The position numbers and the translations under genes were made by a program. DNA of 64,000 nucleotides from NCBI GenBank assembly GCA_937900515.1, contig CALCCU010000112.1, positions 1 to 64,000 on the forward strand. The letters run 5' to 3'. The stretch comes from an uncultured Gammaproteobacteria bacterium (GTDB lineage Bacteria; Pseudomonadota; Gammaproteobacteria; Nitrosococcales; Methylophagaceae). Position 1 is the first letter of the stretch. The number at the start of each line of letters is the position of its first letter. This document shows, in pieces, positions 1 to 64,000 of this stretch. The notes under the pieces are model-generated. The model searched no databases. It was not told where the DNA came from and saw only the letters and a program-made list of their open reading frames with translations.

Positions 1-100
1 TTCGCATTTATCATAAATTATAAAAATAGCTAATTATCTATAGATAACAGAAACTTACATAAGTTCACACTAAAGCTGTAGAGATAGTGTCCTAGGAATA

Positions 101-1186
101 TTAATTATAAATTAAATGGATGGCACTCGAGAGTAGCGACACTGAAATCATATTATCGACGGCTAACTGGTTACGCGTCGCGACATGTTCTGAAATATCC
201 ATTTGGATAAGCTCATGATTATCTGTGCTTAATTTCAGCAATATCGTTGTGACACCACGAAGCGTTAACATCTCTATTATAGAGGCCTGAACAGGATTTT
301 CTTGCTCACCACGTGAAGGTTTTACCCTTTGATGCAATATGACCTTGGCAGGTGAAATAGTCCATGACACGGGTAAACTACTTTGACCGTTAAGCTCTGA
401 TGAATAATCTTGCTCAAGATCAAGCTCTATATTGTTCCATTCCAGTTTGAAGCTATTATTTTTATTGATTAGCCGGCCGGTAAATAAATTTCTTACATCA
501 ACAAGTTTGGCAATATCAGCAGTATTTGGCTTATGTAGCAATTGTTCTGGTTCACCCTGCTGTAAGGTTTTGCCATGATGGATGACAACCAAAGTATCAG
601 CTAACATGGCAGCTTCATCAAGATCATGAGTAACCAAAATAATCGGCATATCTAGTTGGCGTCTTAAGCTATTAAGTTCTAAATAAAGCTTTCTTCTAGT
701 AACTTTATCAACAGCTGAAAAAGGTTCATCGAGCAAGAGTACATCAGGATTTCTAGCTAAAGCTCTCGCAATTGCTACCCGTTGTTGCTGGCCACCAGAT
801 AATTCATGAGGATAACGATTATCTAAGCCAGTTAAGCGCACTCGACTCAATAAGTCAGTGGTGACAATTACGTCAGTTTTATCAGTTTGCGCCAACTGGA
901 TATTCTCACTGACAGTAAGGTGTGGAAATAAAGCATAGTTCTGAAATACAAAGCCTACTCGACGATGTTGTGGAGTAAGATTTACTTTATTATCACTATT
1001 AAACCAGTCTCTATTATTGCTGCGAATTTGGCCTTGAGCAGCTTCATGTAAACCAGCAATACAGCGCAATACCGTTGATTTACCTGCTCCAGAAGGCCCT
1101 ACTAAAGCTAATAGTTGCCCTGAAGAACATGTAAACTCAACATTAAGTGTAGGTTGACCTGGATCGCTAAGAGTAACTTCTAACAT
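101..1186 (-). CDS. modC: Molybdate ABC transporter ATP-binding protein ModC
   Basis: ATPase subunit that powers molybdate import through ModB. The 361-residue protein shows Walker A GPSGAGKST at about residues 30-38, the ABC signature LSGGQ at 129-133 and Walker B LLLDEP at 150-155. It continues into a C-terminal Mop/TOBE-type region (about 290-355), the feature that separates ModC from generic ABC ATPases. It is the last gene of modA-modB-modC, starting just past the modB stop. The sulfate transporter ATPase CysA is the main alternative, but the ModA/ModB neighbours and the Mop-like tail favour ModC. No modE regulator gene lies in the window. Confidence 0.93.
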   Translation of the reverse strand: MLEVTLSDPGQPTLNVEFTCSSGQLLALVGPSGAGKSTVLRCIAGLHEAAQGQIRSNNRDWFNSDNKVNLTPQHRRVGFVFQNYALFPHLTVSENIQLAQTDKTDVIVTTDLLSRVRLTGLDNRYPHELSGGQQQRVAIARALARNPDVLLLDEPFSAVDKVTRRKLYLELNSLRRQLDMPIILVTHDLDEAAMLADTLVVIHHGKTLQQGEPEQLLHKPNTADIAKLVDVRNLFTGRLINKNNSFKLEWNNIELDLEQDYSSELNGQSSLPVSWTISPAKVILHQRVKPSRGEQENPVQASIIEMLTLRGVTTILLKLSTDNHELIQMDISEHVATRNQLAVDNMISVSLLSSAIHLIYN

Positions 1187-1187
1187 A

Positions 1188-1862
1188 TCAGAGTCGTAGT
1201 AAGTGTCGGTGACGACGGTTAAAAGTATAGACGATAGTAATAGTCACTAAAGCGATCGCTAGTAGTGTTAGAGACATCATCTGTGCTTGCTCATGCTCAA
1301 AGGCCAAAACACTGTCGTAAATAGCGATAGATAGGGTACGCGTTTCGCCTGCAATATTGCCACCTATCATTAATACCACACCGAATTCACCCAATGTATG
1401 TGAGAAGGTTAGTACCATAGCGGTAACGATGCCAGGCCATGCAAGTGGCAGTTCGATCTTAAGAAATGTTTTCCATTTGGATAAACCACTACACCAAGCC
1501 ATTTCACGTAATTCAGGTTGAATTTGCTCTAAACTTCGTAGCATAGGCTGCACAGCAAATGGAAGACTGTAAATCAGTGAGGCAAACCATAATCCCATAA
1601 ATGAAAATGCTAGGTGCTGCCCAGTTAAAGATACAAAGCTGTCTCCTAAAAAGCTATTTTGATCCATACTAACTAATAGAAAATAACCTAATACGGTTGG
1701 TGGAAGCACTAATGGCAACGTAATTAATGCCTCACAGAAACCTCGTCCAAAAAATTGGCTTCGAGCTAATACATACGCAATTACTAAGCCTATTGGTAAT
1801 AAAGCTAAGCAAGTAAAGCTGGCTAGCTTGAGTGAAATAACTAAGGCTTGCCAATCCATCAT
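1188..1862 (-). CDS. modB: Molybdate ABC transporter permease ModB
   Basis: Inner-membrane permease of the molybdate importer. The 224-residue protein has about five hydrophobic segments and, near residue 119, the cytoplasmic EAA-type loop (EMAWCSGLSKWKTF, then IELP) that contacts the ATPase. Length is normal for the family. Its ATG overlaps the modA stop in an ATGA arrangement, implying translational coupling. A second ATG follows immediately, so the start could be one codon later. Confidence 0.93.
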   Translation of the reverse strand: MMDWQALVISLKLASFTCLALLPIGLVIAYVLARSQFFGRGFCEALITLPLVLPPTVLGYFLLVSMDQNSFLGDSFVSLTGQHLAFSFMGLWFASLIYSLPFAVQPMLRSLEQIQPELREMAWCSGLSKWKTFLKIELPLAWPGIVTAMVLTFSHTLGEFGVVLMIGGNIAGETRTLSIAIYDSVLAFEHEQAQMMSLTLLAIALVTITIVYTFNRRHRHLLRL

Positions 1863-2623
1863 GGCTTCACCTGCTCATTGACTAAAAATCCATGTTTTAC
1901 TAATAACTTTTGTGCAGACTCTGACGATAAATAGTCTAGCCATTGTTGTGCGGCACTATCAGCACCTTTAATAATGACGGCTTGCTGTACTAGTTGCTCA
2001 TTAAATTTAAGCGATCTACCTGTCTCAGAGATATTTGGTTGAATCACATAGGTATAAGGCACAAAACCAAGTGATACTTGCGGTGACATACTAAATTGTA
2101 AGGATTGAGCTGCATTTTCAGCAATAAGTAGATGGGGTTGAACTAATGACCATAGCCCATGTTGCTCTAATAATTTCTTAGCAAGCTGCCCATAAGGTGC
2201 ATGGTGAGAGTTAGCAATCACCACTTTTTTCAAAGAGCCATCAGCTAAGGCTTGCCTGATAGAGTTTAATTCTAGATCTAAACCTAGTTTTGAACTGTTA
2301 GTAGCATATAAAGCGAGTTGAGCATGAGCATAATTACTTGCCTCCCCTTGCGTATAACCTCTCGATTTAAGGCGATGGACATAATCAGGATTAGCTGACA
2401 TAAAAATGTCAAACGGAGCGCCATGTAAGATCTGGCTTGCCAATGTACCAGATGCAGCAAAACTAATATGACACTGATGCCCTGTTTGTTGCTCAAATGA
2501 TTGGGTCAGTTCAGCTAATACAAAACGTAGATTTGAGGCCGCGCCGATACGTAGTTCTGTCGCATGCGATGAAGACATAAAACCTAGCACATAGATAAGT
2601 AGTAGAAATATAAATCGCATCAT
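1859..2623 (-). CDS. modA: Periplasmic molybdate-binding protein ModA
   Basis: Periplasmic substrate-binding protein that captures molybdate (or tungstate) and hands it to ModBC. The 254 residues begin with a signal peptide (about 1-21, ending SSHA). The family start AASNLRFVLAEL follows, and then the conserved PFDIFMSAN segment. The gene begins only 71 bp after the pnp stop, and that gap is largely filled by the pnp terminator. No separate promoter or ModE-like palindrome is visible there, so expression may depend on read-through or on a promoter inside pnp. The ribosome-binding site is weak. Two ATGs are adjacent at the start. Confidence 0.92.
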   Translation of the reverse strand: MMRFIFLLLIYVLGFMSSSHATELRIGAASNLRFVLAELTQSFEQQTGHQCHISFAASGTLASQILHGAPFDIFMSANPDYVHRLKSRGYTQGEASNYAHAQLALYATNSSKLGLDLELNSIRQALADGSLKKVVIANSHHAPYGQLAKKLLEQHGLWSLVQPHLLIAENAAQSLQFSMSPQVSLGFVPYTYVIQPNISETGRSLKFNEQLVQQAVIIKGADSAAQQWLDYLSSESAQKLLVKHGFLVNEQVKP

Positions 2624-2641
2624 TGTCAGTAAAATTAGCCC

Positions 2642-2670
2642 AAAAAAAAGCCCCGAATAATCGAGGCTTT
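2642..2670 (-). terminator. Intrinsic terminator after pnp
   Basis: Read on the minus strand, a 9-bp stem (AAGCCTCGA / TCGGGGCTT with one G-T wobble) with a TTAT loop is followed by eight T. It lies 25 bp beyond the pnp stop and before modA, so it closes the metY-pnp operon. Confidence 0.9.
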
Positions 2671-2694
2671 AAGTTTACATGATTCTGCTAGTAA

Positions 2695-4791
2695 TTATTC
2701 AGCACTAGTTTCTTCATTAACCGCTTTCATACTTAAACGAATACGGCCTTGGCGATCGACTTCAAGTACTTTAACTTGAATTGTATCGCCCTCAGACAAT
2801 TTATCGCTTACGTTTTCAACACGCTCTTCAGAGATTTGTGAAATATGAACCAAACCATCTTTACCAGGAAGAATTGTAACGAATGCACCGAAGTCCATTA
2901 ATTTAGCAACTTTACCTTCGTAGATTTTACCCACTTCAACTTCAGCAGTGATCTGTTCGATACGTTTCAAGGCATCTTGACCAGCATTAAAGTCAGAAGA
3001 GAAGATCATCACTGTACCATCATCTTGGATATCGATAGTCGCACCAGTTTCTTCCGTTAGAGCACGGATAGTTGCACCACCTTTACCAATTACGTCACGG
3101 ATCTTATCAGCGTTAATCTTGATAGTTATGATTCGTGGAGCAAATTCAGACATTTCTTCACGGTGTGTAGAAAGACCAGCGTTCATTGTTTCAAGAATCG
3201 TTAAACGACCATCACGTGCTTGTGATAATGCTGTACGCATGATTTCTTCGTTAATGCCTTCAATCTTGATATCCATTTGAAGTGCAGTGATACCTTTTTC
3301 AGTACCTGCCACTTTAAAGTCCATATCACCTAAGTGATCTTCATCACCTAAGATATCAGTCAATACAGCATAACCATTGTCTTCTTTAATCAAGCCCATT
3401 GCTATACCTGCAACAGGTGCTTTAATCGGAACACCAGCATCCATTAACGCTAAACTTGTACCACAAACAGAAGCCATTGAAGATGAACCGTTTGATTCTG
3501 TAATTTCAGAAACAACACGCACCACGTATGGGAATTCTTCAGCAGAAGGCATCACAGCTTGGATACCACGTTTTGCTAATTTACCATGGCCGATTTCACG
3601 ACGTTTAGGTGAACCAACAAAACCAGTTTCACCCACACAGAATGGAGGGAAGTTGTAATGCAACATGAAACGGTCGCGGTATTCACCTTCAACCGCATCA
3701 ATCGTTTGTGCATCACGTTCAGCACCCAATGTTGCTACAACAACAGCTTGTGTTTCACCACGTGTGAATAAAGCAGAACCATGAACGCGTGGTAATACTG
3801 TTGTTTCAACGCTTACTTTACGTACAGTTGCAGTATCACGGCCATCGATACGTGGTTCACCCGCAATAATACGGCCACGAACGAGTTCTTTTTCAATTTT
3901 GTAGAATGCGCCTTTAACATCTTCAGCAGATAATACAGATTCTTCGCTTACTAGTGCTTCAACAGCAGCATCACGGATAGCTGCTAGCTCGTCTTGACGT
4001 GCTAATTTATCGCTAATTGTGTACGCTTTTTCAATTGCAGGTAATGCATGTGCTTTTACAGCTTCATGAATAGTAGGATCTTTTTCTTCAGCAGACCAAT
4101 CCCACGCTTCTTTACCCGCTTCAGCTTTCAATTCATTTACGAGTTTAATTGCTGTTTGTAATTTCTCATGGCCGAACATTACAGAGCCAAGCATTACTTC
4201 TTCTGGAAGTTCAGATGCTTCTGACTCAACCATCAATACAGCACTTTCAGTACCTGCAACCACTAAATCAAGGTCACTTGTTTCTAGCTGTGCTTTACTT
4301 GGGTTTAATACGTACTCTCCATCAATATAACCAACTCGTGCACCAGCAACAGGGCCGTTGAACGGAATACCTGAAATTGCAAGTGCAGCAGATGCACCGA
4401 TCATCGCCGGGATATCAGGGTCAATTGCTGGGTCTAAAGCAACAACTGTTGCGATAACTTGTACTTCGTTTAAGAAGCCTTTAGGAAACAATGGACGTAA
4501 AGGACGATCAATTAAACGACAAGTTAAAGTTTCTTTTTCAGAAGGACGACCTTCACGCTTAAAAAACCCACCTGGGATTTTGCCAGCAGCGTAAGTACGC
4601 TCTTGGTAGTTAACTGTTAAAGGAAAGAAATCCTGTCCTGGTTGAACATTTTTTTTACCAACAACAGTTACCATTACTGATGTTTCACCAAGACTTGCAA
4701 TAACAGCACCGCCTGCTTGGCGTGCAATTTTGCCGGTTTCAAGACTTAATATATGGTCGCCATATTGAACGGCCTTAATTACTGAATTCAC
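2695..4791 (-). CDS. pnp: Polyribonucleotide nucleotidyltransferase (PNPase)
   Basis: Phosphorolytic 3'-5' exoribonuclease of mRNA decay and the degradosome. The 698 residues contain two RNase PH-like domains separated by a helical domain, then a KH domain with the GKGG motif (about residue 570) and a C-terminal S1 domain ([18 protein letters not shown]). Length matches the family (about 700). The start codon is GTG with an AAGGA ribosome-binding site about 10 bases upstream. It lies downstream of rpsO, as in E. coli, with a strong hairpin between them. In E. coli that leader is cleaved by RNase III for PNPase autocontrol. Confidence 0.98.
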
Positions 4792-4856
4792 TATTTCTTT
4801 TCCTTATATTTTACTACGGCGTATTCCGCAGCTAAAATTTTGATTCAAAAACAAAT

Positions 4857-4889
4857 ATGCCCCTGAAACTATAAAAGCTTCAGGGGCAT
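4857..4889 (-). terminator. rpsO-pnp intergenic hairpin (terminator or processing site)
   Basis: An 11-bp perfect inverted repeat (ATGCCCCTGAA / TTCAGGGGCAT) with an 11-base loop lies between rpsO and pnp. On the minus strand it is followed by ATTTGTTTTTG, a poor U tract. It may therefore be a partial terminator that limits pnp transcription, or an RNase III-type processing hairpin like the one known in E. coli. Confidence 0.72.
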
Positions 4890-4967
4890 AGATTAACCTC
4901 TAACCCTGCAATCGATGGATGCCGAGAACATGGCTTTATACATATTTGTTATTGCTAACAACAACGC

Positions 4968-5237
4968 TTAACGACGTAAGCCTAGGTTTGCAATTAATTC
5001 ACGGTAACGTGTGATATCTTTCTTTTTCAAATAATCCAACATTTTACGACGGCTACTAACCATTTTTAATAGGCCTTGGCGTGAATGATGATCGTGGATA
5101 TTTGTTTTAAAATGCTCTGATAAATCAGTAATACGTGCAGTTAATAAAGCAACTTGTACTTCTGCTGAACCAGTATCGCCTTCTGAGCGCTGGTATTTAC
5201 TGATAACTTCTTGTGTTTGTTCTAGAGATAATGACAT
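4968..5237 (-). CDS. rpsO: 30S ribosomal protein S15
   Basis: Primary 16S rRNA-binding protein of the 30S platform. The 89-residue product (MSLSLEQTQ to IANLGLRR) matches the usual length. It contains the family's [22 protein letters not shown] and RRKMLDYLK segments. The ATG at 5237 is chosen because GGAG sits at the right distance and homologues start MSLS. A TTG 12 bases upstream would add MELL, but the SD would then lie inside the coding sequence. S15 usually represses its own translation through a leader RNA, and a hairpin is visible just upstream. Confidence 0.98.
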
Positions 5238-5259
5238 TAAAAGCTCCAACTTTTAGTAT

Positions 5260-5276
5260 TAGTCCGTTATGGACTA
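5260..5276 (-). promoter_or_regulatory. rpsO leader hairpin, candidate S15 autoregulatory element
   Basis: A 6-bp perfect stem (TAGTCC / GGACTA on the minus strand) with a 5-base loop lies in the rpsO leader, just upstream of the SD. S15 mRNA leaders in several bacterial groups fold into S15-binding structures. The hairpin is seen; its regulatory role is inferred from position. Confidence 0.4.
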
Positions 5277-5339
5277 CGAGTTAAATTCTGGATTACCTCA
5301 GCCATATGACCAAAATATCCAACCATTTAAAGAGCGGCA

Positions 5340-5368
5340 ATTTTACCGAGTTTTTATTTCTGAAACAA
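5340..5368 (-). promoter_or_regulatory. Candidate sigma-70 promoter for rpsO-pnp
   Basis: On the minus strand, TTGTTT (-35) and TAAAAT (-10, 5 of 6 consensus bases) are separated by exactly 17 bp. The element lies in the truB-rpsO gap. An internal promoter before rpsO is also known in E. coli. The -35 box is weak. Confidence 0.5.
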
Positions 5369-5372
5369 GCCT

Positions 5373-6299
5373 TTACTGTGCGGAATAATCAACAAAGACT
5401 CGTTTTGGTGCAACCACGCCTTGTTCAGTCATTTCTCCCAAGCCTAAAAATTCAGCACCTGGTCCAAACAACCGCACATTTGCGGATTCAAATTCTTGTT
5501 CTACTTTAATACTTTGTCCATATCGTAAGCAGGTAACCATATATTCTGTTGCATAAATACAAGGCCAATTAGACAAAGCATCTTCAGCAGGTAGTAACAA
5601 TTCATCTAACGCTTGTTGGCCTTTTAAGGCAACAGTTTCTAGTTCTTCTATAGTAACGGACTGTTGTAATGTATAGCCAGCTGCAGTAATACGTCGCAGC
5701 ATTGAAACGTGGCCACCACAACCTAATTGATGACTAATATCCTCTACTAGAGTGCGAATATAAGTCCCTTTGCTACAAGTAACTTCTAGCGTAAAACTAT
5801 CAGGAGTAGTTGTTAATAGCTTAATATCATAAATAGTGATACGCCGTGATTTTCGTTCGACTTCGATTCCCTGCCGTGCCAACTTATATAAAGGCTGACC
5901 TTGATATTTTAATGCGGAGAACATCGGTGGAACTTGATCTTGCTCCCCCATAAATTTAGGCAATATAGCTAATATAGCTTGATCATCAAATTCGGGAATT
6001 TCTGCTGTAGCGATGACTTCGCCGTCAGAGTCACCACTATCAGTGACCACTCCTAACTTGCAAGTCACTTGATAAGCTTTATCAGCATCAAGTAAGTAGG
6101 AAGATACTTTGGTTGCTTCGCCTAAGCAGATTGGTAATACACCTGTTGCTAGAGGATCTAAAGCGCCAGTGTGGCCAGCCTTTTTTGCATCGAATAAACG
6201 TTTTACTTGTTGTAAAACATGATTTGAACTTCTACCCGTTGGTTTATCAAGAACCACAATACCAGTTATATTGCGGCCTTTTTTATTACGTCTTCCCAT
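5373..6299 (-). CDS. truB: tRNA pseudouridine(55) synthase TruB
   Basis: Converts U55 in the T-loop of tRNAs to pseudouridine. The 308-residue protein has the catalytic motif GHTGALDPLATGVLPICLG, with the active Asp at residue 48 as in E. coli TruB. The KYQGQPLYKLARQG and CSKGTYIRTLVEDI motifs follow, with a C-terminal PUA-like part. It sits between rbfA and rpsO, the conserved order of the nusA-pnp operon. The start lies 7 bp after the rbfA stop. Confidence 0.97.
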   Translation of the reverse strand: MGRRNKKGRNITGIVVLDKPTGRSSNHVLQQVKRLFDAKKAGHTGALDPLATGVLPICLGEATKVSSYLLDADKAYQVTCKLGVVTDSGDSDGEVIATAEIPEFDDQAILAILPKFMGEQDQVPPMFSALKYQGQPLYKLARQGIEVERKSRRITIYDIKLLTTTPDSFTLEVTCSKGTYIRTLVEDISHQLGCGGHVSMLRRITAAGYTLQQSVTIEELETVALKGQQALDELLLPAEDALSNWPCIYATEYMVTCLRYGQSIKVEQEFESANVRLFGPGAEFLGLGEMTEQGVVAPKRVFVDYSAQ

Positions 6300-6306
6300 C
6301 TATATA

Positions 6307-6681
6307 TTATTCAGGGTCAGGTAGATCTTTATTTGCTTTGGCAATCAACTCATCCATATTGAAACCGTGTTCCAATGATTTGTCATAATGGAAGCGTAAT
6401 TCAGGAATATTACGAAGCTCAACACGACCAGCTAGGTTTTTACGAAGAAATCCAGCCGCGCGTTTCAAGCCTTGTAGACATTCTTCAATATCTTGCTCAG
6501 AATCAACACCATTCAAACGCGTTACAAACACTTTCGCATATTTCATGTCAGGCGTTACATCAACATGAGATACCGTCACCAAGCCAACGCGAGGATCAGC
6601 TACTTCATGCTGAATCATCTGAGCCAGCTCGCGCATAACGAGCTGGCCGATGCGATTAGTACGACTAAATTCTCTTGCCAT
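6307..6681 (-). CDS. rbfA: Ribosome-binding factor A
   Basis: Single KH-like-domain protein that binds 30S precursors and helps 16S 5' end maturation and cold adaptation. The 124 residues begin [19 protein letters not shown] and contain DPRVGLVTVSHVDVTPDMKYAKVFV and RIPELRF-like segments (here LRNIPELRFHYD). Length is normal. The ATG overlaps the infB stop by one base (shared position 6681), which fits translational coupling. Confidence 0.97.
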   Translation of the reverse strand: MAREFSRTNRIGQLVMRELAQMIQHEVADPRVGLVTVSHVDVTPDMKYAKVFVTRLNGVDSEQDIEECLQGLKRAAGFLRKNLAGRVELRNIPELRFHYDKSLEHGFNMDELIAKANKDLPDPE

Positions 6682-9566
6682 TATAGTTTAGCTTTTACTA
6701 GTACACGTTCAAATACTTCAATTTGGTCGCCAGGTTTAACATCAGTGTAGTTTTTCACACCAATACCACACTCAACACCTGATTGAACTTCATTAACATC
6801 ATCTTTAAAACGACGTAATGATTCAAGCTCACCTTCATAGATAACAACGTTATCACGAAGAACACGAATTGGATTAGTACGTTTAACGATACCTTCAAGA
6901 ACCAAACAGCCCGCGATGTCACCAAACTTAGGAGAACTAAATACATCATCAACACGAGCAAGACCGATAATTTCATCTTTATAAACAGGCTCTAACATAC
7001 CTGTCATCGCATTAGTCACAACGTCAATTAAGTCGTAAATAATACTAAAGTATTGAACATCTAAGCCTTTCTCAGCAATGATTCTGCGAGCTGTGTTATC
7101 AGCACGGACATTAAAGCCGATCAAAATAGCATCTGCTGACCCAGCCAATTGAGCATCAGTTTCATTAATACCGCCGACACCTGAAGATACGATACGTACT
7201 TTAACAAGATCAGTAGATAGTTTTTGTAAGCCTTGGCTTACCGCTTCAGCACTACCATGTACATCAGCTTTAACCACTACATTCAGTGTTTTAACATCAC
7301 CTGATTCCATCTGATTAAACATTTCATCAAGCTTAGCCGCTTGTTGTTTAGCCATTTTAGCTTCGCGTGCTTTTGTTTCACGGAAGTTAGCAATTTCACG
7401 AGCTTTTCGCTCATCCGGTGCGACTTGTAACTCATCACCTGATGCTGGTGTACCAGATAAACCTAAGAGTTCAACAGGAGTCGATGGTCCAGCTTTAGTT
7501 AGTGCTTCAGCTTTCTCATTGAACATCGCTCGTACTCGACCATATTCTTGACCGACAACAACGATATCACCTTTATTAAGTGTTCCGCTCTGAACAAGTA
7601 CAGTAACGATTGTACCGCGGCCTTTATCTAGGCGCGCTTCAATTACAGTACCTTTAGCACGACCTTCTACTGGCGCTTTAAGCTCTAACATTTCAGCTTG
7701 TAATGAAATAGTATCAAGCAGCTCATCTATACCTTGCCCTGTTAATGCAGAGACAGGTACAAACGGCACATCACCACCCCAATCTTCAGGAATAACGTCA
7801 TGATTACCTAACTCTGTTTTAACTCGGTCAGGATTAGCCGTTTCTTTATCCATCTTGTTCACAGCGATGATTAATAAAGAATTCGCTTCTTTGGCATGTT
7901 TCACAGCTTCAATCGTTTGAGGCATAACACCATCGTCAGCAGCAACTACCAATACGACGATATCGGTCACTTTAGCACCACGTTGACGCATTTCAGTAAA
8001 GGCAGCATGTCCAGGTGTATCTAAAAATGCAATTTCACCTCGACTTGTTGGCACTTTATAAGCACCGATATGCTGTGTAATACCACCCGCTTCACCCGAA
8101 GTTACTTTCGTACTACGAATGTAATCAAGTAATGATGTTTTACCATGATCGACATGGCCCATAACAGTAACAACAGGTGCTCGAGTTTCCCCTTCGCCTT
8201 CTGTTTCAGCCGTTCCCATCAATGCTAGTTCAATTTCATTTTCTTGAGCTGGTTTAGCAATATGGCCCATTTCCTCAATGACAATAACCGCTGTATCTTG
8301 ATCAAGTACTTGGTTAATTGTTGCCATGGTACCTAAGCCCATAAGCGCTTTAATGACTTCACCTGCTTTAACCGACATGCGTAAAGCTAAGTCTGAAACG
8401 CTGATTGTATCAGGCACTGTCACCTCATGGACAACTGGCGCTGTTGGTAATGTAAACCCATGCTCTGATGATGTTTCGATCGTTGCAGTTGATTGTTGAA
8501 CCGCACCTCGACCTTTCTTCTTCTTACGACGGCCTTTACCATCTGAAACGTGTAATTCTTTGCGTTCAAAGTTGTCTTTTTTATCATGACGGCCGCCACG
8601 ACGACCAGGTTTATCAGTACTACTTGGAGCGGCTGCACCTGGTTGTTCGGTTTTTTGTTCTGGTTTTTGTGCTTTACGAGCTTCTTTTTGCTTCTTAGCT
8701 TCCGCTTCTGCAATTTTTTTCGCTTCAGCGCGCTGTTTTTCTAAAACAGCTTCTTCTTCGCGTTGCTGTTTACGAAGTTTTAATGCTTTTTCAGCTTCAA
8801 GTCGCGCCAAGTTAGCTGCACGACGTCTAGCATCAGCTTCTTCTAGTTTCTTATGAGCTAGTTGAGATGCTGTTAATTGTGGCTCAGCAGGTTTTTTATC
8901 TTTCTTATTAGGAACTGGAGTTGCTACTGGTTCTGATTTTTTCTTCTCAGCTTCAGCTTCCTCATCTGCTAGTGCTTTTTTCTCTTCTTCAGCAGCTAGT
9001 CTTGCTTCTTCAGCAGCTTTATTTTCAGCTTCGACAGCAGCAGCAATTAATTCAGCTTCACGCTTTGAGTCTTCGGCTTCTTTCTGAGTGCGAAGCGCTT
9101 CTTCAGCTTCCTCTTTTTTGCGTTCTTCTTCAGCAGCTTTGCGTTCTTCTTCAGCTATACGAAGTTCTTCTTGTTTAGCTTCTTCAATTGCTTTTTGTTC
9201 AGCTTCTTGTTTCTGTTGTAATTCAAGCGCAGCCTTCGCTTCTTCAGCAGGGCTTAACTTAACAAAAGTACGCTTTTTACGGACTTCAACACTAACACTC
9301 TTTCCACCGCGGCGAGCAGCACTACTACCCAATTTAATTTCGCTAACTGATTTACGTTTTAATGTAATCTTTTTTGATGGCGTATCAGATGTTTCATCTT
9401 TACCATGGCGGTGCTGTAAGAACTTAAGCAAAGTTTGCTTTTGTTCTTCTGTAATTAAATCATCCGAAGTTGCAACCGTTACACCAGCTTCACCTAGCTG
9501 TTCAACTAGTCTTTCACCAGAGATACCTACGCTTTCTGCTAGGTCTTTAACTTTAATATCACTCAT
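6681..9566 (-). CDS. infB: Translation initiation factor IF-2
   Basis: GTPase that places initiator fMet-tRNA on the 30S subunit. The protein has 961 residues. Its N-terminal IF2-N domain ([14 protein letters not shown]) is followed by a long charged Ala/Glu/Lys linker and then the G domain ([26 protein letters not shown]) and domains II-IV. The ATG at 9566 is chosen because GGAGG precedes it and homologues begin MSDI; an upstream in-frame start would add 16 residues lying inside nusA. The repetitive linker creates long spurious reading frames on the opposite strand. Initiator tRNA, its IF-2 partner, is encoded at the head of the same operon. Confidence 0.98.
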
Positions 9567-9570
9567 CTGG

Positions 9571-11085
9571 TTATTCCTCCACCTCGTCTTCACCATCTGC
9601 AAACCATGTCTCACGTGCAGCCATAATTAATGCTGATGCAACATCACTTTCAATGCCATCTATATCTGTTAACTCATCGACAGATTGATCACCTAAGTCA
9701 TCAACTGTACTTATTCCCTTACTTGCAAGAAGCAATGCGATAGTTTGAGTCATTCCATCCAATGCTAGTAAAGCTGCTTCCGGTTCAGAAGTTTCTAGTT
9801 GCTCTTCACTTGCAATCGCTTTAGTCAATAAGACATCACGAGCACGTGATCGAAGCTCAGCTACGATATCAGCATCAAATTCTTCAATACTCAGCATTTC
9901 TTCTTCAGGTACATAGGCAACTTCATCTAAACTTGAGAAGCCTTCTTGAGCAAGAATCAAAGCAACGTCTTCATCCACATCTAAGTCATTCATGAACGAT
10001 TGAACTAAATCGCCAATTTCTGATTCTGATTTCTCATCAGCAGCAGTTGCTGACATAACATTAAGCGTCCAACCTGTCAGCTGACTTGCTAAACGAACAT
10101 TTTGACCACCGCGACCAATCGCTTGTGATAACTGTTCATCTTCTACAGCAATATCCATGCTGTGAGCATCTTCATCAACAACAATCGAAAGAACTTCCGC
10201 TGGCGCCATTGCATTAATAGCAAAACGAGCTGGCTCTTCATCCCAAACGATAATATCAACACGCTCACCAGCTAACTCATTAGTGACTGCTTGTACACGT
10301 GAACCACGCATACCGACACATGCGCCCACAGGATCAATACGAGCTTCTTTTGCTTCAACCGCTATTTTAGCTCTTAAGCCAGCATCACGGGCAGCACCTT
10401 TGACTTCAATCATGCCGTCACTGATTTCCGGGACTTCTAATTTAAATAACTCTATTAATAACTCAGGAGCCATTCGACTTATTAATAATTGGGGGCCGCG
10501 ACCTTCAGGGCGAATTTCTTTTAAATAACCACGAACTCTATCACCCGTTCTGAAGCTTTCACGAGGAATCATTTCTTCACGTGGAATAATTGCTTCCGCA
10601 TTACCACCTAAATCAAGAGTAATATTACCGCGTTCTGCACGTTTGACCGTACCATGAATCAATTGACCCACTTTATCTTTATATTGGTCAACAACTTGAG
10701 CTCTTTCTGCTTCACGCACTTTTTGAACGATAACTTGTTTCGCTGTTTGAGCAGCAATTCGACCAAAACCAACTGATTCCATTGGTTCAGTAATGTAATC
10801 GCCTACTTCAACAGCAGTTTGTTTAAGAAGTGCATCAGCAAGTTTAATTTGAGTTTCAGGTGACTCTAACTCTTCATCAGAGTCTTCAACAATTAACCAT
10901 TGACGGAAGGTTTCATAATCGCCAGTTTCGCGTTCGATAACAACTCGCGCATCTAAGACATCATCGTGTCCTTTACGCGTAGCCATTGCTAAAGCAGCTT
11001 CAATCGCCTGAAAGATAACTTCTTTACCGACACCTTTCTCATTTGAAACTGCATCTACAACTAGTAATATTTCTTTATTATTCAT
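9571..11085 (-). CDS. nusA: Transcription termination/antitermination factor NusA
   Basis: RNA polymerase-binding factor for pausing, intrinsic termination and rRNA antitermination. The 504 residues begin [19 protein letters not shown]. An S1 domain (about 135-200), tandem KH domains ([14 protein letters not shown], then [13 protein letters not shown]) and two C-terminal acidic helix-hairpin-helix repeats follow. The ATG at 11085 has GAGGGA upstream and matches homologues; a longer frame to 11121 lacks support. NusA often autoregulates this operon, and tandem terminators sit upstream of rimP. Confidence 0.98.
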
Positions 11086-11161
11086 TATGTCCCTCGATGG
11101 AATTTTGTCTAAAAATACCAACTTAACCTATTCAGATTAACTGCTTAAATAATACGCTTTT

Positions 11162-11614
11162 TTAGGCTACTAGGCTTGCTTTGGCCAGTTTAGTAATAGG
11201 AAGTGCGTATTCTTCACCATCTACCAGGATAATGATCTCATCATTATCCATACCTTGTAAAATACCTTTAAAATTACGACGTCCTTGAATCGGAAGCTTC
11301 ATTGATACTTTAGCTTCACTTCCTGCAAAGCGCTCAAAGTCTCTCGCTTTAAACAAAGGCCTATCAAAACCTGGCGAAGAAATCTCTAATGAATAGGCAC
11401 TGCTAATGGGATCTTCAACTTCTAAAATCCCACTTACTTGATGACTTACCCGTTCACAATCTTCAATACCAATACCTTGTTCCGCATCGATATAGATACG
11501 TAAAACCGTATGCTGGCCATTTTTGATGTATTCAACACCCACGAGTTCATAACCTAATGACTCGACGGGTACTTCTATTAATTGTTCGATCTGATCACTT
11601 ATTGCCATACGCAT
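11162..11614 (-). CDS. rimP: Ribosome maturation factor RimP
   Basis: Required for 30S assembly (pseudoknot and 3' domain maturation). The 150 residues include ESLGYELVGVEYIKNGQHTVLRIYID, SHQVSGILEVEDPI and LEISSPGFDRPLF, all characteristic of RimP. The start is uncertain: ATG 11614 directly follows the nine-T tail of a terminator and ATG 11608 is two codons downstream. Neither has a recognisable Shine-Dalgarno sequence. It is the first protein gene after metY, as in E. coli metY-rimP-nusA-infB. Confidence 0.95.
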   Translation of the reverse strand: MRMAISDQIEQLIEVPVESLGYELVGVEYIKNGQHTVLRIYIDAEQGIGIEDCERVSHQVSGILEVEDPISSAYSLEISSPGFDRPLFKARDFERFAGSEAKVSMKLPIQGRRNFKGILQGMDNDEIIILVDGEEYALPITKLAKASLVA

Positions 11615-11637
11615 AAAAAAAAAGGGCCTTATGGCCC
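11615..11637 (-). terminator. Intrinsic terminator abutting the rimP start codon
   Basis: On the minus strand GGGCC-ATAA-GGCCC is followed by nine T, and the very next base is the A of the rimP ATG. RNA terminated here would end just before the rimP coding region. It looks like an attenuator controlling rimP-nusA-infB. Confidence 0.85.
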
Positions 11638-11659
11638 AATTTAAAATCTCCAGATAAAC

Positions 11660-11679
11660 AAAAACCCCTAAAAAAGGGG
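11660..11679 (-). terminator. Intrinsic terminator downstream of metY
   Basis: On the minus strand CCCCT-loop-AGGGG is followed by TTTTTG, 14 bases after the tRNA 3' end. The stem is short (5 bp), so termination is probably partial, with the second terminator following about 25 bp on. Confidence 0.7.
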
Positions 11680-11692
11680 CCCTGTATTAAAT

Positions 11693-11769
<77 letters not shown>

Positions 11770-11785
11770 CCTGATTAAGCTAGCT

Positions 11786-11814
11786 ATTATAGGGGCATCA
11801 GCTACTCATTGCAA
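11786..11814 (-). promoter_or_regulatory. Strong sigma-70 promoter of the metY-rimP-nusA operon
   Basis: On the minus strand TTGCAA (-35) is separated by 17 bp from a perfect TATAAT (-10). It lies 16 bp ahead of the mature 5' end of the initiator tRNA and just downstream of the ntrC stop. No terminator separates ntrC from this promoter. Confidence 0.85.
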
Positions 11815-11821
11815 GAAGTAT

Positions 11822-13213
11822 TTAACTATCTTTTAGTTTTCTAGTAAGAGTATTTCTTCCCCACCCTAATAACTTGGCTGCCTCTTGCCTTTTGCCAGCT
11901 GTTTTTTCTAATGCAACTTCCATTAGCAGCTGCTCAACTAAAGGCACAATTTCTGATAAAGCCCCTTCTTGACCAGTCAAAGCTTTAGTTGCTGCCCATT
12001 GTTTAAATAGTACCTGCCAACTACCCGTACTCGCCTGCTCTGATGTTGAGCTAGTCATTAACTCACTCGGTAAATCATCAATTTGCACCACTTTAGCTGG
12101 CGACATAACTGTTAACCACCTACAGGTGTTCTCAAGCTGCCTCACATTACCTGGCCATGTGAGTTGACTTAGGTAGTTTTCAACATCTGGAGATAATGTC
12201 TTTGCAGGAACAACTAATTCAAGTGCAGCTTTATTAAGGAAGTAGTTTGCTAATACTGGTACGTCTACTTGTCGTTCTCTCAATGCCGGAATTTGTATTC
12301 TGATCACATTCAGGCGATGAAATAAGTCTTCCCTAAATTCACCACGTTCAACACGCAGCTCTAGATTTTGATGTGTTGCAGCTACAATACGAACATCTGC
12401 TTTCACAGCACTATGACCGCCTACCCGGAAAAATTCACCATCGGAAAGTACTCGTAATAATCGAGTCTGAAGGTCTAATGGCATATCTCCAATTTCATCT
12501 AGGAATAGTGTTCCACCATCTGCCTGTTCAAAGCGGCCTTTTCTTAATGCGTGGGCACCTGTAAATGCCCCCTTTTCATGACCAAATAATTCTGATTCCA
12601 TTAATTCTTTTGGAATCGCAGCCATATTAAGAGCAATAAAAGGTGATTCTTTACGCGGGCTATGTTTATGTAGTGCATTTGCGACTAATTCTTTACCTGT
12701 ACCTGATTCACCATTAATCAAGACAGTAATATTAGAGCGTGCTAAGCGACCTATTGCCCTAAACACTTCCTGCATAGCAGGTGCTTCACCAATAATTTCC
12801 ATTGCGATTGGTGTAGCTTCTTCATCGACATCGTCTTCTTCTTTTTGGTGGGCTATAGCTCGCTGAACTAATTCAACGGCTTCATCAACATCAAATGGTT
12901 TTGGTAAATACTCAAAGGCACCACCTTCATAGACTGAAACCGCACTATCCAAATCAGAATATGCAGTCATTATGATTACAGGTAAATCAGGAATATTTTC
13001 ACGAATTTCAGATAATAACTCTAGGCCGTCTATTCCTGGCATTCTAATGTCACTAACTAAAACGTCCGGCACTTCTTTAGATAGCTGTTCAATAACTTCT
13101 TGTGCATTTTCGAAGACTCGAACGCTGATATCCACAGACTCAAGAGCCTTCTGTAATACCCATCTGATTGAACGATCATCATCGACAACCCATACATTTG
13201 ATACTTTGCTCAC
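11822..13213 (-). CDS. ntrC: Nitrogen regulator NtrC, sigma-54 activator
   Basis: Response regulator that, when phosphorylated by NtrB, activates sigma-54 promoters of nitrogen-assimilation genes. The 463 residues consist of a receiver domain (DDD at 11-13, acceptor Asp55 in VSDIRMPG), an AAA+ domain (Walker A GESGTGKE, sigma-54-contacting GAFTGA) and a C-terminal Fis-type HTH ([17 protein letters not shown]). The start codon is GTG with AAAGGAG upstream. The start region is the second copy of a 20-bp tandem duplication shared with the ntrB 3' end. Candidate target sites lie before glnA and ntrB. Confidence 0.96.
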
Positions 13214-13244
13214 TCGACTGCTCCTTTACTCACTCGACTGCTCC
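13205..13244. repeat. 20-bp tandem duplication at the ntrB-ntrC junction
   Basis: Two adjacent 20-bp units (13205-13224 and 13225-13244) differ at one base. On the minus strand each carries GGAGCAGTCGAGTGAG, so the SD-like sequence and GTG start are present twice. The upstream copy encodes the last codons of ntrB. From its GTG (13233) runs a 7-codon mini-ORF, MSKGAVE, whose TGA overlaps the real ntrC GTG. Confidence 0.9.
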
Positions 13245-14284
13245 AATGGGAAGACAACTGAAAATACTGTACAGCCTTTTTGGCTTGTACATGAAATCAT
13301 GCCTTTATTTCTGTGTATTAAATCTTGAACTAGATATAAACCTAAACCTGTGCCTTCTGCTCGACCAGTCACCAATGGAAAGAACAAGCTTTCTTGTAAA
13401 GACTCAGGTATTCCAGGACCATCATCCTCAATTTCGATGCATGCTCCCAACCTATAAGGCTTTTGATCTATGGTGATATTTCGTTGGATACGTGTTCTTA
13501 AGATTATCCTTCCTGAGCCATTAAGTGCCTGAACAGCATTCAGCACTATATTCAGAAATACTTGTACGAGTTGATCTAAGTCGACATAAAGATCTGGAAT
13601 ACTAGGATCATAATCACCGACTAAAGTCAGTCGACTATCAACCTCTGTGGCAACAAGCTGCCTTACTCTTTGTAAGACCTGGTGAATATTAACAAGCGCA
13701 TGTTCTGGCTTATGATGTGAACCTAACATTTTACTCATTAAGTTCTGCAACCGATCTGCTTCGCTAATAATAATCGCGGTATATTCTTTCAATTCGTCAG
13801 AATCGAGTTGCCTTTCTAATAACTGTGCTGCACCGCGTAAGCCACCTAAAGGATTCTTGATCTCATGAGCCAAGCCTCTCAACACTTGCTGCTGAGTACT
13901 TAAGCTTTCATCACGACTGATACGCTGTTGAAAGTCTAGTTGAGAAAGCTCTAATAATATATAGGGTTCGTTTAGATCTGTGTCTATCAGCTTAATCGAA
14001 CAATCGACAACAATTTCACCTCGACTTGGCAAGTAAAGTCGAATTTCACGCTCAATCAATTCTTGCCCTGTTTTTTTCACACGCGCTAAGCTAGCAAGGA
14101 GTGGAGCAGGTGTTTCACCCACTAAAAGGGTTTGAATAGGTATTAAATAGGCTTGACGCTGACTCATTCCAAATAATACTTCTGCTGCTGAGTTAAGCCT
14201 ACTAACGCGCAGCGTATTATCCATAACGATTATCGCTGTAGTTAAATTCTCAATAATATCTTGGCAAGACAGTGAGGTCGTCAT
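13226..14284 (-). CDS. ntrB: Nitrogen sensor histidine kinase NtrB
   Basis: Cytoplasmic two-component kinase/phosphatase that controls NtrC in response to PII. The 352 residues have an N-terminal PAS domain (about 5-115), the dimerisation/phosphoacceptor motif LAHEIKNPLGGLRGAAQLL and an HATPase region (NIVLNAVQAL, EDDGPGIPE, GTGLGLYLV). There is no transmembrane segment, as expected for NtrB. The SD is poor. A sigma-54-type promoter and an NtrC-like palindrome lie upstream. The last codons fall within a tandem duplication. Confidence 0.95.
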   Translation of the reverse strand: MTTSLSCQDIIENLTTAIIVMDNTLRVSRLNSAAEVLFGMSQRQAYLIPIQTLLVGETPAPLLASLARVKKTGQELIEREIRLYLPSRGEIVVDCSIKLIDTDLNEPYILLELSQLDFQQRISRDESLSTQQQVLRGLAHEIKNPLGGLRGAAQLLERQLDSDELKEYTAIIISEADRLQNLMSKMLGSHHKPEHALVNIHQVLQRVRQLVATEVDSRLTLVGDYDPSIPDLYVDLDQLVQVFLNIVLNAVQALNGSGRIILRTRIQRNITIDQKPYRLGACIEIEDDGPGIPESLQESLFFPLVTGRAEGTGLGLYLVQDLIHRNKGMISCTSQKGCTVFSVVFPLEQSSE

Positions 14285-14328
14285 GATAGTGTTTTAAAGT
14301 AAGGATTATTCATATTGACACAATATGA

Positions 14329-14344
14329 GCAAGTATTAATCCAA
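14329..14344 (-). promoter_or_regulatory. Candidate sigma-54 promoter of ntrBC
   Basis: On the minus strand TTGGATTAATACTTGC has GG and GC exactly 10 bases apart, the -24/-12 geometry, and a good TTGC box. The base after GG is A rather than the usual C. Predicted start of transcription is about 14318, some 34 bp before ntrB. Confidence 0.5.
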
Positions 14345-14469
14345 CTTTCCTATTATTACAAAATTAGTTTATAACTCACTGAATAATAGAGAGTTTATAT
14401 CCATAATCTTTGCGTTACTGAAATTAACAACATGAATTCCTATCTAAAAAGTAAAGCTACGCCTTTAAA

Positions 14470-14486
14470 TGCACTATAACAGTGCA
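14470..14486. promoter_or_regulatory. NtrC-like binding site upstream of ntrB
   Basis: TGCACTATAACAGTGCA is a perfect 17-bp dyad (TGCACT-N5-AGTGCA). It matches the length and half-sites of the NtrC consensus TGCACY-N5-RGTGCA. It lies about 160 bp upstream of the predicted sigma-54 start, a plausible enhancer distance, and just beyond the DUF4124 gene's stop. Confidence 0.6.
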
Positions 14487-14494
14487 CCAATGTT

Positions 14495-15016
14495 TTATCT
14501 AGCTATCGAATGGCGCTGAACATGAAATAAAGTGGACTTGCTAGACTTTAGAACTTTACCAGACTGATCTACAACAGATACAACGAGAATATGGCTACCT
14601 CGTTCAACACCGGTCAATACAGTATTAAGTGGTATTTGCTCTTCGCCTACCTGCTTACCATCTAGTTTAAAGACGAGTTTATCTGCTCTAGTAGCATTAA
14701 GTTTAGGTGTTATAGATGCTGTGACGGCAATATTTTCAGGGTTTTGAAAAGTTTCATTCTGAGCGGGGCTGATAATGCTCAGCTTATATTTAGGTACAGT
14801 TAATGATACCGCTTCATCGCTAGGTTTATCTTGTTCAATGTCAACAACAGGAATATTAGGGGCAGTATAACTTGGCGCGATATCAATGGTAACTTTTTCG
14901 GAATTATCATCTTCAACGTCAGAGAATATAACATTACCCGCAGCATCAACACTACGATACACCTCTGCTTGTGAAGTAAAGCTTAAGAATAACAGCAAGA
15001 TAAAATAATATTTCAT
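14495..15016 (-). CDS. DUF4124-domain periplasmic protein
   Basis: Function unknown. The 173-residue product starts with a signal peptide (MKYYFILLLFLSFTSQA). A short DUF4124 module follows directly (EVYRSVDAAGNVIFSD), then an extracytoplasmic Ig/fibronectin-like stretch (ISPAQNETFQNPENIAVTASI, with LDGKQVGEEQIPL). The ATG at 15016 is chosen for the signal peptide; a longer frame to 15082 runs into the glnA terminator. Genes of this type commonly lie between glnA and ntrB in gammaproteobacteria, but no link to nitrogen control is evident from the sequence. Confidence 0.8.
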   Translation of the reverse strand: MKYYFILLLFLSFTSQAEVYRSVDAAGNVIFSDVEDDNSEKVTIDIAPSYTAPNIPVVDIEQDKPSDEAVSLTVPKYKLSIISPAQNETFQNPENIAVTASITPKLNATRADKLVFKLDGKQVGEEQIPLNTVLTGVERGSHILVVSVVDQSGKVLKSSKSTLFHVQRHSIAR

Positions 15017-15062
15017 ATTCCAATCATAGGCTACATATCCTTCACTCGCAACATCCATGCAT

Positions 15063-15096
15063 AAAAAAAACGCCCTCATCAATGATGAAGGCGTTT
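15063..15096 (-). terminator. Intrinsic terminator after glnA
   Basis: On the minus strand an interrupted stem (AAACGCC, one mismatch, TCATCA / TGATGA, mismatch, GGCGTTT) runs into eight T. It lies about 25 bp beyond the glnA stop and separates glnA from the DUF4124-ntrBC genes. Confidence 0.88.
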
Positions 15097-15119
15097 CTCT
15101 ATAAAACGTTCAGAAGAAA

Positions 15120-16529
15120 TTAAACGCTATAGTATAAATCAAACTCAGCTGGGTGAGTTTCCATACGTAAACGTGTTACTTCTTCCATTTTAAGCTCAAT
15201 GAAACCATCGATCATATCATCAGTAAATACACCGCCATCAGTTAAGAATGCACGATCTTCGTTTAATGCATCTAACGCTTGATCTAAAGAATGAGCAACT
15301 TGTGGAATTGTAGCTTCTTCTTCAGGAGGCAAGTCATATAAATCTTTATCCATTGCATCACCAGGGTGGATCTTATTTTTAATACCATCAAGACCAGCCA
15401 TTAATAAAGCAGAAAATGCGAGGTAAGGGTTTGCAGTTGAATCACCAAAACGAACTTCAACTCGACGACCTTTTGGATTATTAACAAAAGGAATTCGAAT
15501 TGATGCAGATCTGTTACGAGCAGAGTATGCCAACATGATAGGTGCTTCAAATCCAGGTACTAAACGTTTGTAGCTGTTTGTACTCGAGTTTGTGAATGCA
15601 TTCAGTGCTTTAGCATGTTTGATTACACCGCCGATGTAGAACAATGCAGTTTCAGATAAGCCACCGTATTTGTTACCAGAAAATAAATTCTCACCATCTT
15701 TGAATAAAGACATGTGAACGTGCATGCCGTTACCGTTATCGCCAACGATTGGTTTTGGCATGAATGTCGCGGTTTTACCGTAGGCATGAGCAACATTGTG
15801 AACTACATATTTAAGCTGTTGAACTTCATCTGCTTTTTTAACTAAAGTGTTAAATTTAGTACCAATTTCACACTGACCAGCAGTCGCTACTTCATGGTGA
15901 TGAACCTCAGTTACTTGACCCATTTCTTCAAGCGTTAAACACATTGCTGAACGGATATCTTGTAATGAATCGACAGGAGGCACAGGGAAGTAACCACCTT
16001 TAACGCCTGGACGGTGACCTTTGTTACCATCTGCATAGGCTTTTTCTGTATTCCAAGATGACTCATCTGAATCAACTTTGTAGAATGAACCAGAAATATC
16101 ACTTGCCCAACGAACATCATCAAAGATGAAAAATTCATTTTCAGGACCAAAGTAAGCAGCGTCAGCTAAACCAGTTGCTTGCATATGTGCTTCTGCACGA
16201 TGTGCAACACTACGTGGGTCACGCTCATAACCTTGCATAGTTGCAGGCTCAATAACATCACAGCTAATGATTAATGTTGTGTCATCCATAAAAGGATCCA
16301 ACACAGCTGTTTCAGGATCTGGCATCAAAATCATGTCTGATTCATTAATACCTTTCCAGCCAGCAACCGAAGAACCATCAAACATATTACCTTCTGTAAA
16401 GGTATCTTCATCAATTGCATGGGCGGGGAAAGTTACGTGTTGCTCTTTACCGCGTGTATCTGTGAAACGGAAATCTACAAATAAGACCTCCTCATCTTTG
16501 ATCATTTGAAGCACATTTTCGACTGACAT
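15120..16529 (-). CDS. glnA: Type I glutamine synthetase
   Basis: ATP-dependent synthesis of glutamine from glutamate and ammonium, the main ammonium assimilation step. The 469 residues contain the GSI landmarks [25 protein letters not shown] and the glutamate-binding/latch region [10 protein letters not shown]. The regulatory adenylylation tyrosine is at about 398 (DLYDLPPEE), marking the GSI-beta type controlled by GlnE. A TTGGAGAAAG ribosome-binding site precedes the ATG. The upstream gap carries a sigma-54 promoter and tandem NtrC-like sites. Confidence 0.98.
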
Positions 16530-16592
16530 TAATCTTTCTCCAATTTTTAGATTACTACAAGTTGTTAGTTAAAATCTTTAAGAGCTTAAGAC

Positions 16593-16609
16593 TGCACAAT
16601 CTAAGCCAA
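16593..16609 (-). promoter_or_regulatory. Sigma-54 promoter of glnA
   Basis: On the minus strand TTGGCTTAGATTGTGCA has the invariant GG (-24) and GC (-12) spaced by exactly 10 bases and good flanking bases (TTGGC, TGCA). Predicted transcription start is about 16583, giving a leader of roughly 54 bases before the glnA ATG. Confidence 0.78.
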
Positions 16610-16660
16610 TCCTAAAGCACAAATAAATCAATTACTTAAAAAACTTCGACACCGTTACCC

Positions 16661-16695
16661 GCACCATTATTGTGCGCACCATTATTGTGCGCACC
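16661..16695. promoter_or_regulatory. Tandem NtrC-binding sites upstream of glnA
   Basis: GCACC-ATTATT-GTGC occurs twice in a row with a 15-bp period, ending in a third GCACC. Each unit reads on the minus strand as GCAC-N6-GGTGC, which is the core of the NtrC consensus. The array lies about 80-110 bp upstream of the predicted sigma-54 start and begins 12 bp after the tusA-like stop. Centre spacing of 15 bp is closer than the roughly three helical turns seen in E. coli glnA. Confidence 0.72.
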
Positions 16696-16706
16696 AAAGT
16701 TGAACA

Positions 16707-16934
16707 CTACCGTGATACGCGCACAGAAATGATGAGTTCATCATCATTCTCACGATGACCAACCACTTCGTGTCCATTGATCCGAGCCCAAGCAGGAATA
16801 TCACTTAAAGCCCCTGGATCAGTACAAATTACATCCAATATATCACCATCTGCTAATTCTTTTATTTTATTTTGTGTTTTTATTACAGGCATTGGGCACA
16901 GCATTCTTCTCGCATCTAATTCATGAGTACTCAT
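16707..16934 (-). CDS. TusA/SirA-family sulfur carrier protein
   Basis: Small sulfurtransferase-like protein of 75 residues with the CPMP motif (Cys13), the persulfide-carrying site of the TusA/SirA/YedF family. The acidic stretch DVICTDPGALSDIPAW is typical of the fold. The ATG at 16934 overlaps the upstream stop (ATGA), so it is translationally coupled to the PP-loop gene; a TTG three codons upstream is less likely. The neighbour suggests it passes sulfur to, or receives it from, the PP-loop enzyme. That is an inference. It could be a dedicated partner rather than orthologous TusA. Confidence 0.88.
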   Translation of the reverse strand: MSTHELDARRMLCPMPVIKTQNKIKELADGDILDVICTDPGALSDIPAWARINGHEVVGHRENDDELIISVRVSR

Positions 16935-17983
16935 ACATGCCAATCCTCAAGAACTTCATCTATTGAAAGCGGTTTAGTCGTCATTGTTAGTTTTTCTTGT
17001 CCTGGTACGCTGATTTCAATCTCTACTTGTTCTGCATCACGACCTTGGCCATAACGAGCAACAATACCTGCAGCTAACTCATAATCATCACTAGTAATAT
17101 CACCATCAATAATTGTTAAAGGTCCGTTATGGCTAACAACTTGAATTGTGACAAACTGCTTTCGATAACCTTCTAAATACTTACTTTCACCAGCATCGCG
17201 AGCAATAATTAATTTAAATTCAGGTTTAGGCCTTAAGTGTCGACCTACTTTCAATAGCATAATATCGTCCATCTCATACTCACGACTACCACGCCCTTCC
17301 CATAAATCAACCAATTTAGCTGAATAATTTTTATCCGTTAAGAAGCAACAGCCACCAGCAGGTGAGGCATAATCTTTGAAACCAAATTTTTCTGCTAATG
17401 CCATTTGAGGCTTACGGTTACGCCCGCTAAAATCATATAGTTTTTCGCGGTCAACCCAACCTTCTAACTCAGGTTTTGTTGCAGGTAAGTTCTTCGCACA
17501 CAAAGGACGCAGCAAAATATCATCAGCGCCTGACTCTTCTGAAATTATTGGCATGGTTTCTTTACGTTGAGACATAGGTCGCTGACCTATTACTTCACCT
17601 GTAATTATAAAGTCAAAGCCATCTTTACGGTTTTCTTTAACCCATTCAACCGCTTTGCTTACCATGAAAACTTTGCAGTCTAAACATGGGTTCATATTTG
17701 CACCGTAACCATGTTTTGGATTAAGTAATACATCTTTATATTCTTCAATCACATCAACAATGTGTAATTTAATACCTAACTGTTCTGCAGCCCATAAAGC
17801 ATTGTTACGCTTTTGCTTATCTTTATCGTGATTACGAATAGCATGTGTATGACCTTCTACGCAAAAGCCTGTATAAAAATTAATACCTTCAACTTCAATT
17901 CCTTGCTCTTGCAATACTCTTACTGCAAGCAATGAATCTAAACCACCTGAAATTAAAGCAATCGCCTTATGTTTTTTCGTCAC
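16931..17983 (-). CDS. PP-loop ATPase, thiouridylase-like, with NFACT-R-like C-terminus
   Basis: Probable tRNA- or cofactor-sulfurating enzyme; exact substrate unknown. The 350-residue protein has a PP-loop SGGLDS at 12-17 (N-type ATP pyrophosphatase, as in MnmA/ThiI). It has a CxxC pair at Cys100/Cys103 (NPCLDCK) and paired cysteines at 212-213 (AGGCCFLTD). About residues 230-345 contain [21 protein letters not shown], resembling the NFACT-R/DUF814 RNA-binding module. Such proteins are often annotated as 2-thiouridylate methyltransferases, but true MnmA is longer and differently arranged. Its stop overlaps the TusA-like start and its start overlaps the tldD stop. Confidence 0.78.
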
Positions 17984-19422
17984 GCTGTTCCACCTACTGT
18001 TAAACCATCTATTTTTAATGTTGGCTGACCTACACCCACAGGAACACTTTGTCCCTCTTTTCCACAGTTACCTACACCTGTATCAAGTGCCAAGTCATTA
18101 GCAACCATACTGATTCTACCCATAACTTCAGGGCCATTACCGATTAAAGTCGCCCCTTTAACAGGGTATGAAATTTTGCCATTCTCAATCATGTAAACTT
18201 CACTCGTTGAGAATACAAATTTTCCAGAAGTAATATCAACTTGACCGCCACCAAAGTTGACCGCATAAAGACCTTTCTCAACAGATGCAATCACCTCATC
18301 AGGTTCGTGCTCACCTGGTAGCATATAAGTGTTGGTCATTCTAGGCATAGGCAAATGAGCATAAGATTCACGACGACCATTACCTGTACTACGTGTTCCC
18401 ATTAGTCGAGCATTATGCTTATCTTGCATATACCCAGTTAACTTGCCATTTTCAATCAGAGTAGTATTTTCTGTCGGCACCCCTTCGTCATCAACAGTCA
18501 ATGAACCCCGACGATCTTGCAACGTACCGTCATCAACAACAGTACATAAAGGAGAAGCAACCATTTCGCCTATCTTTCCAGAAAAAGCAGAACTGCCACG
18601 GCGATTAAAATCACCTTCAAGACCATGACCGACGGCTTCATGTAACAGAACGCCTGGCCAGCCAGATGCTAACACTACCGTCATATTACCAGCAGGAGCA
18701 TCAACTGCTTCAAGATTAACCAAGGCTTGTCTAACCGCTTCTTTAGCATAATTTTCTGGCATGCCATTATTTTGGAAATAACTATAGTCTAAGCGACGAC
18801 CACCACCCGCAGTACCTTGTTCACGACGTCCCGATGACTCGACAATAACACTTACATTCATGCGTATTAAAGGTCTAATATCTGCTGAAAAGGTACCGTC
18901 ACTCGCCGCGATTAAAACACTATCAATACCACCAGCAAGACTAACACTGACTTGAGTCACTCGTGGATCAGCAGCTCTAGCTGTCGCATCTGCTCGTTTT
19001 AATAAATCAAGCTTTTGCTCTACTGATAAGACAGCAAGCGGATCACTATCAGCGTAATATTGTGGTGCTTGCGGCCTCTTCCAAGCTTGTACCCTGCCAT
19101 TACTACCCTGACGTGAAATTGCGCGAGCAGCTTTTGCAGCATCTTGTAGGGCAGGCAAGATCAAGTCATCAGAGTAAGCAAATCCTGTTTTTTCGCCACT
19201 ACATGCTCGCACACCAACCCCTTGCTCCAAATGATAGCCACCATTTTTAATGATGCCATCTTCTAGCAGCCAATTTTCTTGCCGAGACTGTTGAAAATAA
19301 AGATCGGCATAATCGACACCCTTACCCATTGTCAGGGCAAGTGCATCTTCTAAATTAGCTTCATTCAGACCAGCTGGCTGTAATAATTGTTGGTTAACTT
19401 GTTCAAATATAGATATTGTCAT
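17980..19422 (-). CDS. tldD: Metalloprotease TldD
   Basis: Catalytic subunit of the TldD/TldE (PmbA) zinc protease that processes peptides such as microcins and the CcdA antitoxin in E. coli. The 480-residue protein contains the HEAVGH motif (HExxxH) followed by [20 protein letters not shown], and the conserved [20 protein letters not shown]. Length is standard. The partner gene tldE/pmbA is not in the window; in many gammaproteobacteria it lies elsewhere. It follows the YhdP gene, a conserved neighbourhood. Confidence 0.96.
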
Positions 19423-19457
19423 AGCGCGATATCATAGCAGATCTTGGTGTTAATCTC

Positions 19458-22400
19458 TTATTGAGATGTGGATAGCAATACTTTAAATTCAGGATCGTTC
19501 CAAGCGCCTGTAAGCGCATATTTATAACTAATTAGGTTCACAATATTCTTGCCAAATAGAGATCCTGAAATCTTATCAACCAATAAAATAGCCGCACCAA
19601 CACCTAGACCAACAGGCCCTCCTGCAACAGCACCAGCTAATGGAAGTGTTGATGATACATTAGGCGTAATTTTTACAGTTTGGTCATACTGCTCTTCGAC
19701 AAGATCTGTTTTACCTGAAATTTCAACTTTAGCCGAAGGACCTACCAACACAAAATCATCAGTTTTAGCTATGCCTTTACTTATTTGAAATGAGCTATTA
19801 ATAGAATCAAAATTAAATCCTTTTGCGAAAAGATCACTAAAATCTAATGATAAGCGCCTTGGTAAAGCAGCCACACTCATCAAGCCAAATATACGCCCTG
19901 CGGCACCAGGCTCTACATCATTCAATTTACCTTTAGCAACAGAGAAGTTAAGTTGTCCATTCAACAACTCCCTAGATAAATCTAGCGGTGAGGCATTCCA
20001 GTTTAGCTCAGAAAATACTTCTACCTGTTCAGCTTCAATTGCTCTTTGGTAATTAAGTTGAGATAGAACTCCGCCTAAATCATTACTTTTAAGCTGGAAT
20101 GCTATTCGAGTTGATTCACCCGTCTGATCTTGTGTCCATTCAGCTGAGCTAACTAATGCCGTATACGTTTCAGAGTTTAGAGTTGCTGACTTTATAAGCC
20201 ATTTGTTAATTGTTTTATCTGCATCCAGTTTAAATTCACCTAATACTGAATCATTAAGGTTGAGTGAGGCTATTGATATTTTCATAGCTGGCCACAAACT
20301 AGTGGACTGACTATTTTGACTAGTTGATTCAGGCAAATTCAAAGTCAATTTATCTAAGTTAACATCTAATTTTTTAGCACTCTTTAAGTTATCAGGAATA
20401 TAGATATTCCCCACAGCTTGATCACTTTGTAATTCTACTTGCCAGCCTTGAGATTGTTTAACAATCATGGCATCTAAATTCGTGAACTCATAGTCAAAGC
20501 CTGTCAGAGAATTTACTTTCATCGCAATATTCAGTTGTTCGACTTCAGAGAGTAAATCACTGCTACTATTTGTTGTTTTGGGCTGTGTATCAACCCAACT
20601 TAACCAATTATCTAGTGATAGCTGTTCAAGGTTACTAGCGATTTGTATACCATTTTTAGGGAGTTTAGGCGTTCCTGTTCCAATAACGATTCCAGCTTTC
20701 CATTTATTGCCAGTCTCTGTAAAGGCTGCTTTTAAGACATCACTATAATTCAATAAATAATGAGGTGAGTCCTTCACAACATTCATCGTAACGGTAAAGC
20801 TCACTTGCTGGTCACGTGTTTTCGAAAAAGGTGCGGGGGCATTTACTTCTAATCCATCAAGATCTGCAAAGAGCTCACCATCAATATAAAAATCACCTAA
20901 CTGCTTTTCTTTAACATTAAGTCTAGCTGTATAGTTAGTTTCACCTTGAATATATGATGGAACTATTTCTGGCCAAATATCGTTTATTGCCAATGTAGTA
21001 AGGCGACCATTCATAGTGACATTAGTCTGGTCATTGCTTGGCTTGACTGTAACTCTAACTGGTTCACCCAATAAGCTAGCAGTGATATCCTCATTTGTAT
21101 CAACGCCATTTCCATCGAAATTCAACTGTCCATTAACCTTAGTAGCAGCTACTTCAGGCATATTTTGATAGTGTAACTCACTACTTTTAAAGCTGACATA
21201 TCCATGTGCAGTTGTTGAATCGACATTAGTTAGAGGTACTAATAATTGTAAATTTAGATCGCTATTACCTTTTGCAACCACCCCCTCTACTGCTGCTGAA
21301 AAACGCTGTTTAAGAGGACTATTTCTTACAAACTCTAATGCTTGCTGTGTTGTACCTGTTAGCGCTCCGTCGACCGTTAATACTGGCTTAGTAATCATCA
21401 GTCGATTTATAGTTGTTGTCACATCAACAAATTGAAAGCCAGCAATGCTGCCATGCTTACTTTTAATAACTAAATTATTCCCTAAACCTTTGATAGATCC
21501 ATTTACCCCCTTAATATCGGGCCAATCAGGTGCAAAATGTAATTGCATATCTTCCACAGTTAAGTCCATTTTAAAGTGACCTTTATCTGTGTCTGGTTCA
21601 TAAGGAAAATCAGCCAGATCACCAAGCAACTCTATCTGGCCATTAGTAATTACTCCATCGACAAAAGCAGATGCAGACCATTCCTTGAAATCAGCATCTA
21701 AAATCTTTTGCGGTACGTATTTCTTCCAACTGTTTACTTTAACGTCTTCTAAGCTAATTTGTAGATCAGTTGCTGTTCTACCCGACTCGAAATGTTCAAG
21801 GTGACCATCCAGCTGTAATGTTAAATCATCATTCCAGATTCTTAATGCTTGGGTTTGTACCGATAAAGAATCATCATCTTGTTGAACTCTAATATTACCT
21901 GTCACAGAATCAAAATAAACTGCTTTATCCAACCAATTATCAGCATAAACATGAAGTTTATGGCTATCCATTCCAATGTTTGCTAAGCCATCATGCCAAT
22001 TTACCGAGACAGTTAAACCAGACATTCCCGGATAATCCCTCCACGCTAAAAAAGCACCTTCTTTTAAATCAAATGCTAAAGACTTTAAGCCTGATTCAAT
22101 CGAATATTTCAGCTCAAAATTGTCAAGATCACCTGCTGGTTGTTGCTTGCGAATTATTTCTGGTGAGGCATCAACTAATAATGCAATCGAAGAGAGATCA
22201 CTTAATTTGATATAACTACTACTAAACAGCCACTCACCGACTTCTTTTTTTACTTTAAAGTCAGTTTCAGGCCATAGCTCTCCATTCATATCTAGCACCA
22301 TTTTTTGTGCTGATAACTGCCATCCATTAAGACTCTGTTGCCAATGAATAGTAGCGCGTAATTGATCGATAGTGACTGGCGAAGTTAGCGCTAATTTATT

Positions 22401-23276
22401 TTGTTGTGGAGGAGTTAAACTAAGCTGCGCGAGTTCCAATGAACTCACAACTTCGTCAATATGCGTGCCTTTACCTTCAATTGAGAAGTTAACATCAGCC
22501 CTGCCCTGCTTAATATTTATATATTGACTAATAAGGTCTTGTGCAAGCTCTGTAAGTTCAAACTTCTCCGTGTCAACTTGAGCTTTCCATATGCTACGTT
22601 GAAAATCATCCTCTATACTCACATATGCCTGTAAATTAACTATTTTACCTAACGTTGAAGGCAATTTTATATTGGCTTGTGAAGTCCATTCAGTATTATC
22701 ATGCTCTAAAGTTGCATTAACCAAGCTATATTGACCCGACAAATAAGCTTTCTGACTATCAGCATAATCGAAACTGATATCATATAATTCAATATTATTT
22801 AATAGCGATAACAAAGCTAACCAATCAGTATTACCTGATGAGTTATCATGATTAAGTTCAAACCCTTTTATAGATAGCTTGCCATTCAGATCCCTAATAA
22901 TGGCAGTGTCCAGACCTTTAACTGTTACATCATTTAACACAGCCTCACTTTGTTGAGCACTTTTCAGCACATCAAGACCTAGATACAAAGAATCAAGATT
23001 CATCACTTTATAATCCCGATTTTTACTCCAGACCTGAAGCCTCTCAATGTGTAACTTAGGCATAAAGCTTAGATGTTCTAGATCAGCAGCCCCAATCGTT
23101 ACAGGGAGCTCTATTTTTTCACTTAACCATACGGCAATTTCATCTTGGCGTTGTTCAATCGCATTGGATAACCAAAATAAAGAACCCAATAATAAAATGG
23201 CTATAACAGAGAGAAAAAGAAGTAAATAGGCTAGCTGTTTACTAACAATATGAACCCCACGCCGGAGATGGGACAT
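19458..23276 (-). CDS. yhdP: YhdP-family AsmA-like envelope protein
   Basis: Very large inner-membrane-anchored protein of 1272 residues with one N-terminal transmembrane helix (about 14-36, LAYLLLFLSVIAILLLGSLF) and a long periplasmic beta-rich body. The C-terminal part shows the AsmA-like/DUF3971 signatures LNGQLNFSVAKGKLNDVEPG, RIFGLMSVAALPRRL and KTDDFVLVGPSAKVEISG. In E. coli YhdP with TamB and YdbH is implicated in phospholipid transport to the outer membrane. The order rng-yhdP-tldD is conserved in gammaproteobacteria, which supports the call. Confidence 0.93.
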   Translation of the reverse strand: MSHLRRGVHIVSKQLAYLLLFLSVIAILLLGSLFWLSNAIEQRQDEIAVWLSEKIELPVTIGAADLEHLSFMPKLHIERLQVWSKNRDYKVMNLDSLYLGLDVLKSAQQSEAVLNDVTVKGLDTAIIRDLNGKLSIKGFELNHDNSSGNTDWLALLSLLNNIELYDISFDYADSQKAYLSGQYSLVNATLEHDNTEWTSQANIKLPSTLGKIVNLQAYVSIEDDFQRSIWKAQVDTEKFELTELAQDLISQYINIKQGRADVNFSIEGKGTHIDEVVSSLELAQLSLTPPQQNKLALTSPVTIDQLRATIHWQQSLNGWQLSAQKMVLDMNGELWPETDFKVKKEVGEWLFSSSYIKLSDLSSIALLVDASPEIIRKQQPAGDLDNFELKYSIESGLKSLAFDLKEGAFLAWRDYPGMSGLTVSVNWHDGLANIGMDSHKLHVYADNWLDKAVYFDSVTGNIRVQQDDDSLSVQTQALRIWNDDLTLQLDGHLEHFESGRTATDLQISLEDVKVNSWKKYVPQKILDADFKEWSASAFVDGVITNGQIELLGDLADFPYEPDTDKGHFKMDLTVEDMQLHFAPDWPDIKGVNGSIKGLGNNLVIKSKHGSIAGFQFVDVTTTINRLMITKPVLTVDGALTGTTQQALEFVRNSPLKQRFSAAVEGVVAKGNSDLNLQLLVPLTNVDSTTAHGYVSFKSSELHYQNMPEVAATKVNGQLNFDGNGVDTNEDITASLLGEPVRVTVKPSNDQTNVTMNGRLTTLAINDIWPEIVPSYIQGETNYTARLNVKEKQLGDFYIDGELFADLDGLEVNAPAPFSKTRDQQVSFTVTMNVVKDSPHYLLNYSDVLKAAFTETGNKWKAGIVIGTGTPKLPKNGIQIASNLEQLSLDNWLSWVDTQPKTTNSSSDLLSEVEQLNIAMKVNSLTGFDYEFTNLDAMIVKQSQGWQVELQSDQAVGNIYIPDNLKSAKKLDVNLDKLTLNLPESTSQNSQSTSLWPAMKISIASLNLNDSVLGEFKLDADKTINKWLIKSATLNSETYTALVSSAEWTQDQTGESTRIAFQLKSNDLGGVLSQLNYQRAIEAEQVEVFSELNWNASPLDLSRELLNGQLNFSVAKGKLNDVEPGAAGRIFGLMSVAALPRRLSLDFSDLFAKGFNFDSINSSFQISKGIAKTDDFVLVGPSAKVEISGKTDLVEEQYDQTVKITPNVSSTLPLAGAVAGGPVGLGVGAAILLVDKISGSLFGKNIVNLISYKYALTGAWNDPEFKVLLSTSQ

Positions 23277-23278
23277 AA

Positions 23279-24745
23279 CTACATTAACACCACATTGAAT
23301 TGTTCTCGACTATACTGTAATTCATGCTGGAAAATTATCGGCTTACCAATAAACTGTTCTAATTCTGCAACATTAGTTGAGTCTTGATCATTCAAACGGT
23401 CGATAACATCTTGTGATGCTAAAATCAAAAACTGTGTCGTTTCATATTGTTTTGCTTCACGGATAATCTCACGGAAAATTTCATAGCAAACTGTTTCTGC
23501 ACTTTTGGCATAACCTTTACCGGCACAACATGGGCAGGGTTCGCATAAAATATGCTCAAGACTTTCACGTGTTCGTTTACGTGTCATCTCAATCAAACCC
23601 AATTCAGATACAGCACAGATATTATGGCGAGCGCGATCACCCTCCATGTATTTCTCTAAAGTTCGTACTACTTGTTCTCGATGTTCTTCTTCATCCATAT
23701 CAATAAAGTCTAGAATGATAATTCCACCTAGATTGCGAACACGTAGTTGACGAGCAATAGCTTGAGCCGCTTCTAAATTAGTTTTAAAAATCGTTTCTTC
23801 TAAATTTTTATGACCTACGAAACCACCCGTATTAACATCAACAGTGGTCATTGCTTCGGTTTGATCAAATATTAGATAACCACCAGACTTAAGCATCACC
23901 TTGCGTTCCAATGCTTTTTTAATATCATCTTCAACACTGAATAAATCAAATAAAGGTTGGTCACCTTTATAATGATCTAAGCGAGCAACACATTCAGGAA
24001 TAAAAGTTTCAGCAAATTTAACTGCTTTGAGATACGTTTCGCTCGAGTCAATGCGAACCTTATCTATCTCAGGCGTATATAAATCTCGTAAAGCTCTTAA
24101 TGTAAGCGGCAAATCTTCATGAAGCGGTTCACCACATTTCACTGTTGATTTCAGCTCAACTAGCTTTGCCCAGAGGCGATGTAAATAATTTAAATCAGCA
24201 ATCAACTCTTCCTCACTGACACCTTCTGCCGCTGTTCTTAATATATATCCGCCTTCACCTTCTTGAACTTGATTAGTTAAACAGGACTTAAGTCGATTTC
24301 GTTCTTCATCACCTTCGATTTTTAAAGAGACGCCCACACCTTGAGTTTCTGGCATATAAACTAAATAACGAGACGAAACCGATAATTGTGTGGTTAATCG
24401 TGCACCCTTGGTACCTAAAGGATCTTTGATTACCTGTACTAGTACTTCTTGGCCTTCTCGTAACAAAGAAGTAATCGGGGGTACTTCGGTTTTTTGTAAA
24501 TCGCCAGTCTGTCCTTTTGGGATGGAAATATCTGAAGCATGTAAAAATGCTGCGCGAGCTAAACCAATTTCAACAAATGCAGCCTGCATTCCAGGCAGTA
24601 CACGACAGACTTTACCCTTATAAATATTACCGAAAATACCTCGGCTTTCTGAACGTTCAATGAATATTTCTTGTAACACGCCATTATCAACAACTGCGGC
24701 CCGAGTTTCACTGGGTGTAACATTAATTAGAATTTCACTACTCAT
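23279..24745 (-). CDS. rng: Ribonuclease G
   Basis: Endoribonuclease for 16S rRNA 5' processing and mRNA decay. The 488 residues start with an S1 domain (NIYKGKVCRVLPGMQAAFVEIG). The RNase E/G catalytic domain follows, with VDVNTGGFVG and DFIDMDEEEHR supplying Mg-binding aspartates. The Zn-link-like EPCPCCAGKG is near residue 403. There is no long RNase E scaffold tail, so this is RNase G. It lies between maf and yhdP, the usual maf-rng-yhdP order. Confidence 0.96.
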   Translation of the reverse strand: MSSEILINVTPSETRAAVVDNGVLQEIFIERSESRGIFGNIYKGKVCRVLPGMQAAFVEIGLARAAFLHASDISIPKGQTGDLQKTEVPPITSLLREGQEVLVQVIKDPLGTKGARLTTQLSVSSRYLVYMPETQGVGVSLKIEGDEERNRLKSCLTNQVQEGEGGYILRTAAEGVSEEELIADLNYLHRLWAKLVELKSTVKCGEPLHEDLPLTLRALRDLYTPEIDKVRIDSSETYLKAVKFAETFIPECVARLDHYKGDQPLFDLFSVEDDIKKALERKVMLKSGGYLIFDQTEAMTTVDVNTGGFVGHKNLEETIFKTNLEAAQAIARQLRVRNLGGIIILDFIDMDEEEHREQVVRTLEKYMEGDRARHNICAVSELGLIEMTRKRTRESLEHILCEPCPCCAGKGYAKSAETVCYEIFREIIREAKQYETTQFLILASQDVIDRLNDQDSTNVAELEQFIGKPIIFQHELQYSREQFNVVLM

Positions 24746-24750
24746 TATAT

Positions 24751-25326
24751 TTATTCCGTTAATTGGGCTAACAGTAAACCAGTTTCTCGTATAGGTAGCC
24801 CCATAATAGCTGAGTAACTTCCTGTAATATTTTCAATAAATAATGCGGCTAAACCTTGAACAGCATAGCCTCCAGCTTTATCGACACCTTCTTTTGTTGA
24901 TAAATACCAATCAATATCTTTTTCAGTCAGTGTAGTAAATTTCACCGTACTGATATTCAGCTCGCAAAGCACTTTATCACCATCAACAATTGCTACCGCC
25001 GTCATTACTTGATGTTCCTTGCTCGATAATTGTTGCAACATTCGACGGGCATCAACATTATTTTTAGGTTTACCCAAAACATCACCGTTTAATACCACAC
25101 TAGTATCTGAACCTAACACCGGTTTTTGTTCGCTAATAGCGATGCTATTCCAACCTGCTTGCGCCTTTGCAATAGCAACACGTTTGACATAATCAATCGG
25201 CGGCTCATTTTCAAACCGCTGTTCGTCAACCTCTACTGATAACACTGAAAAATTGACTGCAATTTGCTGCAGAAGTTCACGTCGACGAGGCGAACCAGAC
25301 GCTAAATAAATAGTAGGAAAATTCAT
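24751..25326 (-). CDS. maf: Maf nucleotide pyrophosphatase
   Basis: House-cleaning nucleoside triphosphate pyrophosphatase of the Maf/YhdE type. The 191 residues begin MNFPTIYLASGSPRRRELLQQ, the family's N-terminal signature. The active-site segments KPVLGSDTSVVLNGDVLGKP and STKEGVDKAGGYAVQG follow. The ATG at 25326 is chosen because homologues start just before ASGSPRR; it overlaps the rlmH stop in an ATGA arrangement. The frame remains open upstream, but that extra part lies inside rlmH. Confidence 0.94.
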   Translation of the reverse strand: MNFPTIYLASGSPRRRELLQQIAVNFSVLSVEVDEQRFENEPPIDYVKRVAIAKAQAGWNSIAISEQKPVLGSDTSVVLNGDVLGKPKNNVDARRMLQQLSSKEHQVMTAVAIVDGDKVLCELNISTVKFTTLTEKDIDWYLSTKEGVDKAGGYAVQGLAALFIENITGSYSAIMGLPIRETGLLLAQLTE

Positions 25327-25793
25327 GCGCGATGATAAGGGTGATTTTGTAATACCGTCCATGCTCGATAAAGCTGTTCGGACAAGACAATTCTTACTAA
25401 AGGATGCGGCAAAGTTAGAGCTGATAAAGACCAACGTTGATTGGCTCGCTGAAGACATTCTTGAGTCATGCCATCCGGGCCACCAACAATAAGAGATACA
25501 TCTCGCCCGTCAGCTTGCCAGCCTTTTAACTGTTCAGCTAGCTGCTCAGTTGTCCAAGACTTGCCTTTAACATCCAAGGCAACGACATGATGGTCTTTGG
25601 GAATAGCAGCCAGAATACGTTCACCTTCTTCGCGCATCCATTGCTCAACACTGCCGCTTTTGCCTCGTTTTGCAGGTGCAATTTCATGAAGGTGTAGGCT
25701 ACACTCTCGCGGCATGCGCTTAGCGTATTCTTGATAGCCATCTGTGACCCATGCTGGCATTTTATTTCCTACTGCCAACAGATTCAGTTTCAT
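25323..25793 (-). CDS. rlmH: 23S rRNA (pseudouridine-1915-N3)-methyltransferase RlmH
   Basis: SPOUT-class methyltransferase modifying helix 69 of 23S rRNA. The 156 residues start MKLNLLAVGNKMPAWV and contain the SAM-binding LIVGGPDGM and LTLPHPLVRIVLSEQLYRA, with YHR near the C-terminus. Length is typical (155). It lies directly downstream of rsfS, as in E. coli, and overlaps maf. Confidence 0.97.
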   Translation of the reverse strand: MKLNLLAVGNKMPAWVTDGYQEYAKRMPRECSLHLHEIAPAKRGKSGSVEQWMREEGERILAAIPKDHHVVALDVKGKSWTTEQLAEQLKGWQADGRDVSLIVGGPDGMTQECLQRANQRWSLSALTLPHPLVRIVLSEQLYRAWTVLQNHPYHRA

Positions 25794-25808
25794 TCTTTAG
25801 ACCTAAAC

Positions 25809-26159
25809 TTATTCTGCAGTAGCTTCTTCAGAACTATCAGGCACGCTCCACAATTTTTCTAAATTATATGTCGCACGGACTTGAGCGGTCATAACATGAA
25901 CAATTACATCACCTAAATCAACTAAAGCCCATTCACCAACGTCTTCACCCTCCATTCCTAAAGGCTTAACACCAGCGGCTTTTGCCTGTACAGACACTTC
26001 ATTTACTAGCGCTTTAACTTGACGGCTCGATTTACCTGTAGCAATAACCATAAAATCAGTGACATCAGTCATTGCCATTACGTCTAATACTTGAATATCT
26101 TCTGCTTTAATATCTTCTAGTGCATCTACCACTAGAAGTTGTAATTCTTTAGCCTGCAT
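25809..26159 (-). CDS. rsfS: Ribosomal silencing factor RsfS
   Basis: Binds L14 on the 50S subunit and blocks subunit joining during starvation. The 116 residues contain ALEDIKAEDIQVLDV, FMVIATGKSSRQVKALVNEV and GEWALVDLGDVIVHVM, the conserved RsfS core. The ATG at 26159 is chosen because GGAGAG lies 4 bases upstream; an in-frame ATG at 26171 would place that SD inside the coding sequence. It precedes rlmH, the conserved arrangement. Confidence 0.95.
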   Translation of the reverse strand: MQAKELQLLVVDALEDIKAEDIQVLDVMAMTDVTDFMVIATGKSSRQVKALVNEVSVQAKAAGVKPLGMEGEDVGEWALVDLGDVIVHVMTAQVRATYNLEKLWSVPDSSEEATAE

Positions 26160-26226
26160 TTGGCTCTCCATTCAATTGTGTATAAACTATTTTACCTTAT
26201 GCAGGCTCACACGTCTGATATAAAAT

Positions 26227-27033
26227 TTAGGCCTCCATTTCTGGAAACCATGAAGTTGTTTTCCCCGTCCAGTAGTAAACGGTTAGACCAACCCATTCGC
26301 GCCATGCAGGTTCAAGTACTTTTAGGTGTTCAAATAAATTAAAATCATACTGACGAAATGCAGTGCTATTACTTCGATAATCAACAGGATACGGGATAAC
26401 ATTGACACCTTGCTTTCTAGCTATCCCCATAGCTCGAGGCATATGAAAGGCAGATGTCACTAATAAATACTGCCCAGACTTTTCTGGTAATAAGGGAGAT
26501 AAAAAACTAAAGTTTTCATAGGTATTTCGCGAGCGCGGTTCAATGATTAATCTTTGCTTATTAATACCAACCGCCGTTAACAACTGCTCAGCTATTTTTA
26601 CATCATCACGGCTGTAACTTTTATTTAAAAGACCACTTCCACCAGAAAATAAAATAGGTGAGCTTGGGTAGGCCTTGGCAAGTATGGCGGCAGCAATAAA
26701 TCGGTCTCCTCCTGCTCCCATCTCTGCTGTTTTCCAATCTAAAGATAATTTACGCTCTTCACCACCACCTAAAACAATTATGCCATCAATATTTTGAGGT
26801 AATTCCTTCGGTTTTTGAAAGCGACTTTCCAAGGGGTGCATTAAATAATCGCTGATTGGATAGATTAATAAAGCGGTAGTTAATAGCATTGTCGGAATCA
26901 AATAAAGCTTAGCTAGTGCTACTTTATTAAAGGTTAGAAATAATGTGCCTATGCTCATCATCATAACAATTAGGTTGATTGGGCTTAAGATGCCCCATGC
27001 CAATTTAGATAAAATAAAAAATAGATTATCCAT
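26227..27033 (-). CDS. YdcF/ElyC-family membrane protein (DUF218)
   Basis: Inner-membrane protein of 268 residues with two or three N-terminal hydrophobic segments (about 5-65). A DUF218 domain follows: DGIIVLGGGEERK, PILFSGGSG, EPRSRNTYENF and LVTSAFHMPRAM. ElyC in E. coli affects envelope biogenesis and lipid-carrier use; the biochemical reaction is unsettled. It starts 5 bp after the nadD stop, so it looks co-transcribed. It could equally be called YdcF-like; I do not assign a symbol. Confidence 0.85.
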   Translation of the reverse strand: MDNLFFILSKLAWGILSPINLIVMMMSIGTLFLTFNKVALAKLYLIPTMLLTTALLIYPISDYLMHPLESRFQKPKELPQNIDGIIVLGGGEERKLSLDWKTAEMGAGGDRFIAAAILAKAYPSSPILFSGGSGLLNKSYSRDDVKIAEQLLTAVGINKQRLIIEPRSRNTYENFSFLSPLLPEKSGQYLLVTSAFHMPRAMGIARKQGVNVIPYPVDYRSNSTAFRQYDFNLFEHLKVLEPAWREWVGLTVYYWTGKTTSWFPEMEA

Positions 27034-27038
27034 ATCAA

Positions 27039-27677
27039 TTATTCCACGCCATACAATGATGCTTGATTAATAAAGCCGATCACAGCATCGGGTAACAAAA
27101 ATTGAGGATTACACTTGTCGGCTATTGTTTTTCTAATCTGTGTGGCAGAAACCATTAATTGAGTGACAGCAATTGGCCAAATTTTACCGCATAATAATAT
27201 CGAGCTTTCTTTATCTGCAAGATGCTGTTGATACCAAGCTTGTGTTTGTTCATTCATTACTGGTAACTCACCGGGCCGTTGCATCACAACAATATGACTG
27301 AATTCAAGTAGTTCATGCCAACGGTGCCATGTTTGAATATGCAAAAAAGCATCGGTACCCACTAGTAAATAAAGAGCTTTATCTGGAAACTCATCGCGTA
27401 AATCAACCAAGGTATCAATAGTATATGACTCACCTTGACGATTAAGTTCACGGTCATCAACTTGGAAACGGGGATGACCTTCTACCGCAAGCTTTAACAT
27501 TGTTAAGCGCTGTTCAACGGTTGCAATAGGTTGCGGACGATGAGGCGGAATGGAGTTTGGAATCAGTCGAATATGGCTTAATCCCAAGGTTTCAGCTACT
27601 TCAAGAGCAGGCCGTAAATGTCCGTAATGAATAGGGTCAAACGTCCCACCCAATATTCCAATCGCCTCAGTCATCAT
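27039..27677 (-). CDS. nadD: Nicotinate-nucleotide adenylyltransferase NadD
   Basis: Adenylates nicotinate mononucleotide in NAD biosynthesis. The 212-residue protein has the nucleotidyltransferase motif GGTFDPIHYGHLR near the N-terminus, GTDAFLHIQTWHRW in the middle and the second ATP motif as MVSATQIRKTI. It abuts proA directly; two ATGs lie in tandem at the start. The order holA-nadD-rsfS is typical for gammaproteobacteria, here with proA and an ElyC-like gene inserted. Confidence 0.96.
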   Translation of the reverse strand: MMTEAIGILGGTFDPIHYGHLRPALEVAETLGLSHIRLIPNSIPPHRPQPIATVEQRLTMLKLAVEGHPRFQVDDRELNRQGESYTIDTLVDLRDEFPDKALYLLVGTDAFLHIQTWHRWHELLEFSHIVVMQRPGELPVMNEQTQAWYQQHLADKESSILLCGKIWPIAVTQLMVSATQIRKTIADKCNPQFLLPDAVIGFINQASLYGVE

Positions 27678-28934
27678 TTAGTGACGAACTTGACCACTTC
27701 CCAATACAATCCATTTTTGCGATGTTAATCCTTCTAAGCCTACAGGCCCACGAGCATGGATTTTATCAGTAGAGATACCAATCTCTGCCCCTAAGCCATA
27801 CTCAAACCCATCAGCAAAACGAGTTGAAGCATTAACCATAACGGAGCTAGAATCAACCTCTGCTAAGAAACGACGAGATTGAGCATAGTTTTCCGTCACT
27901 ATCGTTTCTGTATGGCCTGAGCTGTGTTTATGAATATGATTCATAGCGTCATCAATTCCATCAACAACTCGAATTGATAAAATGGGTGCTAAATACTCCG
28001 TATCCCAATCTTCATCTGTCGCTGGGTTAATATCAGTCAGTATTGCTCGCGTGTTTTTACAGCCTCGCAATTCCACTGATTCCACTGCATATCGTTTAGC
28101 TAAACGAGGTAAAACATCATTAGCTACAGCACTATCAACTAATAAAGTTTCCATGGCATTACACACACCATAACGGTGGCATTTAGCGTTAAAGGCAATC
28201 TCCTCAGCCATATCTAAATCAGCATCTGCTGCGATATAAACATGACAAATACCATCTAAATGCTTGATAACTGGTACTCGGGCATCATTACTGATTCTTT
28301 CAATCAGACTTTTGCCCCCTCGAGGTACAATCACATCAACATATTCGGACATCGTTATCAGCTCACCCACTGCGGCACGATCCGTCGTTTCAACCACCTG
28401 CACCGCTGTTATAGGTAATCCAGCTTGCTCTAAACCTCGATGAATACAGCCTGCAACCGCTTGATTAGAGTGAATAGCTTCACTACCACCACGTAAAATT
28501 GTCGCATTACCTGATTTTAAGCATAAACCAGCAGCATCCGCTGTCACATTAGGACGAGACTCATAAATAATGCCGATTACACCAAGAGGTACCCGCATCT
28601 GACCCAATTGAATTCCTGATGGTCGGTAGTTCATATTGCTGATTTCGCCGACAGGATCAGCTAATGAAGCAATTTGCTCTAGTCCCTCAGCCATACCTTC
28701 AATTCGAGCATCGGTTAATTCTAAGCGATCGAGTAATGCGGCATCGAGACCTTTAGCTTCGCCCGCTTCTAAATCTAATTTGTTTTGCTGCTTTAAGCTA
28801 TCAGATGATTTTCTAATCTCACTCGCGATCAGCTGCAATGCATGATTCTTCACATTGGTTCCTGCACGAGATAAAGCTCTGCTCGCTTCTCTAGCTTGCA
28901 AGCCTAAGGTTTGCATATAATTTTGAATATCCAA
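27678..28934 (-). CDS. proA: Gamma-glutamyl phosphate reductase ProA
   Basis: NADPH-dependent reduction of glutamyl-5-phosphate to the semialdehyde in proline biosynthesis. The 418 residues have the aldehyde-dehydrogenase-like fold signatures [27 protein letters not shown], and the catalytic Cys in [16 protein letters not shown]. The C-terminus contains [14 protein letters not shown], the usual ending. It sits between holA and nadD, a placement also seen in some Pseudomonas-like genomes; proB is not in the window. Confidence 0.97.
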
Positions 28935-28944
28935 TCCTGGTCTC

Positions 28945-29973
28945 CTAATTTGAACGAATAATAGTTGTGCTAGCCACTTGCATACACAAAGACTCTAATA
29001 ATGACCATGGACATGTTTTTAAACTGCCTTTTGCCGCCTGATCGATTTGTGCCATTAACTCTAAAAACTTAAACCATTGATCACAACTATGCCGACTCAA
29101 TGCCTGTCGTATCATCGGTCGACTTTTTTCCCAAACAGGTGGTTTTTGTGCCTGAAAAACTTGCTCGATCCGAACTCCACTCTCAATTTGAGCAGACATA
29201 TCAACCACACGATGTAATGACCAAGACACTGCTGAAAACAACGATAATATATCTAAACCTTCAGCTCGTAAACGATTGATCATACGTGGTATTTTCCCAG
29301 TATTCCCTAAAAGAACAGCATCCATCAAACCAAACGCTTCAAACCGAGCATTATCAGCAACAGATGCAAGAACAAGTTCTTCATCAACCTGACCATCAGG
29401 ACATAATAACTGTAATTTATCAATTTCTTGTGCTGCAGCAAATAAGTTTCCTTCTACTCGCTCAGCTATCAGTGAAGATATCTCTGGTTTTGCCTCTAAG
29501 CCCCGTTGCTGCATTCTTTGGCTTATCCAACGAGGTAAATGAGCCATATCGATGGGCCAAACAGGGATAGTGACACCTAATCGATCCAATTCAGAGAACC
29601 ATTTACTTTTTTGAGATCGATTATCAATTTTGCCACTAATAATCAGTAAAATCGTACCATTAGGAGGGTTAGCAGCAAAATTACGAAATGCTTCTCCACC
29701 TTCTTTTCCCGGTGCACCAGAAGGTAAACGAATTTCTAATAGTCTCTGGCTCGAGAACAAAGACATGGTTTGTTCTTGAAACGGTACATCAGACCAGTTA
29801 AAACGACCTTCAACATGCCATACTTCTCGATCTTCAACACCCGCTTGGCGGATCTGCTGCCGAATTACGTCGGCAGTTTCTTCTAGTAAAAGTGCTTCAT
29901 CACCAAAAATAAGATAGACCGGTAATAAACCTTGTCGGCAATGTTCTACGAGTTGTTCAGCCCGAAGTCGCAC
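28945..29973 (-). CDS. holA: DNA polymerase III subunit delta
   Basis: Clamp-loader subunit that opens the beta clamp. The 342 residues begin [37 protein letters not shown]-type sequence. The DnaX-like AAA+ fold without a functional P-loop follows, then the C-terminal collar domain. Length matches E. coli HolA (343). The gene starts 3 bp after the lptE stop, in the conserved leuS-lptE-holA order. Confidence 0.95.
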
Positions 29974-29976
29974 AGT

Positions 29977-30471
29977 TTATTGAATTGCAGATAAACGACG
30001 CAGTAAGCTTTGCACTAGCTGTTCATTGAGCTCTAAGCGCAGTTGACTTTCCTGCTGATCAGATGCCAACACTTGGTTCTGGTCAAATTGATAATCACGC
30101 ACGGCCTCTAGTTTTTCAGACTCAATAACAACCTGATTAGCACTATCTGTTAACTTATAAACCAATGAACTATAAAGTTGATACTCACTAACCTTAGCAT
30201 CAGCACCGACTGATAATATGCGTCGCTCGAATTTATTATCTAATATTGTTAAAACCGCAGTTCCAGACTGATATTCTTTAACAACATTTACATCGTTATA
30301 AGATAAGCCTCTTTTTAATGACAACCCCAAATCACGTTGAAGATTGATCCCTTGGATATACATCGTTTTAAGGTTCTCAGCTAGATCAGCTGTTCCACGT
30401 AAATGAAATCCACAACCAGCTATAAGAACTAATAAAGCCCCTACTAATAAATTTGATGAACGACGTAACAT
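29977..30471 (-). CDS. lptE: LPS-assembly lipoprotein LptE
   Basis: Outer-membrane lipoprotein that plugs the LptD translocon for lipopolysaccharide insertion. The 164 residues start with a lipoprotein signal peptide ending in the lipobox LIAGC (Cys20), then GFHLRGTADLAENLKTMYIQG, the diagnostic LptE (RlpB) opening. The position between leuS and holA is the canonical one. Confidence 0.94.
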   Translation of the reverse strand: MLRRSSNLLVGALLVLIAGCGFHLRGTADLAENLKTMYIQGINLQRDLGLSLKRGLSYNDVNVVKEYQSGTAVLTILDNKFERRILSVGADAKVSEYQLYSSLVYKLTDSANQVVIESEKLEAVRDYQFDQNQVLASDQQESQLRLELNEQLVQSLLRRLSAIQ

Positions 30472-30483
30472 AACTAAAGCCCC

Positions 30484-33206
<2,723 letters not shown>

Positions 33207-34856
33207 CTAGTCAATTGAAAACACCATTATTGAGCCTCCTCGGCTGGTATTAATCTGTGCGTTGCCACCAGCAGCCACTCCTATGTGTAAATGACCATCA
33301 ATTTCAAATGCCATCGGCGCAGCATTAACACCTGCACCTGTTTGAAATTGCCATAGTTTTTCACCTGTTGTTGCATCTAAGGCAATAAAGTAACCATCAT
33401 CACCTCCTGTAAATACAATGCCTCCTGCAGTCGTTAAAGTGCCTCCAATCATGGGTTGTTTAGTCACATACTGCCAAGCAATTTTACCCGTATCGATATT
33501 TACAGCTGAAATATTGCCTGACTGAATAGCATTAGGAATACCTTTAAAAGCCCCTCCTAACCATAATCGACCTTTACGCCAAGGTACACTTCGTACTTCA
33601 TAATGCATTGGCTGATGCAAATTTGAATAGTAAACAAGTCGAGTCTCTTTATTTACAGAACCTGGAGACCAGTTGACGCCACCATTAGCGCCTGGCAACA
33701 TCGGCGTGCCAAGGCCTTTTGTTGGTAACGCAAATAAATTATCTTGCTCAATCATTGGTTCTGAGCGGCGAATTAACTCGCCTGTTTGTCGATCATGCAC
33801 ATACGTCCAGCCGGTTTTCCCACCATGAATAACCACATCAACCAATTTACCATCATCTGTCTTCGCTTGGCTCAGAATTGGTGGTGATGCACTATCGAGA
33901 TCCCAGAGATCGTGTGGGAGGTACTGGTAACCCCATACTAACTTACCAGTTTTCAGGTCTAGTGCTACTAAAGAGTTTGTCCAGCGGTTATCACCAGGCC
34001 GAACCGAACCATCCATATCTGGAGCTGGATTCCCTATTGTTGCAAACAATAGCCCTGTCTTTGTATCAATAGATTTTGTTGTCCATGCAGAACCACCACC
34101 CGTTTTCCATGCATCAGGATATTCACCGGCTTTTATTTGTGCTTTTTCAGCCGCAATATCTCGGTTCAAAGAATTAATACCATCCGCTTTCGTCTGAAAC
34201 GTCCCATACCAACCATACGTTCCGTCGGGTTGTTTTTCACCGGGTTCGGGAATGGTGTACCAACGCCAAATCAATTGTCCAGTCTTACTATTATGTGCGG
34301 AAATAAAGCCTCTAATTCCATACTCAGCGCCCGCGATACCTGAAATAACCATGCCATCATAAACAATAGGTGCTTCTGTTCCTGAATAGCCATATTCAGA
34401 ATTAGATAATTGTGTTTGCCAGGCGAGTAAACCTGTTTTTTTATCAATGGCAACTAGCTGAGCATCAAGGGTTGTCATAAACACATATTCATCATCCAAT
34501 GCCAGACCTCGATTATTAGGACCACAACAAAAATTGGTTAGGTCAAGTACATGCTTATAACGCCAAATCGATTGTCCTGTCTGTTTATTTATTGCATAGA
34601 TGTAGTTATAAGGAGTTGTAATATACATAACGTCACCTTCAACCAGTGGCGTATTTTCAAACGAACCAACAATCCCTGTTTGGAAAATCCATTTCAAGCG
34701 TAATTTATCAATATTTTTTATATTAACTTCTTTATTATTAACATAGCGGGTTTGAGCTAAATCCCCCCCATAATGCAACCAGTCACCTTCATCAGCCTGT
34801 GCTAATGAAACGGATGAAAAGAAAAGAATTAACGATCGAAGAAAAACACTTAACAT
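33207..34856 (-). CDS. PQQ-dependent alcohol dehydrogenase, lanthanide-type motif
   Basis: Periplasmic quinoprotein of 549 residues, signal peptide about 1-21 (ending AQA), with eight-bladed propeller repeats (DTGKIAWQY, DATTGEKLWQF). Expected active-site residues are present: adjacent cysteines 110-111 (FCCGPNNRG), metal-binding Glu178 (GAEYGIRG), Trp258 below PQQ (GGGSAW), Asn276 (GNPAP), and Asp319 with a second Asp two residues later (HDLWDLD). That Asp-X-Asp marks lanthanide-dependent enzymes. No CXXCH haem motif exists, so it needs a separate cytochrome. The ATG at 34856 lies inside the upstream c-di-GMP gene, whose stop is at 34850. Substrate unknown; no xoxGJ or pqq genes nearby. Confidence 0.88.
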   Translation of the reverse strand: MLSVFLRSLILFFSSVSLAQADEGDWLHYGGDLAQTRYVNNKEVNIKNIDKLRLKWIFQTGIVGSFENTPLVEGDVMYITTPYNYIYAINKQTGQSIWRYKHVLDLTNFCCGPNNRGLALDDEYVFMTTLDAQLVAIDKKTGLLAWQTQLSNSEYGYSGTEAPIVYDGMVISGIAGAEYGIRGFISAHNSKTGQLIWRWYTIPEPGEKQPDGTYGWYGTFQTKADGINSLNRDIAAEKAQIKAGEYPDAWKTGGGSAWTTKSIDTKTGLLFATIGNPAPDMDGSVRPGDNRWTNSLVALDLKTGKLVWGYQYLPHDLWDLDSASPPILSQAKTDDGKLVDVVIHGGKTGWTYVHDRQTGELIRRSEPMIEQDNLFALPTKGLGTPMLPGANGGVNWSPGSVNKETRLVYYSNLHQPMHYEVRSVPWRKGRLWLGGAFKGIPNAIQSGNISAVNIDTGKIAWQYVTKQPMIGGTLTTAGGIVFTGGDDGYFIALDATTGEKLWQFQTGAGVNAAPMAFEIDGHLHIGVAAGGNAQINTSRGGSIMVFSID

Positions 34857-37333
34857 TTTTTCCACTCTTGATTAATGATAAAACGCTGTTCAAATTGGTC
34901 AGCTGGGATAGGTGGGCTGTATAAGTAACCTTGAAGATAATCACAGCTATATTCTGTAAGAAAATCACTTTGTTGTGGGGTTTCAACGCCTTCTGCCACT
35001 ACTTTCAGGCCAAGATTATGCCCCATTAAAATCATAGTCTCTATTAATGAAGTGTCCTGACTTTGAGATTGAACATCCATTACAAATGAACGATCAATTT
35101 TCAGCACATCAAAGGGAAATTTTCGTAAATAGCTTAGTGACGAATAACCCGTACCAAAATCATCTAAAGAAATATTGATACCAAACTGTCGATACTCCTT
35201 AAGTAATTTCAATACATTTTGATTAATACCCATCAACACTGATTCAGTAATCTCAATGGTAATTTGCTGGGGATCAACGTCGAATGCTTTTATTTTGTTC
35301 ACTAAACCATCAGCACACTCATCAGAGTTAAACTGCTTAGCTGATTTATTAATGGCAACATGTAAATGATGACCTAATGCATTCCAACTACGAATTTGAT
35401 TGAGCGCCTGATTAATTACCCAATTTCCTATACTCTGAATCAATCCAGTATCTTCCGCTAAGCCGATAAACTCTCCAGGAGGAATAATGCCTCTGGTAGG
35501 GTGATTCCATCTGATAAGTGCTTCAGCGCCATGTAGCTTATTACTTTTTATATCAATGACGGGTTGATAATAAAGTTCAAACTGTTGAGAATCAATGGCT
35601 TGCCGTAGTTCATTAAGCAATACTAAGCGTGATTCAGCCTGTTGTTGCATTGAGTGAGTATAAAAAGAAAATTGATTTCGACCCGCCTCTTTTGCAGCAT
35701 ACATTGCATTGTCAGCATTACGATATAAGGTTTCGATATCATCACCATCCATTGGGTAGGTGGCTATTCCTAAACTCGCAGTAATAGATACTTCTTGTTG
35801 ATCTAGTAAATAGGGCTCTGCGACGGCTTCTAAAATCTTGACCGCAATCATTTCTGCATCAAGTCCCTGCTCAAGATCAGCTAAAACGATAGTAAACTCA
35901 TCGCCACCCAGCCTTGATATAGAGTCACTGTCTCTTAATTCTCGCTTCAATCGAGTAGCCACTTCTTTTAGTAGCATATCTCCAGCACGATGGCCCAAAG
36001 TATCATTGACCCATTTAAAACGGTCTAAATCTAAAAAGAATAATGCAACATTGCGATCTTCTCTTTGAGCAATTTTCAAAGCATTTGATAATCGATCATT
36101 GAATAAATTGCGGTTAGGTAATCCAGTTAAGGAATCATAATTAGCTTGATACTTGATTAATTTTTCATTTTCTTTATGTTGTGAAATATCACTGAAAATA
36201 GAAACATATTGCTCTACCTGACCATTATTATCTTTTATTGCAGTGATTGATAACCATTCAGCATAGAGTTCTCCCCGTTTATTCCGATTCCATATTTCTC
36301 CAGACCAAATACCATTAATATCTAGCTCCATGTGCATTGTTTTATAAAACAATGCATCATGCTTTCCCGAATGAAGAAATGCCGGGGTTTTTCCTAATAC
36401 TTCAGACTTTTCATAGCCAGTAATGAAAGTAAAAGCAGGGTTAACTGAAATTATCTTTTCATCTTTATCAGCAACCAAGATACCTTCAACAGTAGATTCA
36501 AATACTTGCTGAGCAATAACTAGCTGTTGTTCCACCAATTTACGATCGGAAATATCTTGTGTAGTACCAAAACAACGAACTAAGGTACCATCATCATCAA
36601 ACTCTGAATCATTTCTTGCGTGTAACCACCGGATATCACCATTTTCTAATAGAATTCTATACTCAAATTCTGATTTTTTTTCTGCAAGCGTTCGGTTTTC
36701 CATTGCTTCAACTAATGGCAAATCATCAGGAAAAATACGTTGCTTATATACTTCAAGCGTTACACCTTGATGAAGAGGATAATCAGAAGGGTTAAGTCCA
36801 AACACACGATATTCTTCTTCAGACCAACGAGCATATTCATCACCAACGTGCCATTCCCAATTACCGATATGAGCAAGGCTTTGAGCCCTAGCTAAGTTTT
36901 TTTGAATAGAATAACGTTCGCGATCTGACGCTTCTTTTTCAATCTCTAGTTTCCGTCTAGATACAACCGACTCAAGGTGTAAAGGAAGTAGTTCTAGGTA
37001 GCTATTCCCATCTTTAACCAAATAATCTTTACAACCTAGATTCATTGCATTTACAGCAATACGGATATCATCTTGCCCTGAAACCATAATAGTTGGTGTA
37101 ACAATTTCGAGCTCAACCAGTTTTTCTAACAACTGAATACCGCTCATACCAGGCAAATTGTAATCAACAATGACAGCTGAAAACTCTTCATTTAAGATCA
37201 GCTCTAGACCTTGTTCACCAGTAGCAACATGCTCAACCTCATACCCTGAACGTTTAAGGCGCCGTTTGACTAATGCTGCCAGAGATTCTTCGTCTTCGAT
37301 GTATAAAATAATAGGGGGAGAGCTAGCATCCAT
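34850..37333 (-). CDS. Response regulator with REC-PAS-PAS-GGDEF-EAL domains
   Basis: Probable phosphorylation-controlled cyclic-di-GMP enzyme of 827 residues. Domains in order: receiver with acceptor Asp57 (VIVDYNLPGMSG), first PAS (about 150-265), second PAS (about 275-395), GGDEF with intact SRLGGDEF, and EAL with intact EALIRW and DDFGTGYSSLSYL. Both catalytic signatures are complete, so synthesis and hydrolysis are both possible. No transmembrane segment is seen. It begins 5 bp after the single-domain receiver gene, with the histidine kinase before that. Its last codons overlap the start of the PQQ dehydrogenase gene, implying one transcript. Confidence 0.92.
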   Translation of the reverse strand: MDASSPPIILYIEDEESLAALVKRRLKRSGYEVEHVATGEQGLELILNEEFSAVIVDYNLPGMSGIQLLEKLVELEIVTPTIMVSGQDDIRIAVNAMNLGCKDYLVKDGNSYLELLPLHLESVVSRRKLEIEKEASDRERYSIQKNLARAQSLAHIGNWEWHVGDEYARWSEEEYRVFGLNPSDYPLHQGVTLEVYKQRIFPDDLPLVEAMENRTLAEKKSEFEYRILLENGDIRWLHARNDSEFDDDGTLVRCFGTTQDISDRKLVEQQLVIAQQVFESTVEGILVADKDEKIISVNPAFTFITGYEKSEVLGKTPAFLHSGKHDALFYKTMHMELDINGIWSGEIWNRNKRGELYAEWLSITAIKDNNGQVEQYVSIFSDISQHKENEKLIKYQANYDSLTGLPNRNLFNDRLSNALKIAQREDRNVALFFLDLDRFKWVNDTLGHRAGDMLLKEVATRLKRELRDSDSISRLGGDEFTIVLADLEQGLDAEMIAVKILEAVAEPYLLDQQEVSITASLGIATYPMDGDDIETLYRNADNAMYAAKEAGRNQFSFYTHSMQQQAESRLVLLNELRQAIDSQQFELYYQPVIDIKSNKLHGAEALIRWNHPTRGIIPPGEFIGLAEDTGLIQSIGNWVINQALNQIRSWNALGHHLHVAINKSAKQFNSDECADGLVNKIKAFDVDPQQITIEITESVLMGINQNVLKLLKEYRQFGINISLDDFGTGYSSLSYLRKFPFDVLKIDRSFVMDVQSQSQDTSLIETMILMGHNLGLKVVAEGVETPQQSDFLTEYSCDYLQGYLYSPPIPADQFEQRFIINQEWKKC

Positions 37334-37338
37334 TGCTT

Positions 37339-37767
37339 TTATTGTTCCATTGGTGAAGAAAGGATATTAATGAACAATCCAAGTTCTCTTATCTTTTCTT
37401 TAAACTCATTATGAATAACAGGTTTTGTAATATAGGCATTACAGCCTAACTTGTAACATAACTTCACTTCATTCGGATCATCAGTTGTTGTAAGCATTAC
37501 CACTGGGACATGCTTAGTATCCTGATTGGACTTTATTTGTTCTAACACCTCAATCCCATTTTTTACTGGCATATTAATATCCAATAAAATAAAAGGTACT
37601 TCTGGTACCAAATTTTCCAAACGATTATTATCTAGCCAATCTAATGCTTCTTGACCATTTTCTAATTTGATAATAGTACGGTTATACCCCACTCGGCGCA
37701 GGTTACGCTCCACTAATGTTGAATGTGCCGCATCATCATCGACTAACAACAGAGTAGAAAATTTCAT
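37339..37767 (-). CDS. Single-domain response regulator
   Basis: A stand-alone receiver of 142 residues with the acidic pocket DDD at 10-12, acceptor Asp63 (LLDINMPVKNG), Thr in MLTTTDDP and Lys in ITKPV. There is no output domain. It resembles Rcp1-type receivers that serve phytochrome-like kinases. It lies between the hybrid-less histidine kinase and the GGDEF-EAL response regulator, so it may act as a phosphate relay or sink. That role is an inference. Confidence 0.9.
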   Translation of the reverse strand: MKFSTLLLVDDDAAHSTLVERNLRRVGYNRTIIKLENGQEALDWLDNNRLENLVPEVPFILLDINMPVKNGIEVLEQIKSNQDTKHVPVVMLTTTDDPNEVKLCYKLGCNAYITKPVIHNEFKEKIRELGLFINILSSPMEQ

Positions 37768-37819
37768 CGTTTATATCACCCGCTTAATATTCAAGTAGCA
37801 TTTCTAAATTCCACACGGT

Positions 37820-39661
37820 CTATTCACCAAGGCTTGCGGCATCGATAGGCAAGCTAAATGTAAATACTGAACCTTGTCCTAATACTGATTGACATTGAAC
37901 TCGGCCACCCAAGCGACGGATAAGCGTCTGAACATAGGATAGTCCCATGCCATCACCTTGAATATTATGTGATCCAAACCGTTTAAACAAATCAAAAACA
38001 TGCGGAACATCACTTTCAGCAATCCCTTTGCCGTTATCTCGCACATAGAATTCCCAATAATCTGTATGTTTAACCGCACCGATTTCAATCGTACTTTGAC
38101 GCTCTGCTTCTAAAAATTTAGCAGCATTACCAATCAAATTACCAAATATTTGCTCCATCGCGGAGGCATCAGAAACAATGGTAGGTAACTCAGTTACCCT
38201 CACATCAACTTTATCCAATTGATAAGCAATCGCTTTTAAATTATTTTCGACAACTTTAGCAATATCGATTTGCTCAAAAGTGAGATCTCGACGCCCTATT
38301 CTCGATAGTGCTAGGATACTATTAATCAAGCCTTCCATCTTCTCCGCCGCCTTATCAATATAGGTAAGCGACTCAGGAATGATGTCATCAACAATCTGTT
38401 TAACCTGTTCTGGGAGGGCTAAATCTGCTTGTTGAATAACAGCAATATCATCTTTTACTTCTGATGAGAAACCAACAATGCTCACTAAAGGTGACCGAAG
38501 GTCATGTGAAACAATATAGGTGAAAGTTTTTAACTCTTCATTAATATCCCGTAGGTCTTGTGTTCGTTCTTTAACTTGTCGTTCTAAGGTTTCTTGATAA
38601 GTCAGGCGAATTTGTTCAGCTTCAATCCGTTCACTGATATCCCGAGCAACACCACGATATCCTGTAAATTCAGAATGGTCACCAAACATGGGAATGGCAC
38701 TAAATTCCATAGGAACTAAATCACCATTCTGACAGAGTAACATCGCTTGTAAATTAGTAAATGGTAATTTACGCTGCCCCCCCGTTAATAACTCATTAAC
38801 AATGGCTTTGGATTTATCTTCCACCAAGGAAGTTAACTCTTGATTTATGATTTCATCTCTATCGTGTCCTAAAATCTGTCGGACAATTGGGCTACTGTAG
38901 ATCAGTACACCGTTTTCATCAGTCATCCATACCCATTCATTGATTTCTTCAACTAATGAACGATAACGCTTTTCGCTATCAACAATTTTTTGAACAATAG
39001 GATTTGAAATACGTCTAAAAAGTAAACCGCCAAGAAAAATTACAAAAACCGATATCAAACCGGTAATAATAACGCCATGTATGAAAGGTGCTCTTACCTC
39101 ATCCATATCCACTTTGGCGACGATACCAAAGTTAAGCACATCTACAGGTTCATAGGCAGCTAACACCTCTACACCACGATAATCTTTACCAACCATCACC
39201 CCTGACTCGACAAATAAAGCCCGTCGCATCGCTTCAGAATTACCTGAATAGAGAGGGATTGGTTCAAGCTCATCTGGCTTTCCATGGCGATGGGCTAATA
39301 GAAAAACAATATCCTCGCCCTCTATGCCTGCGATTAGAAATTCACCTGTTTTTCCTATGCCTTCATAATTGCTATGAGCATCTCTTAATTGACTAATAGT
39401 GTCAGCAGCAGCTCTTTCTGACAAAAGTGATGTAGGACCGCGTTCTCCTACCGGCGTTTCCCAATCAATTCTATTTGTTCGACGATTATACCTAGCCATA
39501 GCTTCAATTAAACGAGCTTGACTTTGTGCTGTCGCAACTAAACTCTGGCTTCGTTCTTCAAAGGAAACCTGATATAAAATTACATTCGTTATTGCCATAA
39601 CAATAAATGCAACAGCACTCATTATTATTAATAGAAAGTAGAAACTACGCTTTTCTTGCAT
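37820..39661 (-). CDS. Cache-PAS sensor histidine kinase
   Basis: Membrane sensor kinase of 613 residues. Transmembrane helices at about 8-30 and 194-216 flank a periplasmic Cache-like domain (GKTGEFLIAGIEGEDIVFLL, then FGIVAKVDMDEVRAPF). A cytoplasmic PAS domain (about 230-345), a short coiled coil, a HisKA domain with His386 (YIVSHDLRSPLVSIVGFSSE) and an HATPase domain (NLIGNAAKFL, DNGKGI, GMGLSYVQTLI) follow. The kinase core is like phytochrome-type kinases. It heads the cluster with two receiver proteins and the PQQ dehydrogenase. The signal sensed is unknown. Confidence 0.9.
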   Translation of the reverse strand: MQEKRSFYFLLIIMSAVAFIVMAITNVILYQVSFEERSQSLVATAQSQARLIEAMARYNRRTNRIDWETPVGERGPTSLLSERAAADTISQLRDAHSNYEGIGKTGEFLIAGIEGEDIVFLLAHRHGKPDELEPIPLYSGNSEAMRRALFVESGVMVGKDYRGVEVLAAYEPVDVLNFGIVAKVDMDEVRAPFIHGVIITGLISVFVIFLGGLLFRRISNPIVQKIVDSEKRYRSLVEEINEWVWMTDENGVLIYSSPIVRQILGHDRDEIINQELTSLVEDKSKAIVNELLTGGQRKLPFTNLQAMLLCQNGDLVPMEFSAIPMFGDHSEFTGYRGVARDISERIEAEQIRLTYQETLERQVKERTQDLRDINEELKTFTYIVSHDLRSPLVSIVGFSSEVKDDIAVIQQADLALPEQVKQIVDDIIPESLTYIDKAAEKMEGLINSILALSRIGRRDLTFEQIDIAKVVENNLKAIAYQLDKVDVRVTELPTIVSDASAMEQIFGNLIGNAAKFLEAERQSTIEIGAVKHTDYWEFYVRDNGKGIAESDVPHVFDLFKRFGSHNIQGDGMGLSYVQTLIRRLGGRVQCQSVLGQGSVFTFSLPIDAASLGE

Positions 39662-39702
39662 AACTCAATCGTGACTGACTATTAAAATCAATCAACAATG
39701 TA

Positions 39703-39957
<255 letters not shown>

Positions 39958-40009
39958 TTACAGCTCCAAACTCAATAATTATTTCACGATCTTAGCGTTT
40001 ATATACGCT

Positions 40010-41056
<1,047 letters not shown>

Positions 41057-41070
<14 letters not shown>

Positions 41071-42361
41071 CGACCATCACCGTAATCATTTTATCTATGT
41101 TAATCCTACGTAAATAGGCGTCTTTAATTTGCTCAATGGTCACATCATTAATATGTGCTTTAAATACGTCAAGGTAATCCAAAGGTAAACCATAAAAGCC
41201 AATCATCGTTAAATAGCCAGCAATTTTACTATTACTATCTAGTCGAAGTGCAAACCCACCAGTAATATTTTGTTTTGCAGCAGTAAGTTCTTCCTCTGTA
41301 GCACCTTCATTCACAAAAGATCTTAATGTATCCTTCAATACTTGTAATGCCTCATCAGCCTGACTGTTTTTTGTTTGCAGACCAAGTTGAAACGGCCCCA
41401 GCTGCTGCATAGGGTGATAATAACTATAGACACTATAAGATAAGCCTCGTTTTTCACGAATTTCATTATTCAAGCGAGATACCAAACCACTTCCACCTAA
41501 AATATGATTGCCAACGTAAAGTGGATAATAATCAGCATCGCCTCGGCTCATTCCTAACTGCCCCATTAGAATATGAGTTTGTGTAGTAGGATGATCGATC
41601 TTTTTAGTTACAGCCTTTAATATTGGCTGAACCTCTTCCAATGGTTTTGCTCGTTGCCCTTCTGGCAATTCCGATACTAACTGTTCAGCAATACCCATCG
41701 CCTGTTGTTTATTAACAGCTCCAACAAGAACAATAACTGCATTTTTAGAAACATAATATTGGCGATAAAACGCTTTTAGTGATTTCAACGTTAATTGTTT
41801 TACCGATTCCTCATCACCCGATGACATAGATGCATAAGGGTGGTTCCCATACAATTCACTATAAAACACCCGTGATGCAATCGCGGCAGAAGATTGTTTT
41901 TCTGCCTGAAAACCAATCAGAATTTGTTTTTTAATTCGTTCGAATGCACCCTGAGGAAAGTCAGGCCGTACTAATACTGATTTAAACATCGTTAAAGCTG
42001 CTTTTAGTTCATCTTCATCAGTGAGACTGCGAAGACTCAACAGAGCCATATCACGTTGAGATGAGCTCGAAAACCGGGCGCCTACATCTTCGAATTTTGC
42101 AGCTATTTGATCTGCATTTAGGCCTATGGCACCTTCATTTAATATCGCATTCGTCATTAACGCGCTACCCAAATCTTCTCCATCACGAGCTGAGCCAGCA
42201 TCAAATACAATACTTATATCTAACATCGGTAGCTCAGGTGCCGCTGTAAAATAAACACGTGTGCCATTCGCCGTCAGCCAATGTTCAATTTTAGGATTTG
42301 CATGAATATTTAAGGTCATCAAACAACCTATAATTGCTATTAAACTTCTAGAGAGCATCAT
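41057..42361 (-). CDS. M16-family peptidase-like protein, inactive partner
   Basis: Secreted M16 (pitrilysin-like) protein of 434 residues with a signal peptide (about 1-20, ending NIHA). The region where the zinc motif HXXEH should be reads DAGSARDGEDLGSALMTNAI, so the metal ligands are missing. The glycine-rich and C-terminal domains, including RINNEIREKRGLSYSVYSY-like sequence (here RLNNEIREKRGLSYSV), are kept. This is the usual non-catalytic half of a two-gene M16 pair. The ATG at 42361 has AAGGAG 5 bases upstream and overlaps the end of the catalytic partner gene; a second ATG follows directly. Confidence 0.9.
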
Positions 42362-43718
42362 TAGCTCCTTCTGAGTTAATAGCCTGCTCAAGGTGAAGCG
42401 ATTCGGGTATCAATTCCGCTACCGTCAATGTTCGATCAATAAAGTATTTATTTACCACTTCTTTTATCTGCTCAGCGGTTACCGATTGAATATTAGCTAG
42501 GTACTCATCACTCAACCGCCAATCTAGCCCTACTGTCTCCAACATACCGATCTGCATAGCTTGATAAAACACACTGTCTCGTTCATAAACCGCGCTAGCT
42601 ACGACTTGAGCTTTAATACGCTTCAACTCCTCTTCTGAAACCAACTCTGTTTTTAATAGATCGATCTGAGATATCACAGCGTGTTGTAGTTCATTGATAG
42701 TTACCCCTTGTGCCGGCGTAGCTGAAATGGTGAAGACATCCGCTAAACGCGAAAAAGGACCGTAGCCCACACCAATCACAGAGGCAATTTGACTACCTCT
42801 TACTAAATCACGAGAAAAACGAGCGCTATTTCCACCATCTAAAATACCAGCCAGCACATCTAAGGTATACGGTTCCCATGCTGCTTGCTCGGCAACCGTT
42901 TTAATCACAGGCACTTTCCAGCCCATTAGCAAATAAGGTAGTTCTGCAGGCGCATGAACCTCAATGCTTCGTTTCCCTTTCTGAGAAACTTCAATTTGAG
43001 GTTTTAACTGCGCCGTTTCTTCTGCTTTTAAAAACCCAAAATACTGTTTAGCTAAACTGTAAACATCCTTAGCTATAACATCTCCAACCACCACAACTGT
43101 TGCATTGTTAGGTGCATACCATTTTTGGTACCACTGACGGAGATCATTGCCTTGATAGTGGTTAATATCGCTCATCCAACCAATAATAGGATGATGATAA
43201 GGACTGTTTAAAAATGCGGTAGCATTAAATGCTTCTCGTAATAAAGCGCGAGGATTATCATCGGTTCGCATTCGTCTCTCTTCAGCAACAACCAGCTGCT
43301 CTTTAATTAGTTCAGCATCATTAATGACTAATTTGCGCATTCGTTCTGCTTCAAGCCGAAAACTAACCTCTAGGCGTTCTTTCTCTAAAGTCTGAAAATA
43401 AGCGGTGTAATCTCTCCCCGTAAAGGCATTTTCTCGTCCGCCATTAGCAGCAATAATTTGTGAAAATTCATTAGGAGCCAAGTTTTCAGTACCTTTGAAC
43501 ATCATATGTTCCAGCATATGTGATACACCAGTAATTCCATTATGTTCATAGCTTGAGCCTACTTTATACCAAACCTGAGAAACGACAACTGGAGCGCGAT
43601 GATCTTCTTTCACGATCAATTTGAGTCCATTATCTAAGCGATACTCGCTCACATTTGCTATGGCAATGCTTGGTAACAATAATGCTAAGCTGATTATTTG
43701 TTTAAATTTAGCAACCAT
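42348..43718 (-). CDS. M16-family zinc peptidase, catalytic partner
   Basis: Periplasmic or envelope zinc metallopeptidase of 456 residues with a signal peptide (about 1-21, ending AIA). It carries the inverted zinc motif HMLEH (GVSHMLEHMMFKGTENL) and the downstream Glu in ERRMRTDDNPRALLREAF. The pair of adjacent M16 genes, one active and one lacking the motif, is common in gammaproteobacteria and lies divergent to ftsY as here. The substrate is unknown. Confidence 0.92.
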   Translation of the reverse strand: MVAKFKQIISLALLLPSIAIANVSEYRLDNGLKLIVKEDHRAPVVVSQVWYKVGSSYEHNGITGVSHMLEHMMFKGTENLAPNEFSQIIAANGGRENAFTGRDYTAYFQTLEKERLEVSFRLEAERMRKLVINDAELIKEQLVVAEERRMRTDDNPRALLREAFNATAFLNSPYHHPIIGWMSDINHYQGNDLRQWYQKWYAPNNATVVVVGDVIAKDVYSLAKQYFGFLKAEETAQLKPQIEVSQKGKRSIEVHAPAELPYLLMGWKVPVIKTVAEQAAWEPYTLDVLAGILDGGNSARFSRDLVRGSQIASVIGVGYGPFSRLADVFTISATPAQGVTINELQHAVISQIDLLKTELVSEEELKRIKAQVVASAVYERDSVFYQAMQIGMLETVGLDWRLSDEYLANIQSVTAEQIKEVVNKYFIDRTLTVAELIPESLHLEQAINSEGANDAL

Positions 43719-43786
43719 TTGTCTCTCTTTTTCAATGACATGATAAAATCTAGCGTTGAACTTAAATAAACCGACTTACAATAATT

Positions 43787-44848
43787 ATGTTTAGTTTCCT
43801 AAGAAAAAAAAATAAAGCAGCAGAAAGTGTCGACACCGAACAAAAGGTCGAACAAGAACAATCTCAGCAGCCAGCTATTGATGATACAGCTCCCACAGAA
43901 CAAACAGAACCTGAACCCCAGAAAAGCGGCTTATTTGGACGTTTAAAAGAACGTCTTACTCGCACGAGTTCAAAACTTACCGAAGGGTTTGCATCCATCA
44001 TCCTCGGTAAAAAAGTCATTGATGATGATTTATTAGAAGAGCTGGAAACTCAACTGCTCACTTCTGATTTAGGTGTTGATGCAACGAGTACAATTATTAG
44101 CGATCTTACTCAACGCGTTGCTCGTAAACAGTTAGGTGATGCTGAAGCACTATTTAGTGCCTTACGTGACGATATGGTTCAAATCCTAGAACCCAGCAGT
44201 CAGCCATTGGATATCCCAGAAAAAGAAGGTCCCTACGTCATTCTTATGGTTGGAATTAATGGTGTTGGTAAAACAACAACAATTGGTAAGTTAGCTAAAC
44301 AATTTCAAAACCAAGGAAAATCAGTCATGTTAGCCGCCGGTGATACCTTCCGAGCCGCAGCCGTAGAGCAGCTTCAGGTGTGGGGCGAACGCAACGATAT
44401 TCCTGTTATCGCACAACATAGCGGTGCTGATTCAGCTTCGGTCATTTATGATGCATTACAAGCGGCTAAAGCGCGTAATATTGATATTTTAATTGCCGAT
44501 ACTGCAGGCCGGCTACATACTCAAACTAACTTGATGGAAGAGCTTAAAAAAGTTACTCGCGTCATGGGTAAACTTGATAATTCAGCCCCACATGAAGTGA
44601 TGTTAGTTCTTGATGCAGGTACAGGACAAAACGCTTTATCTCAAGCAACACAATTCAATCAAGCGATTGGTGTCACAGGTATTACCCTAACAAAATTAGA
44701 CGGTACTGCAAAAGGTGGAATTATCTTTGCTATCGCTAAAAAAACAGGTTTACCCATTCGTTATATTGGCGTAGGTGAAAGCATTGATGATCTGCGTCCT
44801 TTCAAAGCCGATGAGTTTGTAGATGCTTTGCTAGGTCGTGAAGATTAA
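43787..44848 (+). CDS. ftsY: Signal recognition particle receptor FtsY
   Basis: SRP GTPase that docks ribosome-SRP complexes at the inner membrane. The 353 residues start with a short charged, Gln/Glu-rich A region (about 1-45), shorter than in E. coli FtsY (497 in total). The N domain and the G domain follow (GINGVGKTTTIGKLA, DTFRAAAVEQL, DTAGRLHTQTNLMEEL, TKLDGTAKGG). It is first in ftsY-ftsE-ftsX-rpoH, the conserved gammaproteobacterial order. The SRP RNA for the same pathway is encoded at about 55.9 kb. Confidence 0.97.
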   Translation: MFSFLRKKNKAAESVDTEQKVEQEQSQQPAIDDTAPTEQTEPEPQKSGLFGRLKERLTRTSSKLTEGFASIILGKKVIDDDLLEELETQLLTSDLGVDATSTIISDLTQRVARKQLGDAEALFSALRDDMVQILEPSSQPLDIPEKEGPYVILMVGINGVGKTTTIGKLAKQFQNQGKSVMLAAGDTFRAAAVEQLQVWGERNDIPVIAQHSGADSASVIYDALQAAKARNIDILIADTAGRLHTQTNLMEELKKVTRVMGKLDNSAPHEVMLVLDAGTGQNALSQATQFNQAIGVTGITLTKLDGTAKGGIIFAIAKKTGLPIRYIGVGESIDDLRPFKADEFVDALLGRED

Positions 44849-44850
44849 TA

Positions 44851-45513
44851 ATGATTAATTTCAGTGAAGTTTATAAGCGCTATCCTAATAACTATGAAGC
44901 GCTATCAGGTTTAAGTTTTCATCTGCAAGAAGGCGAAATGGCGTTTTTAACCGGCCACTCGGGCGCAGGTAAAAGTACCTTGCTAAAACTAATTGCTTTA
45001 ATTGAACGCGCATCTCATGGCCAAGTCATCGTTAACAATCAGAATTTAACTCGCTTACCTAAACGAAAAATCCCTTATTACCGTCGCCAAATTGGTATTG
45101 TTTTTCAAGACCATAACTTATTACAAGATCGCACTGTTTTTGATAATGTCGCCTTGCCTTTAATTATCGCAGGCGAAAAACATCGCGAAATAGGTCGTCG
45201 AGTCCGAGCAGCATTAGATAAAGTAGGCTTGTTAGGTAAAGAACGTAATTTACCGATCGCCCTATCAGGCGGTGAACAACAACGGGTTGGCATCGCTCGT
45301 GCTGTCGTCAATCGACCGCCAATATTATTAGCGGATGAACCAACGGGTAATCTCGATCCAGAGTTATCTCGAGAGATCATGCAATTATTTGAGCAGTTCA
45401 AGCAGGTCGGTACAACAGTATTTATTGCCACCCATGATATGGATCTCATTCAAACATTGCCTTATCGACAAATCACCCTCGATTCTGGTCGTTTAGCTGA
45501 AAGGGGCTTGTAA
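44851..45513 (+). CDS. ftsE: Cell-division ATP-binding protein FtsE
   Basis: ATPase partner of FtsX; the complex activates peptidoglycan amidases at the septum and supports divisome assembly. The 220 residues show Walker [10 protein letters not shown], the signature [14 protein letters not shown] and Walker [14 protein letters not shown]. Length equals the family norm. It starts 2 bp after the ftsY stop and shares one base with ftsX. Confidence 0.97.
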
Positions 45514-46448
45514 TGAGTTTCTTTAACTTTAGCCTAAAAAACCATCTACTGCGTCATTTGCAAGTAATGCTATTTAGTCTAGGTCAGCTATGGCGTCAAC
45601 CTATTTCAAGTTTAATGACCATTATCGTTATTGGCATTGCTCTGGCACTACCCGCTGGCTTGTATATCCTGCTCCATAATGTCGATAAAGTGAGTGGCCA
45701 ATGGGACGATGCAACTCAAATATCTCTATTTATAGAAAAAAACACTTCTTCAGATCGCGCCTATGCATTAAATAAAGAATTACAAAAGTGGCCTGAAATC
45801 AAAGAAACTATCTACCAATCATCAAGCCAATCATTGGAGGAGTTTCGCCAATCATCGGGCCTAGGTGCTTTACTCGATAGCTTACCTAGCAATCCCCTTC
45901 CAGCAGTCATTATCATCCACCCCGCTGAAAACAACCTACGTGAAGATGCAATTGGTAGCTTATTAGCTCGGCTAGAATCCTTACCCGAAGTTGGCTTAGC
46001 GCAGTTAGATATGGAATGGTTACAACGCCTACGCAGCCTCAATAAAACAGCACAACGGGGCATTACTATTCTGGGTCTACTATTATCTCTGAGTGTATTG
46101 CTCATTATAGGAAATACCATTCGCCTAGCAATATTAAACCGTGAAAGCGAAATCCGTGTAATAAAACTGGTCGGTGGTACGGATGCATTTATTCGTCGGC
46201 CATTTCTCTACACAGGATTTTGGTATGGATTACTTGGCGGTATGACCGCATGGATGACTATTCTTATAAGTATGGGTTTGCTTAATGGACCGATTAATGA
46301 ACTTTCTAAGCTTTACGGCAGTCAATTTACCTTGAACTGGTTAGCAGGTTCCTTATTTCTGACTCTGCCAACTATTGGCTTATGTTTAGGTATTCTTGGC
46401 GCAGGACTAGCTGTTAGTAGACATCTAAAAGCCATTGAACCCCAATAA
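45513..46448 (+). CDS. ftsX: Cell-division protein FtsX
   Basis: Inner-membrane partner of FtsE, 311 residues, with four transmembrane helices (about 25-50, 180-205, 230-255 and 275-300). A periplasmic loop between the first two (VSGQWDDATQISLFIEKN to the LDMEWLQRL segment) contacts EnvC-type activators. ILNRESEIRVIKLVGGTDAFIRRPFLY matches the cytoplasmic FtsX signature. The start overlaps the ftsE stop. Confidence 0.95.
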   Translation: MSFFNFSLKNHLLRHLQVMLFSLGQLWRQPISSLMTIIVIGIALALPAGLYILLHNVDKVSGQWDDATQISLFIEKNTSSDRAYALNKELQKWPEIKETIYQSSSQSLEEFRQSSGLGALLDSLPSNPLPAVIIIHPAENNLREDAIGSLLARLESLPEVGLAQLDMEWLQRLRSLNKTAQRGITILGLLLSLSVLLIIGNTIRLAILNRESEIRVIKLVGGTDAFIRRPFLYTGFWYGLLGGMTAWMTILISMGLLNGPINELSKLYGSQFTLNWLAGSLFLTLPTIGLCLGILGAGLAVSRHLKAIEPQ

Positions 46449-46537
46449 ATCACCTCAATAACAGGAACTTTCTCCTAATTAAACAGTCTTATTCTTTGAA
46501 TTGACACATAAATGTTATATATTTAGGAAGATTTCTT

Positions 46538-47416
46538 ATGAAGGCCACAACAATTATGTCAACAGATGTAGCCCAATACAATTTAGCTTTAGCACCTATT
46601 AGCGATTTAAATGCTTACAGCAATGTCGTTCATAACACACCGCTATTAACTGCTGAAGAAGAATATGATCTTGCTACACGCTTGCAACAATACGGTGACC
46701 GTGATGCTGCGCAACGCTTAATTTTATCGCACTTACGTTTTGTTAATCGCATCGCTAAAGCATATAGTGGTTATGGACTACCCGTTGCCGACTTAGTCCA
46801 AGAGGGCAATATTGGTTTAATGAAAGCCGTTAAACGCTTCGACCCTGAAAAAGGTGTTCGTTTAGTATCTTTTGCTGTTCACTGGATCCGAGCCGAAATC
46901 CACGAATATGTTATTCGTAACTGGCGCATAGTGAAAATTGCAACAACTAAAGCACAACGAAAATTATTCTTTAATCTCCGTAGCGCAAAAAAACGCTTGG
47001 GATGGTTAAACCAAGAAGAAGTCGAAGCTGTCGCAGAAGATTTAGGTGTAACGGCTGAAAATGTAATGGAAATGGAGCGTCGCTTGGCTTCTCCAGATGC
47101 TTCTTTTGATTTGCCGTCCGATTCTGACGATGAAGACAGTGCTTTTTCACCAGTCGCGTATTTAACGGGACCTGAAAACTCAGATCCGTCGCTTGCTTTA
47201 GAGCAAGATGATTATTCATCTCATCAATCGCAACGATTAGAAAATGCACTATCAACACTCGATGACCGTAGTCGTGATATTGTCAGTCAGCGCTGGTTAA
47301 ATGATGATGGTAAAGCAACATTACATACCTTAGCGGACCAGTACCAAGTCTCTGCTGAGCGTATTCGCCAAATTGAAAATAATGCGATGAAGAAACTTAA
47401 GCACTTAATCGCTTAA
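46538..47416 (+). CDS. rpoH: RNA polymerase sigma-32 factor RpoH
   Basis: Heat-shock sigma factor. The 292 residues contain region 2 ([29 protein letters not shown]-type sequence), the RpoH box [17 protein letters not shown], and region 4 with an HTH ([20 protein letters not shown]). ATG 46538 has AGGAAG upstream; a second in-frame ATG lies 6 codons later (46556). It follows ftsX with an 89-bp gap, the usual arrangement. In E. coli the rpoH 5' mRNA acts as a thermosensor; I could not judge that here. Confidence 0.97.
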
Positions 47417-47435
47417 ACATAAACGCTTGCATCCA

Positions 47436-47471
47436 ACACAAAAAAGCCCGCAATTGCGGGCTTTTTTGTGT
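47436..47471. terminator. Bidirectional terminator between rpoH and fdxA
   Basis: A 36-bp perfect palindrome centred at 47453/47454 has the GC core AGCCCGCAATTGCGGGCT flanked by A6 and T6. It can terminate the plus-strand rpoH transcript and the convergent minus-strand ferredoxin transcript. Confidence 0.92.
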
Positions 47472-47485
47472 TCATTAATTAAAAC

Positions 47486-47809
47486 TTATCGCTCTAATAA
47501 CGGCGTTTTACCTGTTTTACCATCCCACTCTTCAGCATCATCTAATGCATCTTTCTTCTCAGAAAGAACAGGCCATACTTTTGATAGTTCTTCATTGATT
47601 TGAATGAATTCATTTTGATCCTCAGGCAAATCATCCTCAGCGTAAATAGCTTCAGCCGGACATTCAGGCTCACACAATGTGCAATCAATACATTCTTCAG
47701 GATCAATAACTAGAAAGTTAGGGCCTTCATGGAAACAATCAACAGGACATACATCCACACAATCAGTATATTTACATTTAATACAGTTTTCAGTAACAAC
47801 AAATGTCAT
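47486..47809 (-). CDS. fdxA: Seven-iron ferredoxin FdxA
   Basis: Ferredoxin with one [3Fe-4S] and one [4Fe-4S] cluster, 107 residues. N-terminal [18 protein letters not shown] and [16 protein letters not shown] supply the cluster ligands; a C-terminal extension of about 50 residues is typical of the Azotobacter FdI class. ATG 47809 has GGAG upstream; a TTG two codons earlier is less likely. It is convergent with rpoH and shares its terminator. The redox partner is not evident. Confidence 0.94.
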
Positions 47810-47960
47810 TATCAACTCTCCAGTAACTTATCTTGCCCAATAATCATGTCGATATTGAACATCACTTAAAATAATCGCGACAATTTTACATCATTTCAAT
47901 CGACTCTGGGCAATGATCATTTTTAAGGTATGATCTACTAACCTAGAAAAGGACAAAATT

Positions 47961-48254
47961 ATGCGTCGAATTATCCCTCTCATCATTTTCATCACTGTGT
48001 TTGCTGCTGGCTCTGCATTTTCTGCAATTAACACTGAAGCTGTTAACCTAAATTATTACTTTGGGTCGCTATCAGCACCTATTTCTATCGTGATTGTGCT
48101 ATCTATTGTCGTAGGCATTATTTTAGGGGCCCTCATCATCATGTTCTCCTCCTTACAGTTACGTTATGAGAATCGTCGACTTAACAAAAAACTACATGCT
48201 GTAGAACAAGAAATAGAAAGTTTGCGGGTATTACCCCTTAATGACTCCCATTAA
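47961..48254 (+). CDS. lapA: LapA-domain inner-membrane protein
   Basis: Small membrane protein of 97 residues with two transmembrane helices (about 4-22 and 43-66, SIVIVLSIVVGIILGALII) and a short cytoplasmic coiled coil (ENRRLNKKLHAVEQEIESL). This is the LapA/DUF1049 (YciS) pattern. It lies 17 bp upstream of lapB, as in E. coli, and works with it in regulating LPS synthesis. AAAAGGA precedes the ATG. Confidence 0.92.
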   Translation: MRRIIPLIIFITVFAAGSAFSAINTEAVNLNYYFGSLSAPISIVIVLSIVVGIILGALIIMFSSLQLRYENRRLNKKLHAVEQEIESLRVLPLNDSH

Positions 48255-48271
48255 TTCAACTTATTGACGAT

Positions 48272-49445
48272 ATGGAATGGCTTTTCTTTCTATTACCCAT
48301 TGCAGCCTTGTCAGGTTGGATAGTTGCGCGCTCACATTATAAAAAACATCCTATTTTAACTTCACAACCAGTCAGTGCTGATTACTTTAAAGGCTTAAAC
48401 TATTTACTCAATGAACAGCCTGACAAAGCCATTGATGTATTCATTCACTTATTAGAAGTTAATAGCGAAACAATAGAAACACATTTGACCCTAGCAAATC
48501 TATTTCGCAAAAAAGGTGAATCTGAACGTGCTATACGTATTCATCAAAACCTCATTGCGCGCCCAACATTGACCACAGCTCAACGTGATCAAATATTAAT
48601 CGAACTGGGTTTAGATTATATGCATGCAGGCGTGCTTGATCGCGCTGAACAATTATTCCTAGAATTATTAGATAAAGCATCGCCTTCCCCACAAGCAATA
48701 GAACAACTACTGCGCATCTATCAACAAGAAAAAGAGTGGTTAAAAGCCATTGAAATGGCCAAAAAACTGTACGCTGAAAGACGAACTGAAATGGGACCAC
48801 TTATTGCTCAGTTTTATTGTGAGCTAGCAGTTCAAAATAGTAATGTATCAGATAGCGAAATCATGTCTCTAATAAAAAGCGCTCAATACTATGACCATAA
48901 TTGTGTACGAACAGCATTACTAGAAGCAAATATCCACATTGCTAACAGTAAACATCGCAAAGCACTCAAAAGTTTAGATCGCATTGAACAACATGATCCA
49001 CTCTATCTACCAGAAGCACTTCCGTTAATGCTAACCTGTTATAAAAGCATTAATAAACCGACTGTATTTGAAGCTCAGCTTAAATCAATACTAACTCGTC
49101 ATCCCAATATGACTGCAGCACGGCTCATGTTAACCTCAATCATTCAACAACAGCATGGCACACAAGCAGCCCAAGACTATTTATATGAACAGTTGCAACG
49201 CTTCCCTTCTGTAGAAGGGCTCGACAAGCTAATCAACTTAGGCGATCAGGCCAACCCAAGTCTTGTACCTTTAATTAAGGGTATAAGTGAAAAATTAAAA
49301 CGACGCGGCCACCGCTATTCTTGTAAGCAATGTGGGTTTTCAGGAAAATCTATGCATTGGCAATGTCCAGGTTGCAAGCAATGGTCAACCGTTAAACCAA
49401 CCGAAATTCATTTATCTACCTTAGAATCATTATTGGAGTCGCATC

Positions 49446-49453
<8 letters not shown>
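48272..49453 (+). CDS. lapB: Lipopolysaccharide assembly protein LapB
   Basis: Inner-membrane TPR scaffold that presents LpxC to the FtsH protease and so limits LPS synthesis. The 393 residues have one N-terminal transmembrane helix (about 2-18). A run of TPR repeats follows (PDKAIDVFIHLLEVN, LDRAEQLFLELLDKA). A C-terminal rubredoxin-like zinc module completes it, with paired cysteines YSCKQCGFSG and WQCPGCKQW. Length is close to E. coli LapB/YciM (389). Its last bases overlap the next gene by 8 bp. Confidence 0.96.
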
Positions 49454-50742
<1,289 letters not shown>

Positions 50743-50769
50743 TAACTCATCCATAATGGGAGAGACATT

Positions 50770-51000
50770 ATGAGTACCATTCCTGCAATTCAATCAGCCT
50801 ATACAGGCATTCAATCAGGCATGCAGAAGCTCAATGAAAATAGTGCTCAAATTGCCAAAGCAACAACTACCGGTTCTGATGTCAATCTATCAGAGCCATT
50901 AGTTGAGCTAATGCTCAATGAGCAACAAGTCAAAGCATCGGCCAAAGTTATTGAAGCTAATGATGCCATGTTAGGTAGTATTCTAAATATAAAAGTATAA
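50770..51000 (+). CDS. D0-only flagellar-axial-like small protein
   Basis: A 76-residue protein I do not recognise as a named family. Its N-terminus (AIQSAYTGIQSGMQKLNENS, then IAKATTTG) resembles the rod/hook N-terminal helix ending in the NIANAxTxG motif. Its C-terminus (LVELMLNEQQVKASAKVIEA, then NDAMLGSILNI) resembles the conserved C-terminal helix of FlgC/FlgE/FlgG. Nothing lies between the two, so it looks like a rod protein reduced to its D0 helices. GGGAGAG precedes the ATG. No flagellar genes are in the window; the next gene encodes an HEXXH protein. It could alternatively be a coincidental coiled coil. Confidence 0.72.
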   Translation: MSTIPAIQSAYTGIQSGMQKLNENSAQIAKATTTGSDVNLSEPLVELMLNEQQVKASAKVIEANDAMLGSILNIKV

Positions 51001-51001
51001 C

Positions 51002-51523
51002 GTGGATATTAACGTCAGTAGCTCTTCGTCTCTAGGGAGTATAAGTGCGCATCGTATCCGCCCAAAATCAAATACTCCAACTAGCACTGAAACATCCAAA
51101 CAAGAACTCCAAGAAATTAGAGAATTAAAAGCAAGAGATCGAGAAGTTCGGGCACATGAAGCGGCTCACATTGCCAGTGGCGGCTCACTTGTAAATGGTC
51201 ACGTAAGCTTTAGTTACCAAAGAGGCCCAGATGGTATTCAATATGCTATTGGTGGTGAAGTAAGCATCGATATTTCTAAAGTCAGCGGCGATCCAGAGGC
51301 TACACTTCAAAAAGCACAGCAAGTACAAGCTGCCGCGCTGGCCCCAGCTCAGCCATCATCTCAAGACCGTGCCGTAGCAGCTAAAGCTGCTAAAATGGCC
51401 GTAGAAGCTCGTGCAGAAATCAATAAACAATCAACCACTGAAGCGGCCTCCGCACCTAATCAACCCACACCATTTTCGTCTGCAAGCTCAGACAGTTTAA
51501 ACTCACTTGATTTAAACGTCTAA
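51002..51523 (+). CDS. Putative metalloprotease, SprA-related (CJM1_0395) family
   Basis: A 173-residue protein with a zinc-protease HEXXH motif, HEAAH at 52-56 (VRAHEAAHIASGG). The conserved core follows (GHVSFSYQRGPDGIQYAIGG, EVSIDISKVSGDPEATLQKA). An Ala/Gln-rich helical stretch and a low-complexity Ser/Pro tail complete it. This is the SprA-related, CJM1_0395-type family, which has no established substrate. No signal peptide is seen. The start is a GTG one base after the upstream stop with no clear SD, so translation may be coupled to the D0-like gene. Confidence 0.82.
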   Translation: MDINVSSSSSLGSISAHRIRPKSNTPTSTETSKQELQEIRELKARDREVRAHEAAHIASGGSLVNGHVSFSYQRGPDGIQYAIGGEVSIDISKVSGDPEATLQKAQQVQAAALAPAQPSSQDRAVAAKAAKMAVEARAEINKQSTTEAASAPNQPTPFSSASSDSLNSLDLNV

Positions 51524-51578
51524 CTGCTAAATTTGCTAGAATCAACGTTCTGTTTACATTTTTTACCAATAGCCTATT

Positions 51579-52382
51579 TTGTCATCATCACACACACCAG
51601 TTTTATCAGCAAAAGACATTCGCACTTTTTTAGATAATAAAACAAATCAACAACTCAGAAATATTGCAATTCACTCTTCTGTTTCATCAACAAATGATGA
51701 ATTATGGAGTAGCTTATCTCAAGGTTCGCAAACACCTGAAGTATGTATTAGTGAATCGCAAACTGCTGGGCGTGGTCGACGCGGTGATCAATGGCAATCA
51801 CCGCCATCAGGTAATCTTTACTTATCCTTATCATGGTCTTTTCCCGCAGAAACCATGCAAAATGGTCTAAGTATTGCCATTGGAGTCAGTTTAATAAACA
51901 CTCTCAAGTCTGAAGGAATCAAAGACTTACAACTAAAATGGCCCAATGACGTACTACATAAAAGGAAAAAACTAGCAGGAATTCTAGTAGAATCAAGATT
52001 CGGTAAACAATTAAATACCGTGATTGGCATTGGCCTTAATTTCAAGCTTCCAACTGCCTCGATAAAAAAAATTCAACAACCAACCACCAGCCTTCAACAG
52101 CTTTGTACTCAAGTACCCTGTCGTAATAAGCTGGCAGGAAAAATAATTCAAACTATGATCAACACTTTAGAAAAGTTTCAACAGCATGGATTGCGTGACT
52201 TTCTTGCCCCATTTTCTGATTATGATGCCTTAAAAGGCGAAACCATCACATTAATTTCAGAAAAAACACAGCAAGAAGTAATTGCTCTCGGAATTAACCA
52301 AGAAGGTGAGTTGCAATACCAACTCAATGACACTCTTCTCACTCTCTCCAACAGTCACACAAGCATTAGGTTTTCATCATGA
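51579..52382 (+). CDS. birA: Biotin-[acetyl-CoA-carboxylase] ligase BirA, HTH-less
   Basis: Activates biotin and attaches it to the biotin carboxyl carrier protein. The 267-residue protein has the ligase signatures SSTNDELW, ESQTAGRGRRGDQW (GRGRRG loop), LYLSLSWSF, LKWPNDVLHKRKKLAGILVE and GIGLNF. It begins at the linker VLSAKDIRTFL that in E. coli BirA follows the DNA-binding domain, so the helix-turn-helix repressor part is missing. The TTG start has no clear SD and is uncertain, but only 55 bp separate it from the upstream stop, too few for an HTH. Its end overlaps coaX (ATGA). Confidence 0.92.
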   Translation: MSSSHTPVLSAKDIRTFLDNKTNQQLRNIAIHSSVSSTNDELWSSLSQGSQTPEVCISESQTAGRGRRGDQWQSPPSGNLYLSLSWSFPAETMQNGLSIAIGVSLINTLKSEGIKDLQLKWPNDVLHKRKKLAGILVESRFGKQLNTVIGIGLNFKLPTASIKKIQQPTTSLQQLCTQVPCRNKLAGKIIQTMINTLEKFQQHGLRDFLAPFSDYDALKGETITLISEKTQQEVIALGINQEGELQYQLNDTLLTLSNSHTSIRFSS

Positions 52383-53275
52383 AATTATTAGTTGATATCG
52401 GCAACACTCGTATTAAGTGGGCCGTATTAAAACCAGGTCCGATTGAAAGCCACACATTCAACCGTAGCAAAACAGGCGTCAAAGCATCACTTAATACAAA
52501 CTGGAAAGCATTAGAAGCTATTAGTTCCGTGCATGTTTCAAATGTCGCAGGTGATAAAATTGCTCAACAGCTCATTCAATGGGTAGAAAAACAGTGGAAT
52601 ATCACTCCAGTATTTGTCAGTAGTGAGAAAAAACGTTTTGGTGTCACAAACTCCTATTCTCAACCTGATCTATTAGGTGTTGATCGCTGGCTAGCACTTA
52701 TAGCAGCGAGACAACATGCTCGCCAAGCAACCTGTGTTATAGACTGTGGAACAGCTATAACCATTGATATCGTTACTAAATACGGTGCACATCAAGGCGG
52801 TATGATTATTCCTGGCTTATCCTTAATGCGAGACGCTTTAACGACTAATACCAGTAATTTGAATGACACAGCTGAAGACAGCGACTTTAAAACTTTAGCA
52901 GTAAATACTCAAAGTGCTATTCAATCTGGCACGATGTACACAGTCACTGCAACATTAGAACGTCTTATAGACGATCTAAAAGAACAGTTTAACAACCGTA
53001 TTCGCTTTATCATAACTGGCGGTGATGCTGAGCAGTTAAAGCCATTATTACCTAGTTCTATTGCTCACTACCCTGATATCGTACTTAAAGGCCTAGCCTA
53101 CTACGCTCGTCAAGGTGATAGAAAACCACATCAACCGCAGCCTGAAACTGTGGAAACTGTGGAAACTGTGGAAACTGTGGAAACTGTGGAAACTGTGGAA
53201 TCTGTGGAATCTGTGGAATCTGTGGAATCTGTGGAATCTGTGGAATCATCCAGTTTGCCAGAGACGACAATCTAG
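52379..53275 (+). CDS. coaX: Type III pantothenate kinase CoaX with repeat tail
   Basis: First step of coenzyme A synthesis. The 298-residue protein has DIGNTRIKWAVL, the PDLLGVDRWLALIAAR segment, DCGTAITIDIV and ITGGDAEQL, which define the ASKHA-fold type III enzyme. The fold ends near residue 247. The last roughly 40 residues are a low-complexity (Glu-Thr-Val)6(Glu-Ser-Val)5 tail encoded by 9-bp tandem repeats, absent from ordinary CoaX. It overlaps birA, a common pairing. Downstream coaD is at 40 kb. Confidence 0.94.
   Translation: MKLLVDIGNTRIKWAVLKPGPIESHTFNRSKTGVKASLNTNWKALEAISSVHVSNVAGDKIAQQLIQWVEKQWNITPVFVSSEKKRFGVTNSYSQPDLLGVDRWLALIAARQHARQATCVIDCGTAITIDIVTKYGAHQGGMIIPGLSLMRDALTTNTSNLNDTAEDSDFKTLAVNTQSAIQSGTMYTVTATLERLIDDLKEQFNNRIRFIITGGDAEQLKPLLPSSIAHYPDIVLKGLAYYARQGDRKPHQPQPETVETVETVETVETVETVESVESVESVESVESVESSSLPETTI
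53144..53248 (+). repeat. 9-bp minisatellite in the coaX 3' end
   Basis: Six copies of GAAACTGTG (53144-53197) are followed by five copies of GAATCTGTG (53198-53242) and a partial copy. Because the unit is 9 bp, gain or loss of units keeps the coaX frame. The array encodes Glu-Thr-Val then Glu-Ser-Val repeats. The two blocks are internally identical, which suggests recent expansion by slippage. Confidence 0.97.
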
Positions 53276-53283
53276 CGTACCCT
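53255..53283 (+). promoter_or_regulatory. Possible weak promoter for tRNA-Ser
   Basis: TTGCCA (5 of 6 bases of the -35 consensus) and TACCCT (3 of 6 of the -10) are separated by 17 bp, ending 16 bp before the tRNA. It overlaps the end of coaX. The tRNA may instead be transcribed from upstream through coaX. Confidence 0.3.
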
Positions 53284-53299
53284 TTTGCAGCTTAAACGT

Positions 53300-53389
53300 G
53301 GAGAGCTGGCCGAGCGGCCGAAGGCGCACGCCTGGAAAGTGTGTATAGGTTAATCCCTATCGAGGGTTCGAATCCCTCGCTCTCCGCCA
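53300..53389 (+). tRNA. tRNA-Ser (GGA)
   Basis: The 90-base class II tRNA has a 7-bp acceptor stem (GGAGAGC / GCTCTCC), discriminator G and an encoded CCA. The anticodon loop CTGGAAA gives anticodon GGA (reads UCC/UCU). The long variable arm (TGTATAGGTTAATCCCTATC) and the T arm GGTTCGAATCC are clear. It lies 24 bp after the coaX stop. Confidence 0.97.
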
Positions 53390-53444
53390 CTTAATTTTAT
53401 GTTAGTTTAGTACAACACTCTCCCTCCCTAAATATAGCTTTTTT

Positions 53445-55544
53445 TTAAACAACTAGACTACATTCATCCAATACAGAATACATATCAGTAAAAGCCTGAT
53501 GGAGTTCATCTAACCCTTGCTTTTCTTTTTGATGGTTACTTTGTTGGTGGTAATTAAATACTAAGTCAGCAATCGCATGAACTTTGTCATGCACCTTCTG
53601 CAAAGCACCTACCTTAGCTGTTGCAATTGAATCTTCTTGATCGATAACTTTAATACAAATTCCACAATGACATTCTCTTCCATTCATTATCGGTAAAGCT
53701 GGCAATTCATTCTGAGAAGATTCTATATATTCAACAAAACGACTATGCCACTGTAGTGCTGCCAATTTAAGTAATTTCAATTTTTTTTCTGTCACTGAAT
53801 ATTGCTTATTACCATACTTAACCCATTCGCCATTAGGAATATAGCTTTGCATCCACTTTGGGAAATCCATCGCACGCATGGGCTTTGCAATCCCAAAACC
53901 TTGTGCTTGTATACACCCCATGATGAGAAGTGCTAAACCATGCTCTGTGGATTCAACCCCTTCTGCAATCACATCGCGACTAAATGCATCCGCTAAGCTT
54001 ATTACACCATCAATAATCGAGTAGTCATGTGGATCGTCAAGTAAATCTCGTACAAAACTCCTGTCTACCTTTATACAACTTGCCGGTAATGCTCTTAGAT
54101 GTGTCAATGATGAATACCCTGTACCAAAGTCATCCAAAGCGATGCCAACCCCTAATTCTTTACGGCACTTACCTAAAACCTTTCTAATTGTCGCTATATC
54201 GCCTAAAGCACTACTTTCTAATATTTCTAATTCAATATAGGTTGGATCAACAGTGGGATGTTTATCAAGAGTAGCTTTAAATTTCTCGAAGAAAGAACTT
54301 GATAATAAATGATGTGATGAAATATTAATGCTAATAACAGGGCAAAGCTCTATCTTCATCCACTGTTCGAGTTGTATTACAGCTCGCTCTATTACCCACT
54401 GACCAATGCTTATGTCTGTTGAAGTTCCGGAAATAACTGGCAGGAAATCCATAGGAAGCAATAAACCTTTAGCTGGGTGATTCCAACGAATGAGCGCTTC
54501 TACTCCAAACACATGACCCTCAGCCATATTTACTTTAGGTTGGTAATAAAGCTCAAACTCCTGGTCAATAATTGCTTGTTCAATACGATGTAATTGAAGA
54601 TGTTTATGCTCAATCTGTAAATCTTGTTCAACATCATATAACTGATATCTATTTCGGCCAGCTTGTTTTGCTTGATACATCGCATGATCAGCATGACGCA
54701 TAAGGAGATCAACATCTCCCTTATGTTCTGAGTTCAGAGCCACGCCAATAGAAGCTGAAATAACATGAGTGATCCCATCAAGAATTATCGGTTGTGAAAT
54801 AGCGTTGAGTATCCGTTGCACTGTTTCTTCACATTGTCGCAAGGATTTTATGTCGCTTAGTAAAATTACAAATTCATCACCGCCTTGGCGAGAGACCGTG
54901 TCAGATGCTCTTATTTGCTCAGTCATACGACGTGAGACTTCAATGAGTATTAAATCCCCTATATGATGGCCATAGCTATCATTGATAGGTTTAAAGTTAT
55001 CTATATCTAAAAAGCACAATGCTAATTGCTCATCCGAACGCTCGGCCTTAGCGACGGCTTGATTAAACCGATCAACAAATAATGCCCTATTGGGTAGCTG
55101 TGTTAAAACATCATAATGAGCAAGCATATTAAGCTGCTCTTCTTGACGTTTATTATCAGTAAGGTCTGATAACAAACCAACATAATGACTCACTGAATCA
55201 TCATCGTCATAAAGCGCAAAAACATTAAGTCGCTCAGGGTAAATATCACCGTTTTTCTTACGGTTCCAGACTTCTCCCTGCCAATGGCCATTGGCACTTA
55301 AATGTCGCCACATATCAAAATAGAACTCTCTACTTTGCAAGCCTGACTTCAGGATATTAGGTGTTTTGCCAATAATTTCTTCTGGAGCATATCCAGTCAT
55401 TGCTGTAAATGCAGGATTAACATCAATTATTACTGCTTGAGAGTCAGTAATCACTCGTCCTTCCGGCACATTATTAAAAATGCGAGATCTCAATTCGATG
55501 AGATCATCTGGCACAATACCTTCTTGTATAAGCTCAGAAGTCAT
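53445..55544 (-). CDS. PAS-GGDEF-EAL protein with C-terminal CZB-like zinc domain
   Basis: Cytoplasmic cyclic-di-GMP enzyme of 699 residues. Domains in order: PAS (about 22-137, YAPEEIIGKTPNILKSG), GGDEF with SRQGGDEF, EAL with EALIRWNHP and DDFGTGYSSLTHL, and a C-terminal tail (about 590-699). The tail has His600 (LQWHSRFVEYI), Cys627/Cys630 (HCGIC) and His652/His656 (VHDKVH). That three-His/one-Cys pattern matches the chemoreceptor zinc-binding (CZB) domain, which in E. coli DgcZ makes cyclase activity zinc-sensitive. Both catalytic motifs are intact. The gene has no obvious operon partner and a weak SD. Confidence 0.9.
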   Translation of the reverse strand: MTSELIQEGIVPDDLIELRSRIFNNVPEGRVITDSQAVIIDVNPAFTAMTGYAPEEIIGKTPNILKSGLQSREFYFDMWRHLSANGHWQGEVWNRKKNGDIYPERLNVFALYDDDDSVSHYVGLLSDLTDNKRQEEQLNMLAHYDVLTQLPNRALFVDRFNQAVAKAERSDEQLALCFLDIDNFKPINDSYGHHIGDLILIEVSRRMTEQIRASDTVSRQGGDEFVILLSDIKSLRQCEETVQRILNAISQPIILDGITHVISASIGVALNSEHKGDVDLLMRHADHAMYQAKQAGRNRYQLYDVEQDLQIEHKHLQLHRIEQAIIDQEFELYYQPKVNMAEGHVFGVEALIRWNHPAKGLLLPMDFLPVISGTSTDISIGQWVIERAVIQLEQWMKIELCPVISINISSHHLLSSSFFEKFKATLDKHPTVDPTYIELEILESSALGDIATIRKVLGKCRKELGVGIALDDFGTGYSSLTHLRALPASCIKVDRSFVRDLLDDPHDYSIIDGVISLADAFSRDVIAEGVESTEHGLALLIMGCIQAQGFGIAKPMRAMDFPKWMQSYIPNGEWVKYGNKQYSVTEKKLKLLKLAALQWHSRFVEYIESSQNELPALPIMNGRECHCGICIKVIDQEDSIATAKVGALQKVHDKVHAIADLVFNYHQQSNHQKEKQGLDELHQAFTDMYSVLDECSLVV

Positions 55545-55858
55545 AGTAATAGTTCTAGAAAAATTACTAGGCCAACCTTACATACATTTATTTCGCAGCA
55601 TTTTGACCGCCATTCTCTCACACACATGGGTTCCCTCTCTCACTTAGCTATAAATTATTTTGTTTATGATTAGCTAACTAACTCGGTGATACTACATCGC
55701 ATATTTATAAATATCAACTTAACAATCAAGTAGTTATTTATAATATCAAGATAATTATCATGATTAAATTAGAGCGTTCACTCTAGCCATAGGTGACTGT
55801 GGATATGGATCAACGATGGTAATAAATAAATAAACCACTTAGAATTACTAGTTCAATG
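55545..55858. other. Intergenic region upstream of the SRP RNA gene
   Basis: This 314-bp, very AT-rich stretch lies between the divergent GGDEF-EAL gene and the SRP RNA gene and holds no protein gene I can support. It contains a perfect 14-bp AT palindrome (ATATTTATAAATAT, 55701-55714) and a small inverted repeat TAGAG/CTCTA near 55771-55786. It should carry both promoters; only a -10-like TAGAAT before the RNA gene stands out. Confidence 0.5.
55817..55845 (+). promoter_or_regulatory. Possible promoter of the SRP RNA gene
   Basis: TAGAAT at 55840-55845 matches 5 of 6 bases of the -10 consensus and lies 13 bases before the start of the RNA helix. The sequence 17 bp upstream (TGGTAA) matches only 3 of 6 bases of a -35 box. 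Confidence 0.35.
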
Positions 55859-55968
55859 GTGGCCCGCACTGGTCTCCTCGCGACGATATGTTGGTCAGCC
55901 CGTCAGGCCCGGAAGGGAGCAGCGGAGCCTTCGGACTCGAGCGCCGAGATCTGGCTGGTGTGGGACAT
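55859..55968 (+). ncRNA. ffs: Signal recognition particle 4.5S RNA
   Basis: Bacterial small SRP RNA that binds Ffh. The conserved apical core GTCAGGCCCGGAAGGGAGCA (with the GGAA tetraloop and asymmetric A-rich loop) is near 55901-55920. The ends pair as CCCGCAC with GTGTGGG, closing one long hairpin of roughly 110 bases. Exact ends are estimated from that pairing. It lies just upstream of dnaX, a frequent position in gammaproteobacteria. Its receptor FtsY is encoded at 43.8 kb. Confidence 0.93.
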
Positions 55969-56016
55969 CGCCCAATATCCTTATTTTGATATTCAAGGCT
56001 AGGTATTACATACTTT

Positions 56017-57735
56017 ATGAGTTATCTGGTTCTCGCACGAAAGTGGCGACCTAAAGCATTCTCCGAAGTCGTAGGCCAACAACATGTCCTCCGCGCTTTA
56101 ATAAACGGTCTTGATCAAGATCGCTTACACCATGCCTTTTTATTTTCAGGTACTCGCGGTGTAGGTAAAACTACATTAGCAAGAATCCTAGCCAAGTCAC
56201 TCAATTGTGAACAAGGTGTTAGCTCGCAACCTTGTGGTGAATGCCAAAGTTGTACCGAAGTAGATGAGGGTCGTTTTGTCGACCTTATTGAAGTAGATGC
56301 TGCTTCTAGAACAAAAGTCGATGACACTCGCGAACTATTAGACAATGTACAGTACGCACCAAGTCGTGGCCGCTATAAAGTCTACTTAATCGATGAAGTT
56401 CACATGCTCTCAACAAGTAGTTTTAATGCTTTATTAAAAACACTAGAAGAGCCGCCTCCTCACGTTAAATTTCTATTCGCTACAACTGATCCACAAAAAT
56501 TGCCTGTAACGATTTTATCTCGTTGTCTGCAATTTAACCTTCGTCGAATCGAACTTACTCAGATTTCAGATCACCTTGCTTCTATTCTTAGCAAAGAAAA
56601 AATCGAATTTGAAGCTAATGCACTAAAAGCCATTGCACGTGCTGCCGACGGAAGTATGAGAGATGCACTCAGCCTATTAGATCAAGCCATATCATTTGGT
56701 TCTGGTGCAGTTACAATCAACGATGTTAGCACTATGTTAGGTTCGATTGAGCAGCCTCAACTACTACAAATAGTAACTGCACTGGTTAATCAAGATGGTC
56801 AAATGTTACTCGAACAATCACATGATTTATCAGTTCAAGGACGTGACTTTAATACCGTATTAGATGCGCTTCTTTCATTATTGCAACGCCTCGCAACCAT
56901 ACAGTTAGTGCCTGATATAGATCTGACTGACGAAGATGAGCCTCAAACGCTTATTGAACTTTGTAATTCAGTAGATGCAGAAACAGTACAATTAATGTAT
57001 CAAATTGCATTACATGGCAAACGTGATTTGCCATATGCAGCTGATCCTAAGAGTGGCTTTGAGATGACTCTCTTACGTATGCTGTCGTTTCAACCCAAGC
57101 AGGTTCCTAAAACTATTCACACAGCAACTACTTTACCCAAAAAACCTATCAATAAATTAGAAACTCAAAAGATTGAGCCTGTAGGAAAAAGAGTAGAACA
57201 AGCAAAGCAAGAAGTAATTACACCTCAAGCTCCTATCGAAGAAATTATTCCAGACGCAAAACCTGAGCCCGCATATCAAGTTCGAGAATCAGCTCCTGAA
57301 CAAGCACCTCAAACACATCAGGCTTCAGCTTCAGATATGCTAACAGCAGAAAACTGGACAAGTACCATCACACAGTTGAAATTAGCGGCTATGTCTCGCC
57401 AATTTGCAAACAACGCTGCATTTGTAAAATTAGAAGCAAATAGACTCACACTATCGATTGCTCCAGAACACGTTTCTTTAGCCAGTGATAAAAATAAAGA
57501 AAAGCTAAGTACTGAGTTAACTAAGCTCCTTGGAGTAACGCTTCAAATTTTGATTGAGGAAACTGGCTCAGAATCAAATAATGTAAGTCCAACATTAGCC
57601 ACACAGCAAGCTGAAGAAAAAACAGCTAAACATGAGCAAGCAAAAAATTCAATTCATAATGACTCAGCAGTAATATCTCTGACTGAGGCTTTCAATGGTC
57701 GTATCATTGAAAGTACAATTAAACCTATAGATTAA
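56017..57735 (+). CDS. dnaX: DNA polymerase III subunits gamma/tau DnaX
   Basis: Clamp-loader ATPase organising the replisome. The 572 residues contain Walker A GTRGVGKTT, the zinc cysteines (CEQGVSSQPCGECQSC), DEVHMLS, and the sensor/arginine-finger region LSRCLQF. A Pro/Gln-rich linker (about 370-440) and a C-terminal tau-type domain follow. A canonical in-phase A AAA AAG slippery site for the gamma form was not found at the expected boundary. The gene leads dnaX-ybaB-recR, the conserved order. Confidence 0.97.
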   Translation: MSYLVLARKWRPKAFSEVVGQQHVLRALINGLDQDRLHHAFLFSGTRGVGKTTLARILAKSLNCEQGVSSQPCGECQSCTEVDEGRFVDLIEVDAASRTKVDDTRELLDNVQYAPSRGRYKVYLIDEVHMLSTSSFNALLKTLEEPPPHVKFLFATTDPQKLPVTILSRCLQFNLRRIELTQISDHLASILSKEKIEFEANALKAIARAADGSMRDALSLLDQAISFGSGAVTINDVSTMLGSIEQPQLLQIVTALVNQDGQMLLEQSHDLSVQGRDFNTVLDALLSLLQRLATIQLVPDIDLTDEDEPQTLIELCNSVDAETVQLMYQIALHGKRDLPYAADPKSGFEMTLLRMLSFQPKQVPKTIHTATTLPKKPINKLETQKIEPVGKRVEQAKQEVITPQAPIEEIIPDAKPEPAYQVRESAPEQAPQTHQASASDMLTAENWTSTITQLKLAAMSRQFANNAAFVKLEANRLTLSIAPEHVSLASDKNKEKLSTELTKLLGVTLQILIEETGSESNNVSPTLATQQAEEKTAKHEQAKNSIHNDSAVISLTEAFNGRIIESTIKPID

Positions 57736-57756
57736 GATTAGCGAAGAGGAATAAAG

Positions 57757-58065
57757 ATGAAAGGCGGAATGGGTAACTTAATGAAGCAAGCGCAACAAAT
57801 GCAAGCCAATATGGAAAAGGCGCAGCAAGAACTTGCTCTAATGGAAGTTATTGGTCAATCTGGTGGTGGCATGGTCAAAGTTACTATGACGGGTAAACAT
57901 GATGTTAAACGAGTAAACATCGAGGATGCCTTATTTGAAGATGATAAAGAAATGTTAGAAGATCTTATAGCTGCAGCTATAAATGATGCTGTTCGCCAAG
58001 TAGAATCAACAAGCCAAGAACGCATGGCAGGTATGATGCCTCCTGGTATGAAACTTCCATTCTAA
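57757..58065 (+). CDS. ybaB: Nucleoid-associated protein YbaB/EbfC
   Basis: Small DNA-binding protein of 102 residues that forms tweezer-like dimers. [20 protein letters not shown] and [20 protein letters not shown]-type sequences are diagnostic. It lies between dnaX and recR, as in nearly all gammaproteobacteria, with AGAGGA before the ATG. Confidence 0.97.
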
Positions 58066-58087
58066 GCATAAATAATAGACTGTTCCT

Positions 58088-58687
58088 ATGGCATCACTTA
58101 GCCCAAATATAGACCAATTAATAGAAGCACTACGCTGCTTGCCTGGTGTTGGGCCAAAGTCAGCGCAAAGGATGACCTTTCACTTGCTTGAGCGTAACCG
58201 CGATGGCGGACACCAATTAGCACAAGCTTTAAACAGTGCGCTAGAAAATGTTCATCATTGCCTTCGTTGTCGAATTTTAAGTGAAACAGACTTATGTAAA
58301 CGCTGTAGCGATAAGCGTCGCGAAGAAGATAAATTATGTATTGTTGAAATGCCCAGTGATGTTCTAGCCATTGAGCAAGCTACTCATTACAAAGGACAAT
58401 ATTTCGTTTTATCTGGTCATCTTTCACCGCTTGATGGTATTGGACCCGATGAACTAGGCATCCCTCAGTTAGTCTCACTGCTTGATGAAAAAAACATCAA
58501 AGAGGTAATCCTTGCAACTAACCCCACTGTTGAAGGAGAAGCAACTGCTCACTACCTTAGCCAGTTGGCACATGATCGCGACATTCATGTAACGAGACTT
58601 GCGCATGGTATTCCTCTTGGAGGCGAACTGGAATACATCGATAGTGGTACACTATCTCATGCATTTTCAGGACGAGAAACACTATGA
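58088..58687 (+). CDS. recR: Recombination mediator RecR
   Basis: Works with RecF/RecO to load RecA at gaps. The 199 residues have an N-terminal HhH ([20 protein letters not shown]), a four-cysteine zinc finger ([16 protein letters not shown]) and a Toprim domain ([36 protein letters not shown]). The C-terminal Walker-B-like part contains [16 protein letters not shown]. Length is the family norm. Confidence 0.97.
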
Positions 58688-58726
58688 TTATCCATCGTAA
58701 AAAGAAATAAAGAGCAGAGTTCGACT

Positions 58727-59911
58727 ATGGCTGATAAACCGGTTCCATTTAAACTTCTAAAAACTTACAAAGGCATTATTCATCGTCAACCACTTTTTGT
58801 GAGTGATAGCCTTGGTGTAGATAGTTATCACCTGTCATTTCTAACTCAACAGGGTGAAAAACTGAATGATGATAGTGAAGTACCAGCATTTATCGGACAC
58901 TTACCAGAGATCTTACCGTCGATCAGTGAAAGACAAAAAGCGTTACTTTCAATGCCAGAATCATGGCGTGACAGCTTATTGCACAGCCAAAAGTCAGATG
59001 TTGACTTCACTCTAGATGTAAATGGAGGTGATGAACCTCAAACGGATAACCAGTTATTTAGCTTTGCACGTCACGCATCTCTGAACAGAGACAGTCAAAA
59101 CAGTAAAACACTATTGATTGATATTTCTGAGTTTAAGGCTAGTGACCTGACCGAACATTTGCCGTACTGGCGTGATCGGCATGATATTTTATGTGCGACA
59201 AATGTAAATGATAACGACGAATTTACATTCTGCCAGCAGCATGAAATGGACCTACTTCAAGGAGAGTTTTATACTCAACCTTCTGGTAAACAAAATCTAA
59301 AACCAGCACCAGCAATACAAATATTGATGGAGCTATTAGTCAAATTACAAGATCCAGACGTCGATGCAGAATCGCTCGCTAATACAATTAGTCATGACAT
59401 TTCATTAAGTTATAAATTATTACGCCTAATAAATTCAGCTTTTTTTGGATTACCGAAAGAAATAGCGAGTATCAAACAAGCCATTGTATTACTTGGCTAT
59501 AAGAAGATTAAAACATGGGCGAGTCTACTGAGTTTATCTGCTGCCGACAATAAACCTGTAGAGCTACGAATTACAGCCATGACTCGTGCAAAAATGTGTG
59601 AATTATTGGCGAAATACTATAAAGGCGATCCTGAAACCTTCTTTGCAGCTGGTTTATTCTCAAGCCTTGATGCATTAACAGATAAACCAATGGCAGATTT
59701 ACTTAATAATCTGCCACTCTCTCCTGAACTAAATCAAGCCCTAATCAACCATGCAGGAATAGCGGGCCGTGCTCTGCAAGATGTTTTAAATTATGAAAAA
59801 GGTGATTGGCAAGCCTTAACAGCCTCTCCTCTTCCTGTTGAAATTATTACTCGCGCATATTTAGACGCAATCAACTGGGCAAAAGAACTGAATTCACAGT
59901 TAGTCGATTAA
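58727..59911 (+). CDS. HDOD-domain signalling protein with degenerate EAL-like N-terminus
   Basis: A 394-residue protein with a C-terminal HDOD domain (about 195-390). It includes IQILMELLVKLQDPDVDAES, SHDISLSYKLLRLINSAFFG and EIASIKQAIVLLGYKKIKTW. The N-terminal part resembles a decayed EAL/YuxH-type module: it keeps IHRQPLFV-like and MDLLQGEFYTQP segments, the latter resembling the end of EAL domains. The catalytic EXL and DDFG motifs are absent, so it should not hydrolyse c-di-GMP. It sits between recR and aat. Function is probably regulatory. Confidence 0.83.
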   Translation: MADKPVPFKLLKTYKGIIHRQPLFVSDSLGVDSYHLSFLTQQGEKLNDDSEVPAFIGHLPEILPSISERQKALLSMPESWRDSLLHSQKSDVDFTLDVNGGDEPQTDNQLFSFARHASLNRDSQNSKTLLIDISEFKASDLTEHLPYWRDRHDILCATNVNDNDEFTFCQQHEMDLLQGEFYTQPSGKQNLKPAPAIQILMELLVKLQDPDVDAESLANTISHDISLSYKLLRLINSAFFGLPKEIASIKQAIVLLGYKKIKTWASLLSLSAADNKPVELRITAMTRAKMCELLAKYYKGDPETFFAAGLFSSLDALTDKPMADLLNNLPLSPELNQALINHAGIAGRALQDVLNYEKGDWQALTASPLPVEIITRAYLDAINWAKELNSQLVD

Positions 59912-59912
59912 T

Positions 59913-60614
59913 ATGTCTATAACGTGGCTAACATCGGAAGCCATTTCAGAATTTCCACCTATAGAAACAGCCGACGAGGATGGCCTTTTAGCTGCTGGGG
60001 GAGATCTATCCTCTGCCCGTCTTCTAAAAGCATACCGACACGGTGTATTCCCATGGTTCAATAAGCATGACCCTATACTCTGGTGGAGCCCTGATCCGCG
60101 AATGGTATTGTTCACTGACAGTGTCAAAATATCAAAAAGCCTAGCAAAAACCCTTAAAAAGAGCCCATTCAAAATCACTATCGACCATGCATTTGAAGAT
60201 GTGATGACAGCTTGCTCTTTGCCTAGAAAAGATGACGATGGCACTTGGATTCATCAGAACATGATTGATGCCTATGCAGTCCTAAACCAACAAGGCTATG
60301 CCCACAGTGTTGAATGTTGGCTAGATGACAAATTAGTGGGAGGTCTATACGGCATAGCCATCGGCCACATGTTCTTTGGCGAGTCAATGTTTAGTCGTGC
60401 ACGAGATAGCTCAAAAGTTGCGTTAGTCAGTCTATGCCAGCAACTAAACAAATGGGGCTTTCAAATGATTGACTGTCAGGTCTACTCCTCACACCTTGAA
60501 AGCCTTGGGGCTGAAGAAATACCTCGTCATGAATTCTTACAAGCGATGACTGAACTCTGCCAGCAAGACAGTACAAACATCGCTTGGAAAATGATATTAA
60601 GTAATCATGACTGA
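59913..60614 (+). CDS. aat: Leucyl/phenylalanyl-tRNA-protein transferase Aat
   Basis: N-end rule enzyme adding Leu or Phe to proteins with N-terminal Arg or Lys. The 233 residues contain DGLLAAGGDLSSARLLKAY, GVFPWFNKHDPILWWSPDPR, HSVECWLDDKLVGGLYGIAI and GESMFSRARDSSKVALVSL. Length matches E. coli (234). The start is one base after the HDOD stop and it overlaps the next gene by 8 bp. Confidence 0.98.
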   Translation: MSITWLTSEAISEFPPIETADEDGLLAAGGDLSSARLLKAYRHGVFPWFNKHDPILWWSPDPRMVLFTDSVKISKSLAKTLKKSPFKITIDHAFEDVMTACSLPRKDDDGTWIHQNMIDAYAVLNQQGYAHSVECWLDDKLVGGLYGIAIGHMFFGESMFSRARDSSKVALVSLCQQLNKWGFQMIDCQVYSSHLESLGAEEIPRHEFLQAMTELCQQDSTNIAWKMILSNHD

Positions 60615-61320
60615 GTTACTTCAATTTTATCAAGATACTCCTCACCCATGCTCTTATATAGATCATAGAGAAGCACAAAATATTTACCCAGATCCTAATA
60701 AAGCGATGACTAATTCACTTTATAGCCAACTTATTGCTCATGGCTTTAGGCGCAGCGGCAATATGGCCTATCGACCTTTTTGCCAAAACTGCCAGTCCTG
60801 TATTCCTGTTCGCATTAATGTTAAAAAATTCACGCAAAACCGAAGCCAGAAACGCTGCATGAATCGAAATGAATCCCTAACCATCACTTCTCAACCAGCT
60901 GGTTTTAGCGAAGAACACTTCCAATTATATTGCAAATACCTTTCAGCCAGACATGTCGGCGGTGGCATGGATAAACCTACCAAAGAAAACTACTTAAACT
61001 TCTTAACCAGTGATTGGTCTGACACTCAATTTATTGAGTTTCGTGATAGTGAAAGACTAGTGGCTGTCGCAGTAACTGACTATATAAGCCAAGGGCTATC
61101 TGCACTATATACATTTTTTGATCCAACGCTAGAAAAGCAGAGCCTAGGCACCTTCGGCATTTTGACTCAGATAAAGATAGCTCAATCGCTTGGCCTACGG
61201 TGGCTTTACCTAGGTTATTGGATAGAAGACTGTAAAAAGATGCAATATAAACAGAACTTTTCTGCACTAGAAACGTACATTAATCAAGAGTGGTTACCAT
61301 TAAAACGTGAAAAACTTTGA
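60607..61320 (+). CDS. bpt: Aspartate/glutamate leucyltransferase (Bpt/ATE family)
   Basis: Adds Leu to N-terminal Asp or Glu; related to eukaryotic arginyl transferase. The 237 residues have the N-terminal cysteine region TPHPCSYIDHREAQN, then RRSGNMAYRPFCQNCQSCIP. The GNAT-like domain follows (SALYTFFDPTLEKQSLGTFG, LRWLYLGYWIEDCKKMQYK). The aat-bpt-infA order is common in gammaproteobacteria. Confidence 0.96.
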   Translation: MTELLQFYQDTPHPCSYIDHREAQNIYPDPNKAMTNSLYSQLIAHGFRRSGNMAYRPFCQNCQSCIPVRINVKKFTQNRSQKRCMNRNESLTITSQPAGFSEEHFQLYCKYLSARHVGGGMDKPTKENYLNFLTSDWSDTQFIEFRDSERLVAVAVTDYISQGLSALYTFFDPTLEKQSLGTFGILTQIKIAQSLGLRWLYLGYWIEDCKKMQYKQNFSALETYINQEWLPLKREKL

Positions 61321-61390
61321 ATAATCAGTAGTTTTACGGCAAAATAACTCTTTTAATCATTACTTAACTCCAGAAACTGAATAGCAATTT

Positions 61391-61609
61391 ATGGCAAAAG
61401 AAGAACATATTGAATTTGAAGGCACTGTTATTGATACGATGCCAAATACAACCTTTCGTGTTGAATTAGAAAATGGTCACGTAGTAACAGCCCATATCTC
61501 GGGAAAGATGCGTAAAAACTACATCAGAATCCTAACAGGTGATAAAGTTACGGTACAGTTAACGCCGTATGACCTAAGTAAAGGTCGTATCACCTACCGA
61601 GCGCGCTAA
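61391..61609 (+). CDS. infA: Translation initiation factor IF-1
   Basis: OB-fold factor that occupies the A site during initiation. The 72 residues ([20 protein letters not shown] to KGRITYRAR) match the family at full length. It includes [20 protein letters not shown] and [15 protein letters not shown]. It is separated by 70 bp from bpt, so it may have its own promoter, as in E. coli. IF-2 is encoded at 6.7-9.6 kb. Confidence 0.98.
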
Positions 61610-61673
61610 ATTTCATACAGTAATTAGCAAGCCGGTATATGCAATAAAAATGCATGTATAAGGAAAGTTAGTC

Positions 61674-62606
61674 ATGTTCTCATTAAAGAAAAAAGCTAAA
61701 AGCGACGCATCGATGGGGGTTAGTTTCTCTAATGATGGAATAGCTTTAGTAACCGTGAAACGTGGCTCTCTCTCTCTTATTTTGGAGATGTGTGAATTTA
61801 TTCCATGCCTTCCAGAAGACCAAGCATCGCAGCTTATAAGACTAGTTAAGCAACATGAACTGGATCAAATCCCTTGTAATTGCGTATTACTGCCAAGCGA
61901 ATTTGAACTACTCCAAGTTGACGCCCCTGAAGTTCCTAGTCAAGAAATATCTTCCGCTCTACGTTGGCAAATAAAAGACCTTATCGATTTTCATGTAGAT
62001 GACGCAGTTATCGATCATATTGAATTGCCAAATGAGAGTACCTCTGGCAAAAACCAACTACTTGTTGTTGCCAGCCGTGAATCAATTATTCGTGGTTATG
62101 TAGATCAACTACAATCAGCTGAGATAAATCTAAAAACTATAGATATTGCAGTTCAAGCTGCTCGCAACATTGTTAACTTTCAATCTAAAGAGTTGTCGCA
62201 TAATAGCATCGGCCTATTAAACTTATGGGATGACGTAGCAAAAATAAGTGTAATTTTAAATAATGATCTTTATATAAACAGAAGCTCAAATATAGGTCTA
62301 GAATCACTCGCGCATGTCAGTGATCAAGATGAAAATAGTCAACTAATATTAGACTCCCTCGCACTAGAGTTGCAGCGCACGTTTGATTATTATGAAAGCC
62401 ACTCAAGGCAGGCTCCTATCTCACAGCTATTTATTATCTCAAATGAAAAACCCGTAAAAAATCTGGCCGAAATGCTTCAAGCACGCTTAGGTATAGATTG
62501 CATTAGTAGCAATATGAATGACATTGTCACACTCGGCGAGAATGTTGATAATATTGATTATAGGTGTATCTCCGCAATTGGTGGCGCATTAAGGGATTTT
62601 TCATAA
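61674..62606 (+). CDS. mshI: MSHA pilus biogenesis protein MshI (PilM-like)
   Basis: Cytoplasmic actin-like assembly protein of 310 residues from the PilM/MshI/GspL-cytoplasmic family. It opens with MGVSFSNDGIALVTVKRGSL-type sequence. VLLPSEFELLQVDAPEVPSQ and LRWQIKDLIDFHVDDAVIDH follow, and IGLLNLWDDVAKISVILNND matches the MshI fold. No transmembrane segment is visible. The next three genes encode PilN-like, PilO-like and MshK-like products in tight succession. Confidence 0.86.
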   Translation: MFSLKKKAKSDASMGVSFSNDGIALVTVKRGSLSLILEMCEFIPCLPEDQASQLIRLVKQHELDQIPCNCVLLPSEFELLQVDAPEVPSQEISSALRWQIKDLIDFHVDDAVIDHIELPNESTSGKNQLLVVASRESIIRGYVDQLQSAEINLKTIDIAVQAARNIVNFQSKELSHNSIGLLNLWDDVAKISVILNNDLYINRSSNIGLESLAHVSDQDENSQLILDSLALELQRTFDYYESHSRQAPISQLFIISNEKPVKNLAEMLQARLGIDCISSNMNDIVTLGENVDNIDYRCISAIGGALRDFS

Positions 62607-62607
62607 T

Positions 62608-63180
62608 ATGCAGCAAATCAACCTATACCAAGCTCAATTTCAGCCTCAAAAAGTAGCGCTAACGCCTGAGCGAATGTTACAAACGGTACTAATAACCCTC
62701 GCTTTATTTGCATCCCTTAGTTTCTATCAAGCTCATAAAAATTCCAGCTTACAAAGTGAAATAATAGAAACACAACAGGCTATTCCTATTACCACGGAAT
62801 CATCGACAGTCTCGTCTCCACTTCTTAAGGGAGAATTAGATAGTTTGCAAAAGCAATATACGGAAAAGCAGACTTTTTTAAATTACCTCACCCACCATGA
62901 ATTAGGCAATCAACAAGGGTTTTCGCAAACATTAAGCAATCTATCTCAACAACGTATTGAAAATGTCTGGCTAACGTCATTTTCATTACGTGATGCAGGC
63001 CATTCTGTCACGCTTGATGGTCAAGCTCTAGAATCAAATCAAATTCCACTTTATATTGATAGTTTGGCGCAAGGTTCACAGTTCCAAGGTAAGCAGTTCT
63101 CTGTATTTGAACTACAGCAACCTGATGATTCTGGAATCTATACCTTTAAACTTCAAACCAATGAAAATAAAGGGAAGTAA
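62608..63180 (+). CDS. PilN-like MSHA biogenesis membrane protein
   Basis: A 190-residue bitopic protein with QQINLYQAQF at its N-terminus, as in PilN. One transmembrane helix (about 25-42, MLQTVLITLALFASLSFYQA) and a coiled-coil/ferredoxin-like periplasmic part (SLQSEIIETQ to FSLRDAGHSVTLDG) follow. In the MSHA system the second MshI-type gene plays this role, bridging MshI to the PilO-like protein. It starts 1 bp after the previous stop. Confidence 0.82.
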   Translation: MQQINLYQAQFQPQKVALTPERMLQTVLITLALFASLSFYQAHKNSSLQSEIIETQQAIPITTESSTVSSPLLKGELDSLQKQYTEKQTFLNYLTHHELGNQQGFSQTLSNLSQQRIENVWLTSFSLRDAGHSVTLDGQALESNQIPLYIDSLAQGSQFQGKQFSVFELQQPDDSGIYTFKLQTNENKGK

Positions 63181-63183
63181 CAG

Positions 63184-63861
63184 GTGGATAAGCATCTAAA
63201 GTCTATTACAACTTACCTATTAGGACTGTCTCTAAGGGAGCGACTGCTCTTATTGCTCATTTTCATCACCGTAATTTATGCCGCTTGGGATGGTTTAATC
63301 TATAGTAAACAGACTCAGCTCTACCAGCAATTAATTACTCAAAAGCAGGAACTGGCAGAACAGTATCAGCAGAAGCAAGTAACGTTAGCTGAAAATCTCG
63401 CAGCACTACGAAAACAAAATAGTTCAAAAGAACAATTACTCCAAGAAATAGCAAATCATAAGCAACAACTAACGGCAGTAAATGTCGAAATTGACCAGGT
63501 TTTAGGTAGTCTTGTTCCACCTACTAAAATAACAGAGCTATTACATAGTTTGTTACTAAAGACCCAAGGTTTGAAGCTATTGGCACTAAGCAATAAGCCC
63601 GTTGAAGCAATTTCAATATTTGATAATGAGCAAACCGAAGAAGCCGTAAGTGATAGTCAGACTAACCTATATAAACACTCGACGACAATGATTTTACTCG
63701 GTGATTATCAACAACTTTATCATTACCTAAAAATGATAGAACAATCAAAATGGGGACTCTATTGGGATCAGCTCGAATATAAAGTAACTGACTACCCTAA
63801 AGCTCAAATCACTCTAGACGTCCATACGGTTAGCAGCGATCAATATTGGATAGGCTTATGA
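63184..63861 (+). CDS. mshJ: PilO-like MSHA biogenesis protein MshJ
   Basis: A 225-residue bitopic protein with one transmembrane helix (about 20-37, LLLLLIFITVIYAAWDGL). A long coiled coil follows (about 40-110, Gln/Glu-rich), then a periplasmic domain with MILLGDYQQLYHYLKMIEQS. The pattern is that of MshJ/PilO. It starts at GTG with GGGAAG upstream, and its TGA overlaps the next ATG. It is the partner of the PilN-like protein. Confidence 0.83.
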   Translation: MDKHLKSITTYLLGLSLRERLLLLLIFITVIYAAWDGLIYSKQTQLYQQLITQKQELAEQYQQKQVTLAENLAALRKQNSSKEQLLQEIANHKQQLTAVNVEIDQVLGSLVPPTKITELLHSLLLKTQGLKLLALSNKPVEAISIFDNEQTEEAVSDSQTNLYKHSTTMILLGDYQQLYHYLKMIEQSKWGLYWDQLEYKVTDYPKAQITLDVHTVSSDQYWIGL

Positions 63862-64000
63862 TAGTAAATCGTTTAGCAACGCTGGTACTGATCGGTACAA
63901 GCTTGCTTTCTAATGCCGTCTTCGCCAAAGAGACATTAACTGATCCGACCATGCCTGCTAATTACTCGACAAAATCAGTAAAACACTTGGCACAGGAAGC
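63858..64000 (+). CDS. MshK-like protein, partial (cut by window end)
   Basis: The first 47 codons are present. The reading begins with a signal peptide (MIVNRLATLVLIGTSLLSNA, then VFA) and continues LTDPTMPANYSTKSVKHLA. LxDPTxP-type sequence right after the signal peptide is characteristic of MshK/PilP-like proteins. It is linked to the previous gene by an ATGA overlap. Only the N-terminus is visible, so the family call rests on the position and this motif. Confidence 0.7.
   Translation, partial: MIVNRLATLVLIGTSLLSNAVFAKETLTDPTMPANYSTKSVKHLAQE

What the first reader, a model, noticed from the sequence alone, without database searches (positions are those of the whole stretch)
33207..39661. 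Two-component/c-di-GMP relay overlapping a putative lanthanide-type PQQ dehydrogenase
Four same-strand genes lie in order: Cache-PAS histidine kinase, single-domain receiver, REC-PAS-PAS-GGDEF-EAL, PQQ alcohol dehydrogenase. The gaps are 52 and 5 bp and the last pair overlaps by 7 bp. Seen directly: intact GGDEF and EAL motifs, the kinase His386, and the dehydrogenase residues including Asp319-X-Asp321. From family knowledge: the second Asp marks lanthanide-dependent enzymes (XoxF, PedH). Inference: alcohol oxidation and c-di-GMP output share an input, and the periplasmic Cache domain may sense an alcohol or oxidation product. I know of no named system with this layout.
Basis: partly seen in the sequence, partly recalled or inferred. 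Interest (0 to 1): 0.72.

Follow-up and report, generated by a model that had tools for sequence, protein, structure and literature searches.

The report
Sensor–c-di-GMP operon ending in PQQ dehydrogenase
A bacterium of a methanol-using family carries four back-to-back genes that join a sensor kinase and a c-di-GMP switch to a secreted alcohol-oxidising enzyme; the arrangement is real and also found in a related genus, but it is rare, built from familiar parts, and its metal and signal are not shown.

Summary
The four genes, their order, gaps (52 and 5 bp) and 7-bp overlap are as described. Kinase, receiver, GGDEF, EAL and dehydrogenase key residues are present. The 'Cache' label is not confirmed. 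The genome lies in the family of Methylophaga. The block recurs, same order and site, in one genome of another genus, with the last overlap again present; kinase sensor and orthologous dehydrogenase were found in the same 2 of 57 family genomes. The wider dehydrogenase subfamily mostly travels with cytochrome c or an ankyrin protein; none of 80 named loci shows the block. The D-x-D metal motif is fixed in those 80, but E. coli Gcd, reported to take Ca or Mg, has it too, and Ala177 and Pro279 are MxaF-like; lanthanide use is plausible, unproven. No receiver protein carries a DNA-binding domain, so the kinase cannot directly control dehydrogenase transcription. GGDEF genes beside xoxF and a swarming/biofilm kinase in the ped cluster are already in print. 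Verdict: new variant of a known kind, modest interest.

The parts
37820..39661 (-). Membrane histidine kinase: TM1, ~150-aa periplasmic sensor of unassigned family, TM2, PAS, HisKA (His386), HATPase
37339..37767 (-). Single-domain response regulator (REC only), phospho-acceptor in LLDINMP, conserved Lys present
34850..37333 (-). REC-PAS-PAS-GGDEF-EAL protein; GGDEF and RxxD I-site intact, EAL motifs intact: potential diguanylate cyclase and phosphodiesterase
33207..34856 (-). Secreted PQQ-dependent dehydrogenase of an uncharacterised D-x-D subfamily (Cys-Cys, E178, N276, D319, D321)
34850..34856 (-). 7-bp stop/start overlap (ATGTTAA) between the GGDEF-EAL and dehydrogenase genes; 13-bp overlap with a GGAGG ribosome site in G033
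39703..39957 (-). Ferredoxin-like gene upstream (41 bp from the kinase start); next to leuS in several relatives that lack the block
30484..32940 (-). leuS, downstream border of the block

Best explanation
A four-gene operon-like unit found in two genera of the Methylophaga family. A membrane kinase with a periplasmic sensor phosphorylates a stand-alone receiver and the receiver of a two-headed c-di-GMP enzyme, so that a periplasmic cue sets c-di-GMP. The fourth gene, translated by overlap with the third, makes a secreted PQQ dehydrogenase that probably oxidises an alcohol. Shown: gene order, overlapping ends, intact catalytic and phosphorylation residues, presence in a second genus. Inferred: co-transcription; kinase-to-receiver phosphotransfer; that the dehydrogenase is co-expressed with, not transcriptionally controlled by, the relay; that the biological sense is to adjust attachment or motility where its substrate is found. 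Metal: lanthanide possible, calcium not excluded.
For: Order, gaps, overlap. Same four genes, order and site in G033, amino-acid identity 73/56/56/59% (dehydrogenase/GGDEF-EAL/receiver/kinase), within the 55-85% range of six flanking genes; synonymous distance could not be computed (saturated) in 9 of the 10 genes compared, so linkage is old. The last overlap, with a GGAGG site, and a 4-bp overlap before it are also in G033. Kinase sensor (E <= 1e-8) and orthologous dehydrogenase (next best in the family 54%) were found in the same 2 of 57 family genomes. Key residues intact in both genomes (the G033 EAL Asn missed the pattern and was read). pqqE and pqqBCD-like genes are in the genome. Paralogues of the dehydrogenase in the family lie near other sensor systems: an sCache_3 kinase plus sigma-54 regulator, or a PAS-MCP plus GGDEF-EAL protein.
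Against: Only two genomes hold the block and they most simply descend from one event at a site whose flanks are syntenic too, so they count as one observation. No transcript data. The kinase gene starts 41 bp after the ferredoxin gene, so the transcript could begin further up. The 80 named homologues do not keep these regulators, and related sensor kinases elsewhere do not keep a PQQ dehydrogenase (13 regions). No cytochrome c gene is in the block, and a search with the first 59 residues of the partner cytochrome found none in G000.
Confidence: 0.55

Rival explanations
1. Passenger linkage. A self-contained kinase, receiver and GGDEF-EAL module and an unrelated dehydrogenase gene were placed together once at the leuS site; they share an mRNA by accident and have no common function.
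For: Only 2 of 57 family genomes show it; two related sensor kinases elsewhere (L188, L191) lie with receiver and GGDEF genes and no PQQ gene; the subfamily often goes with cytochrome c and ankyrin genes; the leuS upstream site is variable: 8 of the 30 loci examined carry some other GGDEF gene there.
Against: Overlapping ends kept in two genera despite saturated synonymous divergence; both halves are present or absent together in the 57 genomes searched.
Confidence: 0.3
2. The dehydrogenase is a substrate-converting front end of the sensor: it oxidises a periplasmic alcohol and the kinase reads the product or the redox change, so that c-di-GMP reports alcohol oxidation.
For: The enzyme has a signal-peptide-like N terminus and the sensor lies between two membrane helices; joint presence in 2 genomes; the dehydrogenase is better conserved than the regulators.
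Against: No ligand, product or interaction evidence; in Pseudomonas aeruginosa the ethanol effect on c-di-GMP runs through WspA/WspR and does not need ethanol catabolism (PMC4207824, passages).
Confidence: 0.12

Closest known systems
ped/exa gene cluster of Pseudomonas (PedE/PedH, PedS2-PedR2, PedS1-PP_2663)
   Same: PQQ alcohol dehydrogenases encoded with two-component genes, one of which (PedS1, NahK-like) is proposed to act on swarming and biofilm dispersal; PedH is the nearest solved structure by sequence and fold; PMC12997753: one section and passages seen
   Different: There the metal switch uses a LuxR-type regulator (PedR2); a term search found 0 mentions of c-di-GMP or GGDEF in that paper; the dehydrogenase here is 30% identical to PedH in the fold alignment
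xoxF clusters with GGDEF genes in methylotrophs
   Same: A GGDEF gene close to xoxF is in print (PMC5784242 passages, citing a reference that I take to be the 2014 Keltjens review, not held; legend in PMC11845868); a diguanylate cyclase gene of strain 22A was upregulated with La
   Different: Those are XoxF proteins (29-32% identical in the alignments, separate branch); the kinase, receiver, REC-PAS-PAS-GGDEF-EAL, dehydrogenase layout was not described in the passages seen
PQQ dehydrogenase + cytochrome c + ankyrin clusters of Burkholderiales, Hyphomicrobium and Methylophaga relatives
   Same: Same dehydrogenase subfamily, 46-57% identical, same D-x-D motif
   Different: Cytochrome c and/or ankyrin gene next to it; in G016 an MFS transporter, an sCache_3 kinase and a sigma-54 regulator besides (Pfam), with similar neighbours in G007 and G033 by BLAST and reading; lacks the block described here

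Membership tests
PQQ-dependent alcohol dehydrogenase (methanol/ethanol superfamily) | PQQ propeller, adjacent-Cys motif, Glu/Asn/Asp metal site | tested here: met
   PF01011 E 2.9e-80; Cys-Cys, E178, N276, D319; fold match PedH E 3.9e-44. TIGR03075 scores 441 bits, below its cut-off of 480.
Lanthanide-dependent PQQ dehydrogenase (XoxF, PedH/ExaF) | Second Asp of D-x-D | tested here: met
   D321 aligned to the XoxF/PedH Asp; MxaF-type proteins in the same table have Ala there
Lanthanide-dependent PQQ dehydrogenase (XoxF, PedH/ExaF) | Gly171 and Thr259 (XoxF features named in PMC11845868) | tested here: not met
   Ala177 and Pro279 in the window protein. PedH has Gly but also Pro, so Pro does not exclude lanthanide use.
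Lanthanide-dependent PQQ dehydrogenase (XoxF, PedH/ExaF) | D-x-D found only in lanthanide enzymes | tested here: not met
   E. coli Gcd has D-x-D in the same column
XoxF / MxaF clade | Branching with XoxF-type or MxaF-type proteins (named by me from their motifs) | tested here: not met
   Separate branch, support 100/100; the tool warned that long branches meet there; PedH and PedE were not in the tree
Lanthanide-dependent PQQ dehydrogenase (XoxF, PedH/ExaF) | Activity with La/Ce and not Ca | not testable with these tools
   needs purified enzyme
Cache-domain sensor kinase | Cache fold in the periplasmic region | tested here: inconclusive
Two-component c-di-GMP relay | Kinase H-box and ATP site, receiver Asp, GGDEF/EAL motifs, adjacent genes | tested here: met
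Two-component c-di-GMP relay | Phosphotransfer and c-di-GMP output | not testable with these tools
   needs biochemistry
ped/exa-type regulated dehydrogenase cluster | DNA-binding response regulator in the cluster | tested here: not met
   neither receiver protein has a DNA-binding domain by Pfam

The most novel reading that the evidence does not exclude
A dedicated 'oxidation-reporting' c-di-GMP relay: a secreted, possibly lanthanide-using PQQ dehydrogenase made in fixed ratio with a kinase and a two-headed c-di-GMP enzyme converts a periplasmic alcohol, and the kinase reads product or redox state to switch the cell between swimming and attachment.
Probability: 0.12. Interest if true: 0.65.

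Novelty: new variant of a known kind. Interest (0 to 1): 0.36.

Why it matters
If the coupling is functional it would be a compact example of an alcohol-oxidising enzyme made on the same message as a c-di-GMP switch, and would give the scattered reports of GGDEF genes near lanthanide-type dehydrogenases a testable unit. It also points to a widespread D-x-D PQQ dehydrogenase subfamily, for which I found no characterised member among the PDB hits, and whose metal is open.

Tried and rejected
Rejected: 'the D-x-D motif settles lanthanide use' (Gcd control). Rejected, as far as composition goes: 'a recent foreign insert'; G+C of the four genes is 34-42% against 40% for the window and 39-41% for leuS, ferredoxin and coaD. 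Rejected: 'a frame or assembly artefact' (intact ORFs in two genomes). Not settled: the sensor fold; Pfam, the PDB profile search and a single-sequence model all failed. Promoter and terminator scans gave no more sites than shuffles (21 against 25.3; 5 against 5.0) and are not used.

In the ORF survey, 17 of 80 loci showed no labelled dehydrogenase because of the way overlapping frames were filtered; tblastn finds it in 80 of 80 and raises the counts of loci with any relative of the GGDEF-EAL protein, receiver and kinase from 5, 2 and 4 to 7, 6 and 7 of 80. 31 of the 80 loci are shorter than 21 kb and 16 have less than 6.5 kb upstream, so the block could lie unseen there. In one search, matches spanning under 350 query residues were dropped. 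Of the 15 sensor matches outside the own genome, 14 lie in the 13 regions fetched and one (L153) was not fetched. Of the 55 family genomes with a leuS match, 30 loci were given and examined. G393 has a 59% identical dehydrogenase fragment at a contig start, so its upstream genes cannot be seen. Presence of the receiver and GGDEF-EAL genes across the family was not searched separately. Many family genomes are incomplete drafts (completeness 55-100%).
Full report
What is there. Gaps are 52 and 5 bp and the last pair overlaps by 7 bp, ATGTTAA. Pfam assigns PAS, HisKA and HATPase to the kinase, one receiver domain to the small protein, receiver, two PAS, GGDEF and EAL to the third, and the PQQ propeller to the fourth. 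The kinase His386, the receivers' aspartates, the GGDEF motif with an RxxD site, and the EAL motifs are intact. The dehydrogenase starts with a hydrophobic stretch (residues 1-19) and has the Cys-Cys pair, E178, N276, D319 and D321.

Where it lies. The window is part of contig C112 of a 2.75-Mb draft genome in 289 contigs. The genome has PqqE (565.7 bits) with genes upstream that I read as pqqB, C and D, and three further PQQ dehydrogenases with XoxF-type motifs. One of these has a kinase and a LuxR-type regulator directly upstream.

How conserved the block is. In 57 family genomes the kinase sensor is found in 2, G000 and G033, and an orthologous dehydrogenase (74%; next best 54%) in the same 2; in 63 genomes of the order the sensor is again found only in these 2. 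G033 is in another genus. It has all four genes in the same order between leuS and ferredoxin, coaD and rsmD, with a 13-bp overlap at the last junction, a GGAGG ribosome site, and a 4-bp overlap at the receiver/GGDEF junction. Identities between the two genomes are 73, 56, 56 and 59% for dehydrogenase, GGDEF-EAL, receiver and kinase; six flanking genes lie between 55 and 85%; the synonymous distance is beyond computing for all but leuS (1.84). Of 30 leuS loci examined (of 55 genomes with a match), 2 have the block's dehydrogenase upstream, 6 have the ferredoxin gene close to leuS, 2 have coaD nearby without a called ferredoxin ORF, 8 have some other GGDEF gene upstream and 12 have other genes. 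The two genomes count as one evolutionary event, but one that has kept overlapping ends for a long time.

What the dehydrogenase is. The ORF survey around them finds the ankyrin gene in 48 of 80 loci and a cytochrome c in 27 and in 19 by two query sequences. A tblastn recount finds any relative of the GGDEF-EAL protein in 7, of the receiver in 6 and of the kinase in 7 of 80, most of them at 23-36% identity; none shows the kinase, receiver and GGDEF-EAL genes in order upstream of the dehydrogenase. Nearest to it is L125, where kinase, receiver and EAL-domain relatives lie just downstream on the opposite strand; L079 (Methylotenera) has GGDEF-EAL relatives upstream on the opposite strand. At least 6.5 kb of upstream DNA was at hand for 64 of 80. 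In the wider samples, homologues at the set thresholds were found in 11 of 369 class genomes and 2 of 398 phylum genomes, the own one included in both; of 8 such loci fetched, 5 have the ankyrin gene and 4 the cytochrome next to the dehydrogenase. A tree of 44 proteins groups the window protein with G033 and with a Geminicoccaceae protein, L057 (98/99), apart from XoxF- and MxaF-type proteins (100/100), with a warning that long branches meet there. L057 shows none of the regulators.

Metal. All 80 named relatives have W-D-x-D, as has every row at 45% identity or more; MxaF-type proteins of the family have W-D-[YF]-A and XoxF-type ones W-D-[YF]-D with one exception, L038. E. coli Gcd has W-D-M-D in the same column. 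PMC11996626 (passages) takes D-x-D as an indicator of lanthanide binding, but says that m-GDH, which can complex with Ca, Mg, Zn and Sr, also has it and predicts it to be facultative. PMC11845868 (passages) names Gly171 and Thr259 as further XoxF features; the window protein has Ala177 and Pro279 there. Ala177 is shared by G033 and L057, whereas 79 of the 80 named relatives have Gly. PedH, a lanthanide enzyme, has Gly and Pro. The nearest solved structure is PedH by sequence and by fold of a model with mean pLDDT 79. Lanthanide use is therefore plausible and not shown.

The sensor. Two hydrophobic helices bracket about 150 residues. The region is a family: 13 of 369 class genomes including the own one have it at E 1e-15, attached to various kinases and GGDEF-EAL proteins. 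In the 13 regions fetched around such genes no PQQ dehydrogenase was found, by ORF search and by tblastn (several regions are cut by contig ends); in two (L188, L191) a gene with this sensor lies with receiver and GGDEF genes, so a similar regulatory set can exist alone. It is not recognised as Cache at usable significance; the structure attempt failed.

Mechanism. Neither receiver protein has a DNA-binding domain, so the kinase can act on c-di-GMP but not directly on the dehydrogenase promoter; the link to the enzyme is most simply co-expression through overlapping genes. Whether the kinase reads anything the enzyme makes is unknown. Within the family, paralogues of the dehydrogenase are also near signalling genes: in G016 an sCache_3 kinase with a sigma-54 regulator, an MFS transporter, cytochrome c and ankyrin protein, with similar neighbours in G007 and G033; in G030 a PAS chemoreceptor and a GGDEF-EAL protein upstream. 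So linkage of this subfamily to sensors recurs locally, with different outputs.

Known work. [quoted passage not shown] PMC11845868's gene-cluster legend includes GGDEF. [quoted passage not shown] PMC4207824 (passages) shows ethanol raising c-di-GMP through WspR, without need for ethanol catabolism. A search joining lanthanide, alcohol dehydrogenase, PQQ and c-di-GMP gave 1 paper, and one joining quinoprotein, diguanylate cyclase, alcohol dehydrogenase, operon and response regulator gave the same one. The listings (11 of 11 papers; 20 of 47; 4 of 4; 5 of 5; 6 of 6; 3 of 3) showed no title or abstract start naming the four-gene layout; those papers were not read beyond what is said here. Only open-licence papers are held.

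Judgement. A real, old, rare operon-like arrangement; ordinary parts; one new combination. Interest is moderate because it makes a loosely reported link (c-di-GMP genes near lanthanide-type dehydrogenases) concrete and testable.

Noticed in passing
L048 7783-9534, L049 8307-10124, L050 8834-10597 (G035, G030, G034): PQQ-propeller paralogues with Gly in place of the catalytic Asp (W-G-Y-D) and two insertions; Lys stands for the metal Glu in L048 while L050 keeps Glu. Matches of the same span (46-48% over residues 171 to about 547) occur in 16 of 57 family genomes, of which only these three sequences were looked at. Possibly non-catalytic.
   Followed up: partly
L040, L043-L047, L057-L136, L212-L218: Recurrent neighbourhood of D-x-D PQQ dehydrogenase, c-type cytochrome and ankyrin-repeat protein with varying gene orientation; role of the ankyrin protein unexplained.
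   Followed up: partly
window 32940-39957 and loci L154-L183: The leuS upstream site is variable within the family: ferredoxin gene close by, other GGDEF genes, other genes, or the four-gene block.
   Followed up: partly
L125 2174-7355: In a freshwater proteobacterial contig, relatives of the EAL part, receiver and kinase lie convergently just downstream of the subfamily's dehydrogenase and cytochrome genes.
   Followed up: no
L043-L047 (G015, G007, G016, G033, G002): The paralogous dehydrogenase cluster lies near genes that I read as transhydrogenase subunits, and in L043-L046 near an MFS transporter (Pfam only for L045) that I recall as oxalate/formate-antiporter-like.
   Followed up: no
L221 2327-6329: A XoxF-type gene of the same genome has its own kinase (HisKA_3) and LuxR-type regulator directly upstream.
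   Followed up: no
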